Positions 1 through 64,000 of a DNA stretch of 64,000 nucleotides are shown piece by piece. The stretch spans positions 1 to 64,000 of the forward strand of contig JAGWRO010000076.1 of the NCBI GenBank assembly GCA_028876495.1. Reading direction: 5' to 3'. The notes below the pieces were generated by a model that had not been told where the DNA came from, searched no databases, and saw nothing but the letters and a program-made list of their open reading frames with translations. The translations under genes and the position numbers were made by a program. How positions within the stretch are numbered: the stretch's first letter is position 1; each line of letters starts with the position of its first letter. This stretch comes from Bacteroidota bacterium. Lineage in GTDB: Bacteria > Bacteroidota > Bacteroidia > Chitinophagales > Chitinophagaceae.

Positions 1-2
1 AT

Positions 3-587
3 AATCATGAAGATCATGTAACAAAAGATTTGCCTGCGGTATTATCCTTTGGAAGAATGCCAACATGGATAAAGCGTGTGCAGGATTTTATGTATGCAGA
101 TAAAGAGGATGCTTCTTACCAGGTACAACAGGCAAAAATTGCCATTGCCACCGGTGGCATTTTTGGCAAAGGGCCGGGAAAAAGTGAAGAGAGAAATTTT
201 TTACCACATCCTTACAGCGATTTTATTTATGCAATTATTATAGAAGAATATGGTTTGGTAGGTGGTGCGGTGATTTTACTCATCTATCTTCTTTTTTTAT
301 TCCGAAGTATAAAACTTTTCCAGCGATGTCCTTACGCTTTTGGTGCATTCCTGGCAGTGGCGCTCAGTTTTACTTTGGTGATCCAGGCATTGGTGAATAT
401 GGCCGTGAATGTAAACCTGTTTCCCACGACGGGTGTTACATTACCTCTTGTAAGTATGGGAGGGAGTAGTTTGTTGTTCACGTGTTTTGCTATAGGAATT
501 ATTTTAAGTGTTGCAAGAAACGTAGAGCAGGCAGAAGGAAGAAATGTTGAGTTAGCTACTCAGCAGACTGAAGAGGAAGTTGAATAA
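3..587 (+). CDS. ftsW: Cell division lipid II polymerase FtsW, C-terminal part
   Basis: SEDS-family integral membrane protein that polymerises septal peptidoglycan from lipid II with its partner PBP. Only the last 194 codons are in the window; the frame is open to the left edge, so the TTG at 30 is not the real start. Visible are the loop with HPYSDFIYAIIIEEYGLVGG and the last membrane segments ending in LVSMGGSSLLFTCFAIGIIL, both typical of FtsW/RodA. Position directly before murG, murC, ftsQ, ftsA and ftsZ favours FtsW over RodA. The tail after the last membrane segment is short and Glu/Gln-rich. Confidence 0.93.
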   Translation, partial: NHEDHVTKDLPAVLSFGRMPTWIKRVQDFMYADKEDASYQVQQAKIAIATGGIFGKGPGKSEERNFLPHPYSDFIYAIIIEEYGLVGGAVILLIYLLFLFRSIKLFQRCPYAFGAFLAVALSFTLVIQALVNMAVNVNLFPTTGVTLPLVSMGGSSLLFTCFAIGIILSVARNVEQAEGRNVELATQQTEEEVE

Positions 588-611
588 AAGAGAAAAATAA
601 AAATCTTTCTT

Positions 612-627
612 ATTTGTTGGTTTACCA
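612..627 (+). repeat. 16-bp intergenic motif, copy 1
   Basis: Reads ATTTGTTGGTTTACCA, 24 nt after the ftsW stop. A third related octamer (TCTAATAA) follows. One of about 14 copies of the motif ATTTGTTGGTTTACTG in this window. Confidence 0.6.
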
Positions 628-664
628 TCTAATAAGAAATTGTGAAAATGAAAAAAATGCAACT

Positions 665-1753
665 ATGAAAATAATAATTGCAGGTGGTGGTACTGGAGGT
701 CACATTTTTCCGGCTTTGGCAATTGCTAATGCCTTGAAAGATCAGGATGCTGCAATTGAAATTTTGTTTGTTGGGGCAAAAGGGAAAATGGAGATGGAAA
801 AAATTCCGGCGGCAGGATACAAAATTGTTGGACTTGATATCGCCGGGTATAACAGAAGTTCTTTGATAAAAAATATTTCACTTCCGGTAAAACTGGTAGC
901 GAGTTTTTTGCAGGTAAGGAAAATTCTTAAAACGTTTAAGCCTGATGCGGTGGTAGGAGTAGGAGGGTATTCAAGTTTTCCTGTTTTGCGATCAGCGCAA
1001 AGCATGAAAATCCCTACGTTTATTCATGAAAGCAATTCTTTACCCGGCAAAAGCAATATCATGTTGGGTAAAAGGGCAACTGAAATTTTTGTGCCTTCAG
1101 AAGGAATGGAAAAATACTTTCCTTCTGAAAAATTAAAGATAACGGGCAACCCTATACGCAAAGTTTTTTTGAAAAACATTTCAAAAGAAGAAGCGCGAAA
1201 ATTTTTCGGATTAAGTCCGGAATTGAAAACAGTATTTGTAATGGGAGGAAGCCTGGGCGCCAAAAGCATCAATGAAACCATAGAAGAAAACATTGATCTT
1301 TTTAAAAAGAATAAGTTACAGCTTATCTGGCAAACAGGTAAAAATTTTGCTCCACATGCAGCAAAGGCAGAAGAAGAAAGAACGAATATGTGGTCAAATG
1401 CTTTTATTGATAAAATGGAAAATGCTTATGCCGCAGCAGATGTGGTTATTTCAAGGTCGGGGGCGATGACGGTTGCTGAATTGTGTGTGGTAGCCAAGCC
1501 TGCAATATTTGTTCCATATCCCTTTGCAGCAGAAGATCATCAGACGGTGAATGCAGCAGTCCTGGTAAATAAAAAAGCGGCTTTGATGGTGCCTGATGCA
1601 AAAGCAAAAAGTGAATTATTTCCTTGTTTACTGCAACTGGTAAACGATGAACAACAAATGAAAGAATTAAAAAATAATATTTCAAAACTGGGTAATGTAA
1701 ATGCAGACGAAATCATTGCCACAGAGATTTTAAATAAAATAAATAGAAAATAA
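665..1753 (+). CDS. murG: MurG, lipid II-forming GlcNAc transferase
   Basis: GT28-family peripheral membrane enzyme that adds GlcNAc from UDP-GlcNAc to lipid I, making lipid II. I place the start at the ATG at 665 because the conserved N-terminus MKIIIAGGGTGGHIFPAL begins there; an upstream in-frame TTG at 614 would add 17 unrelated residues. The product has 362 residues, normal for the family. The glycine-rich loop is at residues 6-11, and the C-terminal donor-binding region contains SRSGAMTVAELCVVAKPAIF followed by P-Y-P-x6-DHQ. It lies between ftsW and murC (21 nt gap), as expected in a Bacteroidota dcw operon. Confidence 0.96.
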   Translation: MKIIIAGGGTGGHIFPALAIANALKDQDAAIEILFVGAKGKMEMEKIPAAGYKIVGLDIAGYNRSSLIKNISLPVKLVASFLQVRKILKTFKPDAVVGVGGYSSFPVLRSAQSMKIPTFIHESNSLPGKSNIMLGKRATEIFVPSEGMEKYFPSEKLKITGNPIRKVFLKNISKEEARKFFGLSPELKTVFVMGGSLGAKSINETIEENIDLFKKNKLQLIWQTGKNFAPHAAKAEEERTNMWSNAFIDKMENAYAAADVVISRSGAMTVAELCVVAKPAIFVPYPFAAEDHQTVNAAVLVNKKAALMVPDAKAKSELFPCLLQLVNDEQQMKELKNNISKLGNVNADEIIATEILNKINRK

Positions 1754-1774
1754 GATTAGGGTTTTAAAAATAAA

Positions 1775-3184
1775 ATGAAGGATTTTAAAAACATATCACG
1801 GATTTACTTTTTAGGTATAGGTGGCATTGGTATGAGTGCACTTGCAAGGTATTTTTTGAGCAAGAATATCGTGGTGAGTGGCTATGATAAAACGCCCACA
1901 CCTCTCACGCAACAAATGGAAAAGGAGGGAATGATTATTCATTATGAAGATAGTGTTGAGTTATTGGATAAAAACGCTGATCTCGTTGTTTATACTCCGG
2001 CAATTCCTAAAGATCAAAAAGAGTTTAATTATTACAAGGATAATAATTATGATTTGGCAAAAAGAAGTGATGTTTTGAAGGAAATTACGAGCTCTTCATT
2101 CAACATCTGCATCGCAGGAACTCATGGCAAAACTACGATCAGTACGATGGTTGCGCATATTCTGCGGCATAGCGGTTATGGTTGTAATGCCTTCCTGGGT
2201 GGCATTTCGGTCAATTATCATACTAATTTCTGGAGCAGTGAAAACAATGTGTGTGTGGTAGAAGCTGATGAGTATGACAGAAGTTTTTTAAAGCTTTCGC
2301 CGGATGTTGCAGTTATTTCTGCAATGGATGCAGACCATCTTGATATCTACGGAACAAAAGAAAAGATGGAAGATGCGTTTGTGGAGTTTGCCAATCAGTT
2401 AAAACCCGGGGGTATTTTATTTACGAAATATGGTTTGCCTGATAAAGATTTTACTGCGTTTAATCATAAACATTATAGTCTCCAAAATGATATGGCTGAC
2501 GTGTATGCAACCAATATTACTATGCGCGACGGAGGTTACGTGTTTAATGTGAAATCAAAAAAATGGGAACTCAACGACATTAAGCTGAACATAGGCGGAA
2601 TGCACAATGTTGAAAATGCGGTTGCATCAATAGCTATAGCAGCTAATTTGGAAATTAATCCATTAAAAATAAAAAACGCCGTTGGAACATTTAAAGGGGT
2701 TAAAAGAAGATTTGAATATATAATTTCTGTTGATGAGGCGATGAAGTTGAAGAATAATGTGGTTTATATTGACGATTACGCGCATCATCCTGAGGAATTA
2801 GCAGCGCTGCTAAAAAGTGCAAAAAGCTTATTCAGTTTTAAAAAATGTACTATCATTTTTCAACCGCATCTTTTTTCGCGCACAAGGGATTTTGCGAAGG
2901 AATTTGCAGAAAGCCTTGACCTGGCCGATAGGATTTTGCTTCTTCCCATTTATCCTGCCCGTGAATTACCGGTAGAAGGGGTTTCAAGCAAACTGATTTT
3001 AGATCAAATGGAAAATGAAAATGCTACTGTTGTTTCTAAGGAAGAATTATTAAAGTACCTGCAAGGGGATTATCTCAAGCTGGTGCATGAAAGCTCTTTT
3101 GGAGAAGTGTTGATAACTGCTGGCGCGGGAGATATTGATCAACTGGTAGAACCAATTAAAAAGATATTATTGAATCCTTTTTAA
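1775..3184 (+). CDS. murC: MurC, UDP-MurNAc--L-alanine ligase
   Basis: Cytoplasmic Mur ligase that joins L-Ala to UDP-MurNAc using ATP, the first peptide step of the peptidoglycan precursor. 469 residues, full length. The N-terminal UDP-binding Rossmann motif GIGGIGMSALA is near residue 14, the ATP P-loop is GTHGKTTIS near 114, and the central EADEYDRSF and C-terminal DDYAHHPEE motifs are present. It is followed after only 3 nt by ftsQ, so the two are surely co-transcribed. Confidence 0.97.
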   Translation: MKDFKNISRIYFLGIGGIGMSALARYFLSKNIVVSGYDKTPTPLTQQMEKEGMIIHYEDSVELLDKNADLVVYTPAIPKDQKEFNYYKDNNYDLAKRSDVLKEITSSSFNICIAGTHGKTTISTMVAHILRHSGYGCNAFLGGISVNYHTNFWSSENNVCVVEADEYDRSFLKLSPDVAVISAMDADHLDIYGTKEKMEDAFVEFANQLKPGGILFTKYGLPDKDFTAFNHKHYSLQNDMADVYATNITMRDGGYVFNVKSKKWELNDIKLNIGGMHNVENAVASIAIAANLEINPLKIKNAVGTFKGVKRRFEYIISVDEAMKLKNNVVYIDDYAHHPEELAALLKSAKSLFSFKKCTIIFQPHLFSRTRDFAKEFAESLDLADRILLLPIYPARELPVEGVSSKLILDQMENENATVVSKEELLKYLQGDYLKLVHESSFGEVLITAGAGDIDQLVEPIKKILLNPF

Positions 3185-3187
3185 AAT

Positions 3188-4381
3188 ATGACAGCAAATA
3201 AAAAATACAAGCTCAATAAAATACTTTCTGTTTCAGTATGGATCATACTGGCTTCAGGAGTTGTTGTGCTTTTGGTTGCTGCCATTACGAAAAAGAATAC
3301 GGAGAGAATTACCGGTGTCGACATAAAAATATCCGGGATTCAAAACAATTATTTTATTAACAAAAAAGAAGTACTTAAAATCCTTGAAAAAGTAAATGGC
3401 AAAAAGCTGGATAAATCAACGATAAGTTCTCTGGACCTGGCTGCAATGGAAAACCAGTTGGCAAAAAACGATTGGATCAAGAAGGCTGAATTGTTTTTTG
3501 ACAATAATAAAGTGTTGCAGGTAAAGGTTACAGAGAGAGAGCCGATAGCAAGAATATTTACTGTTTCTGGCGCTTCATTTTATATTGATAGTTCTTTGAG
3601 CCGATTGCCTTTGAGCGATAAATTTTCTGCCAGGCTTCCGGTATTTACCAGCTTCCCTACAGAGGTGCGCATTTTAAAAAGTAGAGATAGCGTACTATTA
3701 AGCCAGGTGAAAATATTAAGTGAATATATTAATAATCATCCTTTTTGGATGGCGCAGATTGATCAAATTGATATTTCTCCGCAAGGGAATTTTGACCTGA
3801 TTCCAAAATTAGGAAACCAGGTAATACGCTTTGGAGACATAAGCAATTATGAACAAAAGTTTAATAAGCTGCTTGCTTTTTATAAACAAGTGGAAACAAA
3901 AGTTGGTTGGAACAAGTATTCTGTTTTAGATATCCAATATAAAAACCAGGTGATAGGCGTGGTAAGAGATGCGGCAGAAATAAAGTCAGATTCTTTAAAA
4001 GCCATAGAAATTATGAAAGAGATTATAACTGAAGCTGAAAAGAATACAAACGATTCAACTAAAATTCAATTACCTGAACCAAAAGATAATAACGATAAAG
4101 TAAATCAATCGCCGGTTTTAGATCCTGTACCCAATGAAACTTCCAATGATAATAAAATTAATACAGCCGAAAAGAAAGTTGGTACTGTGACCCCTATCCA
4201 TCATCATGAAAAACCATTTTTAAAAAAACAATTCTCAACAGAGAATAAAGCAGTAATCAGACATCCATCATCAAATGAAAAACCGCATCCTGCCCCTTCA
4301 GAAAAAACAGTAGAAAGAAAACAAAAGGAAGTTGAAAAACAGGTACCAAAGGCAGTGATGCCGCCAAAAAGTGATTATTAA
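3188..4381 (+). CDS. ftsQ: FtsQ/DivIB-type cell division protein with long C-terminal tail
   Basis: Bitopic division protein expected to link FtsB/FtsL to the rest of the divisome. It has a short cytoplasmic N-terminus, one membrane segment (about residues 12-33), a POTRA-like region (about 40-115, ending in the family phrase KVTEREPIARIF) and the FtsQ beta domain to about 265. The last 130 residues are a low-complexity Lys/Pro/Asn/Glu-rich periplasmic tail absent from short FtsQ proteins. Identification rests on position between murC and ftsA plus this layout, since FtsQ diverges quickly in sequence. Confidence 0.88.
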   Translation: MTANKKYKLNKILSVSVWIILASGVVVLLVAAITKKNTERITGVDIKISGIQNNYFINKKEVLKILEKVNGKKLDKSTISSLDLAAMENQLAKNDWIKKAELFFDNNKVLQVKVTEREPIARIFTVSGASFYIDSSLSRLPLSDKFSARLPVFTSFPTEVRILKSRDSVLLSQVKILSEYINNHPFWMAQIDQIDISPQGNFDLIPKLGNQVIRFGDISNYEQKFNKLLAFYKQVETKVGWNKYSVLDIQYKNQVIGVVRDAAEIKSDSLKAIEIMKEIITEAEKNTNDSTKIQLPEPKDNNDKVNQSPVLDPVPNETSNDNKINTAEKKVGTVTPIHHHEKPFLKKQFSTENKAVIRHPSSNEKPHPAPSEKTVERKQKEVEKQVPKAVMPPKSDY

Positions 4382-4480
4382 AAATGAAAAATTTGGATAA
4401 ATAAAAAACATAGTACAACAAGCACCTTCATCATTTGATGGGATCGGAAAATCAAAATGAAGGATAAAAAAACAAAAAAC

Positions 4481-5848
4481 ATGAACAACGAACAACCCAT
4501 TATCGTAGGCCTCGACATTGGTACAACCAAGATCGCTGCCATTGCAGGAAGAAAAAATGAATTCGGCAAATTAGAAATTCTCGGCTTTGGACGCGCCAAC
4601 AGCAACGGTGTACAACACGGCATGGTTTTAAACATTGATCAAACCATTAAAGCAATTCAAACAGCACTTGAAAACTGCTATGCCAGTAATCCGAACTTAC
4701 CTATTACCGAAGTGTATGTTGGTATTGCCGGCCATCACATCAAAAGCCTTCAAACGCGCGGTGATATTGTAAGGCAGAATACGGAAGAAGAGATCATGCA
4801 ATCTGAAATTGACCAGTTGGTAAATGATCAGTACAAAACTTATATACCTGCCGGCGATCAGATCATCGATGTGATTCCACAGGAATTTACGGTAGATAAT
4901 TTTCAAAACATTCCTGATCCCATTGGTTATAGCGGCGTGAAGGTGGGTGCGAATTTTCATATTATCACCGGCGATAAAAATGCGATAAGAAATATAAACC
5001 GAAGTGTTGAAAAAGCGGGATTACAAATCAAAGACCTCGTACTTCAACCTCTTGCCTCTGCAGCCGCGGTTATGTGTGAGCATGATCTGGAAGCCGGTGT
5101 TGCCATTGTTGATATTGGTGGTGGCACTACAGATCTTGCTGTTTTTTATGAAGGGATTTTAAAACATACTGCTGTTATCCCTTTTGGTGGAGAAAACATT
5201 ACCAATGATATTAAAACAGGGTTGGGTGTTTTAAAAACACAGGCTGAACAAATGAAAGTTCAATTTGGCAGTGCACTTACTGATGAAGCCAAAGCCAATA
5301 CATTCATAACTATTCCAGGTTTAAGAGGTATGGCGGCAAAAGAGATCAGCGTAAAAAACCTGGCTGCGATTATACAGGCGCGCATGAGCGAAATAATGGA
5401 TTTTGTTTCTTACCATTTAAAACAGGTTGGGTTGGATAACCGGATGTTGAACGGAGGTGTAGTGCTTACCGGTGGCGGTTCTCAATTGAAACATTTAATT
5501 CAGCTTACAGAATATGTTACAGGATTGAACGCTCGAATCGGCTACCCTAATGAACATTTGGCTCCCGGCCATATTGAAGAACTGGCCAAGCCAATGTATG
5601 CCACTTGCCTGGGATTGATCTTAAAGGGATATAATGATTATGAAAATAAACGCAAACAATTTGAACAGCAATTTGCAAAAGTTAATATTCCTGAAGGATT
5701 ACAGCAGGCAAGCATAGACGAAATTGTTGTTGAAACAGATGAAAGAACAAATGTAGTGAAACCAAGAAAAACCTTAAAAAGCTTTTTGGATTCGTGTAAA
5801 AATGGTTTAATAGAAATGTTTAAGGATGAAGAGGATTCAGAATTGTAA
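4481..5848 (+). CDS. ftsA: FtsA, actin-like membrane anchor of FtsZ
   Basis: Actin-fold ATPase that tethers FtsZ filaments to the inner membrane and recruits later divisome proteins. Phosphate-1 loop DIGTTK, phosphate-2 loop DIGGGTTDLAVF and adenosine loop GGVVLTGGGSQL are all present, with the SHS2/1C region between the first two. The C-terminus ends in a probable amphipathic helix (FLDSCKNGLIEMFKDEE), the usual membrane-targeting sequence. I prefer the ATG at 4481 because homologues begin a few residues before the first beta strand; an in-frame ATG at 4457 adds eight Lys-rich residues and cannot be excluded. ftsZ follows after 120 nt. Confidence 0.95.
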   Translation: MNNEQPIIVGLDIGTTKIAAIAGRKNEFGKLEILGFGRANSNGVQHGMVLNIDQTIKAIQTALENCYASNPNLPITEVYVGIAGHHIKSLQTRGDIVRQNTEEEIMQSEIDQLVNDQYKTYIPAGDQIIDVIPQEFTVDNFQNIPDPIGYSGVKVGANFHIITGDKNAIRNINRSVEKAGLQIKDLVLQPLASAAAVMCEHDLEAGVAIVDIGGGTTDLAVFYEGILKHTAVIPFGGENITNDIKTGLGVLKTQAEQMKVQFGSALTDEAKANTFITIPGLRGMAAKEISVKNLAAIIQARMSEIMDFVSYHLKQVGLDNRMLNGGVVLTGGGSQLKHLIQLTEYVTGLNARIGYPNEHLAPGHIEELAKPMYATCLGLILKGYNDYENKRKQFEQQFAKVNIPEGLQQASIDEIVVETDERTNVVKPRKTLKSFLDSCKNGLIEMFKDEEDSEL

Positions 5849-5968
5849 AATCTCTCCAAGGATCATCAAATATTTAAGAAATAAAATTTAAAAAACAACA
5901 ACGTTACATAATTCGGGGATGCCCTAAAAAAATCCGGATTAATTACTAACCCAAAAATAAACCTTACT

Positions 5969-7912
5969 ATGATTCAATTTGATTTGCCAAAAGAACAATC
6001 ATCCATTCTGAAAGTAATAGGAATAGGTGGTGGTGGCAGCAATGCGGTGAACCATATGTTCAGCCAAAATATTGATGGTGTAAATTTCATTATTTGCAAT
6101 ACAGATGCGCAGGCAATTACTACAAGCAAAGTACCTAACAAAGTGCAACTCGGCCCGCATTTAACACAGGGACTTGGAGCGGGAGCTAATCCTGAGATTG
6201 GCCGTGAAGCCACCGAAGAAAGCCTGGAAGAAATAAAAAAGATACTCGAAGTAAATACCAAAATGGCTTTTATCACTGCAGGCATGGGCGGCGGAACCGG
6301 TACAGGTGGCGCGCCGATTATCGCTAAAATTTGCCAGGATCTTGGAATTTTAACTGTTGGGATTGTTACTACTCCATTCGCTTATGAAGGCAAAAAAAGA
6401 ATTGCGCAGGCAGAGGAGGGAATCAGAAATTTAAAAGATCATGTAGATACATTATTGGTAATCAGTAATGATAAATTGCGTCACCAGTTTGGAAACCTTA
6501 CTATGAAGGCCGCGTTTGCAAAAGCTGATAATGTTTTAGCCACGGCTGCCAAATGTATTACTGATGTTATCAACAGTACAGGGCAGATCAATGTTGACTT
6601 TGCAGATGTTTGCACCGTTATGAAATGTGGTGGTGTGGCTATTCTGGGAAGTGCTGAATGCGAAGGCGAAAACAGGGCTCAAAATGCAATTGAGTCGGCG
6701 CTGAATTCTCCGCTTTTAAATGACAACGACATTCGTGGTGCAAAATGGATATTAATCAATATTAATTCTGCTGAAGGTGAAACAGAATTTACAATGGATG
6801 AAGTTGAAACCATTCAAAATCATTTGCTAAGCCAGGCAGGGGAAGATTCTGATGTGATTCTCGGTTTGGGTTACGATAATTCTCTCGATAAAAAAATCGG
6901 TATTACATTGATTGCGACAGGCTTTGAGCATAAATCGCCTTTTAATAAAAATGAAGAACCGGTAAAAGAAGAAAAAAAGGAAAATGAAAAAGTGGTAGTG
7001 GTTTTAGAGGAGGAAAAAAAGAAACCAAGCCAACCACTCTTTCTTTTTGATGAAAAAAATGAATCGCTTATTAGTAAGGAAGAGATAGCTGAAGAACAAA
7101 AGAAAAAACCGGAAAGGGAGGACATAAAACCGCTGCAACAGAAGGATATCAATACTTCTGTAAAAAAACAAGAAGATGAAACGGAGAGCCTTGCTCCAAA
7201 AATCGTAGAAATACCTGAGATTGAAATCGTAAAATTACCAACTAACAAAAGGGAAATTACTGTTGATAAATCCTCTGAAAATGTTATTCGTTTGGAATTA
7301 TCTTCAGATTATAATCCTGTAACTTCGAAAGCGAATTTTAATCAGAAAGATAAAGCTGAAAATTTAAGCCAGGTTAAAGAAACTAAAGTTAATAAAGACG
7401 CTAGCACCGCCCCAACGTCAGGCGGTTATTTGGCCATACCGAAGCATATTTATGTGGAAGATAGGCCAAAACCCGAATCCGAAACTCCTGATAAACCAGC
7501 ACCATTGCCAATTTCTAAACAGGAAGACGAGCCTGTAGAAGAAATGCATTTGGTGGTTAAAAATTCCAATGATGCGGTGGAGGAAAGTCAGGAAAAGAAA
7601 GTACACCAAACGATGCCTATCATGATGTCGACTGTTGAGGAACCGCCGATGGTGGACGAAACAGAAGAACTAAAGCGCAGGGCTATGGATCGTATTGCGA
7701 AACTGAGGAATCTATCCTTTAATGTAAACGCTGCGGATCCTAACAATGAGTTTGAGTCTGTTCCCGCATACCTTCGCCGCAACATGGAATTGCAAAATTC
7801 TATCGCTGACGTAGAAAGTTTTTATAGCAATTATACCGTTAAATCGGATGGAAATAATAAAGCCGAAATAAGCACCATCAATACATTTTTGGATGGTGAA
7901 AAACCGGATTGA
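5969..7912 (+). CDS. ftsZ: FtsZ, tubulin-like division GTPase with long linker
   Basis: Forms the Z-ring. The GTPase core (about residues 1-320) has the tubulin signature GGGTGTG and the early GGGGSNAVNHM loop. It is followed by a long charged, Lys/Glu-rich linker of roughly 270 residues, much longer than in E. coli (383 residues in total there, 647 here). The conserved peptide that binds FtsA is recognisable as ESVPAYLRRN near 596-605, followed by a further 43-residue tail ending in FLDGEKPD; an extension after the peptide is usual for Bacteroidota FtsZ. Last gene of the dcw operon; a terminator follows at 8048. Confidence 0.97.
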   Translation: MIQFDLPKEQSSILKVIGIGGGGSNAVNHMFSQNIDGVNFIICNTDAQAITTSKVPNKVQLGPHLTQGLGAGANPEIGREATEESLEEIKKILEVNTKMAFITAGMGGGTGTGGAPIIAKICQDLGILTVGIVTTPFAYEGKKRIAQAEEGIRNLKDHVDTLLVISNDKLRHQFGNLTMKAAFAKADNVLATAAKCITDVINSTGQINVDFADVCTVMKCGGVAILGSAECEGENRAQNAIESALNSPLLNDNDIRGAKWILININSAEGETEFTMDEVETIQNHLLSQAGEDSDVILGLGYDNSLDKKIGITLIATGFEHKSPFNKNEEPVKEEKKENEKVVVVLEEEKKKPSQPLFLFDEKNESLISKEEIAEEQKKKPEREDIKPLQQKDINTSVKKQEDETESLAPKIVEIPEIEIVKLPTNKREITVDKSSENVIRLELSSDYNPVTSKANFNQKDKAENLSQVKETKVNKDASTAPTSGGYLAIPKHIYVEDRPKPESETPDKPAPLPISKQEDEPVEEMHLVVKNSNDAVEESQEKKVHQTMPIMMSTVEEPPMVDETEELKRRAMDRIAKLRNLSFNVNAADPNNEFESVPAYLRRNMELQNSIADVESFYSNYTVKSDGNNKAEISTINTFLDGEKPD

Positions 7913-7920
7913 TACTATTC

Positions 7921-7960
7921 GTTAATTAGTTAATTGGTTAAATGGTTTAGTGGTAGGATG
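7921..7960 (+). repeat. Array of five 8-bp units
   Basis: Five successive octamers: GTTAATTA, GTTAATTG, GTTAAATG, GTTTAGTG, GTAGGATG. It starts 9 nt after the ftsZ stop. The fourth unit is one base from GTTTACTG, the second half of the 16-bp intergenic motif. Confidence 0.6.
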
Positions 7961-8047
7961 CTGTAGTTCTACAACATCAAACTAAAACTACAAACTATGA
8001 AATAATTATAATTTCGTTGTTGTGTGTACTAATGTAATGTTTACTTT

Positions 8048-8079
8048 CCCCGGAGACTGAAAAAGTTGGCCGGGGTTTT
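8048..8079 (+). terminator. Rho-independent terminator of the dcw operon
   Basis: Perfect 6-bp stem CCCCGG (8048-8053) / CCGGGG (8070-8075) followed by TTTT. It lies 136 nt after the ftsZ stop and before the pseudogene. Confidence 0.75.
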
Positions 8080-8148
8080 ATTTGAAATGCATTTAAATTT
8101 GAATACAATGATTAAAACCCCAACTTTTCTTTTTAATAAAATCATCCA

Positions 8149-8552
8149 ATGACACCATTATTTAAAAAGCTCAATTTTAAAATGCAAAAACAAATTTGCA
8201 TCCTAAATTCCCCGGCTGAATTTGAGAAGGAAGCGGAAGAAATTAAAAAAGTAACTTCTTTAATAACCAACATGCGTGATTGCAAAAAAAGTAGAGTTTA
8301 TTTTATCATTTGTAAAAACAAAAAATGAGATCGAAACCATTTCTTCTGGCCTGGCAAAAAAATTAGAAGGCGATGCAATAGTTTGGTTTGCCTATCCTAA
8401 GAAGACCTCCAAAAAAATATAATGTTGAAATTAACCGCGATTATGGCTGGAATGTATTACGAAATGGTGGTTTGGATACAGTAAGAGCCGTTTCAATTGA
8501 TGACGACTGGAGCGCATTGCGTTTCAGAAAAGTTGCGTTTATTAAAAAATGA
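8149..8552 (+). pseudogene. Small conserved Bacteroidota protein, broken by two frameshifts
   Basis: Three consecutive reading frames join into one plausible protein of about 133 residues: MTPLFKKLNFKMQKQICIL..., then VEFILSFVKTKNEIETISSG...EGDAIVWFAYPKK, then YNVEINRDYGWNVLRNGG...DDDWSALRFRKVAFIKK. The breaks are at two 7-A runs (8284-8290 and 8411-8417); removing one A from each restores a single frame from 8149 to 8552. The WFAYPK and DDDWSALRFR phrases belong to a small protein family common in Bacteroidota whose function I do not know. Intact genes here also contain A7 and A8 runs, so real decay is more likely than sequencing error, but error is possible. Confidence 0.75.
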
Positions 8553-8692
8553 AACAAGCGATTTTTTTAACAGGAGATTTTCTTCAGTCTAAAATAAGAA
8601 ACTCCATTATTTCCTCACTTACTGTATCTTATTAAAGATGCAGTGGCTACTTAATTCTATTTTTATCGAAGGTAAAAATGAAAATTCTAACT

Positions 8693-8708
8693 AAATGTTA
8701 GTTTACTG
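8693..8708 (+). repeat. 16-bp intergenic motif, copy 2
   Basis: Reads AAATGTTAGTTTACTG, between the pseudogene and the cyclophilin gene, 57 nt before the latter's start. Confidence 0.5.
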
Positions 8709-8764
8709 TGGCGTAAGATTTATTAACTTCATCTTTTTCAAAATCTCTGAAAGAAACCTGATTC

Positions 8765-9370
8765 ATGATATCAAAATTTTTGAAATACTCGTTTTTACCA
8801 ATATTCGTTATTCTTTCAAGTTGTAAGCAACCTGTAAAATACAGCAAACCAACCATAGCTATCCAAACTTATTTTGGAGATATTATTGTTGAATTGTATC
8901 CGGAAAAGGCACCGAAAACTGTGGCGGCATTTTTGTCTTTTGTGGATTCCGGTTATTTTAAAAATACCTCTTTTTACAGGATTTTGACAACAGACGACGA
9001 GTCAATGAATGCATTCAAAACCAATCTTATCCAGGGAGGACTTTGGCAAACAAAACTGAAACTTCAACAAAAAATTCCCGGTATTCCGTTGGAAACAACC
9101 AGGCAAACGGGTATTCCTCATGAAGCAGGTGTTATATCGTTGGCAAGGGGTGAAGAGGAAAATTCCGGAAATACTGAATTTTTTATTTGTTTGGATGATG
9201 CACCCGCTTATGACGATGGCGGAGATGCCAGCCCCGATAAAAAAGGCTACGTAACGTTTGGTAAAGTTATTAGCGGAATGAAGTATGTAAAACAAATACA
9301 TAAACAACCGGAATTTGAAACGAATTTTTTGCCTCCTATTAAAATTATTAATATTAAAAGACTTAATTGA
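8765..9370 (+). CDS. Cyclophilin-type peptidyl-prolyl isomerase, lipoprotein
   Basis: Catalyses cis-trans isomerisation of X-Pro bonds, here probably in the periplasm or at a membrane face. The N-terminus has a signal with lipobox LSSC (Cys at residue 20). The cyclophilin domain starts at about residue 30 (IAIQTYFGDIIVELYPEKAP) and keeps the active-site phrases SFYRIL (Arg) and LIQGGLW, plus NTEFFICLDDAP. 201 residues, single domain. Stands alone: 157 nt separate it from kup, which has its own likely promoter. Confidence 0.92.
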   Translation: MISKFLKYSFLPIFVILSSCKQPVKYSKPTIAIQTYFGDIIVELYPEKAPKTVAAFLSFVDSGYFKNTSFYRILTTDDESMNAFKTNLIQGGLWQTKLKLQQKIPGIPLETTRQTGIPHEAGVISLARGEEENSGNTEFFICLDDAPAYDDGGDASPDKKGYVTFGKVISGMKYVKQIHKQPEFETNFLPPIKIINIKRLN

Positions 9371-9449
9371 ACCAGATTTTGAAATTATCGAATTTAATCC
9401 GCTAAAATTTCAAAAGAAATAAATTAATGGTCAATAAAATGTTTCATTC

Positions 9450-9457
9450 TACATTTG
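9450..9457 (+). promoter_or_regulatory. Likely -7 box of the kup promoter
   Basis: TACATTTG matches the Bacteroidota -7 consensus TAnnTTTG exactly. It lies 71 nt before the kup start. No good TTTG -33 box is seen at the usual 19-21 bp upstream. Confidence 0.4.
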
Positions 9458-9527
9458 CAAAATTATTCACTAAAAATGAAGGCAGTTGAGGCAATTGGAT
9501 TTTGAGGAAGCATCTTAAAACAAAAGC

Positions 9528-11513
9528 GTGCAGAAAAATATTAATAAAGTAAGCGCCGCAGGATTACTTATCGCATTAGGAATTATTTATGGCGATATTG
9601 GTACATCACCTCTCTACGTTGTTAAAGCAATTATTTCTGATAAAATTATCTCACCTGATTTGATCCTTGGCGGTTTGTCCTGTATCATCTGGACACTTAC
9701 ACTTCAAACTACTATTAAATATGTAACGCTCACCTTAAAAGCCGATAACAACGGTGAAGGAGGTATTTTTTCTTTATATGCCCTGGTGCGCAGGCAAAAA
9801 AAATGGTTGGTTTATCCTGCAATGATCGGTGGTGCTGCTCTGATAGCCGATGGAATGATCACTCCTACGATCTCTGTTACTTCAGCTATTGAAGGTTTAA
9901 AACAACTGCCGTTTCTCAACGAGATTCCCCAAACAATTGTTGTTTACATTGTAATCGCGATTTTGTCGGCCTTGTTCTTTGCACAACAATTCGGTACTGC
10001 CTCCATTGGTAAAATGTTTGGACCAATCATGTTGGTCTGGTTTAGCACACTTTTTATTTTAGGAGTAACTCATATTTCTGCTGATTGGGCCATTCTTAAA
10101 GCATTCAATCCTTATTATGCCATTAAACTCCTAACTGTATATCCGAAGGGTTTTTGGTTATTAGGAGCGGTTTTTTTGGCTACTACCGGAGCGGAAGCTT
10201 TGTATAGCGACCTTGGGCATTGCGGTCGGGGAAACATAAGAGTTTCATGGATATTTGTAAAGGCAGCCTTGATTGCCAATTACCTTGGACAGGGAGCATG
10301 GGTTCTTTCCAATTTTGAGGGACAAACGAAAACCAAAGCCATGATTGATAATGGTTTTAATCCTTTTTACGGTGTAATGCCGCATTGGTTTTTGATCTTC
10401 GGAATTTTTATTGCTACTGTAGCAGCTATTATTGCAAGCCAGGCTTTAATCAGCGGTTCTTTTACATTAATTAGTGAAAGTATGCGATTGAATTTGTGGC
10501 CCAAAATGAAAATCAATTATCCTACTGAAGAAAGGGGACAGCTTTTTGTGCCAGGTATAAATACCATGCTTTTTGTTGGTTGCATTGGTATCACATTATA
10601 TTTTAAAACTTCTTCCAATATGGAAGGCGCTTATGGCCTGGCAATAACGCTTACCATGATAGCAACTTCTTTACTGTATGCTAATTTCCTTGTTTCACAA
10701 CGTACAAACAAGTTTTGGATATATCTGTACCTTATCGTTTATCTTATCATTGAACTTTCTTTTCTTACGGCAAACCTGGATAAATTTCCCCATGGAGGAT
10801 TTGTTACTTTAATTGTAGGCGGTGGTTTGTTCGCTATCATGTACGTTTGGTTCAGGGCAAGAAAAATTAAGAATCGATATGTCGAATTCGTCAGGCTCGA
10901 TCAATATCTGCCTACTATTCAGGAACTCAGTAATGATATGAGTATTCCAAAATATGCCACTCATTTGGTATACTTAACAAGTGCCAATAACCCAAAAGAA
11001 ATTGAGCATAAAATCATTTATTCCATACTGAACCGAAAACCTAAACGGGCAGATATTTATTGGTTTGTTCACGTAGATACCCAGGATGATCCGTACACTG
11101 CCGAATATACAGTGGATACCATTATTCCTAATGAAGTAATTCGCATTGAGTTTCGCCTTGGATTCCGGATGGAACCACGGATAAACCTGATGTTTAAAAA
11201 AGTGGTTTTGGATATGGTGGCCAATAAAGAAGTGAACATTACAAGCCGATACGAAAGCCTTCAGAAAAATAATGTGGTAGGAGATTTTCAATTTATTGTA
11301 ATGGAGAAATTCTTATCACAGGATAACGAATTGCCTATTTTTGAAAAACTGATTATGCGTTCGTATTTCTGGATCAAAAAAATAAGTCTTAGCGAAGAAA
11401 GAGGCTTTGGCCTTGAACAAAGTAATGTTACGGTTGAAAAATTCCCTCTCATTGTGGCGCCTGTCCGTAAGTTGAAACTCGACCGTATTTTTATAGATGA
11501 AGAAGAAATGTAA
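9528..11513 (+). CDS. kup: Kup-type potassium uptake protein
   Basis: Low-affinity K+/H+ symporter of the KUP/HAK family in the inner membrane. 661 residues with about 12 hydrophobic segments up to residue 440 and a cytoplasmic C-terminal domain. Family phrases GIIYGDIGTSPLYV (near residue 18), NGEGGIFSLYALVR and TTGAEALYSDLGHCGR are present. The start is GTG at 9528, chosen because family homology begins a few codons later. Length and motifs are normal. Confidence 0.95.
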   Translation: MQKNINKVSAAGLLIALGIIYGDIGTSPLYVVKAIISDKIISPDLILGGLSCIIWTLTLQTTIKYVTLTLKADNNGEGGIFSLYALVRRQKKWLVYPAMIGGAALIADGMITPTISVTSAIEGLKQLPFLNEIPQTIVVYIVIAILSALFFAQQFGTASIGKMFGPIMLVWFSTLFILGVTHISADWAILKAFNPYYAIKLLTVYPKGFWLLGAVFLATTGAEALYSDLGHCGRGNIRVSWIFVKAALIANYLGQGAWVLSNFEGQTKTKAMIDNGFNPFYGVMPHWFLIFGIFIATVAAIIASQALISGSFTLISESMRLNLWPKMKINYPTEERGQLFVPGINTMLFVGCIGITLYFKTSSNMEGAYGLAITLTMIATSLLYANFLVSQRTNKFWIYLYLIVYLIIELSFLTANLDKFPHGGFVTLIVGGGLFAIMYVWFRARKIKNRYVEFVRLDQYLPTIQELSNDMSIPKYATHLVYLTSANNPKEIEHKIIYSILNRKPKRADIYWFVHVDTQDDPYTAEYTVDTIIPNEVIRIEFRLGFRMEPRINLMFKKVVLDMVANKEVNITSRYESLQKNNVVGDFQFIVMEKFLSQDNELPIFEKLIMRSYFWIKKISLSEERGFGLEQSNVTVEKFPLIVAPVRKLKLDRIFIDEEEM

Positions 11514-11580
11514 GGAGAGAAATTCTGAAACGGATAGCAGATAAAAATTTTGCAGAACGATCTTTCCGAAATAAAAAATA

Positions 11581-12417
11581 ATGAAATCTACACCAAAACC
11601 TAAAGTTTCGACGGGAAGAAAAATATACAGATTTACGATAGTGGTTACACTTATTTATTGTTCCGTAGGTATTGCCTTATATCATTTGCAGGAAAAATTA
11701 TTGTTTCATCCAAAGGCTTTTCCAAAAGATTTTCCATTCAAATTTGATATCCGTTTTAAGGAAGTGAATATCCCGATGAACGAAACGGACACATTAAATT
11801 TGATTCAGTTTTTCCCTTCAGATTCAGTGCCAAAGGGCGTTGTAATTTATTTTCATGGCAATAAAGGAAATGTAACCCGCTTCGCCCAATATGCGCCCAA
11901 TTTTACCAAACACGGTTATGAAGTGTGGATGCCTGATTATCCAACTTATGGAAAAACCACCGGAAAACTCACTGAAGAAAATATATATAACCAGGCGACG
12001 GAAGTGTACAAACTGGCTCATTCAAAATTTTCGGCTGATAGCATTATCGTGTATGGCAAGTCGTTAGGTTCAGGTGTGGCTTCACATATTGCAGCCAATC
12101 ATGATTGTGCAAGGTTAATTTTAGAAACTCCTTTTTATAGCATACCTGACCTTTTTAGCCATTATGCACCGATTTATCCGGTAAACAGAATGTCGCATTT
12201 TAAATTTCCTGTTGGTGAAAATTTGAAAGAAGTAAAAGCTCCGGTTACCATTTTTCATGGTACAGATGACGGCGTAATTCCATATGATGCTTCATCCAAA
12301 TTAAAAATGGTTTTAAAACCGGGAGATGAATTTATTTCCATCGAAAATGGTACTCATAATAACCTGAATGATGCTCCTCTTTTTCAGTCGAAACTTGATT
12401 CGCTTTTAAGTTTGTAA
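11581..12417 (+). CDS. Membrane-anchored alpha/beta hydrolase
   Basis: 278 residues with an N-terminal membrane segment or uncleaved signal at about 17-35, then an alpha/beta-hydrolase fold. The oxyanion phrase YFHGNKGN and the nucleophile elbow YGKSLGSG (GxSxG) are clear; the likely acid is the Asp in FHGTDDGVIP and the likely His is in NGTHNNL. The layout resembles the ABHD12/13/17 or BEM46 group of serine hydrolases. Substrate cannot be told from the sequence. It follows kup by 67 nt and may be co-transcribed. Confidence 0.85.
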   Translation: MKSTPKPKVSTGRKIYRFTIVVTLIYCSVGIALYHLQEKLLFHPKAFPKDFPFKFDIRFKEVNIPMNETDTLNLIQFFPSDSVPKGVVIYFHGNKGNVTRFAQYAPNFTKHGYEVWMPDYPTYGKTTGKLTEENIYNQATEVYKLAHSKFSADSIIVYGKSLGSGVASHIAANHDCARLILETPFYSIPDLFSHYAPIYPVNRMSHFKFPVGENLKEVKAPVTIFHGTDDGVIPYDASSKLKMVLKPGDEFISIENGTHNNLNDAPLFQSKLDSLLSL

Positions 12418-12443
12418 GAAGAGGGAGAACAAAAAATTGGCTT

Positions 12444-12459
12444 ATTTATTGATTTACTG
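12444..12459 (+). repeat. 16-bp intergenic motif, copy 3
   Basis: Reads ATTTATTGATTTACTG in the 46-nt gap between two convergent genes. Confidence 0.5.
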
Positions 12460-12463
12460 AACT

Positions 12464-13372
12464 TCATATTTCTTTAAGTTCCACTGCGCCTTCTTCCACT
12501 TTTAATTTATATTTCACGCCGATCTTTAAAGCATAATTTTCTTTTTCATGGCTTACCGGAAATCCAAAACAAACCGGGAAATTATAATCTTTAACCATCT
12601 CTTTTATCGCCTGTTCGGCAGTTTGCCCAAAAGGAATGGTTGTGTCTTTCATTTCAGAAAATCTTCCAATGATTAATCCTTTCAGCTTATCTAATTTTCC
12701 GCTTCGTTTTAATTGATACATCATCCGGTCGACCGAATAAATATATTCTCCTACTTCTTCGATAAATAAAATTTTATTTTTTGTCTTGATGTCAGAAGGC
12801 GTACCAATTAAATTTACAAGAAGCGATAAATTGCCTCCAACCAAAACGCCGGTTGCTTTCCCCGGTTGATCTAAAAGATTTCCTTCTGTTTTATAATTTG
12901 CTTTTTTACCAAGCAAAGCGTTGTGAAGACTTTCGATATATTGATTTTTAAATTCGCCATCATTAAAAGCTGCGGCCATCGGTGCGTGCAGAGAAGCAAT
13001 TTTAAAATTGGAAAATAAATGGCAATGCAAAACAGTAATGTCACTAAAGCCGATGATCCATTTTGGGCGCTTCTCATACTTTGAAAAATCAAGTTGGTCA
13101 ATAATTCTTCCCGTTCCGTAGCCTCCTCTTCCGCACAGGATCGCATCAATATTTTTATCATCCAGCATGTGCTGCAGGTCGTGAATTCTTTCTTCATCGT
13201 TTCCTGAAAAATAATTGAACTGGTGGCCAAGCGTTTTCCCGGGAATCACTTTAAAGCCCCACGCAGTAAGTGTTTCAATACACGTTTGTGCTTTTTCAAT
13301 TGGCATATATCCTGCCGGGCAAACGATTCCGATGGTATCGCCGGGTTTTAAATATGGAGGCATAATCGTCAT
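12464..13372 (-). CDS. S66 LD-carboxypeptidase (LdcA type), cytoplasmic
   Basis: Muramoyltetrapeptide carboxypeptidase, which removes the terminal D-Ala from tetrapeptides during wall recycling. 302 residues, no signal peptide. The S66 pattern is complete: GRGGYGTGR (81-89), nucleophile Ser110 in GFSDITVLH, the Glu in FIEEVGEY and the His in PVSHEKENYALKIG. Translation may begin at the second Met (13363), where homology to PPYLKPGDTIG starts. It lies downstream of a paralogue with a signal peptide (58 nt gap), so the pair probably arose by tandem duplication. Confidence 0.92.
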   Translation of the reverse strand: MTIMPPYLKPGDTIGIVCPAGYMPIEKAQTCIETLTAWGFKVIPGKTLGHQFNYFSGNDEERIHDLQHMLDDKNIDAILCGRGGYGTGRIIDQLDFSKYEKRPKWIIGFSDITVLHCHLFSNFKIASLHAPMAAAFNDGEFKNQYIESLHNALLGKKANYKTEGNLLDQPGKATGVLVGGNLSLLVNLIGTPSDIKTKNKILFIEEVGEYIYSVDRMMYQLKRSGKLDKLKGLIIGRFSEMKDTTIPFGQTAEQAIKEMVKDYNFPVCFGFPVSHEKENYALKIGVKYKLKVEEGAVELKEI

Positions 13373-13394
13373 TTAATATTTTTTTTCAAAGCGT

Positions 13395-13428
13395 GTCCCT
13401 CTCCTTTGGAGGGGGGTTGGGGTGAGGC
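13395..13428. repeat. CCCTCTCC/GGAGGGGG hairpin repeat
   Basis: GC-rich island in AT-rich DNA, between the two LD-carboxypeptidase genes. CCCTCTCC (13397-13404) and GGAGGGGG (13408-13415) can form an 8-bp stem with one G-T pair, followed by TTGGGGTGAGGC. From memory, this phrase recurs between genes in many Bacteroidota genomes; only one copy is in this window. Confidence 0.55.
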
Positions 13429-13429
13429 T

Positions 13430-14449
13430 TCACTCAATACATTGTAATATCGTTCCTCTTTCTGATACTTGTAAATTGTGTTGTACGCCACACTTCAATG
13501 CATGATTTTCTATTACATGACCGACGGGAAAATCAAAGCAAACCGGATAATGGAATTCTTTTACTTTTTCCATTACCATATCCTGGAGTGACCTTCCAAA
13601 ATCTTCCCCCGGATCGTCTGGTTTTATCCTGAATTCGCCGATGATCAATCCTTTCAATTTATTCAATCTTTTACTTCGTTTTAAATTCCACAACATTCCA
13701 TCGATCTTGTAGCGATATTCCCCTACATCTTCGATGAAAAGGATTTTTCCATCGGTTTCAAGTTTGGAAACACTTCCATCCAACATTTCAATAATTGATA
13801 AGTTTCCGCCTACCAATGGTCCTGTTCCTGCTCCAAAACGGTTTTCAAAACTTACAGGTCTTGAATATTTCATTTTGTCGCCGATCAGGCATTTTCGGAT
13901 GGAATCAATAGAATCAATTTGAGGTTGGGTAGCTGTTGTAAAATCATCAGGAAAACTGTTGCACATTTTTGAATGAATGGTAGCTATTCCATAATTGGTG
14001 TTGATGTGGCAATGCAAAACTGTTGCATCACTGAAACCGATGATCCACTTTGGCTTTTTTGCAAATTTCTCAAAGTTGATTTTGTCAATGATGCGGACTG
14101 CGCCGTAGCCGCCTCGTCCAAGCATAATGGCTTTTATTGAATCGTCATCAAGCATTTCCTGAAGTTCTTTCGCTCTTTGTTCATCAGTTCCGGCTAACGA
14201 AAAATTCTTTAATCCAACGGTATTGCCTACACGAATATTAAAACCCCAATCCTGCATTTTATTAATAGCGGGCACACATTCTTCAAGCGTTATATATCCG
14301 GAGGGACATGTTATTCCTATTGTATCTCCCTTTTTTAAATAAGGTGGAATTTTTGGTAAAACCGGCTTCTCAACTGACCTGTTTTCACCAAAAGAAGTTG
14401 CCACAGAAACAAGCGGGATTATGGCAGACAAAAAATTTTTTCGATTCAT
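13430..14449 (-). CDS. S66 LD-carboxypeptidase paralogue with signal peptide
   Basis: 339 residues. The first 20-25 residues look like a signal sequence (MNRKNFLSAIIPLVSVATSF); from PPYLKKGDTIG onward it parallels the downstream copy closely. The catalytic set is conserved: GRGGYGAVR, Ser140 in GFSDATVLH, the Glu in FIEDVGEY and the His in PVGHVIENHALKCG. It probably acts on peptidoglycan peptides outside the cytoplasm, while the downstream paralogue acts inside; this division of labour is inference. It follows the Nudix regulator gene by 29 nt on the same strand. Confidence 0.9.
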   Translation of the reverse strand: MNRKNFLSAIIPLVSVATSFGENRSVEKPVLPKIPPYLKKGDTIGITCPSGYITLEECVPAINKMQDWGFNIRVGNTVGLKNFSLAGTDEQRAKELQEMLDDDSIKAIMLGRGGYGAVRIIDKINFEKFAKKPKWIIGFSDATVLHCHINTNYGIATIHSKMCNSFPDDFTTATQPQIDSIDSIRKCLIGDKMKYSRPVSFENRFGAGTGPLVGGNLSIIEMLDGSVSKLETDGKILFIEDVGEYRYKIDGMLWNLKRSKRLNKLKGLIIGEFRIKPDDPGEDFGRSLQDMVMEKVKEFHYPVCFDFPVGHVIENHALKCGVQHNLQVSERGTILQCIE

Positions 14450-14478
14450 ATTTCTTCTTCTGTTCAGTTAAAACCCTT

Positions 14479-15249
14479 TCATTCAAAAGAATGCATTCCG
14501 GATTTGAGTGCTTTTTTATAATTGCGCAGGTCAAATTTATAATAAAACGGCGCTTTGTGGGCAACACCTTTTTTGGTTTCATCCAATCTTTTTAAAATTC
14601 CGGTTGCAAGCATCTTTCGCTGAAAATTTCTCCTGTCTAATTCCTTTCCTAATATGGTTTCGTATAGCTTTTGCAACTCCGGCATAGTGAATTTTTTTCC
14701 GAGCAAATTAAATCCTACAGGATGAAAATTGAGTTGCATACGCAAATTTTGGAGCGCTTCATCGAAAATGTGGTGATGGTCAAGAATCATTTCAGGGAGT
14801 TGATAAATGCTGAACCATTCACATGCCGCTGAAATATTATCTGGTGACGGTGTAACCTTAGTGAAATCTACGAGGGCATAATAACCAATGGTAACAAACC
14901 TTTCAAACATCCAACTGATGTCAGCTTTTACACCTATGTTTTTTAAAAACTGCTGGTTTATTTTTTTGGTGGATCGGTCAGGATCGCCGAATACATGAAA
15001 CTGCTCAAGAAATATTTCATCCAGGCCTGTGCGTTCTTTTAGAATTCTTTGTGCGGAGGCATCCATGTGTTCGTTCTTTAAAATAAAACCTCCCGGCAAG
15101 GCCCAGCCGCCGGCATATTTGGTTTTGAGAAGTAACACTTTAAGATCATTTTCGTGAAATCCAAAAATCACACAATCAACCGAAATATGGCGGAGGTACT
15201 TTTCGTGCCCTTTTGAGTAATGGTCTTTTAATTCTTTTTTAAATTCCAT
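14479..15249 (-). CDS. Nudix-domain transcriptional regulator (NrtR/AraR type)
   Basis: 256 residues: an N-terminal Nudix domain (about 20-155) and a C-terminal winged-helix region (about 165-235, around FTMPELQKLYETILG and RRNFQRKMLATGIL). The Nudix box GGFILKNE-x7-RILKERTGL lacks two of the metal-binding Glu residues (canonical REuxEExGu), which fits a ligand-sensing regulator rather than a hydrolase. In Bacteroides, the family member AraR controls arabinose genes. This gene is divergent from a GH3 beta-glucosidase, separated by 128 nt with a direct repeat, suggesting it senses a sugar or sugar derivative and controls that enzyme. Confidence 0.83.
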   Translation of the reverse strand: MEFKKELKDHYSKGHEKYLRHISVDCVIFGFHENDLKVLLLKTKYAGGWALPGGFILKNEHMDASAQRILKERTGLDEIFLEQFHVFGDPDRSTKKINQQFLKNIGVKADISWMFERFVTIGYYALVDFTKVTPSPDNISAACEWFSIYQLPEMILDHHHIFDEALQNLRMQLNFHPVGFNLLGKKFTMPELQKLYETILGKELDRRNFQRKMLATGILKRLDETKKGVAHKAPFYYKFDLRNYKKALKSGMHSFE

Positions 15250-15300
15250 CTTTAAAAGTAAATATGATTATTCGGATTAAAAATTTAAATAGCCGGATGA

Positions 15301-15330
15301 CAAATAAATATAATAAAATCAAATAAATAT
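15301..15330. promoter_or_regulatory. Direct repeat in the Nudix regulator/GH3 intergenic region
   Basis: CAAATAAATAT occurs perfectly twice (15301-15311 and 15320-15330), start to start 19 bp, in the divergent region. It is a candidate binding site for the Nudix-type regulator, though the sequence is low in complexity. Confidence 0.35.
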
Positions 15331-15377
15331 TTTACATTGTGTCACCATAACGCAATGAATAATTTAAAATTTAAAAA

Positions 15378-17714
15378 ATGAAAAAAACGTTTGCTTGTAT
15401 TTTAATTGTATTCGCCTGCTCGCAAGTTTCGGCACAAAAAAATGATGCTGCCAAAGCTAAGGAGATCGTAGGCAAAATGACCCTGGAACAAAAGGCTGAA
15501 CTGGTGGTTGGTAATGGTTTTCGTATGCCGGGCATGAAACCGCAGGGACCTACTATCGGTCAAACACAAGATAAAGTTCCGGGAGCAGCAGGAACAACAC
15601 ATCCGTTTCCCACCCTTAAAATCCCTTCCATTGTTCTTTCTGATGGTCCGGCGGGTGTAAGAATTGCGCCCTATAGAAATGGCGATAGCTCCCGGAGTTA
15701 TTTTGCCACAGCATGGCCCGTTGCCACTTTGCTGGCGAGTTCATGGGATACGGCTTTGGTTAAAAAAATGGGTGTAGCTTTTGGAAGCGAAATACATGAT
15801 TATGGTATTGATGTAATATTAGCGCCCGCTTTAAATATCCATCGTAATCCTTTGGGAGGAAGAAATTTCGAATATTTTTCTGAAGATCCCTATGTAGCCG
15901 GAAATATGACAGCAGCACTTGTAAATGGAATTCAATCTAATGGTGTAGGAACTTCTATTAAACATTTTGTTGCCAATAACCAGGAAACGAATCGTAATAC
16001 CGTTAATACAATTGTAAGTGAAAGAGCTTTAAGAGAAATCTATTTAAGAGGATTTGAGATCGCAGTAAAAAAATCACAACCCTGGACAGTGATGAGTTCT
16101 TACAACAAAGTGAATGGAACTTATACTTCAGAGGATCATGATTTACTTACTACCATATTAAGAAAAGAGTGGGGATTTAAAGGGCTTGTAATGACAGATT
16201 GGTTTGGCGGAAAAGATCCTGTTGCGCAAATGAAAGCTGGGAATGATTTACTAATGCCGGGAACCCCCAATCAAACCAAAGCTATCGTGGATGCGGTTAA
16301 AGACGGTAAACTGGATGAAAATGTGCTTGACAGAAATGCAGAAAGAGTGCTCGAACTGATTTTCAAATCTCCTGCCTATCATAATTATAAATATTCTGAT
16401 AAGCCCGACCTTAAAAAAGATGCGCAGATTTCACGTGCTGTTGCTGATGATGGCATGATCTTATTAAAAAATAATGCGAAAGTGCTCCCATTAAGTAAAA
16501 GCACACATAATGTGGCGCTCTTTGGCATAAATGGTTACGAATTAATTGCCGGCGGAACAGGCAGCGGCAGTGTCAATAAAGCGTACACGGTTGATCTTGA
16601 CCAAGGCCTTGCTAACGCGGGTTATAAGGTAAATGCGGATTTAAAAAATGTTTACACCAATTATATCAATGATGAAAATGCAAAGAATCCTAAACAGACG
16701 ATGATGGAGCAGTTTATGCATCCAAGGCCACCAATGAGCGAATATGTAGCGGATAAAGATTTGATAAATAGAACAGCTTCAAATACCGATGTGGCTATTA
16801 TTTCAATAGGCAGAAATGCGGGTGAAGGAAGAGACAGAAAACTGGAAGATGATTTTAATTTATCCGATACGGAACAAGCACTCATCAAAGATGTGACTGA
16901 TATCTATCATGCACAAAACAAAAAAGTAATAGTTGTCCTGAATATTGGCGGAGTAATTGAAGTGGCAAGTTGGAGAGATCAGCCAGATGCCATATTGCTT
17001 GCATGGCAGCCGGGGCTCGAAGGTGGAAATGCAATTACCGATTTGTTGAGTGGAAAAGTAAATCCTTCAGGAAAGTTGGCAGTTACTTTTCCGGTTAAAT
17101 ACGAAGATGTTCCTTCAGCAAAAAGCTTTCCTGGAAAAGAATTTCCTGAAAAAGCTGCTCCCGGTATGTTCGGAAGGCCATCCATCCCCGCGGAAGTTAC
17201 TTATGATGAAGGGATTTATGTAGGTTACCGTTATTACAATACGTTCAATGTAAAACCTGCTTACGCATTTGGTTATGGCTTGAGTTATACCAATTTTTCC
17301 TACAGTAATTTAAAATTAAGCAATTCTGTTTTTAACGGGAAAATTAATGCAACTGTTACCATAAAAAATACAGGATCTGTAGCCGGGAAAGATGTGGTAG
17401 AATTATATCTCAGCGCTCCTTCCAAAGAAATGAAAAAACCTTCGGAAGAGTTGAAGGGTTTTGCAAAAACCAATTTGCTGAAGCCCGGACAAAGCCAAAC
17501 GATCACATTTACCATCACTCCAAAAGATCTTTCCTCTTTTGATACAAAAAGTGCTTCATGGATAGCAGAAGCAGGAAAATATACTGTTAAGATCGGTGCT
17601 TCATCAACTGATATAAAACAAAAAGCAGATTTTCAGTTGAAAAAAGATTTGATGGTTGAGAAAGACGAAAATGTTTTAAAACCACAGGTGATGATTCCTG
17701 ATTTCACCAAATAG
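15378..17714 (+). CDS. Glycoside hydrolase family 3 beta-glucosidase, exported
   Basis: Retaining exo-acting beta-glucosidase/xylosidase type enzyme, probably periplasmic. 778 residues: signal peptide ending near VSAQ (residue 20), GH3 N-terminal barrel with SDGPAGVR, KHFVANNQETNR (Lys195/His196) and nucleophile Asp274 in GLVMTDWFGG; GH3 C-terminal domain (about 365-590); and an Fn3-like domain at the end (about 660-750). Exact substrate cannot be told. No SusC/SusD partner is adjacent. A terminator follows at 17739, so it is probably a single-gene unit under the divergent regulator. Confidence 0.93.
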   Translation: MKKTFACILIVFACSQVSAQKNDAAKAKEIVGKMTLEQKAELVVGNGFRMPGMKPQGPTIGQTQDKVPGAAGTTHPFPTLKIPSIVLSDGPAGVRIAPYRNGDSSRSYFATAWPVATLLASSWDTALVKKMGVAFGSEIHDYGIDVILAPALNIHRNPLGGRNFEYFSEDPYVAGNMTAALVNGIQSNGVGTSIKHFVANNQETNRNTVNTIVSERALREIYLRGFEIAVKKSQPWTVMSSYNKVNGTYTSEDHDLLTTILRKEWGFKGLVMTDWFGGKDPVAQMKAGNDLLMPGTPNQTKAIVDAVKDGKLDENVLDRNAERVLELIFKSPAYHNYKYSDKPDLKKDAQISRAVADDGMILLKNNAKVLPLSKSTHNVALFGINGYELIAGGTGSGSVNKAYTVDLDQGLANAGYKVNADLKNVYTNYINDENAKNPKQTMMEQFMHPRPPMSEYVADKDLINRTASNTDVAIISIGRNAGEGRDRKLEDDFNLSDTEQALIKDVTDIYHAQNKKVIVVLNIGGVIEVASWRDQPDAILLAWQPGLEGGNAITDLLSGKVNPSGKLAVTFPVKYEDVPSAKSFPGKEFPEKAAPGMFGRPSIPAEVTYDEGIYVGYRYYNTFNVKPAYAFGYGLSYTNFSYSNLKLSNSVFNGKINATVTIKNTGSVAGKDVVELYLSAPSKEMKKPSEELKGFAKTNLLKPGQSQTITFTITPKDLSSFDTKSASWIAEAGKYTVKIGASSTDIKQKADFQLKKDLMVEKDENVLKPQVMIPDFTK

Positions 17715-17738
17715 AATTAAATTCTATTGAAAAACTGT

Positions 17739-17783
17739 AAGGGCTTTTGGTGCATTTTATGCTACCGGAAGCCCTTTCTTTTA
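17739..17783 (+). terminator. Terminator after the GH3 gene
   Basis: Perfect 8-bp stem AAGGGCTT (17739-17746) / AAGCCCTT (17769-17776) followed by TCTTTTAT, 25 nt after the stop. The 22-nt loop is long. Confidence 0.65.
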
Positions 17784-17814
17784 TCTGCAATGTTAAACAC
17801 GCGATGGTTATAAA

Positions 17815-17830
17815 CAGTAAAGCAACTTTT
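17815..17830 (-). repeat. 16-bp intergenic motif, copy 4 (reverse)
   Basis: Reads CAGTAAAGCAACTTTT on the plus strand, between the GH3 terminator and metG. Four positions of the consensus differ. Confidence 0.45.
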
Positions 17831-17945
17831 ATTTGGGATTTTTATTTTGTGGCGCAAAGGAGAACGGTTACAAAAGCTGGTTTTTGTTTCTTTGGGCATT
17901 GCATTCCTTTGCGGTATTTTTGCAAATTCAATTTGGAAAATAAAC

Positions 17946-20069
17946 ATGAAAGAATTTAAAAGATACTTACTCACGGCGGCTCTTCCTTATGCTAACGGCC
18001 CGGTTCATATCGGCCATATGGCAGGGGTTTATTTGCCGGGAGATATTTATGCGCGTTATTTGAGAGCTAAAAAGCTGGATGTAAAATTTGTTTCAGGGAG
18101 CGACGAACATGGTGTGCCTATTACCATTCGGGCAATGAAAGAAAACGTTACTCCACAGCAAATAGTTGATAAATATCATGCAATTATCAAAGACAGTTTT
18201 GAGCAGATGGGAATTTCTTTTGATATTTATTCACGCACTTCCAATGCAGTTCACCATAAAACCGCGCAGGATTTTTTCCTGAATTTATATAATAAAGGTT
18301 TATTTGAAGAAAGAGAAAGCGAGCAATATTTTGACGAAGAGAAACAAATGTTTTTGGCAGATCGGTATATTGTTGGAACATGCCCTATCTGTGGAAATAC
18401 AAATGCATACGGAGATCAATGCGAAAAATGCGGTTCATCCTTAAGCCCGGAACAACTGATCAACCCGAGAAGTGTGTTGAGCGATGCGGTTCCCATAAAA
18501 AAGAAAACGAAGCATTGGTATTTCCCATTACAGGATTATGAAAACTTCTTACGGCAATGGATACTCGAAGATCACAAAGAATGGAAAAATAATGTGTACG
18601 GCCAATGTAAAAGCTGGCTGGATAAAGGCTTGCAGCCGCGTGCGATGACGCGCGACAGCAATTGGGGAGTAAAAGTTCCTTTGCCAGGTACTGAAGGAAA
18701 AGTGTTGTACGTTTGGTTTGACGCGCCGATCGGTTATATTTCGGCCACGAAAGAACTGACAGATAATTGGAAAGATTATTGGTACAGTGAAGATACCAAG
18801 CTGGTTCATTTTATTGGAAAAGATAATATCGTTTTTCATTGTATTATTTTTCCTTCAATGCTTCAGGCGCATGGAGATTTTGTGTTACCTGAAAATGTTC
18901 CGGCCAATGAATTTTTAAATATCGAAGGCCAAAAAGTTTCAACCAGCCGAAACTGGGCTGTTTGGATTAATGAATATTTAGAAGATTTTCCGGGGCAACA
19001 GGATGTGCTGCGCTATGTTTTATGCGCCAATGCTCCGGAAACAAAAGACAACGATTTTACCTGGAAAGATTTTCAGGATAGAAATAATTCTGAGCTGGTT
19101 TCCATTTTCGGAAATTTTGTGAATCGTACTTTTGTGTTGATGCATAAATTGTGCAAAGGGAAAGTTCCTCCATTGCACACTGAGATCATGGATGACACTG
19201 ATAAAGCACTGATTCAGGAATTCGGAAATACCAAAACAAAAGTTGAAAATTTATTAGAACAATTCAAATTCCGCGATGCATTATTTGAAGTGATTGATCT
19301 TGCAAGAAAGGGAAATAAATACATGCAGGATAAACAGCCATGGATCGTTGCGAAGCAGACAACAGACGACGGACAACCGAAGACCGAAGCACAGCAGGCA
19401 ATCGATAATTGTTTACATATTTGCCTGCAATTGTGCGCAAACCTCGCTATTTTGATTAATCCTTTTCTGCCATTCACCGCAAAAAAATTGCTTCACATGA
19501 TGAAGGTCGTAGAGAAGCTGCTGGAGTGGGAAAATGCTGGAAAATTGAAATTGTTAAGCACCGGCTATTCTTTAAGAGCACCTGAATTGTTGTTTAGAAA
19601 AATTGAAGATGAAGAAGTAAAAGCACAGGTTGATAAGTTGGAACAAAATGCAAAAGCCGCGGCTGCAAATGAAAAAGCAGTTTTGCAAACAGATACAAAA
19701 TCAAAAATGGAGGACGAACAAGAAAATAAACCAGAATTAAAACCCGAAATCGTTTTTGATGATTTTGCAAAAATTGACCTGAAAGTAGGAACAATTATTT
19801 CTGCAGAAAAAGTAGAAAAGGCGGATAAATTATTGAAACTTGAAATTGATTTAGGTTTTGAAAAGAGAATTATTCTTTCAGGCATAGCGCAACATTTTTC
19901 TCCTGAAGAAATAACCGGAAAACAAGTAGTTGTTGTGGCCAATCTCGCTCCACGAAAAATGCGTGGAATAGAAAGCAACGGAATGATATTAATGGCAGAC
20001 GATAATGAAGGAAAATTACATTTTGTAAGACCTGAAAATGTGATTGGGAACGGGAGTGGAGTAAGTTAG
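17946..20069 (+). CDS. metG: Methionyl-tRNA synthetase with C-terminal tRNA-binding domain
   Basis: Class I synthetase charging tRNA-Met. I start at the ATG at 17946 ([19 protein letters not shown]); an open frame extends upstream to 17847 but its residues do not look like the family. HIGH is at residues 21-24, the zinc knuckle is CPICG-x8-CEKCG, and the KMSKS loop reads KVSTS. The last 110 residues are an EMAP-II/Arc1p-like dimerisation and tRNA-binding domain starting at [14 protein letters not shown], usual in Bacteroidota. 707 residues, monocistronic by spacing. Confidence 0.97.
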
Positions 20070-20103
20070 TGTTACTTTAATCAGAAAAATAGAAATCTGT
20101 AAA

Positions 20104-20119
20104 ATTTCTTTGTTTACTG
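20104..20119 (+). repeat. 16-bp intergenic motif, copy 5
   Basis: Reads ATTTCTTTGTTTACTG, 35 nt after the metG stop. Confidence 0.5.
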
Positions 20120-20203
20120 TCTTTCAATTTTAACTTCATCAATTTATCCCTGAAAAAAATAGCTTAATTTAGATTTTTATAGTTGTTTAACTAACTAAAT
20201 TAT

Positions 20204-22612
20204 ATGCTACACAAAAGAAACATCAATAAAGTTACTGTATTGGGAAGTGGCGTAATGGGAAGCCGTATTGCTTGTCTATTTGCCGGTATCGGCGTGCAGG
20301 TTTTGTTGCTTGATATTGCTCCCAAAGAATTGGCCGAAAGTGAAAAGAACAAAAATTTGTCCCTTGAAGATTCGGCAGTTAAAAACAGGATTGTCAATGA
20401 AGCCCTGGCTGCAGCTGTAAAATCATCGCCTTCGCCTCTTTACACAAAAGAGGATCTCAAAAATATTACTACCGGAAATTTTGATGACGATATGAAAGAT
20501 ATCGCTTCAAGCGATTGGATTATTGAAGTAGTGATAGAAAGACTGGATATCAAAAGGCAAGTTTTCGACCAGGTGGAAAAATTTCGCAAACCGGGTACAC
20601 TTATCACTTCCAATACTTCAGGCATTCCGATTCACCTGATGGCTGAAGGCAGAAGCGATGATTTCAAAAAACATTTTTGCGGGACGCATTTTTTTAATCC
20701 ACCAAGATATTTAAGACTACTTGAAATTATTCCTACTGAGTTTACTGATCAAAGTGTAGTTGATTTTTTGATGCACTATGGTGACTTGTTTTTGGGAAAA
20801 ACTACTGTTTTATGTAAAGACACGCCTGCTTTTATTGCCAATCGGATTGGCGTTTTCAGCATCATGTCGATTTTCCATATCATGGATAAATTGGATCTTT
20901 CTATTGATGAGGTCGAAGCGCTGACGGGCCCAATAATGGGTCGTCCTAAATCTGCAACTTTTCGAACTGCTGACGTGGTAGGTATTGATACATTGGTAAA
21001 GGTGGCAATGGGCGTTAAAGAAAGTTGCCCTGATGATGAAGCAAAAGAAATTTTTGTTATTCCGGGTTGGTTGCAAAAAATGGTTGATAACAAATGGCTT
21101 GGAGATAAAACAGGACAAGGTTTTTTTAAGAAGACGAAATCTGCTAACGGGCAAAAAGAAATTCTTGTACTTGACTTAAAAACGTTTGAATATGCGCCAA
21201 GGCAAAAGCCAAAATTTGCATCGATTGAAACGGCAAAACCAATTGAAGATATTAAACAACGAATAAAAGCGGTTTCAAAAGGAAATGATAAAGCCGGCGA
21301 ATTTTACAGGCAATTTCATTACAGCCTTTTTGCTTATATCTCCAATCGTATCCCTGAAATAAGTGATGAATTGTATCGCATTGATGATGCCATGAAAGCC
21401 GGTTTTGGCTGGGAGATTGGCGCTTTTGAAACATGGGATGTTTTAGGCGTGAAAGAAACAGTGGAAGCAATGAAAAGAGAAGGTTACAAAGTGGCTGATT
21501 GGGTAAATGATTTTCTTGCTGAAGGAAATACTTCATTTTATAAAGTGGAAAATGGAAAGCGTTTATACTTTGACGTTAGTAGTAAAAAATATTTGCCACT
21601 TCCAGGTGGTGATTCGTTTATTATTCTCAGCGATCTTACTGAAAAAACAGTTTGGAAAAACAGCGCCTGCAATTTGTATGATTTAGGAGATGAAGTGGTT
21701 GGCCTTTCATGGAATACAAAAATGGGTAGTATCGGCAGCGAGGTATTGGAAGCTTTGAATAAATCTATTGCTATTGCTGAAGAAAAATACAAAGGGCTGG
21801 TAATTGCAAATGAAGGACCGCAATTCAGTGCAGGAGCCAATGTAGGAATGATTTTTATGTATGCTGCGGAACAGGAATATGATGAACTCGATATGGCCAT
21901 TCGATTGTTCCAGAATACAACTATGCGAATTCGATATTCTTCTACACCGGTAGTAGTTGCTCCACATGGTCTCACTTTAGGAGGCGGTTGCGAAATTTGT
22001 TTGCATGCAGATAAAGTCCAGGCGGCTGCAGAAAGTTATATAGGTTTGGTTGAGTTGGGAGTTGGTCTTATCCCCGGCGGCGGAGGAACGAAAGAATTTA
22101 CTTTACGCGCTTCTGATGCCATTCAGCACAATGAGCCTGCAACCATTCCTTTACAAAACCGGTTTTTCACCATAGGAACTGCAAAGGTTTCTACTTCTGC
22201 TTTTGAAGCGTTTGATATGGGAATATTGCGGAAAGGGAAAGATGAAATCAGTATCAATCAATCAAGAAGAATTGCACAAGCTAAAGAAAGTGTAATTGAA
22301 ATTTTTGATAGTGGCTATACAAAGCCGGTTCAAAGATCGGATATTAAAGTGCTGGGACGCGAAGGCCTGGGCATGTTATATGCAGGGATTAATGGCATGT
22401 TTCGCGGAAATTATATAAGCGAACATGATGTTTTGATTGCAAAAAAACTGGCTTATGTAATGTGTGGTGGCGATTTGAGTGAAGTTACCCTGGTGAATGA
22501 ACAATACCTGCTCGACCTTGAACGGGAAGCTTTCCTAAGCCTTTGCGGGCAGAAAAAAACGCTGGAACGATTGCAAAGTGTTTTGAAAACAGGAAGACCG
22601 GTTAGAAATTAA
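20204..22612 (+). CDS. FadN-like 3-hydroxyacyl-CoA dehydrogenase/enoyl-CoA hydratase
   Basis: Bifunctional beta-oxidation enzyme: hydrates enoyl-CoA and oxidises 3-hydroxyacyl-CoA with NAD+. 802 residues, with the dehydrogenase first (VLGSGVMGSRIACLFAGIG near residue 13, then CGTHFFNPPRYLRLLEIIPT) and the crotonase domain later (about 495-720, with GPQFSAGANVGM and GLTLGGGCEICLHADKV). This order matches Bacillus FadN rather than E. coli FadB, which has the hydratase first. FadN is usually followed by a thiolase and an acyl-CoA dehydrogenase; neither is here, since a terminator and a TetR gene follow. Confidence 0.92.
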   Translation: MLHKRNINKVTVLGSGVMGSRIACLFAGIGVQVLLLDIAPKELAESEKNKNLSLEDSAVKNRIVNEALAAAVKSSPSPLYTKEDLKNITTGNFDDDMKDIASSDWIIEVVIERLDIKRQVFDQVEKFRKPGTLITSNTSGIPIHLMAEGRSDDFKKHFCGTHFFNPPRYLRLLEIIPTEFTDQSVVDFLMHYGDLFLGKTTVLCKDTPAFIANRIGVFSIMSIFHIMDKLDLSIDEVEALTGPIMGRPKSATFRTADVVGIDTLVKVAMGVKESCPDDEAKEIFVIPGWLQKMVDNKWLGDKTGQGFFKKTKSANGQKEILVLDLKTFEYAPRQKPKFASIETAKPIEDIKQRIKAVSKGNDKAGEFYRQFHYSLFAYISNRIPEISDELYRIDDAMKAGFGWEIGAFETWDVLGVKETVEAMKREGYKVADWVNDFLAEGNTSFYKVENGKRLYFDVSSKKYLPLPGGDSFIILSDLTEKTVWKNSACNLYDLGDEVVGLSWNTKMGSIGSEVLEALNKSIAIAEEKYKGLVIANEGPQFSAGANVGMIFMYAAEQEYDELDMAIRLFQNTTMRIRYSSTPVVVAPHGLTLGGGCEICLHADKVQAAAESYIGLVELGVGLIPGGGGTKEFTLRASDAIQHNEPATIPLQNRFFTIGTAKVSTSAFEAFDMGILRKGKDEISINQSRRIAQAKESVIEIFDSGYTKPVQRSDIKVLGREGLGMLYAGINGMFRGNYISEHDVLIAKKLAYVMCGGDLSEVTLVNEQYLLDLEREAFLSLCGQKKTLERLQSVLKTGRPVRN

Positions 22613-22617
22613 AGCAA

Positions 22618-22633
22618 CAGTAAACCAACAAAT
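22618..22633 (-). repeat. 16-bp intergenic motif, copy 6 (reverse)
   Basis: Plus strand reads CAGTAAACCAACAAAT, the exact reverse complement of the consensus. It begins 6 nt after the fadN-like stop. Confidence 0.65.
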
Positions 22634-22654
22634 TCTATAGATTCTTCTTTTAGG

Positions 22655-22682
22655 AACCGGGTAAATCCCGGTTTTTGTTTTA
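22655..22682 (+). terminator. Terminator after the fadN-like gene
   Basis: AACCGGG (22655-22661), loop TAAAT, CCCGGTT (22667-22673), then a T-rich run. Confidence 0.8.
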
Positions 22683-22729
22683 GAACCCTTAATCAAAATT
22701 CCTGAAAGAAAAAAAAATAGAATTTTAAT

Positions 22730-22767
22730 TAAACATTTGTTTAGTTTTAAACAAGTGTTTAATTTTG
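22730..22767 (+). promoter_or_regulatory. tetR-efflux operon promoter with twin palindromic operators
   Basis: Two palindromes, TAAACA-TT-TGTTTA (22730-22743) and TAAACA-AG-TGTTTA (22748-22761), have centres 18 bp apart. A TTTG -33 box (22736-22739) lies in the first and a TAATTTTG -7 box (22760-22767) overlaps the end of the second, with 20 bp between them. This geometry predicts repression by the TetR protein encoded 16 nt downstream. Confidence 0.75.
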
Positions 22768-22783
22768 CGCTCTTTTTAAAGAA

Positions 22784-23398
22784 ATGCCAAAAAAAGAAAC
22801 CATTATAGAATCAGCGCTCAGGCTCTTTAGTACAAAGGGTTTTGAAGGTACCTCGGTAAGGGAGATCGCTACCGATGCCGGTGTAAATGTGGCCATGATC
22901 AATTATTATTTCGTATCAAAGGAAAAATTATTTGAAAGTGTGGTGGAATACCGCTCTTTGTTCCTAAAAGGTCTTTTTTCTGATCTTATTAATAATCATT
23001 CTCTTTCAGCAATAGAAAAAATTGATTTTATCATTGACCAAACGATCGATAGAAAATTATCTAATGCGCAATTTCATCATATCCTTCACAGGGAATTATC
23101 GCTGGAACACAGGCCACAGTTGAGAGAGGCAATTAGTGATATTCTTTTAAGGAATATGGATCCGGTAAAAACCATTATCAAAAATGGTATAAGAGATGGG
23201 GAATTTAAGCAAGTCGATATTGAATTAACGCTTACAACCATGTTGGGAACGATTCATTATTTACTTACTTCAGACATTATGTGCCGAAAGATTTTGGGGA
23301 AAAAAGAAGGCTTTAGTCCTTTTCAAAATAAACAATTAAAAAAACGGTTAAGTGAACACACCAAGCAATTAATGCGTTCGCATTTGTTGAAAAAATAA
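22784..23398 (+). CDS. TetR-family repressor of the efflux operon
   Basis: 204 residues. The N-terminal TetR helix-turn-helix is clear (ETIIESALRLFSTKGFEGTS, then VREIATDAGVNVAMINYYF, residues about 5-50). The C-terminal ligand domain is unassigned but resembles the AcrR/CecR group. It is the first gene of a four-gene unit with outer-membrane, adaptor and MFS efflux genes, and twin palindromes overlap its promoter, so autoregulation and control of the pump are very likely. The inducer is unknown. Confidence 0.92.
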   Translation: MPKKETIIESALRLFSTKGFEGTSVREIATDAGVNVAMINYYFVSKEKLFESVVEYRSLFLKGLFSDLINNHSLSAIEKIDFIIDQTIDRKLSNAQFHHILHRELSLEHRPQLREAISDILLRNMDPVKTIIKNGIRDGEFKQVDIELTLTTMLGTIHYLLTSDIMCRKILGKKEGFSPFQNKQLKKRLSEHTKQLMRSHLLKK

Positions 23399-23412
23399 AA
23401 ACATTTAAAAAG

Positions 23413-24783
23413 ATGAGCAGGAGTGTAATTAAATTATTTTCGAAGGGGCTTTCAATCTTAGCTATAGGAATTATTTTTTTAAGCTTTGATTTATTGCCAC
23501 TTATTTCAAAAGCGCAGGATGTAAAACCCCTTACCCTTCAGCAAACCATTGACCTTAGTATAAAAAACAGCAATATTTTAAAAGCTGCCAATGCAAGAAA
23601 TGATGAAGCGGCGGCGCAATTAAGGCAGGCGTTTGATAATAAGCTTCCGGATCTGAGTGTTTCCGGGTCTTATTTATATCTGGCCAATCCGAAGATTGCT
23701 TTGAAAACCAACGCATTTAGTGGTAATACAGATAGTACAGGCAGTAAGAAGGGCATCCCCCATGTAAACCAGGCGATGTATGGAATTGTAAACGCTTCGC
23801 TGCCCGTATATGCGGGAGGTAAAATCAGGTATGGAATAGAATCGGCAAAGTATCTTCAAAAGGCAACTATCCTCGATGCCGAAAATAACAAGGAAGCAGT
23901 AATTCTTAATGCCATCAATGCATATATCAACTTATATAAAGCGGCGGTAACCGTAGCAGTGGTAAAAGAAAATTTAAAGCAATCACGTCAACAGGATTCT
24001 GTTTTTAGCCGGCTGGAGCAAAATGGTTTACTGGCAAGAAATGATTTATTGAAATCTGAGCTACATACTTCCAATGTTGAATTATCACTTTTAGATGCGC
24101 AAAGCAATTTGAAAACAGCTACCGTTAATATGGATCTTATGATAGGTTACCCCGAAACCACTGTTTTGGAAACAGATTCAACCGGGTTCGATAAAATCCT
24201 GTATGTAAAAACGATTGATACCTATGAGCAGTTGGCATTACAAAACAGGAAAGATATGATGGCGCTTTCTTTCAGAAGAAAAGCCGCCACCGCTGGGATT
24301 GGTATTGCCAAGGCCGATCAGTACCCAGCCATTGTTTTAACGGGTGGGTATATTGCTGCAGATATTCCTCATTTAATCACCATTACCAATGCAGCCAATA
24401 TTGGAGTTGGATTGAAATACAATTTATCTTTTTGGAAATCAAAAGCTGACATTGCAGAGGCTAAATCGCGTGAGGTAGAAATTAGGGCAAACGAAGCCGA
24501 ACTGGCCGACCAGGTGAAGTTGCAGGTGAATCGTGCTTTTGAAAACTTTTTATTAAGCCAAAAGAAAACAGAGGTTTATCAAAAAGCGGTAATTCAGGCT
24601 ACAGAAAATTACAGGATCACCAAAAATAAATATGATAATAACCTGGTGAATACGACAGAACTTTTGGATGCAAATGTTTCTTTACTACAATCTAAAATAA
24701 ATTTGGCTGTTGCCAAAGCAGATGTACTGCTGGCTTACAGCAAACTTTTAGAAACCACAGGAATATTAACGAATAATCAATAA
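23413..24783 (+). CDS. TolC-family outer membrane efflux protein
   Basis: Outer-membrane channel of a tripartite pump. 456 residues with a signal sequence (cleavage near SKAQ, about residue 35) and the two OEP repeats; LTLQQTIDLSIKNSNILKAA begins the first and the second ends in NYRITKNKYDNNLVNTTELLD plus a long coiled coil. The frame starts 14 nt after tetR and is followed 20 nt later by the adaptor gene, giving the order regulator-channel-adaptor-pump. Confidence 0.93.
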   Translation: MSRSVIKLFSKGLSILAIGIIFLSFDLLPLISKAQDVKPLTLQQTIDLSIKNSNILKAANARNDEAAAQLRQAFDNKLPDLSVSGSYLYLANPKIALKTNAFSGNTDSTGSKKGIPHVNQAMYGIVNASLPVYAGGKIRYGIESAKYLQKATILDAENNKEAVILNAINAYINLYKAAVTVAVVKENLKQSRQQDSVFSRLEQNGLLARNDLLKSELHTSNVELSLLDAQSNLKTATVNMDLMIGYPETTVLETDSTGFDKILYVKTIDTYEQLALQNRKDMMALSFRRKAATAGIGIAKADQYPAIVLTGGYIAADIPHLITITNAANIGVGLKYNLSFWKSKADIAEAKSREVEIRANEAELADQVKLQVNRAFENFLLSQKKTEVYQKAVIQATENYRITKNKYDNNLVNTTELLDANVSLLQSKINLAVAKADVLLAYSKLLETTGILTNNQ

Positions 24784-24803
24784 TTAAAAAGCGGCAAACT
24801 ATT

Positions 24804-25946
24804 ATGCAAGCAGAAAAAGAAGATTTTCCTTCAAAAACAGAAGTGACAAATAACAGCGAAAAAGTGGTAACCGAACCTAAGAAAAGGAGTAAAGTATTTT
24901 TAATCATACTCATCGTAATGATTTTAGGAGGTGGATGGTTTGGTATATCAAAATACCTCTATGCACAACATCATGAAGAAACTGATGACGCCCAGGTAGA
25001 AGCGGATATTATACCTGTGATTCCACGTGTATCAGGTTATGTGAATGAGGTTCGTGTAAAAGACAATCAAATGGTACAAAAAGGGGATACACTGATCATA
25101 TTGGATGCAAGGGATTACACCATTCAACTGCAACAGGCAGAGGCTGCATTGGCTACAGCAAAAAGTAATGTAGCTGCCAGCAGGGCTAATACAGCTGCTG
25201 CACGTTCAGGAATCGCTTCTTCACAACAAGGAGTTTCTACCGTTGATGCTCAAATAGAAGCTGCAAAGGTGAATTTAACACGTGCCACCCAGGATTTTAA
25301 CCGATATCAAAACCTTATCCAGGATCATTCGATTACCCAACAACAATTTGAGCAGGCACAGGCTGCCAAAGAATTGGCTGAAAGACAATTACAGATTTTG
25401 CAGCAACAAAAAAAGCAGGCGACCAGTCAAACAGGAGTGGTGGCTTCACAGTCAAATGCGACTGCACAATCGATAGGCGTAGCAGAATCTGTTGTAAAAC
25501 AACGTGAGGTTGAAGTGGAAGATGCAAAGCTTAAACTTTCTTATACGGTAATTACCGCCCCGGCCAGCGGAAGAGTTTCACGGGTGGATGTAGTACCCGG
25601 ACAGTTATTACAGACCGGTCAATCTACCTTTGATATTGTACGTAGCCATAATCTTTGGGTGGTTGCCAATTTTAAAGAAACCCAGCTTAGCAAAATGGTG
25701 GTGGGCCAAAAAGTGGTCATTCATGCGGATGCTTTTCCTTCTCATAATTTTGACGCAGTACTTTCCTCATTCTCACCGGCTACAGGCGCTAAGTTTTCTT
25801 TATTGCCACCTGATAATGCCAGCGGAAATTTTGTGAAGGTGGTTCAAAGACTTCCTGTAAAAATTGAATTTACGAATCAATCAGATAGTTTGCTACAACG
25901 CCTGAGGCCTGGAATGAATGTGGATGTTGATGTACATCTTAATTAA
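24804..25946 (+). CDS. emrA: EmrA/HlyD-type membrane fusion protein
   Basis: Periplasmic adaptor of the pump. 380 residues: cytoplasmic N-terminus, one membrane segment (about 31-50), then the family phrase HHEETDDAQVEADIIPVIPR, a biotinyl-lipoyl half-motif, a long Ala/Gln-rich coiled-coil hairpin (about 105-235) and the barrel region around VITAPASGRVSRVDVVPGQL. It lies immediately before the MFS pump, as in emrAB. The drug or metabolite exported cannot be inferred. Confidence 0.93.
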   Translation: MQAEKEDFPSKTEVTNNSEKVVTEPKKRSKVFLIILIVMILGGGWFGISKYLYAQHHEETDDAQVEADIIPVIPRVSGYVNEVRVKDNQMVQKGDTLIILDARDYTIQLQQAEAALATAKSNVAASRANTAAARSGIASSQQGVSTVDAQIEAAKVNLTRATQDFNRYQNLIQDHSITQQQFEQAQAAKELAERQLQILQQQKKQATSQTGVVASQSNATAQSIGVAESVVKQREVEVEDAKLKLSYTVITAPASGRVSRVDVVPGQLLQTGQSTFDIVRSHNLWVVANFKETQLSKMVVGQKVVIHADAFPSHNFDAVLSSFSPATGAKFSLLPPDNASGNFVKVVQRLPVKIEFTNQSDSLLQRLRPGMNVDVDVHLN

Positions 25947-25977
25947 TTTATTTGATAAAGCGATAGACGGGATATAA

Positions 25978-27558
25978 ATGCAACAACAAAATTTATTAGT
26001 AGAATACGGTGCAAGGCGCGCAATAGTTACAATAACCGCCATCATAGCAGCTTTACTTGAAATTGTGGATACGACTATTGTAAATGTTGCCCTTACAGAT
26101 ATGAAGGGTAACCTTGGCGCTACACTTACAGAAATAGGTTGGGTAGTGACTGCTTATGCTATCGGAAATGTGATCGTTGTGCCGATGACAAGCTGGCTTT
26201 CACAACAATTTGGCAGGCGCAATTATTTTGCCGCATCCATCATGATTTTTACCACCTTTTCTTTTTTGTGCGGTAACGCCACAGGCATCTGGGAATTGGT
26301 GGCTTTCCGATTTTGCCAGGGTCTGGGTGGCGGTGCTTTGTTGGTTACTTCGCAAACTATTATTACTGAAAGTTACCCGATTGAAAAAAGAGGAATGGCA
26401 CAGGCAATATACGGACTTGGGGTAATTATAGGACCAACTTTAGGGCCGCCGTTGGGAGGGTACATTGTTGATCATTTTAGTTGGCCCTACATTTTTTATA
26501 TCAATATTCCTATTGGGATTATCGCCACCTTATTAACCCTGCAATTTATTCGGAGTCCCAAATTCCAGGAAAAAACCTCCCTTAGAAATATTGACTTTTT
26601 AGGTATTATTCTATTGGCTATTGCTGTCGGTTCTTTACAATATGTGCTGGAAAAAGGCCATGATGATGACTGGTTCAACAGTAATATTATCGTCTTGTTA
26701 AGCGTGGTTTTCATTTTTGGATTTTTCTTTTTTCTCTGGCGCGAACTTACTTATAAAAACCCTATTGTAGAACTACGCGTACTCAAGAATGGAAACCTGC
26801 GTATCGGTACCATATTGTCTTTTATCTTGGGCTTTGGATTGTATGGCTCTACTTTTATTGTTCCTTTATACACCCAATCAACACTTGGATGGACGGCTGA
26901 AGACGCGGGTTTATTATTTATTCCATCCGGTATAGCTACGGCCTTTATGATGCCCATTATTGGGAGACTTTTGCAGCGGGGAATTAAGCAGCAATACCTG
27001 GTATCGGCGGGCCTTATTATATTTTTTCTATACAGTCTTTGGGCTTACAAAATACTTACGCCTAATACACCTGCGGAATCATTTTGGTGGCTGCTAATGT
27101 TCAGAGGCTTTGGGCTAAGCCTGCTATTTATCCCTATCACTACGCTGGCACTTTCCAGTTTACATGGTCAGCAAATAGGCCAGGGCGCTGCTTTTACAGG
27201 TATGATGCGGCAATTGGGGGGATCTTTTGGCGTTGCAGTGATTACCACTTTTATTGCCCGTGCTAATACAACCCACCGTGTAGATCTGATAAGCCATCTT
27301 AATGCAAGTAACCCACTCGTACAACATAGGATAGCGATGATGCAACGTGGATTTGAGAGCAAAGGAATGACGCCGGATATAGCACTTCAATCAGCATACA
27401 AAGCATTGGATTTTTCTGTTACCAAACAGGCGATGGTATTATCGTATATGGATGTTTTTCTATACATCGGCATTCTGTTTTTGATTTGTGTGCCTTTTGT
27501 TCTATTGATCAAAGGAAAAAGAAACGAAAAAGTAGATCTTTCAACTGCTGTACATTAA
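25978..27558 (+). CDS. emrB: DHA2-family MFS efflux pump (EmrB type)
   Basis: Inner-membrane proton-driven exporter with 14 predicted membrane segments in 526 residues. Motif D1-like DTTIVNVALTDM and GWVVTAYAIGNV are near the N-terminus; the motif A loop is LSQQFGRRNYF and the motif C-like antiporter signature is GLGVIIGPTLGPPLGGYI. Last gene of the TetR-TolC-EmrA-EmrB unit, 31 nt after emrA. No clear terminator follows. Confidence 0.94.
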   Translation: MQQQNLLVEYGARRAIVTITAIIAALLEIVDTTIVNVALTDMKGNLGATLTEIGWVVTAYAIGNVIVVPMTSWLSQQFGRRNYFAASIMIFTTFSFLCGNATGIWELVAFRFCQGLGGGALLVTSQTIITESYPIEKRGMAQAIYGLGVIIGPTLGPPLGGYIVDHFSWPYIFYINIPIGIIATLLTLQFIRSPKFQEKTSLRNIDFLGIILLAIAVGSLQYVLEKGHDDDWFNSNIIVLLSVVFIFGFFFFLWRELTYKNPIVELRVLKNGNLRIGTILSFILGFGLYGSTFIVPLYTQSTLGWTAEDAGLLFIPSGIATAFMMPIIGRLLQRGIKQQYLVSAGLIIFFLYSLWAYKILTPNTPAESFWWLLMFRGFGLSLLFIPITTLALSSLHGQQIGQGAAFTGMMRQLGGSFGVAVITTFIARANTTHRVDLISHLNASNPLVQHRIAMMQRGFESKGMTPDIALQSAYKALDFSVTKQAMVLSYMDVFLYIGILFLICVPFVLLIKGKRNEKVDLSTAVH

Positions 27559-27630
27559 AGAAATAAAGTTGCTTTTAAAAGTTAACAATTTTACTTTTGG
27601 CAATACATTCGTTGAATAACCTCGGACTAT

Positions 27631-27638
27631 TATATTTG
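27631..27638 (+). promoter_or_regulatory. Likely -7 box of the tatC promoter
   Basis: TATATTTG fits TAnnTTTG, 20 nt before the tatC TTG start. No -33 box at the right distance is obvious. Confidence 0.4.
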
Positions 27639-27657
27639 CATAAATCAAACAGGAAAA

Positions 27658-28539
27658 TTGAGTAACTCTACAACGGAAAGAAAGGCATTTTTTAAAAGCT
27701 TACGTGGAAAGGAAACTGAAGGCGCGGAAATGAGCTTTATGGATCATCTGGAAGTTTTGCGCTGGCATATTTTTAGGGTTGCCTTAGTTCTTATCGTGGT
27801 TGCCTTCGTTGCCTTTTTTTATGTTGATTGGATTTTTGATAATATCATTCTTGCTCCTTCAAGGAATAGTTTTATTACCTATTCCGGGCTTTGCAATCTC
27901 GGCCACAAACTCCATCTGGGCGATTCTCTTTGTATGCCGCCTGTAAATTTTCAACTCCTGGGCCAAACCGTAAGTGGTCCTTTTATGTCTGCGATTAACA
28001 TTTCTTTCATAAGCGCTATTGTCGTTTCTTTCCCTTATTTGATTTGGGAATTATGGCGTTTTGTAAAACCTGCTTTATCTGCTAAAGAAATCAGTTACGC
28101 CAGGGGAAGTATTGGCTGGGTTTCACTATGTTTTTTTTCAGGGGCTGCATTCGGGTATTATTTATTAGCGCCCTTCACATTTAATTTTCTTGCAAATTTC
28201 CAATTAGGAAAACTGGGCGTATATAAGTATATGCCTACGCTCGATGATTATATTGACACACTTACTTCGCTTATACTTGGTTGCGGGATGGCATTTGAAC
28301 TTCCTGTTCTTGCCTATATACTTTCTAAGTTAGGATTGATCACACCCAAATTTTTGAAAAATTACCGCAAATATGCTTATGTGATCATTTTAGTTGTTGC
28401 GGCGGTTATTACTCCTTCTCCTGACTGGACAAGCCAAACCATTGTGGCAGTTCCGCTGATTATTCTTTACGAGATAAGCATTTTTATCAGTAAAAGAGTG
28501 TATAAGCAAAGGCAGGAAGCGGAAAAGCAATGGGATTAA
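27658..28539 (+). CDS. tatC: TatC, twin-arginine translocase receptor subunit
   Basis: Polytopic membrane protein that recognises twin-arginine signal peptides of folded exported proteins. 293 residues with six membrane segments; the N-terminal core motif is SFMDHLEVLRWHIFRV (near residue 26) and the later family phrase is FVKPALSAKE. The TTG start at 27658 gives about 25 residues before the core, including GAEMSF, as seen in Bacteroidota homologues; an ATG at 27730 is the alternative. No TatA gene is adjacent. A signal-peptide LD-transpeptidase follows after 124 nt. Confidence 0.95.
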   Translation: MSNSTTERKAFFKSLRGKETEGAEMSFMDHLEVLRWHIFRVALVLIVVAFVAFFYVDWIFDNIILAPSRNSFITYSGLCNLGHKLHLGDSLCMPPVNFQLLGQTVSGPFMSAINISFISAIVVSFPYLIWELWRFVKPALSAKEISYARGSIGWVSLCFFSGAAFGYYLLAPFTFNFLANFQLGKLGVYKYMPTLDDYIDTLTSLILGCGMAFELPVLAYILSKLGLITPKFLKNYRKYAYVIILVVAAVITPSPDWTSQTIVAVPLIILYEISIFISKRVYKQRQEAEKQWD

Positions 28540-28663
28540 GTTTTCATAATTCTCTTTAAACTTTCCGGAAAAAATTACATCAAATAAAAGTTAAAACCAC
28601 TTTACAAACGGTTCTATATTTTGATTGAAACAAGGATTTTTTTAGATTGCAGTACCTCCTAAA

Positions 28664-29239
28664 ATGAAAACACCTTTTAAGCCCATATCACTATTTCTTT
28701 TATTTTCCGTTGCATTTTTATCCTTTGCTCCCGGTAAACGAACAAATAATAAAGATTTTAATTTTAATAAAAAAACTATTGCTCATACTTCAAAAGCCAA
28801 TCCGTATTACATTATTATTTCTAAGAAAAGTTATGAGTTAAGGGTATATGATGATAAAGGCTGGTATGCAACCTACCCATGTGTTTTCGGCAGCAGTGAT
28901 TTTAGGGATAAATACATGGAAGGCGATAAAAGAACACCTGAAGGAAACTTTAAAATCATTGCTAAAAAGAATGATTCAAAATGGAAATATGAACTTTTAT
29001 TAAATTATCCCGACGCGGAAAGTTATAAGAAATTTGATGAAAGAAAGGCTGAAGGACTTATTCCAAGAAACGCAAAAATAGGCGGTGGCATTGCCATCCA
29101 CGCTACACGGCCCCAGGAAGAATGGACGGTGGATTATTACCAAAACTGGACCGATGGATGCATTTCATTAAAATACCGTGAAGCTGCCGATCTGTATAGT
29201 TATATTCCGGTAGGTACACCGGTTACTATTGAAAAATAA
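28664..29239 (+). CDS. YkuD-type L,D-transpeptidase, exported
   Basis: Cross-links peptidoglycan 3-3 or attaches proteins, using a catalytic Cys. 191 residues with an N-terminal signal (about 1-24) and a YkuD domain (about 48-190): YYIIISKKSYELRVYDDKGW, then GDKRTPEGNF, then the catalytic stretch with AIHATRP and WTDGCISLKYREA (Cys of DGC). The usual SHGC is TDGC here, which keeps the nucleophile. Convergent with vapC, 18 nt between stops. Confidence 0.9.
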   Translation: MKTPFKPISLFLLFSVAFLSFAPGKRTNNKDFNFNKKTIAHTSKANPYYIIISKKSYELRVYDDKGWYATYPCVFGSSDFRDKYMEGDKRTPEGNFKIIAKKNDSKWKYELLLNYPDAESYKKFDERKAEGLIPRNAKIGGGIAIHATRPQEEWTVDYYQNWTDGCISLKYREAADLYSYIPVGTPVTIEK

Positions 29240-29257
29240 AAAACTTTATTCTACAAC

Positions 29258-29662
29258 TTATAAATATTTTACCCTGAACTTTTTAATATCTTTAAGATTC
29301 TCAAACTCTTTGTCTCCGGTAACTAATATTGCATTTAAATGCAAGGCAAGTGCTGCGGCATGAGCATCGGCAAAAGAAAGTTTATGTGTTGCTTTTATGG
29401 TAGCGGCTTCAAAGGTTAATTGTAAATCCGGTTCTATAATGGTAATTTCAAATTGCAAAAGTTTTTTCAGGCATTCATCGGCTATTGCTTTTCCATTCTT
29501 TCTCCATATTGAATAATAAACTTCACCAGCATTAAATGAACACATATACAATTGTAACTTATTATTTATAGCATCAAGTAAAAGTTTTTCCACTTCATCG
29601 GCACCTTTTTCATTTCTAAAAAAAGTAACTATTGCGAAAGTGTCCAGAACGAGACTTCCCAT
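29258..29662 (-). CDS. vapC: VapC-type PIN-domain toxin
   Basis: Metal-dependent RNase toxin of a type II toxin-antitoxin pair. 134 residues. The four acidic PIN residues can be placed: Asp7 (VLDTFA), Glu47 (NAGEVYY), Asp99 (SFADAHAAALA) and Asp117 (VTGDKEF). Its start codon overlaps the stop of vapB by one base (TAATG), showing translational coupling. The RNA target cannot be told; VapCs often cut initiator tRNA or the sarcin-ricin loop. Confidence 0.92.
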   Translation of the reverse strand: MGSLVLDTFAIVTFFRNEKGADEVEKLLLDAINNKLQLYMCSFNAGEVYYSIWRKNGKAIADECLKKLLQFEITIIEPDLQLTFEAATIKATHKLSFADAHAAALALHLNAILVTGDKEFENLKDIKKFRVKYL

Positions 29663-29976
29663 TACTTTTTTCTTTTTATTTTAGTGGCTCTCTTGTAAAA
29701 TGTTTCAGGTTCACTGAGCACGCTTAACTTTCTTTCTTCCAAAGTAATTTCTTTCGCTTTATATTCCGGCCACCATTCATCCACAGTTTTTTCTCCCTTT
29801 TTTCCTGGCGCAATGCCTTTGGCGCTCTTTATAAAATCGGCATCTACTTGTTTTAAAGTTATCCCGTTAGGTGTTTCTTCAAAAAAAATCTTTGTTCCCG
29901 GTTCAAGTTTGTATTTTTCCCTAATACTTTTTGGTATCACTATTTGCCCTTTAGTTGTTATGACGCTTGATTCCAT
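29662..29976 (-). CDS. vapB: VapB-type antitoxin with AbrB DNA-binding domain
   Basis: 104 residues: an AbrB/MazE swapped-hairpin domain at the N-terminus (VITTKGQIVIPKSIREKYKL, then GTKIFFEETPNGITLKQV) and a C-terminal toxin-wrapping region with AKGIAPGKKG and EWWPEY. Upstream, three TCTTAC/GTAAGA half-sites at 18-bp steps surround the promoter, giving a probable autoregulatory operator. The pair sits in a run of housekeeping genes with no other mobile signs. Confidence 0.9.
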   Translation of the reverse strand: MESSVITTKGQIVIPKSIREKYKLEPGTKIFFEETPNGITLKQVDADFIKSAKGIAPGKKGEKTVDEWWPEYKAKEITLEERKLSVLSEPETFYKRATKIKRKK

Positions 29977-29990
29977 AATATGGCTTTTAT

Positions 29991-30032
29991 TCTTACAAAT
30001 ATAATAAAGTAAGATTTAAGTTTAAAGTAAGA
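29991..30032 (-). promoter_or_regulatory. vapBC promoter and three-part operator
   Basis: On the minus strand TATATTTG (29996-30003) is an exact -7 box. TCTTAC at 29991-29996 and GTAAGA at 30009-30014 form an inverted repeat around it, and a further GTAAGA at 30027-30032 repeats the half-site; starts are at exact 18-bp steps. AAAGTAAGA is a perfect 9-bp direct repeat (30006 and 30024). Confidence 0.65.
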
Positions 30033-30045
30033 ATCTGGTTTACTT
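30030..30045 (+). repeat. 16-bp intergenic motif, copy 7 (weak)
   Basis: Reads AGAATCTGGTTTACTT, just downstream of the nadB stop. Only the second octamer is well kept. Confidence 0.4.
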
Positions 30046-30053
30046 TTTGAGTA

Positions 30054-31652
30054 CTACAAAACCACATTCTGCACCAAGTCACTTTTTCCGGGATAGTCAG
30101 TATTAAAATGAAGCCCGCGGCTTTCGTGCCTGAACTGCGCGCTTTTCACAATTAAATAACCAACTGTTATTAAGTTTCTCAATTCACAAAGTTGCGGAGA
30201 AACGGATGTTGCCTGGTACAATTTTTCGGTTTCAATATGAAGCAGGTCGAGTCGTTTCATCGCTCTTTCCAATCTTACATTCGTTCTTACAATTCCCACA
30301 TAATCGGTCATTAGTAATTGCAATTCTTTCAGGCTTTGCGTAATGAGGATCATTTCTTTCGGCGCGTTTGTCCCCTTTGCATTCCAGTCAGGGATGCCTT
30401 CATTGAATTGGATAGAATCAATATTTTTAACTGAATCTAAATAACACCTATGCGCAAAAACCATCGCTTCCAAAAGCGAATTGCTGGCGAGCCTGTTTGC
30501 GCCGTGCAACCCGGTACTTGCACATTCGCCGCAGGCGTATAAATTTTTAATCGAACTTCTTCCCCATACATCCGCTTTTATTCCACCACAACTGTAATGC
30601 GCTGCCGGTGCTACGGGAATGAATTGTTTGGAAACATCAATACCAATTGACGTACACTTCTCATAAATGTTGGGGAAATGGTGAACGAATTTTTCCTGAT
30701 TCATTTTGGTACAATCTAAAAAAACATGTTCAGTACCGTTGATCTTCATTTCCTGGTCAATAGCGCGTGCTACAATATCACGTGGAGCAAGATCTTTTCT
30801 TTCATCATAGTTTTCCATGAATGCTTCACCATGGGCATTTCGAAGAATTCCACCATCTCCGCGAACCGCTTCTGTTATCAAAAATGCCTGCCCGCTTTTT
30901 CCTGCTTCATATAGAGCAGTGGGATGAAACTGAATAAATTCCATATTTTCAATTCTTCCTTTTGCCCTGTAAGTCATAGCTACTCCGTCTCCTGTTGCAA
31001 TGGAAGGATTGGTGGTAGTGCGATAAACCTGTCCGTTTCCTCCTGTTGCAACCAGGGTAATCTTCGAAATTATTTTTTCGATTTTATTTTTTTGCAGGTT
31101 GAGGACATACACTCCAAAACATTCAATATCCGGTGTTGATTTCGTAATTAAATAACCGAGGTGATGTTGTGTAATGATATCAACTACAAAATAATGATTG
31201 ATTAATTGAATGTTTGGAAACTTCTCAATTTCTTCAAGCAAAGTATTTTCAATTTCTTTTCCTGTAACATCTTTGTGATGAAGAATCCTAAATTCACTAT
31301 GACCCCCTTCTTTCCCCAAAGCGTATTCACCTGAATTTTCTTTATCAAAATCGGCACCCCAATTGATGATCTCTTTTATTCTTTCCACACCTTCCTTTAC
31401 CACAATCTCAACCACTTCCGGGTTGCATAAACCATCTCCCGCAACTAATGTGTCTTCAATATGTTTTTCAAAACTGTCTTTTGCAAAATCTGTAACACCT
31501 GCAACGCCGCCCTGGGCGTATTTTGTATTGGTTTCTTCGCTTTCTGTTTTGGTAAGAATGGTAATACTTTTATCCGGGCAATCGCGCGCTACTTTTAATG
31601 CATAAGTAAGTCCTGCAATGCCGCTGCCTATCACTAAAAAATCTGTTTTCAA
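30054..31652 (-). CDS. nadB: L-aspartate oxidase
   Basis: Flavoprotein of de novo NAD synthesis, oxidising L-aspartate to iminoaspartate for quinolinate synthase. 532 residues: FAD motif GSGIAGLTYAL near residue 8, NTKYAQGGVAGV, catalytic region EFIQFHPTAL and HYSCGGIKADVWGRSSI, and the FAD signature LYACGE...HGANRLASNSLLEAM. A short C-terminal helical domain follows, as in fumarate reductase-like proteins. nadA and nadC are not adjacent; the salvage enzyme PncB is encoded about 8 kb away. Confidence 0.96.
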   Translation of the reverse strand: MKTDFLVIGSGIAGLTYALKVARDCPDKSITILTKTESEETNTKYAQGGVAGVTDFAKDSFEKHIEDTLVAGDGLCNPEVVEIVVKEGVERIKEIINWGADFDKENSGEYALGKEGGHSEFRILHHKDVTGKEIENTLLEEIEKFPNIQLINHYFVVDIITQHHLGYLITKSTPDIECFGVYVLNLQKNKIEKIISKITLVATGGNGQVYRTTTNPSIATGDGVAMTYRAKGRIENMEFIQFHPTALYEAGKSGQAFLITEAVRGDGGILRNAHGEAFMENYDERKDLAPRDIVARAIDQEMKINGTEHVFLDCTKMNQEKFVHHFPNIYEKCTSIGIDVSKQFIPVAPAAHYSCGGIKADVWGRSSIKNLYACGECASTGLHGANRLASNSLLEAMVFAHRCYLDSVKNIDSIQFNEGIPDWNAKGTNAPKEMILITQSLKELQLLMTDYVGIVRTNVRLERAMKRLDLLHIETEKLYQATSVSPQLCELRNLITVGYLIVKSAQFRHESRGLHFNTDYPGKSDLVQNVVL

Positions 31653-31704
31653 TTTGAGTTATTTAATTTGAAAATGAAATTAAAAATGATTGAAAATAAT
31701 CCAA

Positions 31705-31729
31705 CTTCTGATTTTTTAAAAATCAGGAG
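31705..31729. repeat. Loopless inverted repeat between ispG and nadB
   Basis: CTGATTTTT and AAAAATCAG are separated by one T, with further outer pairing. It could be an operator or a weak terminator; the T-run on the plus side does not serve any plus-strand gene here. Confidence 0.35.
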
Positions 31730-31775
31730 TTTTTCGGAGTTTCTTTTACAGGCTTGAAAAATAAAAAGCCGGTTT

Positions 31776-31791
31776 ATTTGTTCGTTTACTA
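31776..31791 (+). repeat. 16-bp intergenic motif, copy 8
   Basis: Reads ATTTGTTCGTTTACTA, 18 nt downstream of the ispG stop. Confidence 0.55.
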
Positions 31792-31808
31792 CAAAATAAA
31801 ATTTTAAA

Positions 31809-33803
31809 TCAGTTAACAAGCGCTAGCTCCGGCTCTACCCACGCATTATTTTCTTTCAATAAATTAACCAGTTCTTCTACCGCTATAGATTCGGGAACAT
31901 TTCTTTTTATTACTTCCTTGCCTTTGTACAAAGTAATTTTTCCGGGACCGCTGCCTACATATCCAAAATCAGCATCAGCCATCTCGCCGGGACCATTTAC
32001 AATACAGCCCATAATGGCAATTTTTAATCCTTTTAAATGATGGGTAACTGCTCTTACTTTTGCAGTTGTTTCCTGTAAATCAAAAAGCGTTCTTCCGCAT
32101 GAAGGGCAACTGATAAATTCAGTTTTGGAAATCCTGGTGCGTGTTGCCTGCAATATTCCAAAAGCAATTGAATTCATTAATTTATAATCCGGAATTTTAT
32201 TTTTATCAGCATAATGATCGCCGAGACAAATGCCGTTTCCTAAGCCGTCAATTAATAATGCACCGGTTTCAATTGCAAAGTGGATAAGGCTTTCATCCAT
32301 CGAATCTTTATTACTGTCGCAAATAACAATTACCGGATTTTTGATATTTCTTTCACTTAATTCACCAAACATCCTGCGAATACTTTGTACCGCATTTCTA
32401 TTTTCGCTGCTTAAGCATAAAACTACCGTGTGATCATTTTTAATTTTTTCAAAGAAATTTTCTTTATCAGAATTAGTGTATCCTTGCGAATAACAATCCA
32501 ACATTACAAAATTTATATAAGAAGATCTTTCAACCAAATCATTTAAAAATTGTTTTTCATCAAATAGCGGGAAACATTTTGATTTATCTAAAATTTGTTT
32601 CCACGAATCATAAGAGTAAAGGAGTTTTAGTGTTCCCGGTAAAGCAAAATCAATTTGATTATCTCCGCAAAAAATATAGTCAGCCGCCATATCACCTATA
32701 TTCCATTTGTCGGTAACGGCATTGTATTGGTAGCCGATGTCTTTCAAATCATTTGTTGTAATTCCATCTTTTTTATGAAAATCAGCCACGACTACAGGAA
32801 CGTTTTTACCTCCTATATTTTGAACTGGAAAAGAATCGCGTACATGCATTCCTGTTATATCCGGAAATAAAGTGGAAATGTTTTTAATTGCCGGAACATT
32901 CGAAGTGTTTTCCTCATTATTATGGATATATCTTTTTACAATGTTTTTGCAAACCGGTATTTCAAATTCTGAATCTTCAGTGAGCGAAACCCGTATGGTA
33001 TCGCCAATGCCATCTTCCAGTAAAGTGCCGATTCCAATGGCTGATTTTATTCTTCCGTCTTCGCCATCGCCAGCTTCTGTTACACCTAAATGCAACGGGT
33101 AGCAATGTCCCAACTCGCTTTGCATATTTTCTATCAAAAGCCGGTAAGCCTGCACCATTACTTTGGGGTTGCTGCTTTTCATGCTCAACACAATGTTGTA
33201 ATAATTTTCACTTTCGGCTATTCGTAAAAATTCCATCGCGCTTTCAACCATTCCGATAGGTGTATCGCCATAACGGCTCATGATCCTGTCGCTGAGAGAG
33301 CCGTGGTTAGTACCAATCCGCATAGCGGTTCCATATTCTTTGCAAATCTTTATAAGAGGCGTAAACCGTTCTCTTATCCTTTCAATTTCTTCAACGTAAT
33401 CGGCATCGGAATATTCAATGAGTTCAAACTTTTTCTTGTCAACATAATTGCCGGGATTTACCCGGACTTTTTCAACAATTCTTGCGGCAATTTCAGCAGC
33501 ATTTGGTGTAAAATGAATGTCTGCGACTAACGGTGTTGTGTACCCGCGTTTACGTAATTCATTTTTTATATTCAATAAATTTTCTGCTTCTTTTTTTGAC
33601 GGCGCTGTGATCCTGACCAGTTCTGCTCCAGCTTCTATGCACCTGATACTTTGAGCTACAGTAGCTTCAGTATTCATGGTATCAGTCGTTGTCATAGTCT
33701 GGATCCTGATAGGATGGTAATTTCCTATCAGCAGGTCGCCTACTTTAACTTCCAGCGTTTTAAGCCTTTTGTATTGGGTTAACGATTCGGCAAAAAGTTC
33801 CAT
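31809..33803 (-). CDS. ispG: IspG (GcpE), long form, MEP isoprenoid pathway
   Basis: Fe-S enzyme reducing MEcPP to HMBPP. 664 residues, about 280 longer than E. coli IspG, because of an extra middle domain (about 275-560) found in Bacteroidota, Chlamydia and plant enzymes. The N-terminal TIM barrel contains RIQTMTTTDTMNTEATV and VRVNPGNY; the C-terminal Fe-S part has SCPSCGRTLFDL and GCIVNGPGEMADADFGYVG, giving the cluster Cys residues. Same strand as nadB and the Bat gene but with gaps of 156 and 73 nt. Confidence 0.95.
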   Translation of the reverse strand: MELFAESLTQYKRLKTLEVKVGDLLIGNYHPIRIQTMTTTDTMNTEATVAQSIRCIEAGAELVRITAPSKKEAENLLNIKNELRKRGYTTPLVADIHFTPNAAEIAARIVEKVRVNPGNYVDKKKFELIEYSDADYVEEIERIRERFTPLIKICKEYGTAMRIGTNHGSLSDRIMSRYGDTPIGMVESAMEFLRIAESENYYNIVLSMKSSNPKVMVQAYRLLIENMQSELGHCYPLHLGVTEAGDGEDGRIKSAIGIGTLLEDGIGDTIRVSLTEDSEFEIPVCKNIVKRYIHNNEENTSNVPAIKNISTLFPDITGMHVRDSFPVQNIGGKNVPVVVADFHKKDGITTNDLKDIGYQYNAVTDKWNIGDMAADYIFCGDNQIDFALPGTLKLLYSYDSWKQILDKSKCFPLFDEKQFLNDLVERSSYINFVMLDCYSQGYTNSDKENFFEKIKNDHTVVLCLSSENRNAVQSIRRMFGELSERNIKNPVIVICDSNKDSMDESLIHFAIETGALLIDGLGNGICLGDHYADKNKIPDYKLMNSIAFGILQATRTRISKTEFISCPSCGRTLFDLQETTAKVRAVTHHLKGLKIAIMGCIVNGPGEMADADFGYVGSGPGKITLYKGKEVIKRNVPESIAVEELVNLLKENNAWVEPELALVN

Positions 33804-33840
33804 AATTCCTGTAATGATTGAGTTGCAAAAATACGAATTC

Positions 33841-33872
33841 GTTAATTGGTAAATTCGCTAATCAGCTAATTA
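33841..33872 (+). repeat. Array of four 8-bp units
   Basis: Octamers GTTAATTG, GTAAATTC, GCTAATCA, GCTAATTA in the 73-nt gap between ispG and the Bat gene. The array stops 4 nt before the end of the Bat gene. Confidence 0.6.
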
Positions 33873-33876
33873 AATA

Positions 33877-35544
33877 TTACCAGTCTTTCTCAGGACTATT
33901 AGGTGCCGCAGCCCCTTTTATCTTATGCATTTTGTCCTGCAGTTGTTTTTCGTTTTCCAGCAGCGATTTTAATTTCTCTTCAGCATCCTGCTTCGATAAT
34001 TTTGATGGAGAAGGCTGGGGCTGATTATTTTTTTGCTGTTTATTTTGGGGCTGGTTTTTAGGTTGTTGTTTCTTTTGATTTTTATTCTTATTCTGATTTT
34101 TCTTTTGATTTTGTTGTTGCTGTTTTTCTTGTTCTTTTAAAGCTCGTTGTAAATTCTGTCTTGCATCTTCGTCTTTGGGATTCAATATCAACGAATTTTC
34201 ATAAGCAGTAATGCATTGGGGAAGTTTTTTAGCTGCCTGTAATGCAACGCCTTTGTTGTAAAATGCTTTTTGTTTTACCGAATCATCTTTGGTATTGGCA
34301 ATGGCATTATCATAAGATTTTACTGCTTCCTCTGTATTATTTTTTCTATATAAAACATTGCCTAAATTGTAACTGGCGGTAACATCACTGTCCGAATTTT
34401 TTAAAGCCTGTTGATAGGCGTTTTCAGCGGCGTTATAATTATTTTCTTTATAAGCTTGGTTCCCTTTTATGATAGCATCTTTTGCAGTTTGTGAAAAAGA
34501 AGAAAGACTGAATCCCAAGAAAAAAAATACAGCAACAGCACTTTTAATTTTAATTCTTTTTTTATCGGACATGAAAAATTCAATCAATAATAAAAGAAAA
34601 GCCGCTCCTAAAAAGTATTGAAAATATTGCTTAAATGAAATGTATAAGCTATCGCTGGTGCTGGTTTCTTTCCCGATATTGGCAAGTTGGTTTTTAATTT
34701 TGGAAGCTACCGCATCTGTGTTGGTATATAACTGGTAAATTCCATTTCCGGCTTTGGCAATATCACTCAATTCTTTTTCATTTAATTTAGTAATTACCGT
34801 TTCTCCTTTATCATCTTTTTTATATTGGCCTGTTGCAGGATCCATTATTGGCGCGCCTTCAGGAGAACCAATACCAATTGTATTCACCATAATTCCTGCT
34901 TTTCCCAGTTCTTTTGCTTCCTTAATTGCATCATCATCATGGTCTTCTCCATCGCTTATTAAAAGCACAGATTTGAAAGTTTTATCATTAGGATTAAATG
35001 CTGCATCGCACATTTGTAATGCATCGCTGATAACCGTACCCTGCGTAGGAACATCATCCGGAGAAGCAGACGACAAATACATTTTTGCCGCTTCATGATC
35101 AACAGTTAAAGGCATTTGCAAATAACCGCGGCCGGCGAAAATTACCAAGCCAATTCTGTCATCAGGAGATTTATCGATAATAGTAGAGATCAATTGTTTG
35201 GCTCGCTCAAGCCGGCTGGGTTTTATATCCCGGGCCAGCATGCTCTTACTTACATCCAGTGCAATCATGATGTCTGTTCCTTTCCGGTTTATTTTTTGAT
35301 TCTTGTCAGGAGTTACAAGACCTGCAACTGCAAATACACAGAACGTAAAGGCGGCAATAATTAAGATAAATTTGGTTAAAAATTTTTTTGAAGAATAGCC
35401 TGCAGTTAATTCTTTAACCAATGAAGGATCACCGATTTTCTTTCCCGTTTTTTTCTTCCATTTTACCAATTGCAGATAGAACAGAATCATCACCGGTACA
35501 GCAGCTAATGCGACGAAATATTCTATGTATTGAAAGTGGAGCAT
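33877..35544 (-). CDS. BatB-BatC fusion: VWA membrane protein with TPR tail
   Basis: Bat proteins are membrane VWA/TPR proteins of the Bacteroides aerotolerance-type operon, usually driven by a MoxR ATPase; their mechanism is unclear. 555 residues: membrane segments at about 8-26 and 57-77, VWA domain 90-290 with MIDAS Asp97-x-Ser99-x-Ser101 and DGED at 198-201, a membrane segment at about 306-322, then a second signal-like stretch (about 334-351, ending SLSSFSQ), three TPR-like repeats (about 353-470) and a Gln/Lys/Asn-rich tail. Met325 (codon 34570-34572) looks like the old batC start, so two genes have fused. batA and moxR are not next to it. Confidence 0.88.
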   Translation of the reverse strand: MLHFQYIEYFVALAAVPVMILFYLQLVKWKKKTGKKIGDPSLVKELTAGYSSKKFLTKFILIIAAFTFCVFAVAGLVTPDKNQKINRKGTDIMIALDVSKSMLARDIKPSRLERAKQLISTIIDKSPDDRIGLVIFAGRGYLQMPLTVDHEAAKMYLSSASPDDVPTQGTVISDALQMCDAAFNPNDKTFKSVLLISDGEDHDDDAIKEAKELGKAGIMVNTIGIGSPEGAPIMDPATGQYKKDDKGETVITKLNEKELSDIAKAGNGIYQLYTNTDAVASKIKNQLANIGKETSTSDSLYISFKQYFQYFLGAAFLLLLIEFFMSDKKRIKIKSAVAVFFFLGFSLSSFSQTAKDAIIKGNQAYKENNYNAAENAYQQALKNSDSDVTASYNLGNVLYRKNNTEEAVKSYDNAIANTKDDSVKQKAFYNKGVALQAAKKLPQCITAYENSLILNPKDEDARQNLQRALKEQEKQQQQNQKKNQNKNKNQKKQQPKNQPQNKQQKNNQPQPSPSKLSKQDAEEKLKSLLENEKQLQDKMHKIKGAAAPNSPEKDW

Positions 35545-35579
35545 CTGTGGCTGCTAAATTAAAAATGAAAATGCGATTG

Positions 35580-35595
35580 ATTTGTCGGTTTACTG
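35580..35595 (+). repeat. 16-bp intergenic motif, copy 9
   Basis: Reads ATTTGTCGGTTTACTG (one mismatch), in the gap between the Bat gene and the beta-lactamase-like gene. Confidence 0.6.
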
Positions 35596-35652
35596 TTAAA
35601 TTGTTGTTTATCTACCGGGCACGATTGAACGTTTTAACAATTTGATGCACTT

Positions 35653-36447
35653 CTATTTTTCTCCCTTGAAAAATCCCAGTGCTTTTAATACTGATTTGGA
35701 AATATTTACTGCCGTGGTTTTTACATCCATTGATTCATCCGGCGTTTTTATATAAGTGACGAAGAAGTATATATGCCTGTTTTCTTCTATCCATCCCAAA
35801 GTCCAGGCTATCTGGTCATTTTTTTCATCCACGCCTGTGCCTGTGGTATAACTGAATTTGTAAAGCGAATCATCTTCCTGAAGCATTATGCTGGCAACCA
35901 TCTCCTGCGCATATTTTTGAAAAGGCAATTGGTCAAAATATAATTTACTCATAAGGCCCAATTGCTCATCAGGCGAAATTTTCAGTTCATTATTCAGCCA
36001 AAAAGAATCTACCGGGCCGTTGATTTTTTTGTTGCCATAGCCGAGCGAATCGAGCCAGGATTTCAAAGTGTCTTTCCCGATTTCACGGGCCAGCGATTGA
36101 AAATAGGAGATAGATGAACTGGCAAATGCTTCTTTCAATGTCGGGTTATTTTTACCCGAACTATCATTACCTAAAGTTGAGTTTTCATTGATGATCTTTC
36201 CGGTCTGGATGCCAATTAAAGTTTCAGGTATTTTAAAAGAAGTTCCGGTAGAAAGCCTTTGCGTATCCAACTTCATATTGTACACGGTAATATTGCCCAT
36301 TTGATTATTTAATAAAGCAAAACATCCTTCCACATTCGAAGAGTCAAAATATTTTTTCAGGTTGTTATCGATCTTCGCATGGTTTAATGAGCATGAACTA
36401 AAAGCAAAGAGAAAAAAAGCAAGTAATAAAAAGTGAAATTTATTCAT
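35653..36447 (-). CDS. Class D beta-lactamase-like lipoprotein with altered active site
   Basis: 264 residues with lipobox FSSC (Cys19). The fold is recognisable from OXA-type landmarks in the right order: SFKIPETLIG, SISYFQSLAREIG, GYGNKKI, FWLNNELKISPDEQLGLMSKLY and TLGWIEENRHIYFFVTYI. However, the nucleophile position of the SxxK motif aligns to Thr (T-S-F-K) and the KTG box reads T-T-G. Activity as a beta-lactamase is therefore doubtful; a sensor, wall-binding or changed-function role is possible. It lies 31 nt after the DUF3109 gene on the same strand. Confidence 0.75.
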   Translation of the reverse strand: MNKFHFLLLAFFLFAFSSCSLNHAKIDNNLKKYFDSSNVEGCFALLNNQMGNITVYNMKLDTQRLSTGTSFKIPETLIGIQTGKIINENSTLGNDSSGKNNPTLKEAFASSSISYFQSLAREIGKDTLKSWLDSLGYGNKKINGPVDSFWLNNELKISPDEQLGLMSKLYFDQLPFQKYAQEMVASIMLQEDDSLYKFSYTTGTGVDEKNDQIAWTLGWIEENRHIYFFVTYIKTPDESMDVKTTAVNISKSVLKALGFFKGEK

Positions 36448-36477
36448 AAGAAGTAATTGGATATTTTTTATTGATAT

Positions 36478-37056
36478 TCATTTTATGGTTTCCAAATGAG
36501 AGGCAGTTGCAGCAAGTGCTTCATAAAAATCTTTTCCATATTTGCGTATCAGCGGCTCTTTTAAAAATTGGTAAACAGGCAATTTTAATTTTTTACCAAG
36601 AGAACAAGCGGCTGCGCAAAGGTCTTCGCGGGGTTCATAGTTTACCAAATCACCTCTTTTTGTTTTTTTTATTCTTATTGGAAAAAGATGGCAGCTGATC
36701 GGTTTTTTCCATGAAATTTTTCCGTCATTAAACGCTTGTTCTATCGCGCACTTTACAATTCCTTTTTTATCTACAATTCCATAAGCGCACATTCCATTGC
36801 TGATTGTTGGCGTTACCCAGCCAAACTCTTTATCATATACATATTTTCCTTCTTTTTCTATGATATTTTCCGCTTCGTTTGAAAGGTAAGGTAGCACTGT
36901 ATTGTAAACCGCATTTAGTTCTTTCAGTTCGGCATTTTCAAGTGGTGCGCCCGCATCCCCGTCAACACAGCAACCCCCTTTGCATTTATCAAGGTCGCAT
37001 ACAAATTGTTCTTCAATTACCTGGTTGCTTATAAGGATATCATCTATTGCAATCAT
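36478..37056 (-). CDS. DUF3109 family Cys-rich protein
   Basis: 192 residues, no signal peptide. Ten or so Cys residues fall in conserved-looking clusters (CDLDKCKGGCC near 19-29, CAYGI, KCAIEQ, SCHLFPIRI, CAAAC), suggesting a bound metal or Fe-S cluster. I recognise the family as DUF3109, widespread in Bacteroidota, with no established function. It lies between nth and the beta-lactamase-like gene on the minus strand; the 85-nt gap to nth contains an intergenic motif. Confidence 0.85.
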   Translation of the reverse strand: MIAIDDILISNQVIEEQFVCDLDKCKGGCCVDGDAGAPLENAELKELNAVYNTVLPYLSNEAENIIEKEGKYVYDKEFGWVTPTISNGMCAYGIVDKKGIVKCAIEQAFNDGKISWKKPISCHLFPIRIKKTKRGDLVNYEPREDLCAAACSLGKKLKLPVYQFLKEPLIRKYGKDFYEALAATASHLETIK

Positions 37057-37125
37057 TTTGCAAAAATAGGCCGAATAGTTATCAATTAAGAATTGGTAGT
37101 GGCTGCCAAAATTAAAATCTATGTT

Positions 37126-37141
37126 ATTTGTTTGTTTACTT
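37126..37141 (+). repeat. 16-bp intergenic motif, copy 10
   Basis: Reads ATTTGTTTGTTTACTT and abuts the nth stop codon. Confidence 0.5.
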
Positions 37142-37774
37142 TTATTTCTTATACAGGCTTTTATAATAAGCGCAAACAGTATTCATTAAACAGATTTCGC
37201 ATTTTGGCGTTGGCCTGCAAATTTCTCTTCCTAAAAAAGATATCGCCATTCCGGCATCCCATTCACTTTTGGGCAAAGCTTCCATTATTTGCTTTTCAAT
37301 TTTTTTAGGATCTGTTCCTTCAGCAATACCTAATCTCGGCGCTACCCGCACTACATGGAGGTCTACAATAACACCTTCCGGCGATTCACCGGCTTCACGC
37401 CTGATTACATTGGCTGATTTTCTTCCAATACCGGGAAGTGCCGTAAGCTCATCAAGTGTAAGAGGAATGTTAGCATCTTTTTTAATTTTTTGTGCAAGTG
37501 AAATCAACCATTTTGTTTTATTTGCATAATTACGCACTGAACCGATAAGAGGAAAAAGTGTTTCCGGGGTTGCATTAGAAAGTGCTCCCATGTTGGGAAA
37601 GGCTTCAAAAAGTTCGGGAGCAAGTTGGTTAATATGTTTGTCTGAATCCTGTGCAGATAATACAACCATAACCAAAAGCTGATAATGGTTTTCGTAATCC
37701 AGCGGATGCTTTGTTTTTTTATATTTTTTTAATAAGGGCTTTATCGCTTCAGGCCAGTTAACTTTTGTAGACAT
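37142..37774 (-). CDS. nth: Endonuclease III (DNA glycosylase/AP lyase)
   Basis: Base-excision repair enzyme removing oxidised pyrimidines. 210 residues, normal length. The helix-hairpin-helix LPGIGRKSANVI carries the catalytic Lys, the catalytic Asp is in VDLHVVRV, and the C-terminal Fe-S cluster Cys pattern is C-x6-C-x2-C-x5-C (from CRPTPKCEICLMNTVC). First gene of the minus-strand run ending at vapC; divergent from lhgO. Confidence 0.95.
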   Translation of the reverse strand: MSTKVNWPEAIKPLLKKYKKTKHPLDYENHYQLLVMVVLSAQDSDKHINQLAPELFEAFPNMGALSNATPETLFPLIGSVRNYANKTKWLISLAQKIKKDANIPLTLDELTALPGIGRKSANVIRREAGESPEGVIVDLHVVRVAPRLGIAEGTDPKKIEKQIMEALPKSEWDAGMAISFLGREICRPTPKCEICLMNTVCAYYKSLYKK

Positions 37775-37853
37775 TTTCTAAAATTTTAAGTTGATAAATT
37801 TACAAAATTGTAATGGCTTTACTTTCAAATCCAAATTCATAAGAAAGAAAATT

Positions 37854-37861
37854 TATTTTTG
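37854..37861 (+). promoter_or_regulatory. Possible -7 box for lhgO
   Basis: TATTTTTG matches TAnnTTTG, 60 nt before the lhgO start in the divergent nth/lhgO gap. No clear -33 box. Confidence 0.35.
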
Positions 37862-37921
37862 CAGTATAATTTTTATTATCATTCAACCTAATCATCTTTA
37901 GTAAATTCTAAATGTAATTTT

Positions 37922-39151
37922 TTGGAAAACGAAATTTTTGATATCGCCATCATCGGTGGCGGAATTGTAGGAGCAGCTACTTTTTATCAATTGCAAAAAC
38001 ATCATCCTTCTTTAAAAATAATTTTAATTGAAAAGGAACCGCGACTTGCAGCGCATCAGACAGGCAATAATTCCGGGGTGATGCATTCGGGAATGTATTA
38101 TAAACCTGGTTCTTTAAAAGCGAAAAATTGTGTGGAAGGCAGAAAGGCTTTGGTAAAATTTGCAGAAGAAAATGATATTCCTTACGATGTGTGCGGCAAA
38201 GTAGTTGTAGCTACAGATGAATCTGAATTGCCTTATCTCGATAAAATTTTTAAGACCGGCCAGGAAAATAATATTGAAGGAATTGAAAAAATAAATGCCC
38301 AACAAATTAAAGAACATGAGCCATTTTGTGAAGGAATAGCGGGCATTTGGGTTCCGTGCACCGGCATTATTGATTATGTAAAAGCAACGAATAAAATGGT
38401 GGAGATCGCTTTAGAGATTAATCCTCAAAGTCAACTGGTATTAGATACTGAAGCCACTGCTTTTGAAAAAGAAAATGGTATCAATATTATTTCTACCAAT
38501 AAAAAAACATACCGCAGCCGGTTCAATATTTTTTGTGGAGGCTTGCAGGCAGACAGGTTGGCCAATAAAGATCATGTAAATATTAAAGAAAAAGTGGTAG
38601 GCTTTCGTGGCGATTATTACGAATTAACTGACCAAGCAAAACACAAAATCAAAAATCTTATTTATCCTGTTCCAAATCCTGATTTCCCTTTCCTGGGTGT
38701 GCATTTTACACGCATGACAAATGGAGATGTAGAATGCGGTCCTAATGCAGTTTTTACCTTTAAAAGAGAAGGTTATGGCAAAACCGATTTTAATTTAAAA
38801 GACACAATTGATGCATTAACTTATAAAGGAACCTGGAAATTATTTTTCCGGAATATGAGTTTTGGTATCAATGAATACCGGCGCGCTTTTTCTAAAAAAC
38901 TTTTTTTGAAAACGCTGCAACGTCTTGTTCCTGATCTTACAATGGATGATATAAAGCCCGGCCGGTCCGGCGTTCGCGCCATGTTGCTGAGCGAAGATGG
39001 CGATACGCGTGATGATTTCAGGATTGAATACCGCGATACGAGTATTCATGTATTGAATGCGCCTTCGCCGGCTGCTACAGCTTCTTTGGCTATTGGAGAT
39101 AATATCCGGGAAATGGCTGAGAAACATTTTTTGCTCGAAGCTGTTTCCTAA
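37922..39151 (+). CDS. lhgO: L-2-hydroxyglutarate oxidase
   Basis: FAD-dependent DAO-family enzyme that oxidises L-2-hydroxyglutarate to 2-oxoglutarate. 409 residues. FAD motif IIGGGIVGAATFYQL near residue 10, then NNSGVMHSGMYYKPGSLKA, GIWVPCTGIIDY and C-terminal GRSGVRAMLLSEDG, all typical of the LhgO/L2HGDH group. The start is TTG at 37922. It is followed 36 nt later by pncB on the same strand. Confidence 0.93.
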   Translation: MENEIFDIAIIGGGIVGAATFYQLQKHHPSLKIILIEKEPRLAAHQTGNNSGVMHSGMYYKPGSLKAKNCVEGRKALVKFAEENDIPYDVCGKVVVATDESELPYLDKIFKTGQENNIEGIEKINAQQIKEHEPFCEGIAGIWVPCTGIIDYVKATNKMVEIALEINPQSQLVLDTEATAFEKENGINIISTNKKTYRSRFNIFCGGLQADRLANKDHVNIKEKVVGFRGDYYELTDQAKHKIKNLIYPVPNPDFPFLGVHFTRMTNGDVECGPNAVFTFKREGYGKTDFNLKDTIDALTYKGTWKLFFRNMSFGINEYRRAFSKKLFLKTLQRLVPDLTMDDIKPGRSGVRAMLLSEDGDTRDDFRIEYRDTSIHVLNAPSPAATASLAIGDNIREMAEKHFLLEAVS

Positions 39152-39187
39152 ATTCAGGATAGCAAATTTCTAACACAAAAATTTACA

Positions 39188-40612
39188 ATGACTGATCCCA
39201 ATAATTTTACGATTCAAACCAATTCAGGTCTTTATACAGATATGTATGAGTTGGTAATGGCTGAAGTGTATTTTAAAGAAAAAAAGCAGGACCAGCCTGT
39301 TTGCTTTGATTATTTTTTCAGAAAAAATCCTTTTGCCGGTGGCTACATTATTTTCTGTGGCCTTGGCGAATTATTGCCGGTATTAGAAACCTTTCATTAC
39401 CATTCAAATGAAATAGATTGGCTCAGTAAACAAGGTTTTAATAAAGATTTTTTATCGTGGCTGGAAGCTTTTCGTTTTAAAGGAACAATCAGGTCTATGC
39501 AGGAAGGCGAAGTTGCTTTTCCGCTGGAACCCTTGCTGGAAGTGCAGGGCGGCCTTGCAGAAGTACAATTGATAGAAACGATATTATTAAATTATCTGAA
39601 TTTCCAATCTCTTATCGCTACAAAAGCTGCGCGCATTCGTTATGCCGCCGGAGATTGTTATTTGAGCGAATTTGGTTTGAGAAGGGCGCAATCGTTGGGA
39701 GGCATTTCTGCAAGCCGCGCCGCCATTGCAGGAGGATTTGACAGTACCTCCAACATGTTTGCTGCAAAAAGATATGATATACCTGCGGTGGGTACCATGG
39801 CGCATTCATATATCCAAAGCCAGGAAAATGAGTTGACGGCTTTTAGAAAATTCGCAGAATCTGAACCTCATAATTGCACGTTGCTGGTTGACACTTACAA
39901 TACTTTAAAAAGCGGTATACCCAATGCGATTATTGTGGCAAAAGAAATGAAGGAAAAAGGCCAACAATTGAAGGCGATAAGACTCGATAGTGGCGACCTT
40001 GCTTATCTTTCTAAAAAAGCGCGAAAACAACTTGATGATGCTGGTTTGGAGAATGTGGAGATTGTAGTTTCCAATCAATTGGATGAATACCTGATCAAAA
40101 GTTTATTGGACCAAAAAGCGCCGATTGATTCTTTTGGTGTTGGCACAAGCCTGGCAACAGGACAACCTGATGCAGCGTTGGATGGGATTTATAAATTAAG
40201 CGAGATTAATGGTGAGCCAAAACTTAAACTGTCAGAGAATATTCAAAAGGTTACGCTGCCGGGCGTAAAACAGGTTTATCGCTTTACCGATGAAACTGAT
40301 AGTTTTGTGGCCGATGCAATTGCTCTTGCTGATGAACCTGTTCCTTCCAAAATGATACATCCTTATGATATTGAAAAAAGCAAATCCCTCGATATAAAAA
40401 TGGCTACTCCATTACTTCATAAAATCATGGATAATGGGAAGTCATTATTAGAGAATAATGAACCTGCAGATATTGCACAATTTGTAAAGAAAAGATTGCA
40501 AAAATTACCAGAAGAACACAAGCGTTTTAATAATCCTCATATTTATAAAGTGGGTATCAGCGAGCCTTTGCATCAACTAAGAAGTGATTTGAGGAAGAAA
40601 TACAGGATGTAA
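39188..40612 (+). CDS. pncB: Nicotinate phosphoribosyltransferase
   Basis: Salvages nicotinate to NaMN (Preiss-Handler route). 474 residues. Family phrases YTDMYELVMAEVYF near the start, EFGLRRAQSLGGISASRAA, GTMAHSYIQS (His of the phosphorylation loop) and RLDSGDLAYLSKKAR are present. Together with nadB in this window, the organism appears to have both de novo and salvage NAD routes. Convergent with rimO. Confidence 0.95.
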   Translation: MTDPNNFTIQTNSGLYTDMYELVMAEVYFKEKKQDQPVCFDYFFRKNPFAGGYIIFCGLGELLPVLETFHYHSNEIDWLSKQGFNKDFLSWLEAFRFKGTIRSMQEGEVAFPLEPLLEVQGGLAEVQLIETILLNYLNFQSLIATKAARIRYAAGDCYLSEFGLRRAQSLGGISASRAAIAGGFDSTSNMFAAKRYDIPAVGTMAHSYIQSQENELTAFRKFAESEPHNCTLLVDTYNTLKSGIPNAIIVAKEMKEKGQQLKAIRLDSGDLAYLSKKARKQLDDAGLENVEIVVSNQLDEYLIKSLLDQKAPIDSFGVGTSLATGQPDAALDGIYKLSEINGEPKLKLSENIQKVTLPGVKQVYRFTDETDSFVADAIALADEPVPSKMIHPYDIEKSKSLDIKMATPLLHKIMDNGKSLLENNEPADIAQFVKKRLQKLPEEHKRFNNPHIYKVGISEPLHQLRSDLRKKYRM

Positions 40613-40633
40613 TTGAAAATAAAAGTTTGAATT

Positions 40634-40649
40634 ATTTGTTGGTTTACTG
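40634..40649 (+). repeat. 16-bp intergenic motif, copy 11 (exact)
   Basis: Exact ATTTGTTGGTTTACTG in the 43-nt gap between the convergent pncB and rimO stops. Confidence 0.65.
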
Positions 40650-40655
40650 ATGGGC

Positions 40656-41960
40656 TTAAACCACAACCCCTTCGAGATCATAATCAAAAGCATTGGTGAT
40701 TTTTACGTTCACAAATTCGCCTGGTAATAATTTTTTATCAGAATTTATGATCACTTCGTTGTCTACCTCCACACTGTCAAATTCTGTGCGGCCCAAATAT
40801 TTTCCTGCTTCCTTTTTATCAATAATCACTTTAAAAGTTTGCCCGACTTTTTCCTCATTTTTTTGAAAAGAAATTTCCTGCTGCACTTCCATTATCTCAC
40901 GCGCGCGTCTTTCTTTTTCTTCTTCAGGAACATCATCATCCAACTGGTGTGCAATGGTATTTTCTTCGTGCGAATAAGTAAAAATGCCAACACGGTCAAA
41001 CTCGATTTTTTTCAAAAAAGTTTTTAATTCTTCCACATCTTCCTGTGTCTCGCCCGGGAAACCTGCAATGAGCGTGGTTCTAAGGCAAATACCGGGAATC
41101 TTACTCTTGATTTCACCAATAATATCTTCCATTTCTTCACGCGTGATCTGCCTTTTCATAGATTTCAACATCCTGTTGCTGGCGTGTTGCAAAGGCATAT
41201 CAAGGTAGTTACAGATGTTTTCTCTTTCCTTCATCGCGTCAATTATTTCCATCGGGAATTTTGATGGATACGCATAATGTAACCTGATCCATTCCAAGCC
41301 GGGAATATCTGCCAACGCATGCAGTAAACGAGGTAATTCTCGTTTTTTATAAATATCCAAACCGTAGTAAGTAAGCTCCTGCGCGATCAGCATAATTTCT
41401 TTTACACCACGGGAAACTAATTTTTTTGCTTCTTCTACTAAAGATTCAATCGGGCGGCTGATATGTTTGCCACGCATAAGAGGAATGGCGCAAAAAGCGC
41501 AGGTGCGATTGCACCCTTCACTTATTTTCAGGTAGGCATAATGGTTAGGCGTGCTCAATAATCTTTCACCAACCAATTCAGCTTTATAATCTACCTCAAA
41601 TTTTTTCAGTAAAAAAGGTAATTCCATTGTTCCGAAAAAAGCATCTACTTCAGGGATTTCATCTTCTAGATTTTGTTTGTAGCGTTCACTGAGGCAACCT
41701 GTAACATATACTTTATCAAGCTTCCCGCGCTTTTTTAATTCAACCTGTTCGAGGATTGTATTGATACTTTCTTCTTTTGCTTTATCAATAAAGCCACACG
41801 TATTTATCACCACGATATTATGATCCAGTTTTTTGCTTTCGTGCAAAACATTTATATCAGCGGCAGCTAACTGTCCACTCAACACTTCACTGTCCACCAT
41901 ATTTTTACTACAGCCAAGTGTGATGATATTTACCTTATCTTTTTTATTTTTTGTCTTCAT
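40656..41960 (-). CDS. rimO: RimO, ribosomal protein S12 methylthiotransferase
   Basis: Radical SAM enzyme that methylthiolates an Asp of ribosomal protein S12. 434 residues: N-terminal UPF0004 domain with TLGCSKNMVDSEV (first cluster Cys residues), radical SAM CNRTCAFC motif (CxxxCxxC) near residue 148, and a C-terminal TRAM domain. The NMVDSE phrase and SEGCNRTCAFCAIPLMRG favour RimO over MiaB. Downstream of ftsY on the same strand with a 109-nt repeat-rich gap. Confidence 0.94.
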   Translation of the reverse strand: MKTKNKKDKVNIITLGCSKNMVDSEVLSGQLAAADINVLHESKKLDHNIVVINTCGFIDKAKEESINTILEQVELKKRGKLDKVYVTGCLSERYKQNLEDEIPEVDAFFGTMELPFLLKKFEVDYKAELVGERLLSTPNHYAYLKISEGCNRTCAFCAIPLMRGKHISRPIESLVEEAKKLVSRGVKEIMLIAQELTYYGLDIYKKRELPRLLHALADIPGLEWIRLHYAYPSKFPMEIIDAMKERENICNYLDMPLQHASNRMLKSMKRQITREEMEDIIGEIKSKIPGICLRTTLIAGFPGETQEDVEELKTFLKKIEFDRVGIFTYSHEENTIAHQLDDDVPEEEKERRAREIMEVQQEISFQKNEEKVGQTFKVIIDKKEAGKYLGRTEFDSVEVDNEVIINSDKKLLPGEFVNVKITNAFDYDLEGVVV

Positions 41961-41965
41961 TTATT

Positions 41966-42030
41966 TTTTGCCACTGATTACAAAGACTTTCACAGATTTT
42001 TTTAGTCTCGAATTACACTAATTCCACGAA
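41966..42030. repeat. Degenerate intergenic repeat (CACTGATTAC / CACGAATT type)
   Basis: GCCACTGATTACAAAGAC followed by TTTCACAGATTTTTTTAG and AATTACACTAATTCCACG. From memory, phrases of this type (reverse: TTCGTGGAATTAGTGTAATT) recur between genes in many Bacteroidota. They have no coding capacity here. Confidence 0.4.
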
Positions 42031-42033
42031 TTT

Positions 42034-42074
42034 TTCTAAACTATCTAAACTAATAAACCGCTTAACCAATTAAC
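42034..42074 (-). repeat. Array of five 8-bp units (reverse)
   Basis: Read on the minus strand: GTTAATTG, GTTAAGCG, GTTTATTA, GTTTAGAT, then GTTTAGAA after a 1-nt slip. It overlaps the last codons of ftsY by a few bases at its right end. Confidence 0.55.
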
Positions 42075-43041
42075 TTTTTACTCCTCCAAACAAACTATCA
42101 ACAAATTCTTTTTTGTCAAATACCAAAAGGTCGGTTGCTTTTTCCCCAACGCCAATAAACTTAACCGGAATTTTAAACTGATCGGCAATCGCCAGCACCA
42201 CACCTCCTTTCGCAGTTCCGTCAAGCTTTGTAATCGTCAATGCAGTTACTTCTGTAGTTGCAGTAAAGTGGCGCGCCTGTTCCAACGCATTTTGGCCGGT
42301 GCTTCCGTCCAAAACAAGCATCACTTCATGTGGTGCATTTGGCAAAACTTTATTGATCGATCTTTTTATTTTATTCAATTCATCCATTAAATGGATTTTG
42401 TTGTGCAACCTTCCGGCCGTATCAATAATTACTACATCAACATTTTTGGCAACTGCACTTTGTACCGCATCAAAAGCAACAGCGCTGGGATCGGAACCCA
42501 TGGCATGTTTTACTATCGGAACGTTGGTTCTTTGGCTCCAGATGTTCAACTGATCTACTGCAGCAGCCCGAAAAGTATCAGCCGCGCCGAGCAAAACTGA
42601 TTTTCCTGCAAGCGAAAAATTATGCGCCAGTTTTCCGATAGTAGTGGTTTTGCCGGCCCCATTTACGCCCACTACCAAAATTACATGCGGCTTATGCCCT
42701 GCAGGAAGTTCATAATTTATGTAATTAGTATCTTGGGGCGAATCGACTAAAATAGATTGTATTTCTTCTTTTAAAATTTTATTTAGTTCATTGGTGTTGA
42801 TGTATTTATCTCTTGCTACTCTTTTTTCTATTCCGTCAATAATTTTAACTGTGGTATCTACGCCTACATCAGCACTAACCAGGGCGTTTTCAAGATCATC
42901 CAAAACCTCTTCATCTACTGTACTTTTTCCTGCTATTGCCTTGGTGATCTTATCAAAAAAACCTTCTTTGGTTTTTTGCAATCCCTGGTCAAGACTCTCT
43001 TTCTGCTCCTTTTTTCCGAATATTTTATCAAATAATCCCAT
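42070..43041 (-). CDS. ftsY: FtsY, signal recognition particle receptor
   Basis: SRP-GTPase that docks SRP-ribosome complexes at the membrane. 323 residues: a short charged N-terminus (short A domain), N domain helices to about 110, and a G domain with GVNGAGKTTTIGKLA (P-loop), DTFRAAAVDQL, DTAGRLHN and TKLDGTAKGG. It lies downstream of rpmB-rpmG-DUF4295, an arrangement I recognise as common in Bacteroidota. Confidence 0.96.
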   Translation of the reverse strand: MGLFDKIFGKKEQKESLDQGLQKTKEGFFDKITKAIAGKSTVDEEVLDDLENALVSADVGVDTTVKIIDGIEKRVARDKYINTNELNKILKEEIQSILVDSPQDTNYINYELPAGHKPHVILVVGVNGAGKTTTIGKLAHNFSLAGKSVLLGAADTFRAAAVDQLNIWSQRTNVPIVKHAMGSDPSAVAFDAVQSAVAKNVDVVIIDTAGRLHNKIHLMDELNKIKRSINKVLPNAPHEVMLVLDGSTGQNALEQARHFTATTEVTALTITKLDGTAKGGVVLAIADQFKIPVKFIGVGEKATDLLVFDKKEFVDSLFGGVKS

Positions 43042-43072
43042 AGTAAATAATTATAAAATGGCAAAAATAAAT

Positions 43073-43103
43073 AAAGCTATCCGCGATAATGCAGGATAGC
43101 TTT
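43073..43103 (-). terminator. Hairpin between the DUF4295 gene and ftsY
   Basis: Perfect 10-bp inverted repeat AAAGCTATCC (43073-43082) / GGATAGCTTT (43094-43103), followed on the minus strand by ATTTATTTTT. It lies 24 nt after the stop of the ribosomal gene set and 31 nt before ftsY, so it may act as a partial terminator lowering ftsY expression. Confidence 0.65.
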
Positions 43104-43126
43104 AATAAAAAATTAAACGGCCACAG

Positions 43127-43297
43127 TTAACTTCCCAAATGTTCTTTGATCTTGTCTTTATGTACAATAGATTCCTTAAAAGTGTAAGATCCGGTTTTGG
43201 GACTTCGAACTGTGCGCACTACTTTGGTCCAGTTTTTTGCATCTGCTGCTTCTTTCTGGTCCTTGGTTTTTATCGCGGTTTTTGCTGCTTTTGCCAT
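43127..43297 (-). CDS. DUF4295 small basic protein, probable ribosomal protein
   Basis: 56 residues from ATG at 43297 to TAA at 43127: MAKAAKTAIKTKDQKEAADA, then NWTKVVRTVRSPKTGSYTFK and ending HKDKIKEHLGS. Highly basic and starting 2 nt after the rpmG stop, so clearly co-translated. The family DUF4295 is restricted to Bacteroidota and follows rpmG there. I recall a report of such a protein (named bL38) in a Flavobacterium ribosome structure; treat that name as recollection, not proof. Confidence 0.85.
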   Translation of the reverse strand: MAKAAKTAIKTKDQKEAADAKNWTKVVRTVRSPKTGSYTFKESIVHKDKIKEHLGS

Positions 43298-43299
43298 GA

Positions 43300-43482
43300 T
43301 TATTTGATTTCTTTATGAACAGTTACTTTTTTCAAAATGGGATTGAATTTTTTCAATTCCAAACGTTCAGGAGTATTTTTTTTATTTTTTTTGGTAATAT
43401 AACGACTCGTGCCAGGTAAACCTGAAGCCTTATGCTCTGTGCATTCTAAAATTACCTGAACCCTGTTTCCTTTCTTTGCCAT
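43300..43482 (-). CDS. rpmG: Ribosomal protein bL33
   Basis: 60 residues, large-subunit protein. [20 protein letters not shown] then [20 protein letters not shown] and [16 protein letters not shown] match bL33. The zinc-binding Cys pairs of the Cys+ form are absent (only one Cys), so this is the zinc-free form. It lies between rpmB (48 nt gap with an octamer array) and the DUF4295 gene. Confidence 0.96.
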
Positions 43483-43485
43483 TTT

Positions 43486-43525
43486 AATAATTTGATAATT
43501 TGATAATTAGCTAATGTGCTAATGA
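43486..43525 (+). repeat. Array of five 8-bp units
   Basis: Octamers AATAATTT, GATAATTT, GATAATTA, GCTAATGT, GCTAATGA fill the rpmB-rpmG gap. Confidence 0.6.
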
Positions 43526-43530
43526 AGCAT

Positions 43531-43767
43531 TTATATTTTTATTCCTTTTAACCTCATTTCTTTCACCACAGTATAAAGGCCATTTTTATTAATAGTACGA
43601 ATCGCTTCAGAAGATAGCTTCAAAGTAATCCATTTATCTTCTTCTGCCAGAAAATATCTTTTCTTTTGCAGATTGGGAAGAAACCTTCTGCGGGTTTTAA
43701 TGTTTGAATGTGAAACAGTATTACCTGTAATCGGTCTTTTTCCTGTTACCTGACATACTCTGGCCAT
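43531..43767 (-). CDS. rpmB: Ribosomal protein bL28
   Basis: 78 residues, large-subunit protein. [39 protein letters not shown] and [16 protein letters not shown] are typical of bL28. First gene of the rpmB-rpmG-DUF4295-ftsY unit, with a probable promoter at 43791. Confidence 0.97.
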
Positions 43768-43790
43768 AATGATCTATTTTTTTCGGACGG

Positions 43791-43798
43791 CAAAGGTA
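43791..43798 (-). promoter_or_regulatory. Likely -7 box of the rpmB operon
   Basis: On the minus strand TACCTTTG matches TAnnTTTG, 23 nt before the rpmB start. A weak TTTC lies 18 bp further upstream at 43817-43820. Confidence 0.5.
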
Positions 43799-43901
43799 AT
43801 AAACAAATAATTACCTGAAAAATAAATATCTGCTTTTTCAGGAAAAAAATGATGCAGGTATCGGAATTAACGAATCATAAAGCCATTTAGGCAGTTACAA
43901 A

Positions 43902-43917
43902 CAGTAAAGCAACAAAT
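43902..43917 (-). repeat. 16-bp intergenic motif, copy 12 (reverse)
   Basis: Plus strand reads CAGTAAAGCAACAAAT (one mismatch), in the divergent rpmB/trxA gap. Confidence 0.6.
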
Positions 43918-44016
43918 TTGACAGTTTTTTATTTTAAAAAAAAGACACTTTTGCCCAGTCCTGTTTTATCCCACTATTAATTTTTAAACGGGCACAATTT
44001 GTGTTGAAGAATTGAT

Positions 44017-44313
44017 ATGGAAACCTTTGGAGATGTAATAAAAAATACTCAACCGGTTTTGGTTGATTTTCACGCAACGTGGTGCGGCCCATGCAAAATG
44101 ATGGCTCCCGAATTAAAAAAAATTGCCCAAAACAATACAGGAAAATTAAGGGTCATCAAAATAGATATTGACAAAAACCCGGCAACGGCGCAACAATTCC
44201 GCATTCAGGGCGTGCCTACGTTGATCCTTTTTAAAGAAGGAAAAGTTTTATGGCGCCAATCGGGTGCGATGAGTTCTTCTCAAATTTCTGAAGCAATAAA
44301 ATCTCATTTATAA
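44017..44313 (+). CDS. trxA: Thioredoxin
   Basis: 98-residue single-domain thioredoxin with the redox motif WCGPCK (near residue 21), cis-Pro in GVPTLILFKEGK and no signal peptide, so cytoplasmic. Divergent from rpmB and followed by an OsmC-type gene after 43 nt, a pairing that suggests a small redox-defence unit. Confidence 0.94.
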   Translation: METFGDVIKNTQPVLVDFHATWCGPCKMMAPELKKIAQNNTGKLRVIKIDIDKNPATAQQFRIQGVPTLILFKEGKVLWRQSGAMSSSQISEAIKSHL

Positions 44314-44356
44314 AATGAAGTAATTTTGACGCTAACATTTTTTAATAAAAAATAAA

Positions 44357-44773
44357 ATGGCAACCTCTTCAATAAATGCAGTTTTTAAGGGCGGTATGAA
44401 TTTTACTGCTGATATTAATGGTCATAAGATAGAAATAGATACTGATGAATCACGGGGTGGAAAGAACCTGGGTACCCGGCCTAAAGCACTGATGCTGGCT
44501 TCATTGGCTGGATGTACAGGATTGGATGTAGTAGGAATCTTAAAAAAAATGCGGGTGAATTTTTCCGATCTTTCAATAAAAGTAGATGCACATCTTACAG
44601 AAGCAGAAGCGGCAATCTATGATGAAGTGACCATTAATTATTCCATTAAAGTGGAGAAAGAAGATGAACCAAAAGTTGAAAAAGCTGTAAAACTTTCGCA
44701 GGAAAAATATTGTGGCGTTACCAAAATGTTTGAAGCGTTTGCAAAGGTTTCTCACAAAATACATTACCTCTAA
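44357..44773 (+). CDS. OsmC/Ohr-family protein
   Basis: 138 residues. The two reactive Cys of the family are in place (LAGCTGLDV and KYCGVTKMF), supporting thiol-dependent reduction of organic hydroperoxides. The N-terminal DESRGGKNLGTRPKALML matches the YhfA-like OsmC subgroup rather than classic Ohr. It is probably co-transcribed with trxA, which could supply electrons; that link is inference. Convergent with the DMT transporter, 8 nt between stops. Confidence 0.9.
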   Translation: MATSSINAVFKGGMNFTADINGHKIEIDTDESRGGKNLGTRPKALMLASLAGCTGLDVVGILKKMRVNFSDLSIKVDAHLTEAEAAIYDEVTINYSIKVEKEDEPKVEKAVKLSQEKYCGVTKMFEAFAKVSHKIHYL

Positions 44774-44781
44774 AAATCAGC

Positions 44782-45663
44782 TTATAGTTTGCGGGTTTTC
44801 TTTTCCTGATAAACTCTCATCATTTGCAAGGTTACTGCCAGCAATATCAAGGTAAAGCCGAAGTAAAACTCCGGCCCTAAAAACTTATTTTCCTTAAAAA
44901 TGATAAAGGCAAGGATAATAGAATATACCGGCTCAAAATTGTAAGTGAGGTTAGTAGTAAATGCCGAAATATGTTTTAAGGCATTCAGGCTAAGATTAAA
45001 GGCGAAAACGGTGCAAACACCTGCCAGTATGATCAACCACAACCAATCGCTGTAAGTGGGCAGAAAATAAGCTGCCGGAAAAAAGTGAAGGTAAACCGGC
45101 AATATGAAGCCAAGTGCGATAAAACCTCCGCTCATTTCATAAAGTGTAACTGTGTTTGGCGGAAAATCTTCCACCAATTTTTTATTGAGGATGGGAAAAA
45201 TGCAGGCAAGCATTGCAGAAATGATTCCAAAAATGATCCCCATTTTATATTCAGGATAAAAATTAAAGATGAGGTAAACGCCGGCAATGGCGAGTATTCC
45301 AAGAAACACTTCTACAAAATCTACTTTTCTTCTCATGATCAGCGGCTCAAAAAAAGAAGTGAAAAAACCGATCGTTGATAAGCAGGTAACTGAAACTGAA
45401 ACATTAGAATATTTAATGCTTCCGTAAAAGGTTACCCAATGTAGTGAAATGATGGCCCCGATCCCAAAAAGCCTCAGCGTGTTTTTCCATGAAAGCTTTT
45501 GTAATTGTTTTTTATACAGCAAAAATGCACCAAGAATTACTGCGCTTAGCAGCATACGGTAAGAAGTAAGTACTGCTTCATTTAATTGGATCAGTTTCCC
45601 TAAGATAGCAGTAAAACCAGCCAGCATAACTGCAAAATGAAGTTGGAAAAAGGCTTTTTTCAC
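44782..45663 (-). CDS. EamA/DMT-superfamily transporter
   Basis: 293 residues with ten hydrophobic segments arranged as two EamA repeats (about 7-135 and 145-285). The first repeat contains FGIGAIISLHWVTFYGSIKY and the second VTLYEMSGGFIALGF and ISAFTTNLTYNFEPVYSII. Such proteins export amino acids, metabolites or nucleotide sugars; substrate not deducible. Single gene with an AT-rich divergent region shared with the DUF2723 gene. Confidence 0.88.
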   Translation of the reverse strand: MKKAFFQLHFAVMLAGFTAILGKLIQLNEAVLTSYRMLLSAVILGAFLLYKKQLQKLSWKNTLRLFGIGAIISLHWVTFYGSIKYSNVSVSVTCLSTIGFFTSFFEPLIMRRKVDFVEVFLGILAIAGVYLIFNFYPEYKMGIIFGIISAMLACIFPILNKKLVEDFPPNTVTLYEMSGGFIALGFILPVYLHFFPAAYFLPTYSDWLWLIILAGVCTVFAFNLSLNALKHISAFTTNLTYNFEPVYSIILAFIIFKENKFLGPEFYFGFTLILLAVTLQMMRVYQEKKTRKL

Positions 45664-45707
45664 TGAAGTGTACCCGGTGATTTTGATGATCTGAATAGTA
45701 AAAAATA

Positions 45708-45746
45708 AATATTCTTAAAACTTTCGATTTTTGAATATTAAAAATC
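45708..45746. repeat. Nested inverted repeats upstream of the DMT gene
   Basis: GATTTTT (45726-45732), loop GAATATT, AAAAATC (45740-45746) is a perfect 7-bp hairpin; the loop itself pairs with AATATTC at 45708-45714. It lies 45-83 nt upstream of the DMT start, so it may be an operator or alternative-structure element. Confidence 0.35.
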
Positions 45747-45874
45747 AAAATTAGAGCAAGAAACCACACAAATAAAATTTATTGTGGCCGCATATCGGTC
45801 TTTAACTCCTCTGGTAAACAGGAAATAATAATGAAAACAAATTAACAATCCTTTGTGTAAAAAAAAATAAGTGA

Positions 45875-45906
45875 ATTGAATTGTAGCAATCATAGCTTTA
45901 TATTTG
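45875..45906 (+). promoter_or_regulatory. Likely promoter of the DUF2723 gene
   Basis: TATATTTG (45899-45906) is an exact -7 box. ATTG at 45875-45878, 20 bp upstream, is a partial -33 box. The start codon is 25 nt after the -7 box. Confidence 0.5.
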
Positions 45907-45931
45907 TCCCTTCTTTCGATAAATCCATAAT

Positions 45932-48900
45932 ATGAGTTATAAACGTATCAACAACATTACCGGGTGGGCAATTTGTATTATCGCCAGCTTCGTTTATTTA
46001 AAAACTATGGAAGCTACCGGCAGTTTTTGGGACTGCGGCGAATTTGCTTCCAGCGCATATAAGCTTCAAATACCTCATCCGCCGGGCGCTCCTTTATTTA
46101 TCATGCTTGGGAGGTTGTTTATGATTCCGTTTTCAAATCCGAATAATGCGATTCTTGGATTGAATACGATGAGTGCTTTAATGAGTGGTTTTTGCATTTT
46201 ATTTTTATTCTGGACGATTACTCACTTCGCACGTAGAATTTATGAAAAAAATAATTCTACCCCACTTACCAACAACCAGATTTTTGTAATAATGGCAGCA
46301 GGCGTGGTAGGGGCATTAGCTTATACTTTCAGCGATTCATTTTGGTACAGCGCTGTTGAGTCAGAAGTGTATGCCAGTTCCTCTTTCTTTACAGCAATTG
46401 TTTTTTGGTTGGTTCTTAAATGGGAACAGGCGGTTACTGAAGAAAAATTAAGAGGCGTTAAGGGTAATTTTACACCGGCAGATAAGTGGCTCATTTTGAT
46501 TTTCTATATGATAGGACTGGCGGTAGGTGTGCATTTGTTGCCTATCCTTACTATTCCTGCTATTGTAATGGTTTATTATTTTAAGCGTTACAAAGTAACC
46601 AAATGGGGAACTTTTTGGGCGTTCCTTGCTGCCTGTGCGGTTACCGGTATTGTTCAGGTTCCAATGATACAATGGAGTATCAAGCTGGCTTCTGATTTTG
46701 ATATCCTCTTTACCAATAGTTTTGACCTGCCATTCTTTACCGGATTTACTTTTTTCTTTGTTTTTATTGCTTTTGTTATTTACCTGATGATACGGTTGGC
46801 AAAGAGAAAAAACTGGAATTTCTTAAGGTTGGCCATGTGGAGCTTTGCTTTTGTATTGCTGGGCTTTTCTACTTATTTTACTACAATGATCCGATCCAAT
46901 GCGGATCCTGCAATTGATATGTTTAATGTGGATAATCCTTTAAGCCTTGAAGGATATCTTAGCCGCGAACAATATGGAGATTGGCCAATAATAAAAGGTC
47001 AGGATTTTACAGACGAACCTACCAACCAGACTTACCAAGATGTTTATGTAAAAGGTAAGAATAAGTATGTAAAAAAAGGTAAAAAAGTTGTAACTGAATA
47101 TGCTCCTTCGGACCTTCACTTTTTTCCGAGGATGTGGGATAATAGTAACGACCAGGGACACGCCGATTATTATGCCAACTTTGCGAACATAGGTAAAGAC
47201 CCTAAAACAGGAAAATACTACTCAAAGCCAACAATGGCTGATAATATAGCTTTCTTTTTTAGCTACCAGCTCAACTGGATGTATATCCGTTATTTCATGT
47301 GGAATTTTGCAGGAAAACAAAACGATCTAGAGGGTATAGACATGGGAAATGTGCGGGATGGTAACTGGATCACAGGCATACCTTTTTGGGATAATGCACG
47401 ATTGGGGGATCAAAGTAAAATGCCGGAAAGCCTGAAAATAAATAAATCACACAACAGGTTATTTGCTTTGCCATTGATCCTCGGGCTGCTTGGCCTTATT
47501 TACCAATATCAAAAAGATAAAGAAAATGGTTTGGTTGTCGGATTATTATTCTTCTTTACGGGTATTGCCATTGTAGTTTACCTGAACCAGGCGGGCAACC
47601 AACCGCGTGAAAGGGATTATGCTTATGTTGGATCTTTCTATGCTTTTGCGGTCTGGATAGGATTGGGCGTTATGTATGTAAAAGAGCTTTTTGATAAATA
47701 CATGAGTTCTAAAACGTCTGGCTATGTTGCCGCGGGATTATGTCTTCTGGCGGTGCCGGTAATAATGGCCAGCCAGGAATGGAATGATCATGACAGGAGC
47801 CAGAAAACTTTGGCTAGAGACATCGCTAAAGATTATTTGGAAAGTTGCGCTCCCAATGCCATTCTTATTACATTCGGAGATAACGATACGTATCCTCTTT
47901 GGTTTGATCAGGAAGTGCTTGGAATACGAAGAGATGTCAGGGTAATTAATTCCAGTTTGCTTGGAACGGACTGGTACCTGAACCAACTTCGATATAAGAT
48001 CAATAAAAGCGATCCTATCCCGATTATATGGACACCGGAACAAATTATAGGAAGCAACCGTGATGCAATTTATTTCTTCCCCGACCTTCCGGGTGCCAAG
48101 GTAGATCAGACTAAACCGCTCGATCTTTACACCATGATGAAAGATTATGCCGGTAGTGATGATCCTTCGAAAATGTACCAAAACGGTGACGATTTCATCA
48201 ATATTTTCCCTACAAAAAATGTGGAAGTGCCTGTAGATACTGCTTTGGTAAGAGAAAACGGAACAGTAAATCCGGATGACAGTGTATTGACAAAATTGGA
48301 TTTTACCATTCCTAAGAATGCACTATTGAAAAATGAAAGTGCTGTACTCAATATCATTGCGGCGAATAAATGGAAACGCCCGATTTATTTTACAACGCCT
48401 TATGGAGACCTCGGCTTTCAGCAATATTTAAGAACCGACGGGCTAACGTACAGGTTGGTTCCTGTTAAGAATGCCGACGTGAACCGTAATTGGGCTTATA
48501 ATGTAATGATGAACAAATTCGCCTTCGGGGGCGCCGATAAGCCGGGTACTTATTTTGATGAAGAAAACCGCAGGCATTTGAATACCTTAAGAATGCAGTA
48601 CGCACAGGTAGCCGGTAATCTGGCTGAAAATGGAAAATTAAAAGAAGCAAGAGACCTCCTGGAGAAATGTGATAAAAACATGTTGCAACAGGATTTCCCT
48701 TATGGAATGGCTTCTCGCAGAGAGCAACAGGACCAGATTTCAGGACAGTTTTTATTGGCTGCTTACAGAGCCGGTGATACTACTTTGGCTAAAAAAGTCT
48801 CAGACGCTCTGCGCACTGATCTGGAACAGCAGGTTATGTATTTCAGTAGCCTGGATGAAAACAGGCAGCAATACCTCGCTTATGACAACCAGATCGTAAC

Positions 48901-49045
48901 CCAGATGTTACAACAGTTGCAGGGAATGGAGCAGTATTTTACAAAACCTCCGGCTGAAACGATTTTACCCGAAAGTGCAAACAAGACAATAAAAAATCTT
49001 CCTCCCCCTAAAACAGAAAAACAGCCACACGATAAAACACAATAG
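45932..49045 (+). CDS. DUF2723 / TMEM260-like membrane glycosyltransferase
   Basis: 1037 residues. The N-terminal phrase GSFWDCGEFASSAYKLQIPH, with acidic residues after the first membrane segment, followed by PPGAPLFIMLGRLF, is the hallmark of DUF2723, related to PMT/GT-C protein O-mannosyltransferases (human TMEM260). About 11-12 membrane segments extend to residue 620, with a periplasmic insertion at about 340-510; the remainder is a soluble domain with a TPR-like end and a Pro-rich tail. It probably transfers a sugar from a lipid carrier to exported proteins; the acceptor is unknown. Single gene closed by a terminator. Confidence 0.88.
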   Translation: MSYKRINNITGWAICIIASFVYLKTMEATGSFWDCGEFASSAYKLQIPHPPGAPLFIMLGRLFMIPFSNPNNAILGLNTMSALMSGFCILFLFWTITHFARRIYEKNNSTPLTNNQIFVIMAAGVVGALAYTFSDSFWYSAVESEVYASSSFFTAIVFWLVLKWEQAVTEEKLRGVKGNFTPADKWLILIFYMIGLAVGVHLLPILTIPAIVMVYYFKRYKVTKWGTFWAFLAACAVTGIVQVPMIQWSIKLASDFDILFTNSFDLPFFTGFTFFFVFIAFVIYLMIRLAKRKNWNFLRLAMWSFAFVLLGFSTYFTTMIRSNADPAIDMFNVDNPLSLEGYLSREQYGDWPIIKGQDFTDEPTNQTYQDVYVKGKNKYVKKGKKVVTEYAPSDLHFFPRMWDNSNDQGHADYYANFANIGKDPKTGKYYSKPTMADNIAFFFSYQLNWMYIRYFMWNFAGKQNDLEGIDMGNVRDGNWITGIPFWDNARLGDQSKMPESLKINKSHNRLFALPLILGLLGLIYQYQKDKENGLVVGLLFFFTGIAIVVYLNQAGNQPRERDYAYVGSFYAFAVWIGLGVMYVKELFDKYMSSKTSGYVAAGLCLLAVPVIMASQEWNDHDRSQKTLARDIAKDYLESCAPNAILITFGDNDTYPLWFDQEVLGIRRDVRVINSSLLGTDWYLNQLRYKINKSDPIPIIWTPEQIIGSNRDAIYFFPDLPGAKVDQTKPLDLYTMMKDYAGSDDPSKMYQNGDDFINIFPTKNVEVPVDTALVRENGTVNPDDSVLTKLDFTIPKNALLKNESAVLNIIAANKWKRPIYFTTPYGDLGFQQYLRTDGLTYRLVPVKNADVNRNWAYNVMMNKFAFGGADKPGTYFDEENRRHLNTLRMQYAQVAGNLAENGKLKEARDLLEKCDKNMLQQDFPYGMASRREQQDQISGQFLLAAYRAGDTTLAKKVSDALRTDLEQQVMYFSSLDENRQQYLAYDNQIVTQMLQQLQGMEQYFTKPPAETILPESANKTIKNLPPPKTEKQPHDKTQ

Positions 49046-49071
49046 ATTTTATCTTTTATAATCAGAATTTC

Positions 49072-49109
49072 AAATCCCGGTTTCTTAAAGGAGTCGGGAT
49101 TTTTTTATT
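49072..49109 (+). terminator. Terminator of the DUF2723 gene
   Basis: AAATCCCG (49072-49079) / CGGGATTT (49095-49102) followed by a T-rich run, 27 nt after the stop. Confidence 0.8.
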
Positions 49110-49196
49110 TTTAACAATGCAGTTTATAAAAAAAAATCATTGTGAAGTAAATTGCAGAGAAAGGCTGCTGAAAATATTAAAGGCCTAACTTGAAAA

Positions 49197-49212
49197 TAGT
49201 AAACAAACAAAA
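49197..49212 (-). repeat. 16-bp intergenic motif, copy 13 (reverse)
   Basis: Plus strand reads TAGTAAACAAACAAAA, 48 nt before the VWA gene. Confidence 0.45.
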
Positions 49213-49259
49213 CCGGCAATTTCTATTTTGCGTACCTTTAAATGAATCAAATAGTATAA

Positions 49260-50357
49260 ATGAGATTTAATCATTTTTCAAAATTCAACCCAAATGAAAA
49301 TAGCAAGTCAACATTTGAAAACCTGTTGAATATTTTCATGCAACTGCTTACTTATACAAGTGGCGACGTAGGTGAAGCCCTTAGCTGGCTTACCGAACTG
49401 GATAAAGAATACAATCTTACCAATGATGAATACGGGATGGGAGATTTTATTGAAGATCTGAAAGACAAAGGGTATATAGACGAGAATAAACAGAACGGAG
49501 AAATAAAAATTACTCCAAAAACCGAGCAGGGAATCAGGAAGCGCAGCCTTGAGGAAATATTTGGTAAGCTTAAAAAAACAAGATCAGGAAATCATAATAC
49601 CTTCAAACCCGGTGGTGGCGACGAGATCAATCCGGAAACCAGGCCTTTTCAGTTCGGCGATACTTTAGAGCAAATTGATTTTACGGAATCGATCCGTAAT
49701 GCGCAAATCAATCATGGAACGGAAAGTTTTATGATGCATGAAGATGATTTGGAAATTCGTGAAACTGATTTTAAAGCGCAAACTTCCACCGTGTTGATGA
49801 TCGACATTTCGCACAGCATGATCTTATATGGCGAAGACAGGATAACACCTGCCAAGAAAGTAGCGATGGCTTTGAGCGAATTAATTACTACCAAATATCC
49901 GAAGGACACCATTGATATCGTGGTTTTTGGAAATGATGCATGGACTGTGGAAATCAAAGATCTTCCTTATTTGCAGGTTGGGCCTTATCACACCAATACG
50001 GTTGCGGGGCTCGAACTGGCGATGGATATTTTGCGAAGAAGAAAAAATCCCAACAAACAAATTTTTATGATCACTGACGGAAAGCCGACTTGTTTGAAAG
50101 TGGGCAAGCGTTATTATAAAAATAGTTTTGGAGTTGATAGAAGAATTTTAAATCGTTGCCTGAATCTTGCTGCTCAATGTAAAAAACTTAAAATTCCTAT
50201 CACCACATTTATGATTGCCAGCGATCCGTATCTTCAAAAATTTGTGACTGAATTTACAGAAACCAATAATGGCAAGGCTTTCTTTGCGTCTCTCGACAGG
50301 CTGGGCGCTTTTATCTTTAAAGACTTTGAAAGCGGAAAAAGAAAAACGGTTTATTGA
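49260..50357 (+). CDS. VWA-domain protein partnered with an AAA+ ATPase
   Basis: 365 residues, no signal peptide or membrane segment. An N-terminal helical part (1-150) is followed by a VWA domain (about 170-350): MIDAS in MIDISHSMILYGEDRITPAKK (DxSxS), then IVVFGNDAWTVEI and MITDGKPTC. Cytoplasmic VWA proteins of this kind (CoxE/ChlD/YehP-like) work with a MoxR/ChlI-type AAA+ ATPase, here encoded next but one, to remodel or metallate a target. The target is not evident. The partner gene is separated by an inserted cassette. Confidence 0.85.
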   Translation: MRFNHFSKFNPNENSKSTFENLLNIFMQLLTYTSGDVGEALSWLTELDKEYNLTNDEYGMGDFIEDLKDKGYIDENKQNGEIKITPKTEQGIRKRSLEEIFGKLKKTRSGNHNTFKPGGGDEINPETRPFQFGDTLEQIDFTESIRNAQINHGTESFMMHEDDLEIRETDFKAQTSTVLMIDISHSMILYGEDRITPAKKVAMALSELITTKYPKDTIDIVVFGNDAWTVEIKDLPYLQVGPYHTNTVAGLELAMDILRRRKNPNKQIFMITDGKPTCLKVGKRYYKNSFGVDRRILNRCLNLAAQCKKLKIPITTFMIASDPYLQKFVTEFTETNNGKAFFASLDRLGAFIFKDFESGKRKTVY

Positions 50358-50361
50358 AAAA

Positions 50362-50381
50362 TGTCTGAACCATGATTTGGG
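50362..50381. repeat. Left inverted repeat of the GxxExxY cassette
   Basis: TGTCTGAACCATGATTTGGG, starting 4 nt after the VWA stop. It is the exact reverse complement of 50855-50874. Beyond the 20 bp, both arms continue with similar GATT-rich sequence. Confidence 0.9.
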
Positions 50382-50440
50382 GAGATTAAAAAGATTAGAA
50401 GAACAGATTTTTAGACGATAATTGATACATTTACTTAATT

Positions 50441-50848
50441 GTGGGACAGACAGAATATAAATTTAAAGAGATAACAGAAAAAATAATTGGTGCAGCAATG
50501 AGAGTGCATTCTGCCCCGGGAAACGGATTCCAGGAAGTAATTTATCAAAGAGCACTTGAAATTGAAATGGATGATTCCGATTTGAAGTTTGCCCGGGAAT
50601 TAAGCATGCCGATTTATTATAAAAACAAACAGATAGGAGAAAGAAGAGTAGATTTTTTTGTGGAATCCAAAATAATGGTAGAACTCAAGGCTATTATCCA
50701 ATTAGAAAATGTTCATCTTGCGCAGGCCAAAAATTATTTAGAGGCATACAATGTGCAGGTAGGATTACTGATAAATTTTGGATCCATTAGTCTTCAATTT
50801 AAAAGACTTGAAAACTCAAAATTCTGCCCTAATCCTAACAATCAATAA
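50441..50848 (+). CDS. GxxExxY protein (PD-(D/E)XK nuclease-like)
   Basis: 135 residues. The family signature is GNGFQEVIYQRAL (G-x2-E-x2-Y) and the nuclease-like core is VDFFVES then MVELKA, giving the D...ExK pattern of the PD-(D/E)XK superfamily; the C-terminal VGLLINFGS then LQFKR is also typical. Start is GTG at 50441. Function is not established; the fold suggests a nuclease or nucleic-acid binder. Flanked by perfect inverted repeats and inserted in an unrelated operon, it behaves as a cassette gene rather than a part of the VWA-AAA+ system. Confidence 0.88.
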   Translation: MGQTEYKFKEITEKIIGAAMRVHSAPGNGFQEVIYQRALEIEMDDSDLKFARELSMPIYYKNKQIGERRVDFFVESKIMVELKAIIQLENVHLAQAKNYLEAYNVQVGLLINFGSISLQFKRLENSKFCPNPNNQ

Positions 50849-50854
50849 AATCCA

Positions 50855-50874
50855 CCCAAATCATGGTTCAGACA
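50855..50874. repeat. Right inverted repeat, contains the AAA+ start codon
   Basis: CCCAAATCATGGTTCAGACA. The ATG at 50863-50865 inside it is the annotated start of the following AAA+ gene, so the first four codons (Met-Val-Gln-Thr) come from the repeat. Confidence 0.9.
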
Positions 50875-52374
50875 GACATAAAAACCCTGGGACAACTAAA
50901 AGAAATTAACTACAAACCCAGATCAGTAAAAGAAGAATTACGCGAAAATCTTATTAAGAAGATCAGTAAAAAAGATGTGACTTTTCGTGGAATTATTGGT
51001 TATGAAGATTCAGTGATTCCTGATACAGAAAGAGCTTTGTTGTCACGTCATAATATCCTTTTCCTGGGTTTGCGTGGACAAGCGAAGACCCGTATGGCGC
51101 GCCAGATGACGGAATTACTGGATGAATATATCCCGGTAGTAGAAGGCAGCGAAGTAAACGATGATCCGTTTAAGCCGCTCAGCAAATATGCCCGCGATCT
51201 TGTGAAGGAAAAAGGAGATGACACACCTATCACATGGTTACATAGAAGCGAGCGATATGGGGAAAAATTAGCTACACCTGATGTAAGTGTTGCCGATCTT
51301 ATTGGTGATATTGACCCGATAAAAGCTGCCAATTTGAAGTTGAGTTATGCTGATGAAAGAGTGATCCATTATGGCATCATTCCAAGGAGCAACCGCGGCA
51401 TTTTTGTGATCAACGAATTACCCGATTTGCAGGCGCGCATCCAGGTTTCATTGTTCAATATTTTGGAAGAAGGCGACTTGCAGATACGCGGTTTTAAATT
51501 AAGATTGCCGCTGGATATTATGTTTGTCTTCACTGCAAATCCTGAAGATTATACCAACCGCGGGGCGATTGTAACACCACTTAAAGATCGTATCGAAAGC
51601 CAGATACTGACTCATTATCCTACCAATATTGAAAATTCTTTGTTTATTACTGAACAGGAAGCTTCCATTCATAGCGAACAGGTAAAAAAAGTACAGGTAA
51701 GTGATCTGGTAAAACGCCTGTTAGAGCAGGTTTCATTTGAAGCACGGGGAAGTGAATTTGTCGACAAAAAAAGTGGCGTTTCTGCAAGGCTTACCATCTC
51801 TGCATTTGAAAATGCCGTGAGTGCCGCAGAAAGGCGCGCCATCATGAATAAAGAAAAAGAAACGCAGGTTTGGATCAGCGATCTGACGGGCATTATTCCT
51901 TCCATCACCGGTAAAATAGAATTGGTATATGAAGGAGAACAGGAAGGTCCTTACCAGGTGGCGTATAATTTATTGGAGAAGGCCATACGGACACAATTTG
52001 TAAAATATTTCCCCAATCCTGAATCTTTAAAAAAAAGAAAAACCCGCGAATCTGTTCCTGAGGAAAATCCTTACAGGGCCATTACACATTGGTTTGATTC
52101 CGGCAACCAGCTGAATGTTTCTTTTGATTTAAAGGATGAAGATAAAATACAGATGCTTTACAAAGTAGATGGCTTATTTGGCCTCGTGAAAAAACATTTT
52201 CCTGCCGCCAATAATAAAGAAAATGCGTTGCTGATGGAATTTGTATTGCACGGTTTGTCGGCATTTTCTTTGATCAGCAAAAAAGTGGTGGAAGGTAAAA
52301 TCGAATTTAAAGATCTGATGGGAAGTATGATCAATTTAAGTTCCCAATCTTTTACAGATGATGAATTGGAGTAG
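50863..52374 (+). CDS. MoxR/ChlI-like AAA+ ATPase
   Basis: 503 residues, cytoplasmic. The Walker A is GLRGQAKT (near residue 69), the Walker B region GIFVINELPDL has Asn where Asp is usual, and sensor 1 is FTANPEDYTNRG; the C-terminal lid is helical. This matches Mg-chelatase subunit I-like ATPases paired with VWA proteins, here the gene at 49260. Family similarity begins at about residue 6 (IKTLGQLKE). The start codon and first residues fall in the right inverted repeat of the cassette, so the original start was probably replaced by the insertion. Confidence 0.88.
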   Translation: MVQTDIKTLGQLKEINYKPRSVKEELRENLIKKISKKDVTFRGIIGYEDSVIPDTERALLSRHNILFLGLRGQAKTRMARQMTELLDEYIPVVEGSEVNDDPFKPLSKYARDLVKEKGDDTPITWLHRSERYGEKLATPDVSVADLIGDIDPIKAANLKLSYADERVIHYGIIPRSNRGIFVINELPDLQARIQVSLFNILEEGDLQIRGFKLRLPLDIMFVFTANPEDYTNRGAIVTPLKDRIESQILTHYPTNIENSLFITEQEASIHSEQVKKVQVSDLVKRLLEQVSFEARGSEFVDKKSGVSARLTISAFENAVSAAERRAIMNKEKETQVWISDLTGIIPSITGKIELVYEGEQEGPYQVAYNLLEKAIRTQFVKYFPNPESLKKRKTRESVPEENPYRAITHWFDSGNQLNVSFDLKDEDKIQMLYKVDGLFGLVKKHFPAANNKENALLMEFVLHGLSAFSLISKKVVEGKIEFKDLMGSMINLSSQSFTDDELE

Positions 52375-52411
52375 TACCAAATCATTCTAAAGCAAAATAA
52401 AAAAAGCTGTT

Positions 52412-52427
52412 ATTTGTTGGATTTCTG
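52412..52427 (+). repeat. 16-bp intergenic motif, copy 14
   Basis: Reads ATTTGTTGGATTTCTG, 37 nt after the AAA+ gene stop. The first octamer is exact, the second changed. Confidence 0.45.
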
Positions 52428-52541
52428 AAGTCGGTGTAAGTTAAAAAAAATGCCACTATTAATCTTTTACAATCACTTTCTTTAATTTAATGATATTTTA
52501 GTTATTTCCAACGCTTCTAATAGCAAGAGTCTGCACCTTAG

Positions 52542-54593
52542 CTAACTGCCAGGCTTATAAATTACTTTTATTGTATAGTATCCGTAAACGATCACTTCCG
52601 ATTCCTGTGGGTTTATTTTTTTTGCATCAAAGCGTATATTGTGAAGCGTAGTCGTCAGTTTTTGAATCTGTAGAGGGAAATCGATATAAAGAATGGGTGC
52701 AACATTTTGATTTGTCCCGAGACTCATAGCTTGTGTAGCCAAATCACGTATTTTCTGATAGTCGCTAATGTTTGAAGCAGATCGCCCATTACCCATTTTT
52801 TTTTGAATGGCTTTCATCTGAGCTGCTATTTGCTCGCCTTGCTCTTTCATGATCTCAGCTTGTTGTTTGGCCTTACCACTACGAACAAGTTCTACTCTTT
52901 TATTTACGTCCTGGAAAAGACCGTCTACATCGTTTATTCCTAATGGTACAGGAGGGCTCATCGGAACCCTCCATGTGCCGGCCAAAGCATTGGGTTGGGG
53001 AACAAATGAACTTAGGAAGATGCTATCCTTGCCTGCATGACAATAATCCATTTTTAGTCCGTACAAAATCGTATAATATCTTTTTGTGCCAATATACTCG
53101 GGCCGGGGGCCGGGTCCAACCAGTTCATTATCCAGCAGATCACAAACAATTTGTTGTGATGGTTTTTTCTTTGGGAACCCCAAATTATTATTGCCCTTAA
53201 TTAGTACCCAGCGATAGCAGGTATCATTATCGTAATCAAATTCGGGAGTTATTTTTTCTTCTCCTTTTAAATGTGCAAGTGCATAACCCCCTTGCGTTCC
53301 TTCCTTTACATCCATTTCAATTTGTAAGATAAAACTATTTAATAATTTAGTCATTTTTTGGGTTAGATCTGATTCCTGACCTCCCAGTAACTGTCGCTGC
53401 CTTTCCAGCCCGAAAATAAATGGAATGTTTGCAAGCTGCGACCAATCATGTTCATGAAACAATTTATTTGTGTAATATTCTTCAACTCTGTCAATTAATG
53501 CAGCGCATTCTGCCAGTCCTCTATTTTCGTCGGTATTTTCTCCCCATAATTCCATTTGCCGGATAGCTGATAAGTATACTTTAATTACGGGCCGGGCAGT
53601 TTCTACGTTTTTATTATAATCTTTGAATAATTTTTCAGCTTTTCTATACTCACGGTTAACGAGAAAATCAACAGCATTTTTAAGATCGCTATAATCCATA
53701 TAGGCACAAGGGCCACTTTTAGAGGGATCTTTGCTCCAATTAAAGGCATCGTATAGGATAGATTCCATATCATATTTATTGTCAGTTCTGTTAGGGAGAC
53801 CATCCTTAATTCCCATTAATTCTATATCCCGCATTAAACCGATACAGAATTTGATCATATCACTTTCCGGTTCAAAAAACTTGTTTGCATATACGCTATC
53901 CTGCCAATGATATAGTTTTTCTAAAGAAGTATCACAGGAAACACACTGATTACTGTATGCCGGTGGTGGCGGATAGGTCAGTTCAGCATCTTTATCATGT
54001 TTATGGGCTTTGTAAAAAGCCATTGTTTTATGAAACTCTGGCTTGTTTTCAGAACATTTTTTAAAAATAGTATCCTTTTTTGCTTTCCCTTTTACATTTG
54101 CAATGTCCTTCTGGTTATCAGGTTTTGTATCTACCAAAACTTTACCATTAATCTTGTATGTTTTCCATTCTTCTTTCAGATCATCTAAAACCGGTAAGGT
54201 TACCTCATTGAAATGATAAGACCATTCATTTACCTTGTTAGCTGGAGCTTGTAATTCATTTTCATATTTTTCCAGGTTATTCAAACCGGTTTCTATTTTC
54301 TTGTTCCATCCGTCAATATCTTTTGATTCAATAGAAATACTTCCATCAGTTGATACGGTTAAATTTGTTCCGCTTCCTCCGGTACTATATATGTAATCCC
54401 CTGAAGAGTCAATATGATTATTAGTAGCGAATAGATTATTAGATTTCCAATGGCCGGTAAACCATAAAAGACTTGTATGCTTTAAATTGATTAATGAATC
54501 TGCCTTAGGTACCTGTTTTTGTGCAGTGACGGACAGGGCAAACAATAAATGACTAAAAATAATTGTTAGCCGCACTATTTTATTTCGTAGCAT
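52542..54593 (-). CDS. Exported protein of unknown function, 683 residues
   Basis: Not recognised. A signal peptide (about 1-24, ending SVTAQ) is clear and no other membrane segment is seen. The mature part is mostly helical in character, has a CVSCD motif near residue 218, Trp/Tyr-rich segments (FNWSKDPSKSGPCAYMDY), a Lys/Gln coiled stretch (KQQAEIMKEQGEQIAAQMKA, near 600) and a beta-like C-terminus ending VYGYYTIKVIYKPGS. Last gene of a four-gene minus-strand cluster of exported proteins, 42 nt after the previous one. Confidence 0.8.
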   Translation of the reverse strand: MLRNKIVRLTIIFSHLLFALSVTAQKQVPKADSLINLKHTSLLWFTGHWKSNNLFATNNHIDSSGDYIYSTGGSGTNLTVSTDGSISIESKDIDGWNKKIETGLNNLEKYENELQAPANKVNEWSYHFNEVTLPVLDDLKEEWKTYKINGKVLVDTKPDNQKDIANVKGKAKKDTIFKKCSENKPEFHKTMAFYKAHKHDKDAELTYPPPPAYSNQCVSCDTSLEKLYHWQDSVYANKFFEPESDMIKFCIGLMRDIELMGIKDGLPNRTDNKYDMESILYDAFNWSKDPSKSGPCAYMDYSDLKNAVDFLVNREYRKAEKLFKDYNKNVETARPVIKVYLSAIRQMELWGENTDENRGLAECAALIDRVEEYYTNKLFHEHDWSQLANIPFIFGLERQRQLLGGQESDLTQKMTKLLNSFILQIEMDVKEGTQGGYALAHLKGEEKITPEFDYDNDTCYRWVLIKGNNNLGFPKKKPSQQIVCDLLDNELVGPGPRPEYIGTKRYYTILYGLKMDYCHAGKDSIFLSSFVPQPNALAGTWRVPMSPPVPLGINDVDGLFQDVNKRVELVRSGKAKQQAEIMKEQGEQIAAQMKAIQKKMGNGRSASNISDYQKIRDLATQAMSLGTNQNVAPILYIDFPLQIQKLTTTLHNIRFDAKKINPQESEVIVYGYYTIKVIYKPGS

Positions 54594-54635
54594 AATAGTT
54601 TTATTAGTCGAAAACTGCTGTTTATTATGATTAAT

Positions 54636-55871
54636 TTATTTTCCTATCATTGCATTGATCTGATCCCAGTTTATACTTTTTATCACATCAAGTACTTTAT
54701 CTTTTCCGCCTTCTATTTGCATGGCAAGATTTTGCAGAACATCACATTTTATATTTTGAACTAATCCAATAGTCGATTGCTTTGACGTGTATCTTTTAAC
54801 AAACAACGGCCGATAGTTATTATAACTATCGGCTGATAGGAATTGTCCGAACCTGATCATTCCAACGGAAGCTGGATTTTCGAAAATATATCCCTGGTAG
54901 TTCAGCACGTACGCATGTTCGTCTGTGTCTTTATCTGGATTGATTAATAACCCGGCATATGAAGCGCCACTGATATTTAATGACTGTTGGGGAACCAGTG
55001 AACGTTGCCCTGGATCTTCAAGACCTGTCTTTACATAGTCAGGATTGACCATTATATGCACCAATACAATGGAAGCTTCCGTAAATAATTTTGTTTTACT
55101 CGTAAATTCATCTTCCACATTCTTCATTGACTGAGTGGCATCCGTGTAGGACTTTGCTCCCACATCCTGGCTTTTTTTTAAGAAATAATTCATCTTGTAA
55201 GAAAACCACTTTAGTTTTTTCTCACGCTCTTTAATTCCTGCTGTGTTATTGTTTTTTATATCTTTCAAATATTGATCTTGATGGTCGTCTAAATATTTAG
55301 TTTGTTGTTGGATATAATAATCTTCTGAATCTGAATAAGCCTGTAGTAAAGGATCCCTGTCTACCTCTTCTGATGCAGAATTATATTGTTGGGCAGAATT
55401 ATCCATTTTTGACTGGAATTCTACTTCCCAATTTTTCCATTTGGATAAGGAATCTTTATTTACTAGGATAATAAATGTAATATCGACGCTTGCAGGAGGT
55501 CTTTTTTCATAAGGAGTCGACTCCCATTCTTCATAACTTATTGAAGGACTAGGCGGCCCGTCATAAGCTTCTTCGGTAAGTTCATATAATTCCCAGTGAT
55601 TTCTTTTCGCCGCTTCTGCCAGGATGTTGTAAAGTTGTAAACGCATTTTTTTTTCGAATTTCAATTCCTGGATCAGCGCGATATTATCTTTCATGCGTGT
55701 TGTCCAGTCATTAGCAGTACTAATGGCATCGGTGTTCTGGCACGGGGCTGGCCAATATGTGCAGCGCAAATCTTGCGATTTTGCAATAAATGGAATTGTT
55801 GACAGAAAAAAAATTACAACAATTGATTGTTGAATTTGATTACTTCTAAAAAAAATATTCCTGAAAATCAT
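54636..55871 (-). CDS. Exported protein of unknown function, 411 residues
   Basis: Not recognised. An N-terminal hydrophobic signal (about 15-33, ending AKSQ) follows a positively charged start. A Cys pair (CTYWPAPC) is near the mature N-terminus. The middle (about 150-290) is strongly charged and probably a long coiled coil or helical bundle; the C-terminal 100 residues contain AYVLNYQGYIFENPASVGMI and end in a short amphipathic stretch. Same strand and tight spacing with the next gene suggest one transcript. Confidence 0.8.
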   Translation of the reverse strand: MIFRNIFFRSNQIQQSIVVIFFLSTIPFIAKSQDLRCTYWPAPCQNTDAISTANDWTTRMKDNIALIQELKFEKKMRLQLYNILAEAAKRNHWELYELTEEAYDGPPSPSISYEEWESTPYEKRPPASVDITFIILVNKDSLSKWKNWEVEFQSKMDNSAQQYNSASEEVDRDPLLQAYSDSEDYYIQQQTKYLDDHQDQYLKDIKNNNTAGIKEREKKLKWFSYKMNYFLKKSQDVGAKSYTDATQSMKNVEDEFTSKTKLFTEASIVLVHIMVNPDYVKTGLEDPGQRSLVPQQSLNISGASYAGLLINPDKDTDEHAYVLNYQGYIFENPASVGMIRFGQFLSADSYNNYRPLFVKRYTSKQSTIGLVQNIKCDVLQNLAMQIEGGKDKVLDVIKSINWDQINAMIGK

Positions 55872-55932
55872 TTTTATCGCTTTCTGCTTTTTTTGAGCTT
55901 TTTTCTTTTAGATATTTTAATTAGCTCCCCGA

Positions 55933-55951
55933 ACTGCAACCATAGTGCAGT
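55933..55951. repeat. Small hairpin in the secreted cluster
   Basis: ACTGCA, 7-nt loop, TGCAGT. It lies in the 162-nt gap upstream of the 411-residue protein gene; no T-run follows on either side, so it is not a standard terminator. Confidence 0.35.
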
Positions 55952-56033
55952 CATGCCATTTATTTTTTAAAGCATTTAAAAGATTATTATTTTTTTGCTT
56001 TCAGTTCAATGAAATCCATATTTTAAAAAAATA

Positions 56034-56981
56034 TTATTGGCAGGCTTCCGGCAAATGACCATTTTTAATGTTGGTCAGATCTGCATACTCTGACCCCGTC
56101 TCTTTGACCTTATCACCTACCAATCCAAGAATGGGCATAACGGAACCAAAAACTTCTTGTTGCAATGTAACTGCCTGGGACTTTAAAGCAGGCAGACTTA
56201 ATGCATCTCCATAGTTAAGATCTTGCTCAACTTTATCAACTATAGCGATTTCACCTTTAATTTTCGGAAGATATCTTTGCAGGAGTGCTTCTAAATTTTG
56301 AAGATATTCATTTGAAACGGCGACTCTTTTCTGATGAAAATCCATATTAATGCTTTTCACGCATCCGCATTTCGGTAACATCAGGTCAGCTCCCTCAACT
56401 TTAAATTCCTCGCAGGATCCGGTCATTTTTATATTATCCATTTTCTGTTGATAGGTGCCAGTTAATTGTGAGCCTTTAGTATTCAGCTCATTTAGCACAA
56501 CATTAAGTTTTGCTGCCGCATCCTGACCTTTGCCAATTTCCTGCATTAAATCTGTGTTAATTGCTGTGGGGGATCTATTTTGATTTTGCATTTGTTGCGC
56601 CATTTTCATGGCTTCTTGCGGACTCATATTCTGCATCTGCGACGAATTTTGCATCATATTAGACATTTGATCCTGTGATGGAATCGATGCAGTTGGATTG
56701 CTATAAGAACTGGTCATAGATGAAGTGGCCAATTGTTGCACATCATTTTCTGTAATTTGTTGTAAATCATTTATAACTTTTCCTGCATCTTTAACAGAGA
56801 TGATCCCGTTGGTAGCATCTGTATCTTTAGTACATAATTGAAAACTTGTTCCACAATCGTTAGGTATAGGAGGAATCTTTGAGAACAAGCTGTTTATCGG
56901 TAAGGGAAGGGCCCTTTGTGCTTTAATTGTGGCTTTTGTTCCAAAGAATATTATTGCAACCAGAATAAGTTTAGTTTTCAT
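56034..56981 (-). CDS. Exported Met/Gln-rich protein of unknown function, 315 residues
   Basis: Not recognised. Signal peptide of about 22 residues (MKTKLILVAIIFFGTKATIK, then AQ). The mature protein begins with Cys-containing CGTSFQLC, has a Met/Gln/Ser-rich segment at about 100-140 (MSNMMQNSSQMQNMSPQEAM) and a helical second half with CGCV and a final EACQ. The even Cys content suggests disulfides in the periplasm or outside the cell. Member of the exported cluster, 71 nt after the OmpA-type gene. Confidence 0.8.
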   Translation of the reverse strand: MKTKLILVAIIFFGTKATIKAQRALPLPINSLFSKIPPIPNDCGTSFQLCTKDTDATNGIISVKDAGKVINDLQQITENDVQQLATSSMTSSYSNPTASIPSQDQMSNMMQNSSQMQNMSPQEAMKMAQQMQNQNRSPTAINTDLMQEIGKGQDAAAKLNVVLNELNTKGSQLTGTYQQKMDNIKMTGSCEEFKVEGADLMLPKCGCVKSINMDFHQKRVAVSNEYLQNLEALLQRYLPKIKGEIAIVDKVEQDLNYGDALSLPALKSQAVTLQQEVFGSVMPILGLVGDKVKETGSEYADLTNIKNGHLPEACQ

Positions 56982-57052
56982 ATTTCAGTTTTGATGACTT
57001 TTTTTGGCCTGGTATGAGAAAAACATTTGATAAAAATTGGCTGGAATTATAA

Positions 57053-58306
57053 TCACATCTTAATAAATTCCACTCTCCTGTTATTCGCTTTGCCTTCAGG
57101 CGTGTCATTTCCAGCAATGGGTTTTGTGTCGCCAAAACCTTTTGTAGTCAATCTTGATGCATCGATACCCATACTAACCAGTTGAGTCTTTACGGCATCG
57201 GCACGTTGCTGAGACAAGGTCAGATTGTGTGATGCATCACCGGTATTATCAGTGTGTCCGTCAATTTCAAATTTTAGTGACGCATTTTTCTTCATCAGGT
57301 TATATATCTCGTTGATAGAGCCCATTGATTCCGGCTTTAAGGTAGCTTTATCAACATCGAAGAGGATTCCGTGCATAATAATTTTTGACGGGGTAGTAGT
57401 TTCTTTATAAATATTGATACCCCCTTTGGCGATACGTATATTTTTTACAAATGAGTTTTCATAACCACTTACGTGAATGGTTACATTATTAGGCTTACCG
57501 GTGAGATTATTTACATTAGCTACCCTGTATTGGTCTACATAGACCTTACCGACATTTTTATTAATAGCAATAGCTATATGATGCCAAACCATCGGGTAAT
57601 CACCATCTGCGTGTAAGTCTTTTGGAAATTCCACATCGCCAAGAGTCCAGGTAACGTCGGAATTAGTGAAAGAGACTCCGGGCATGATGGCTGGGTCCTG
57701 CGCATAATATACCCGGTTGCCAAAATCCACAGAGAAATGATTTAGGCCAAATTTTTCATTTTTAAAATCAAACTCAACTGTAAATTGATCCGGCATATAA
57801 GTTTCCTTTGTCATGCGCGGCGTAAAAGTGGCTCCGGGGCCTGTGGGTACATGTATTACATTTTCACCATCTTCCTGTTGAACATCCACCTGTCCGTCGC
57901 TCAAAGTAAATTGCGAAGGTATTTCCCCGGTTTGTTCATCAGCTAGGTCGGATTCAAAAATGATATCGTCTCCCGGAACAAAATCATAATTCTTATAACT
58001 CTGAATGGTTGGCGGACTGTTTTTTTCTGAAGAAGCTGTTGCATCGCCGGAGGAAGAGCCGGATGAATTGGGATCTGAAGATGAACCGGCTTCAGCATTA
58101 TTGCTTTTGTCTCCTTTTGCTGCATCTTCAGTTTTATCTATTGCTTTATCTGTGGCGTTACCTGCATCGTTAGTCACATGATCCGCGGCGGTTTGGGTTA
58201 TTTTGTTCTTTAATCTTTTCAGAAATTGTGCCTGGGAGTATTGACAAACGACGATTAAAATAATTGCCAATATCATACATTTAAAAAAACGAAATGATGT
58301 TTTCAT
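57053..58306 (-). CDS. OmpA-family protein with LamG-like middle domain
   Basis: 417 residues: signal peptide (about 1-27, ending SQAQ), an Ala/Asp/Lys helical stretch (RLKNKITQTAADHVTNDAGN), a Ser/Gly-rich linker, a jelly-roll region resembling LamG/concanavalin domains (about 120-285) and a C-terminal OmpA peptidoglycan-binding domain (about 305-417) with ILFDVDKATLKPES, IDGHTDNTGD and NRRVEFIKM. It should anchor to peptidoglycan at the outer membrane and display a ligand-binding domain. First gene of the four-gene cluster, so it may be the anchor for the three unknown exported products. Confidence 0.85.
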   Translation of the reverse strand: MKTSFRFFKCMILAIILIVVCQYSQAQFLKRLKNKITQTAADHVTNDAGNATDKAIDKTEDAAKGDKSNNAEAGSSSDPNSSGSSSGDATASSEKNSPPTIQSYKNYDFVPGDDIIFESDLADEQTGEIPSQFTLSDGQVDVQQEDGENVIHVPTGPGATFTPRMTKETYMPDQFTVEFDFKNEKFGLNHFSVDFGNRVYYAQDPAIMPGVSFTNSDVTWTLGDVEFPKDLHADGDYPMVWHHIAIAINKNVGKVYVDQYRVANVNNLTGKPNNVTIHVSGYENSFVKNIRIAKGGINIYKETTTPSKIIMHGILFDVDKATLKPESMGSINEIYNLMKKNASLKFEIDGHTDNTGDASHNLTLSQQRADAVKTQLVSMGIDASRLTTKGFGDTKPIAGNDTPEGKANNRRVEFIKM

Positions 58307-58606
58307 AATTAAATATTTTTTTGGTAAACATGCCTTAATGTCATTATCAAAGAAATGATTTTTGGCAAAAAAATCCTATCGTATAAATAGATGATTTTTT
58401 CTGAAAATCCGGAAAGAATAATTTCTTGATTTTTTTGGGAAATACTGTTCAAAATCGTCCGTGAGAAAAATATCAACAGCACCAAAAGGTTGATTAAATT
58501 TCCTTTGTAATGTTTTACTTAAAATAGGTTGATTTATCTTTTTTAATTTTAGAATTTAAGCCCAATTTTGCGATTATAAGACGCTAAAAAATGGTAAATT
58601 CAAAGA
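58307..58606. other. Divergent intergenic region, 300 bp
   Basis: AT-rich region between the OmpA-type cluster and the TonB receptor gene. I see no gene, RNA or repeat in it. CAATTTTG at 58563-58570 is one base from a -7 box and could serve the receptor gene; no convincing -33 box is present. Confidence 0.5.
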
Positions 58607-61072
58607 ATGAATTTTAGAAGAAAAATAAAAGGTTGCTTTTTTATCATTATAATTTTGATGTGCCACATAAATGCAAAATCTCAAAATAATGGAAGGATTT
58701 CCGGGACTGTAGTTGATAAAACAACTCAAAAACCAATTAATAGTGTGAGCGTCACATTAGATGGAAGTAATAAAGGAGGTATCACAGATTCAAATGGTGT
58801 TTTCAGGATTACCGGGCTTGCTTTAAAAACTTATAATGTTGAGTTTACGATATCCGGCTATACTAAAAAGATTCTCTTCAACATCGTTATTACTTCCGGA
58901 AATGAAAAAAATATCAATGTAGAATTAGAGCCAAAGGTGATTGCCTTGTCAGAAATAGTTGTAAATATCAATAAAAAGACCGCGAGAGCAGCTACCCTCG
59001 AAACTCCCTTGAGTGTACAGCGTCTTACTGCCGAAGAAATAGAGAGCAATCCGGGTGGTAATTTTGATATAAGTAAGGTAATACAAACTCTTCCTGGAGT
59101 TGGTGGTGGAACACAAGGTGGTGGATTCAGAAATGATATTATCATCCGTGGGGGAGCGCCCAATGAAAATGTATTTTATTTAGATGGCATTGAAATTCCT
59201 GTATTAAATCATTTCCAGACACAAGGTAGCAGTGGCGGACCGCAGGGTATTTTAAATGTATCGTTCATTGAAGATGTTAAACTCTCTTCTTCGGCATTTG
59301 ATGCACGATATGATAATGTATTAAGTTCAGTATTTCAATTTAAACAGCGTACCGGCAATCCAAATGAAATACAGGGAAATATTAGGGCGAGTGCTACTGA
59401 TCTCGCTGCCACTCTTGAAGGGCCACTTTCAAAAAATAAAAAAACAACCTTTTTAGCTTCTGCGAGGCGTTCCTACCTCGGGCTATTATTTTCTGCGCTT
59501 GATATACCGATACGACCCAATTATTGGGATTTTCAAACTAAAATCACCAGCAAATTGAATTCCAAAACGACCCTCTCTTTTATAGGATTGGGTGCTATTG
59601 ATAAATTCCGGTTTGCCTCTATAAAAAATGCCACCCCCGAAAAACTTTATGTACTCAATTCTAATCCTTTTATCAATCAATGGAATTATACTGTGGGCCT
59701 AACTTTAAGACGCCTGTTAAAAAATGGATTTATGAATTTGGCTTTAAGTCGAAATGTTTTTGATAATAATATACAGCAGTATGAAGATAATAAATTGAAA
59801 TTACCAGAACAGCGTATGCTTTCTTATCAATCAAGAGAAACAGAAAATAAGTTCCGGCTGGATTTTAATAAGAATAAGAATGGTTGGAAAATTGCCTTTG
59901 GAATAATGGCTCAACTGGAAGAGTATAGCAACAATACCTTCAATGTTATTCGTAAGGAATTGAAAGATAGCAGCGGTAATATAGTACAGCCTGCTATAAC
60001 CATCAATTTTTCCAGCCCGTTAAAAAACTTCTGGCGTTTTGGAGCCTTTACGCAATTGAGTAAAAGATTTTTTAACAACAGGCTGGGAGTAAGTGCCGGA
60101 ATACGTTCAGACATAAATACATTTACTTCGCAGGGGGCTAATGGCCTGCAAACTTTATCTCCCCGTATATCTTTCAGTTATGTTTTAGCGGATAAATGGA
60201 CATTGAATGCTTCTGTGGGCCGCTACTACAAAATAGCGCCTTACACTATTTTAGGTTTTGCCGATAATAATGGAACTCTTCTAAATAAAAATAGTAAATA
60301 CCTCCGCAGTGATCATTTTGTAACGGGTCTGGAATATTTACCTAATGAAGGCCTGAGATTTACTTTGGAATCATTTTATAAAGAATATTCTAATGTACCT
60401 GTTTCAGTTCGGAATGGAATTTCATTATCAAATTTAGGAAGCGATTTTGATGTATTAGGTAATGAAGCAGTTGTTACCAATGGTAAAGGCAGGGCATTTG
60501 GATTCGAGCTGTTTGCACAAAAAAAGTTAACCAATCGTTTTTTTGGAATTTTGTCTTATACTTTTTATCGCAGCGAATACAGTGGTATCAACAATGTACT
60601 AATTCCAAGCAGTTGGGATAACCGGCATTTACTAAGCATTACCTGGGGTTACAAATTTCGCCGTAATTGGGAATTGGGGTTAAAGTTTCGCTACCAGGGC
60701 GGTGCACCGTATACACCTTACGATTTAAATGAATCAAGATTAAATTATTTATCCCAGGGCAAAGGCGTATTAGATTATTCAAAATTGAATACACTTCGTC
60801 TCAGGGGATTTAATTCCAGTGATCTCAGGATTGATAAGAAATGGAATGGCAGAAAAATCTCTATTGATTTATTCCTTGATATTATTAATTGGTATTTAGC
60901 CAGCAATCAGGCTGTACCCAGTTATACTTTTAGAAGAAATGCGGATAACACAGCCTTTGTTACAACGGACGGGCAGGCAATTAAACCCGATGGCAGTAAT
61001 GCAATTCCTGTTTTATTAAATAATGACAGTGCTATCCCCACACCTTCTATAGGTTTTATTATTGAATTTTGA
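58607..61072 (+). CDS. TonB-dependent outer membrane receptor with carboxypeptidase-like N-domain
   Basis: 821 residues: signal peptide (about 1-26), a CarboxypepD_reg-like beta sandwich (about 30-112, GRISGTVVDKTTQKPINSVS), a plug domain (about 135-245, with GFRNDIIIRGGAPNENVFYL) and a 22-strand-type barrel ending in Phe (GFIIEF). It imports a large ligand with TonB energy. There is no SusD-like partner, so a carbohydrate role is not implied. Its neighbours are the divergent secreted cluster and a convergent two-component system, either of which may be linked to it. Confidence 0.92.
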   Translation: MNFRRKIKGCFFIIIILMCHINAKSQNNGRISGTVVDKTTQKPINSVSVTLDGSNKGGITDSNGVFRITGLALKTYNVEFTISGYTKKILFNIVITSGNEKNINVELEPKVIALSEIVVNINKKTARAATLETPLSVQRLTAEEIESNPGGNFDISKVIQTLPGVGGGTQGGGFRNDIIIRGGAPNENVFYLDGIEIPVLNHFQTQGSSGGPQGILNVSFIEDVKLSSSAFDARYDNVLSSVFQFKQRTGNPNEIQGNIRASATDLAATLEGPLSKNKKTTFLASARRSYLGLLFSALDIPIRPNYWDFQTKITSKLNSKTTLSFIGLGAIDKFRFASIKNATPEKLYVLNSNPFINQWNYTVGLTLRRLLKNGFMNLALSRNVFDNNIQQYEDNKLKLPEQRMLSYQSRETENKFRLDFNKNKNGWKIAFGIMAQLEEYSNNTFNVIRKELKDSSGNIVQPAITINFSSPLKNFWRFGAFTQLSKRFFNNRLGVSAGIRSDINTFTSQGANGLQTLSPRISFSYVLADKWTLNASVGRYYKIAPYTILGFADNNGTLLNKNSKYLRSDHFVTGLEYLPNEGLRFTLESFYKEYSNVPVSVRNGISLSNLGSDFDVLGNEAVVTNGKGRAFGFELFAQKKLTNRFFGILSYTFYRSEYSGINNVLIPSSWDNRHLLSITWGYKFRRNWELGLKFRYQGGAPYTPYDLNESRLNYLSQGKGVLDYSKLNTLRLRGFNSSDLRIDKKWNGRKISIDLFLDIINWYLASNQAVPSYTFRRNADNTAFVTTDGQAIKPDGSNAIPVLLNNDSAIPTPSIGFIIEF

Positions 61073-61106
61073 ATGCAAAAAATATCCCCCATTCAACGAA
61101 AAATAA

Positions 61107-61730
61107 TTATTTCTTTAGAATTTTAGCCACTGCCTGCGCTTTGGAATTTACATGGAGTTTCTCATAAATATGCCTGATATGCGTACGCACGGTACTTATA
61201 CTGATGAAATATTTTTCAGCTAATTTTTTATAACTTATCCCTTCTATCAATGAATGTAAAATTTCACTTTCACGCGTGGTAAGTTGATAATCTTCTTTGG
61301 TTGGATGAGTATGATGTTGAAACGATTCTATTACCTTACGCGCAATGTTGCCGCTCATTGGTGCGCCGCCACCATACAAAGCCTCTATCGCCTCAATGAT
61401 TTCTTCAGGGGAAGATTTTTTTAAAAGATAACCTGAAGCACCCGCTTTTATCGCTTCAAATATTTTTTCGTCATCTTCAAAAACAGTAAACATCAATACC
61501 TGAATTTTTTCAAAATTTTCCTTTACTGTTCTTACTCCTTCGATACCGGAAATATTGGGCAGGCCGATATCCATAAGCACAACATCGGGAAATGTTTTTC
61601 TGAATTCACTTACCACGTTCAACAGGTTTTCCAAAGAAGCAACGCATTGCATTCCTTCGGTTTGATTGATCAGGTTGCAAAGCGATCGCCGGAGCGTATT
61701 ATTATCTTCAACTATGGCAACCTTAATCAT
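61107..61730 (-). CDS. NarL/LuxR-type response regulator
   Basis: 207 residues from the ATG at 61730 (MIKVAIVEDN); a TTG at 61754 would add eight residues without receiver homology. Receiver domain with acidic pair ED, phospho-acceptor Asp in VVLMDIGLPNISG, Thr/Lys switch residues in MFTVFEDD and LLKKSSPEE. C-terminal LuxR helix-turn-helix: LTTRESEILHSLIEGISYKK then ISISTVRTHIRHIYEKL. It follows the sensor kinase gene by 45 nt. Convergent with the TonB receptor, 34 nt between stops. Confidence 0.94.
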   Translation of the reverse strand: MIKVAIVEDNNTLRRSLCNLINQTEGMQCVASLENLLNVVSEFRKTFPDVVLMDIGLPNISGIEGVRTVKENFEKIQVLMFTVFEDDEKIFEAIKAGASGYLLKKSSPEEIIEAIEALYGGGAPMSGNIARKVIESFQHHTHPTKEDYQLTTRESEILHSLIEGISYKKLAEKYFISISTVRTHIRHIYEKLHVNSKAQAVAKILKK

Positions 61731-61775
61731 GATATGTAAAGTTGAACAAAGCAATTGAAATACCGCATCATATAT

Positions 61776-64000
61776 TTATTTGATTTTTACCGATACGAAT
61801 ATGCTTGTGCCCTGGTCGATAACAGAATTGATCTTTAATTCCGCCTTCATTTCTTTCGCTCTTGTTTTCAGGCTGTTTAGGCCGTTGCCAAACCTGAGTT
61901 TTTGCATATCAAAACCTTTTCCGTTGTCCTCTATTAAAATGTTGAAATGAGAACCATGATGATGTGCTTCAATCTTCGCTTCAGTTGCTTCTGAATATTT
62001 AACCAGGTTGTTGATCGCCTCTTTCATAATCAGGTAAATGTGTTGGCGATACTCCATTTGCAATTGAATGTGTTTTATGTTCTCTTCAATATGAATGGAG
62101 TAATTAATTCCCTTCGCTTCAAATAGTTTTGATGCAAATTCTTTTATTCTTAGGAACAGGTTTTCCAGCGAATCATTGTGTGGATTGATGCTCCACACAA
62201 TATCATCCATTCGTTCCATCAGTGAAAGAGAATTTTCTTTTATTTCATGAAGCATTTCTCCCGCTTCTGCCGGTTGGTTTTCATGCAATGCCATCTCACT
62301 TAAAATAGAAATTGAGCTTAAGGTTGAACCGATATCATCATGCAGATCAAGCGAGATCTTGTTCCTCAATTTTTCTATTTTTAATCCCTGCATAAGGCGG
62401 TACCGGTACCAAGAATAAAAGAAGCCGGCAATGGCTAAAAAAATAAGAGTGAGAAACCACCACGTGCGCCAGAAGGGGAGAAGGATACTAAAACTGAGTG
62501 ATAATATTCTGTCTGCGTTTACACCGTTTGAATTTTCACCTTTTAAGAGCAGCGTATATTTTCCGGAAGATAAATTAGCAAATTCGACCTCACCATGATT
62601 ACCGGCGGAACGCCAGGTTTTGTCAATTCCTTTAAGTTGGAAATAATAATGGTTGTTTACAGGATTGTTATAATCGGTAATGGTCCATTTAAAAATGAAA
62701 TTATTAATCGTATGTCCGAAACTCATTTCCAGCAATGAATCAAAAGCAACCGACTGGCCGTTGGCCAATAATTCTGTCAATTGAATGTGTGGCGCATGAT
62801 CAATGGATGAAAGCAATCTCGAAGGCTCAAAGGAAGAAAGATAATCCGGGCTTCCTATGATCATTGTGCCTTTTTTTGTGCATAAGAGCGTGGCATCCAT
62901 TTCATTCGTTACTAAACCATCTGCTGTAGTAAACCGATCAAAAACCCTGGTTTTAAAATTGTAAACCAGCAATCCTTTTTGAGTGGCGATCCATAAATTG
63001 CCGGTGCTATCTATGCCGATAGAAGAGATGGGTTTATCATTTTGCGATGGCAGTTTTATTTTTTCAATTTGCAAACGATCGGGATTCCATGTATAAATAT
63101 TGGTTCCTGAGAAGGAGAAAAAATGGTCATGGTAATACAATATCTGGGATGTTGCATTTTTTTCGCCCAGCACTTTTGTAAATGGCTTTGAAAAAGTGTG
63201 CGTTTTACTGTTGTAGAAAATAATTCCTTCGTCGAGATCTGCGAACCACAGGTTGCCGTTTTTATCTTCCGCTGCATCTGCAATTACCAAAGGTTTCGAC
63301 TTGTCATTTTCAACTAAAAAATTATTGAACACCTGGTGAAAATTATGGGAAGATGAATCGGTAACCCAAATGCCGTATCTCCATGGAAACATCCACCATA
63401 CGTTGTTTTTGTCTTTCAAAAGAGAGGTAATAAAATTGCCGGAAATAATGCTCTTTGCCAGGAAATCAAGATGATGAAAGACTACTTTATGATTAATAAG
63501 ATTGATATCTGCCAATCCTTTTGAAGTACCGGCTTTCAGGGTATTGCTACCCGAAAATTTCAGCGATAAACAAGAGATGTCTGTCCCACTTACTTCTTTA
63601 CTGTAATCATCGGTTTCTCTAAAATCGTTATCATAGGCCTTTAAAAAATTATTACCACTTCCTGAAACAAGTATCTTATTGTTCCATTGTAAAAGTGACA
63701 CTACCTGCGAAGTAATAGCCCCTGAAAACCGGTGATGCATGAACAACGATTTGGTCGGATTGTAAAAATAGAGCCCCTGGTGAGTGCCGATCCAGAGCCA
63801 GTGATCTGCCGAAGTATAAATATTGTTGGTCAAAGGCATTTTTGAAAACCCGGACCATACCGGCAGGAGCACAATTTTATTATTTGAAGGATCAAAGGCC
63901 TGTGAATAACCATTTATCCATAAAATATAATTTCCGTTGGGTTGTTTTATTTCAGCAAGAGAGGAGATATCTTCATTTTGATTAACCTGGAAAGAGGAAA
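61776..64000 (-). CDS. Beta-propeller sensor histidine kinase, C-terminal part
   Basis: The 5' end lies beyond the window; the frame is open to base 64000, so the GTG at 63872 is internal. Visible parts in order: periplasmic two-component propeller repeats (W-I-G/ NLWIATQKGLLVYN type blades), a Y_Y_Y domain (about 400-460 from 63872), one membrane segment (WWFLTLIFLAIAGFFYSW), a HisKA_3 dimerisation box with DLHDDIGSTLS (phospho-His), and a HATPase with MKEAINNLVKYSEA and DNGKGFD. It senses an outside signal and phosphorylates the regulator encoded downstream. It is a classical kinase, not the AraC-fused hybrid form. Confidence 0.94.
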   Translation of the reverse strand, partial: SSFQVNQNEDISSLAEIKQPNGNYILWINGYSQAFDPSNNKIVLLPVWSGFSKMPLTNNIYTSADHWLWIGTHQGLYFYNPTKSLFMHHRFSGAITSQVVSLLQWNNKILVSGSGNNFLKAYDNDFRETDDYSKEVSGTDISCLSLKFSGSNTLKAGTSKGLADINLINHKVVFHHLDFLAKSIISGNFITSLLKDKNNVWWMFPWRYGIWVTDSSSHNFHQVFNNFLVENDKSKPLVIADAAEDKNGNLWFADLDEGIIFYNSKTHTFSKPFTKVLGEKNATSQILYYHDHFFSFSGTNIYTWNPDRLQIEKIKLPSQNDKPISSIGIDSTGNLWIATQKGLLVYNFKTRVFDRFTTADGLVTNEMDATLLCTKKGTMIIGSPDYLSSFEPSRLLSSIDHAPHIQLTELLANGQSVAFDSLLEMSFGHTINNFIFKWTITDYNNPVNNHYYFQLKGIDKTWRSAGNHGEVEFANLSSGKYTLLLKGENSNGVNADRILSLSFSILLPFWRTWWFLTLIFLAIAGFFYSWYRYRLMQGLKIEKLRNKISLDLHDDIGSTLSSISILSEMALHENQPAEAGEMLHEIKENSLSLMERMDDIVWSINPHNDSLENLFLRIKEFASKLFEAKGINYSIHIEENIKHIQLQMEYRQHIYLIMKEAINNLVKYSEATEAKIEAHHHGSHFNILIEDNGKGFDMQKLRFGNGLNSLKTRAKEMKAELKINSVIDQGTSIFVSVKIK

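Follow-up and report, generated by a model that had tools for sequence, protein, structure and literature searches.

REP palindromes, which carry a GTAG or CGTC tag at the foot, are hairpins served by RAYT (TnpA-REP), a Y1/HuH transposase. Another compact unit is the intervening sequence (IVS) of 23S rRNA, in which a small ORF for the S23/IVP four-helix-bundle protein lies inside inverted ends. Very many genomes have proteins annotated as GxxExxY, and we know of no function assigned to them. The term GxxExxY occurs in PMC8934634 and PMC12085832. In Beggiatoaceae, TAACTGA direct repeats are abundant, short-period and intergenic, and their author considers that mobile elements may have spread them and that a repeat-binding protein may be the mobile element (PMC4679880); GxxExxY, S23 and “four helix” do not occur in that text. 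Within the open-access PMC literature (preprints excluded), no description of the repeat family reported here, or of its 16-nt arm string, was found, nor was any literature joining four-helix-bundle proteins with repeats found in open-access PMC.

The DNA analyzed (“the window”) is a stretch of 64,000 nucleotides from a Chitinophagaceae genome. The sequence TGTCTGAACCATGATTTGGG matches it exactly twice, at 50362-50381 (+) and at 50855-50874 (−), and 0 of 100 dinucleotide shuffles of the window contain an arm match, even when 3 mismatches are allowed. With mismatches tolerated, the arms extend to 26 bp (2 mismatches), with the left arm at 50362-50387 (+) and the right arm at 50849-50874 (−). 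The left arm reads inward as TGTCTGAACC-AT-GATT and is followed at 50388-50398 (+) by an additional GATT unit, giving short-period sub-repeats of the kind that have a period of 9 in the clade flanks. The sole gene inside the arms (50441-50848, +) has a GTG start and encodes a GxxExxY protein of 135 aa, and the right arm begins immediately 3′ of its stop codon. Upstream lies a VWA-domain gene (49260-50357, +; PF13519, E = 3.3e-9) and downstream an AAA+ ATPase gene (50863-52374, +; PF07728, E = 5.4e-7), both intact as open reading frames. The right arm contains the ATG of the latter at 50863, and 50863-50874 (+) reads ATG GTT CAG ACA (MVQT); by junction comparison, the AAA+ start codon and the three codons after it are arm derived. 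The original prediction, which had placed exact 20-bp inverted repeats around only a GxxExxY gene and the AAA+ ATG with its first four codons inside the right repeat, is borne out in both respects. Its view that the cassette splits the VWA and AAA+ genes holds for the position between the two, but neither gene is itself split.

Elsewhere in the same genome, the 20-mer at 3 mismatches is found at 2 extra places (C50, C80), and the pattern read backward also at 2. The 15-mer core at no more than 1 mismatch occurs at 6 places (the window pair, C50, C80, C10 and C74), with 0 for the backward pattern. This genome has 4 further GxxExxY genes besides that of the window, and an inverted match of some kind is found no more than 700 bp from every one of them, differing in sequence and strength, that of C54 being weak.

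The window protein matches TIGR04256 (E = 5.1e-38; 130 bits against a curated cut-off of 35) and PF13366 (E = 3e-37; 128 bits against a curated cut-off of 22). Among 32 aligned members G29, E32, Y35, D71, E81, K83 and Q95 are invariant and Y99 is conserved in at least 90%; E32, D71, E81, K83 and Q95 are all present in the window protein. The fold is that of the PD-(D/E)XK enzymes, Cas4/RecB-like, and GxxExxY is a predicted nuclease. Its nearest solved folds are DNA enzymes, with tRNA-splicing endonucleases also in the Foldseek list, and a search by sequence gave no convincing solved relative (best E = 0.56). No DDE or other known transposase was found inside the window unit, and PADLOC gave no defense-system match for the GxxExxY, VWA or AAA+ proteins. 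Matches were found in 0 of 50,697 phage records and 8 of 72,556 plasmid records (best 59% identity), and viral contigs hold 2 relatives.

To judge whether the cassette is an insertion, we inspected 30 AAA+ loci of the genome itself and its relatives; the VWA partner stands on the same piece in 25, which are the readable junctions. Since 22 of these 25 carry neither arm nor gene, with a junction of ~24-185 bp, the plain VWA-AAA+ operon exists cassette-free. Arms and gene are present at 2 junctions (the window and G003), and the G009 junction has a lone left arm. Loci lacking the cassette therefore support the insertion reading, and arms standing as ordinary operon parts without an insertion were not seen, except for the lone arm of G009. 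Judged by these junctions, a GxxExxY unit bounded by repeats has indeed been inserted here. The gene most closely related to that of the window is located in G009 (L108:2978-4806), flanked by two near-identical hairpins of ~120 bp, and the lone left arm marks the old site.

A scan of species genomes with window-clade proteins gave at least 590 candidate stretches, at least 575 of which were confirmed, and the best 80 were retained. The five best loci (L215-L219) all lie at the VWA-AAA+ site and come from two Chitinophagaceae MAGs, a Bacteroidota MAG, a Bacteroidetes MAG and Niabella hibiscisoli. The seven site copies group with the G009 copy as a single clade (98/83) in a 107-protein tree, a pattern that suggests one ancestral insertion and many losses. 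A single clade of site copies across Chitinophagaceae, with intact genes in the window, L215, L216 and L217, could also be read as an old fixed regulatory part of the VWA-AAA+ operon that is not mobile at all. We regard this as very improbable, given the absence of the cassette from 22 of the 25 junctions, a G003 gene (L144) that is broken across two frames, a G009 junction that keeps the left arm only while a gene 87% identical at the protein level, enclosed by two near-identical hairpins, is found upstream of VWA, and the presence of arms at many unrelated sites.

The arms belong to a large family with the consensus TGTCTGAACY-NN-GATT. It was assessed in 78 of the best 80 loci (L236 and L251 left out) of the at least 575 confirmed. 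Among these best loci, GTCTGAAC with at most 1 mismatch is found facing inward in the left flank of 68 of 78, inverted in the right flank of 63 and in both flanks of 59, against 4 of 78 for both flanks in the opposite sense and 1 of 78 with the letters reversed. The loci span Bacteroidota and some other phyla; both arms were found in MAGs named Desulfobulbus, Calditrichia/Calditrichaeota, Ignavibacterium, Fibrimonadaceae, Dojkabacteria and Desulfurellaceae, and those named Pseudanabaena, Balneolaceae and Poribacteria are without both arms, names for which binning errors may be responsible. In 49 of 78 loci the best inverted flank match reaches a score of 14 or more, versus 44 of 312 swapped pairs, a contrast that is muted because swapped pairs share the common end. 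The clade flanks have a 9-nt period (z = 21); a helical period of 10.5 nt had been expected for the GATT units, but the peak is at 9.

Left and right arms resemble each other beyond the shared end, with an identity over 25 nt of 0.62 within a locus versus 0.43 between loci (0 of 2000 permutations; 65 of 102 loci were usable, 37 being without both arms, and 2 of 26 nearby loci were not entered). GAATT replaces GATT on both sides in 6 of 6 loci of one subclade (L220, L225, L231, L241, L249 and L267) versus 0 of 59 others, a pattern noticed after looking; a seventh member, L291, is without the pair. Convergent arms flank 15 of the 26 nearby GxxExxY genes that are at least 50% identical to that of the window (2 of 26 in the wrong sense), and convergent window-type arms were found at 0 of 48 other nearby GxxExxY genes and at 0 of 29 four-helix-bundle loci (near flanks; 1 of the 30 PF05635 loci left out). 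A Mantel test of arm against protein similarity gave a weak correlation of 0.11, with 75 of 2000 permutations as high, and 0.13 (59 of 2000) without the VWA-site loci. Taken from these flank comparisons, the arm type goes with the GxxExxY protein clade.

The arms are also found without the gene. The exact 16-nt core is present in 8 of 39 genomes (34 in G009, 11 in G015, 7 in G007, 6 in G023, 3 each in G000 and G010, and 2 each in G003 and G016), and the reversed core in 0 of the same 39. Reading of 40 stretches revealed many inverted pairs ~100 bp apart without a gene, at many unrelated sites. When such pairs are defined by ends 60-230 bp apart, there are 82 distinct ones of 68-208 bp, with the outer consensus ATTGTCTGAAC. 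A search of the genome and its relatives for arms with and without the gene thus finds gene-free copies to be common in some relatives. No clear excess of target-site duplication was detected in the 82 units (a maximum of 11 versus 6.9 expected for 3-mers, and 5 versus 2.4 for 4-mers), whose ends are uncertain. In G009, L116:2160-2409 carries four direct arm copies with a 47-48 bp period and then one inverted copy. The gene-free elements of G023 (L142, L075) have an extra inner hairpin of the GTCGTTC/GAACGAC type.

Across 159 genomes of the order, the clade protein (threshold E = 1e-25) is present in 51, the arm pattern in 39 and both in 31. Of the genomes that have the clade protein, 31 of 51 thus also have arms, versus 8 of 108 without it (P = 1e-12, Fisher’s exact test, with no correction for relatedness). 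For arms located away from the gene, the count is 19 of 51 by hand (P = 8e-6) or 20 of 51 by script (P = 3e-6) versus 8 of 108, likewise with no correction for relatedness. The reversed pattern gave one match each in 3 genomes versus 142 arm sites.

Another enzyme than GxxExxY, either a RAYT-type Y1 transposase or an unrecognized one, might move the arms, with GxxExxY as a passenger or a self-maintenance gene carried between two of them. This would accommodate the Y1_Tnp genes in 35 of 39 relatives, the genomes that have arms but no clade GxxExxY, and the gene-free copies of G009 that far exceed the gene-bearing ones. We nevertheless consider it unlikely. Convergent arms are present in the near flanks of 0 of 29 Y1 loci (1 of 30 left out; positions right except for L303, which was scanned at the wrong place), and the 3 of 30 Y1 loci picked up by a loose whole-locus rule have facing 1-mismatch 8-mers without the rest of the arm. 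Moreover, the genome itself has only two weak Y1 matches, one of them with stops, and the arm type tracks the GxxExxY clade.

Inverted arms are not restricted to the window clade. Among 74 GxxExxY genes of all clades in the genome and its relatives (L148 and L179 left out for short flanks; one match counted once), 43 have an inverted flank match scoring at least 14, versus 14 of 296 swapped pairs; shuffles gave 1 of 148. At 37 of the 74 a direct match also reaches 14, largely because complete hairpins can stand on both sides of a gene (e.g., L108). GxxExxY genes of other clades (L005, L008, L009, L052, L058, L184 and others) have their own inverted short-period arms, unlike those of the window, of the CACAGAG, CGCAAAG, CACAAAGA, ACGAATT and TTTGCG types. 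PF05635 genes (L185-L214; 1 of 30 loci left out) have inverted arms in 17 of 29 cases at a score of 14 versus 3 of 87 swapped pairs, and direct matches in 0 of 29; these arms have a 7-nt period and are of the GGGTTTC, GTGAATG and TTAAGTA types. Only 1 of 56 control ORFs has inverted arms.

The architecture shared with PF05635, the family of the 23S intervening-sequence proteins, invites the explanation that the arms act in RNA. The cassette would then be an IVS-like unit in the VWA-AAA+ transcript, its stem processed (e.g., by RNase III) with GxxExxY or the host doing the cutting, and it would spread via RNA copying or rare recombination. The units do fold well: none of 100 shuffles folds as well as the window unit (z = −4.7), and the median z against mononucleotide shuffles is −8.1 for the 40 gene-free units tested, although any inverted repeat would fold so. 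However, the gene-free copies lie at many sites that are not rRNA, and the closest solved folds are DNA enzymes even with the tRNA-splicing endonucleases in the list, so that we hold action in RNA to be improbable.

The position of the right arm bears on the host genes. This arm variety has ATGGTTCAGACA as its outward end, and its ATG could thus be fused in frame to a downstream gene. In the window, G003 and L216, the arm ATG is the sole predicted start of the AAA+ gene. In L217 the arm start and a native start are both in frame (MVQTMDIKNIKTLG), and in L215 the arm ATG is mutated and a native-type start follows directly after the arm (CAGACA followed by ATGAACATAAAG). Niabella L219, with its VWA and AAA+ frames in pieces and a divergent right end, is a weak case for the start, and no arm start was called in L218, in which the right part is rearranged. 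On the other side, the VWA stop in L215, L216, L217 and G003 is TAG, its G coming from the GTCTGAAC of the arm; a TAG stop is also found at 3 of 22 empty junctions. The likely order would be an insertion abutting the AAA+ start, then a stage with both starts usable, then loss of the native start. In the window lineage, the arm ATG would thus have replaced the native AAA+ start, and AAA+ translation is predicted to proceed from it.

Other genes may have been affected in the same manner. Among 132 distinct outward arm ATGs (2 of 134 left out with less than 150 codons of sequence), frames of 150 codons or more begin at 16, versus 6 and 5 in the other two frames, and frames of 100 codons or more at 19, versus 8 and 11; these counts include related genomes and the four AAA+ cases and are not all independent. 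An arm start is found in 3 of 20 orthologues of an SDR gene (ATG in G007 and G015, GTG in G010) and in 4 of 24 orthologues of a hydroxyacyl-CoA-dehydrogenase-like gene, and by the same criterion no arm stands at the start of the remaining orthologues of either. Arm starts were likewise seen at a HisG-like and a TrpF-like type of gene; all four gene names are what we take these to be from their sequences. In L230 and L278 an upstream outward-type arm ATG opens the GxxExxY frame itself (MVQT...), and the repeat may start its own gene there. The rewriting of downstream start sites envisaged in the original prediction can hence be seen, by alignment, as a takeover of the start position at the AAA+ gene and two other genes. 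This documents a route from mobile repeat to the coding start of a host gene, and for annotation it means that some Bacteroidota proteins beginning with MVQT probably have repeat-derived N-termini.

We lean modestly toward a REPIN/RAYT-like chromosomal family of mobile repeats, the partner of which is the Cas4-like PD-(D/E)XK protein GxxExxY, which would recognize and cut its own arms and thereby mobilize them. The element would end in inverted arms, ATTGTCTGAACY-NN-GATT with further GATT units ~9 nt apart, and hold one gene, GxxExxY. Its protein would recognize arms belonging to its own clade, whether in duplex form or as an extruded hairpin, and nick or cut at the arm ends or at the extruded hairpins. 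This would then allow the gene-bearing unit to be copied into new intergenic sites and, in trans, would do the same for the short gene-free hairpins that share its arms, a role resembling the one proposed for RAYT proteins toward REPINs. In a Chitinophagaceae ancestor, an ancestral copy would have been inserted between VWA and AAA+, immediately ahead of the AAA+ start. The arms, the empty sites, the gene-free copies, the arm-clade specificity and the start-position takeover can all be traced in the sequences, and we infer recognition, cleavage and mobilization by GxxExxY from them. Our preference is held at this level because arms without the clade protein (e.g., in G007) fit a loss after spread but also a passenger gene. 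As for the earlier proposal of a mobile or nuclease-mobilized cassette, insertion took place and the arms behave like element ends, and movement by GxxExxY is its conjectural part. GxxExxY proteins now have concrete candidate substrates in the arms that flank their genes, the sequences of which any such genome supplies.

Among known systems, MITEs and insertion sequences share with this family terminal inverted repeats common to gene-bearing and gene-free units, but no DDE transposase or other known type was detected in the unit here, and target-site duplications showed no clear excess. The 23S rRNA IVS likewise has a small ORF within inverted ends, an architecture shared by the PF05635 genes here; however, GxxExxY is an unrelated protein (PF13366), its unit lies between two protein genes and not in rRNA, and the IVS-family arms differ in sequence and in period (7 nt versus 9 nt). 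The Beggiatoaceae TAACTGA heptamers form direct arrays, unlike the inverted GxxExxY arms (PMC4679880). A broader proposal, for which we would claim slightly less than an even chance, is that GxxExxY is the mobilizing nuclease of a repeat-element class distinct from RAYT, IS and IVS, with clade-specific short-period arms and gene-free progeny in at least one clade, paralleled by the S23/IVP family with its 7-nt-period arms, and with a TGTCTGAACC branch whose outward ATG-GTT-CAG-ACA repeatedly rewrites host starts. If true, this would be a second protein-linked hairpin-repeat system beside REPIN/RAYT. The likeness to REPIN/RAYT lies in short inverted-pair repeats dispersed intergenically (82 gene-free pairs; G009 has 34 exact cores), tandem arrays, a resident gene with copies on either side, a chromosomal location and no clear excess of target duplication. 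The differences are that the partner of the GxxExxY units is a PD-(D/E)XK protein (PF13366) and not Y1/HuH, that convergent arms were found in the near flanks of none of 29 Y1 loci, and that the ends carry TGTCTGAAC with GATT units of 9-nt period. The family would thus work like REPIN/RAYT, but with the defining Y1 partner missing it is not a member of that system.
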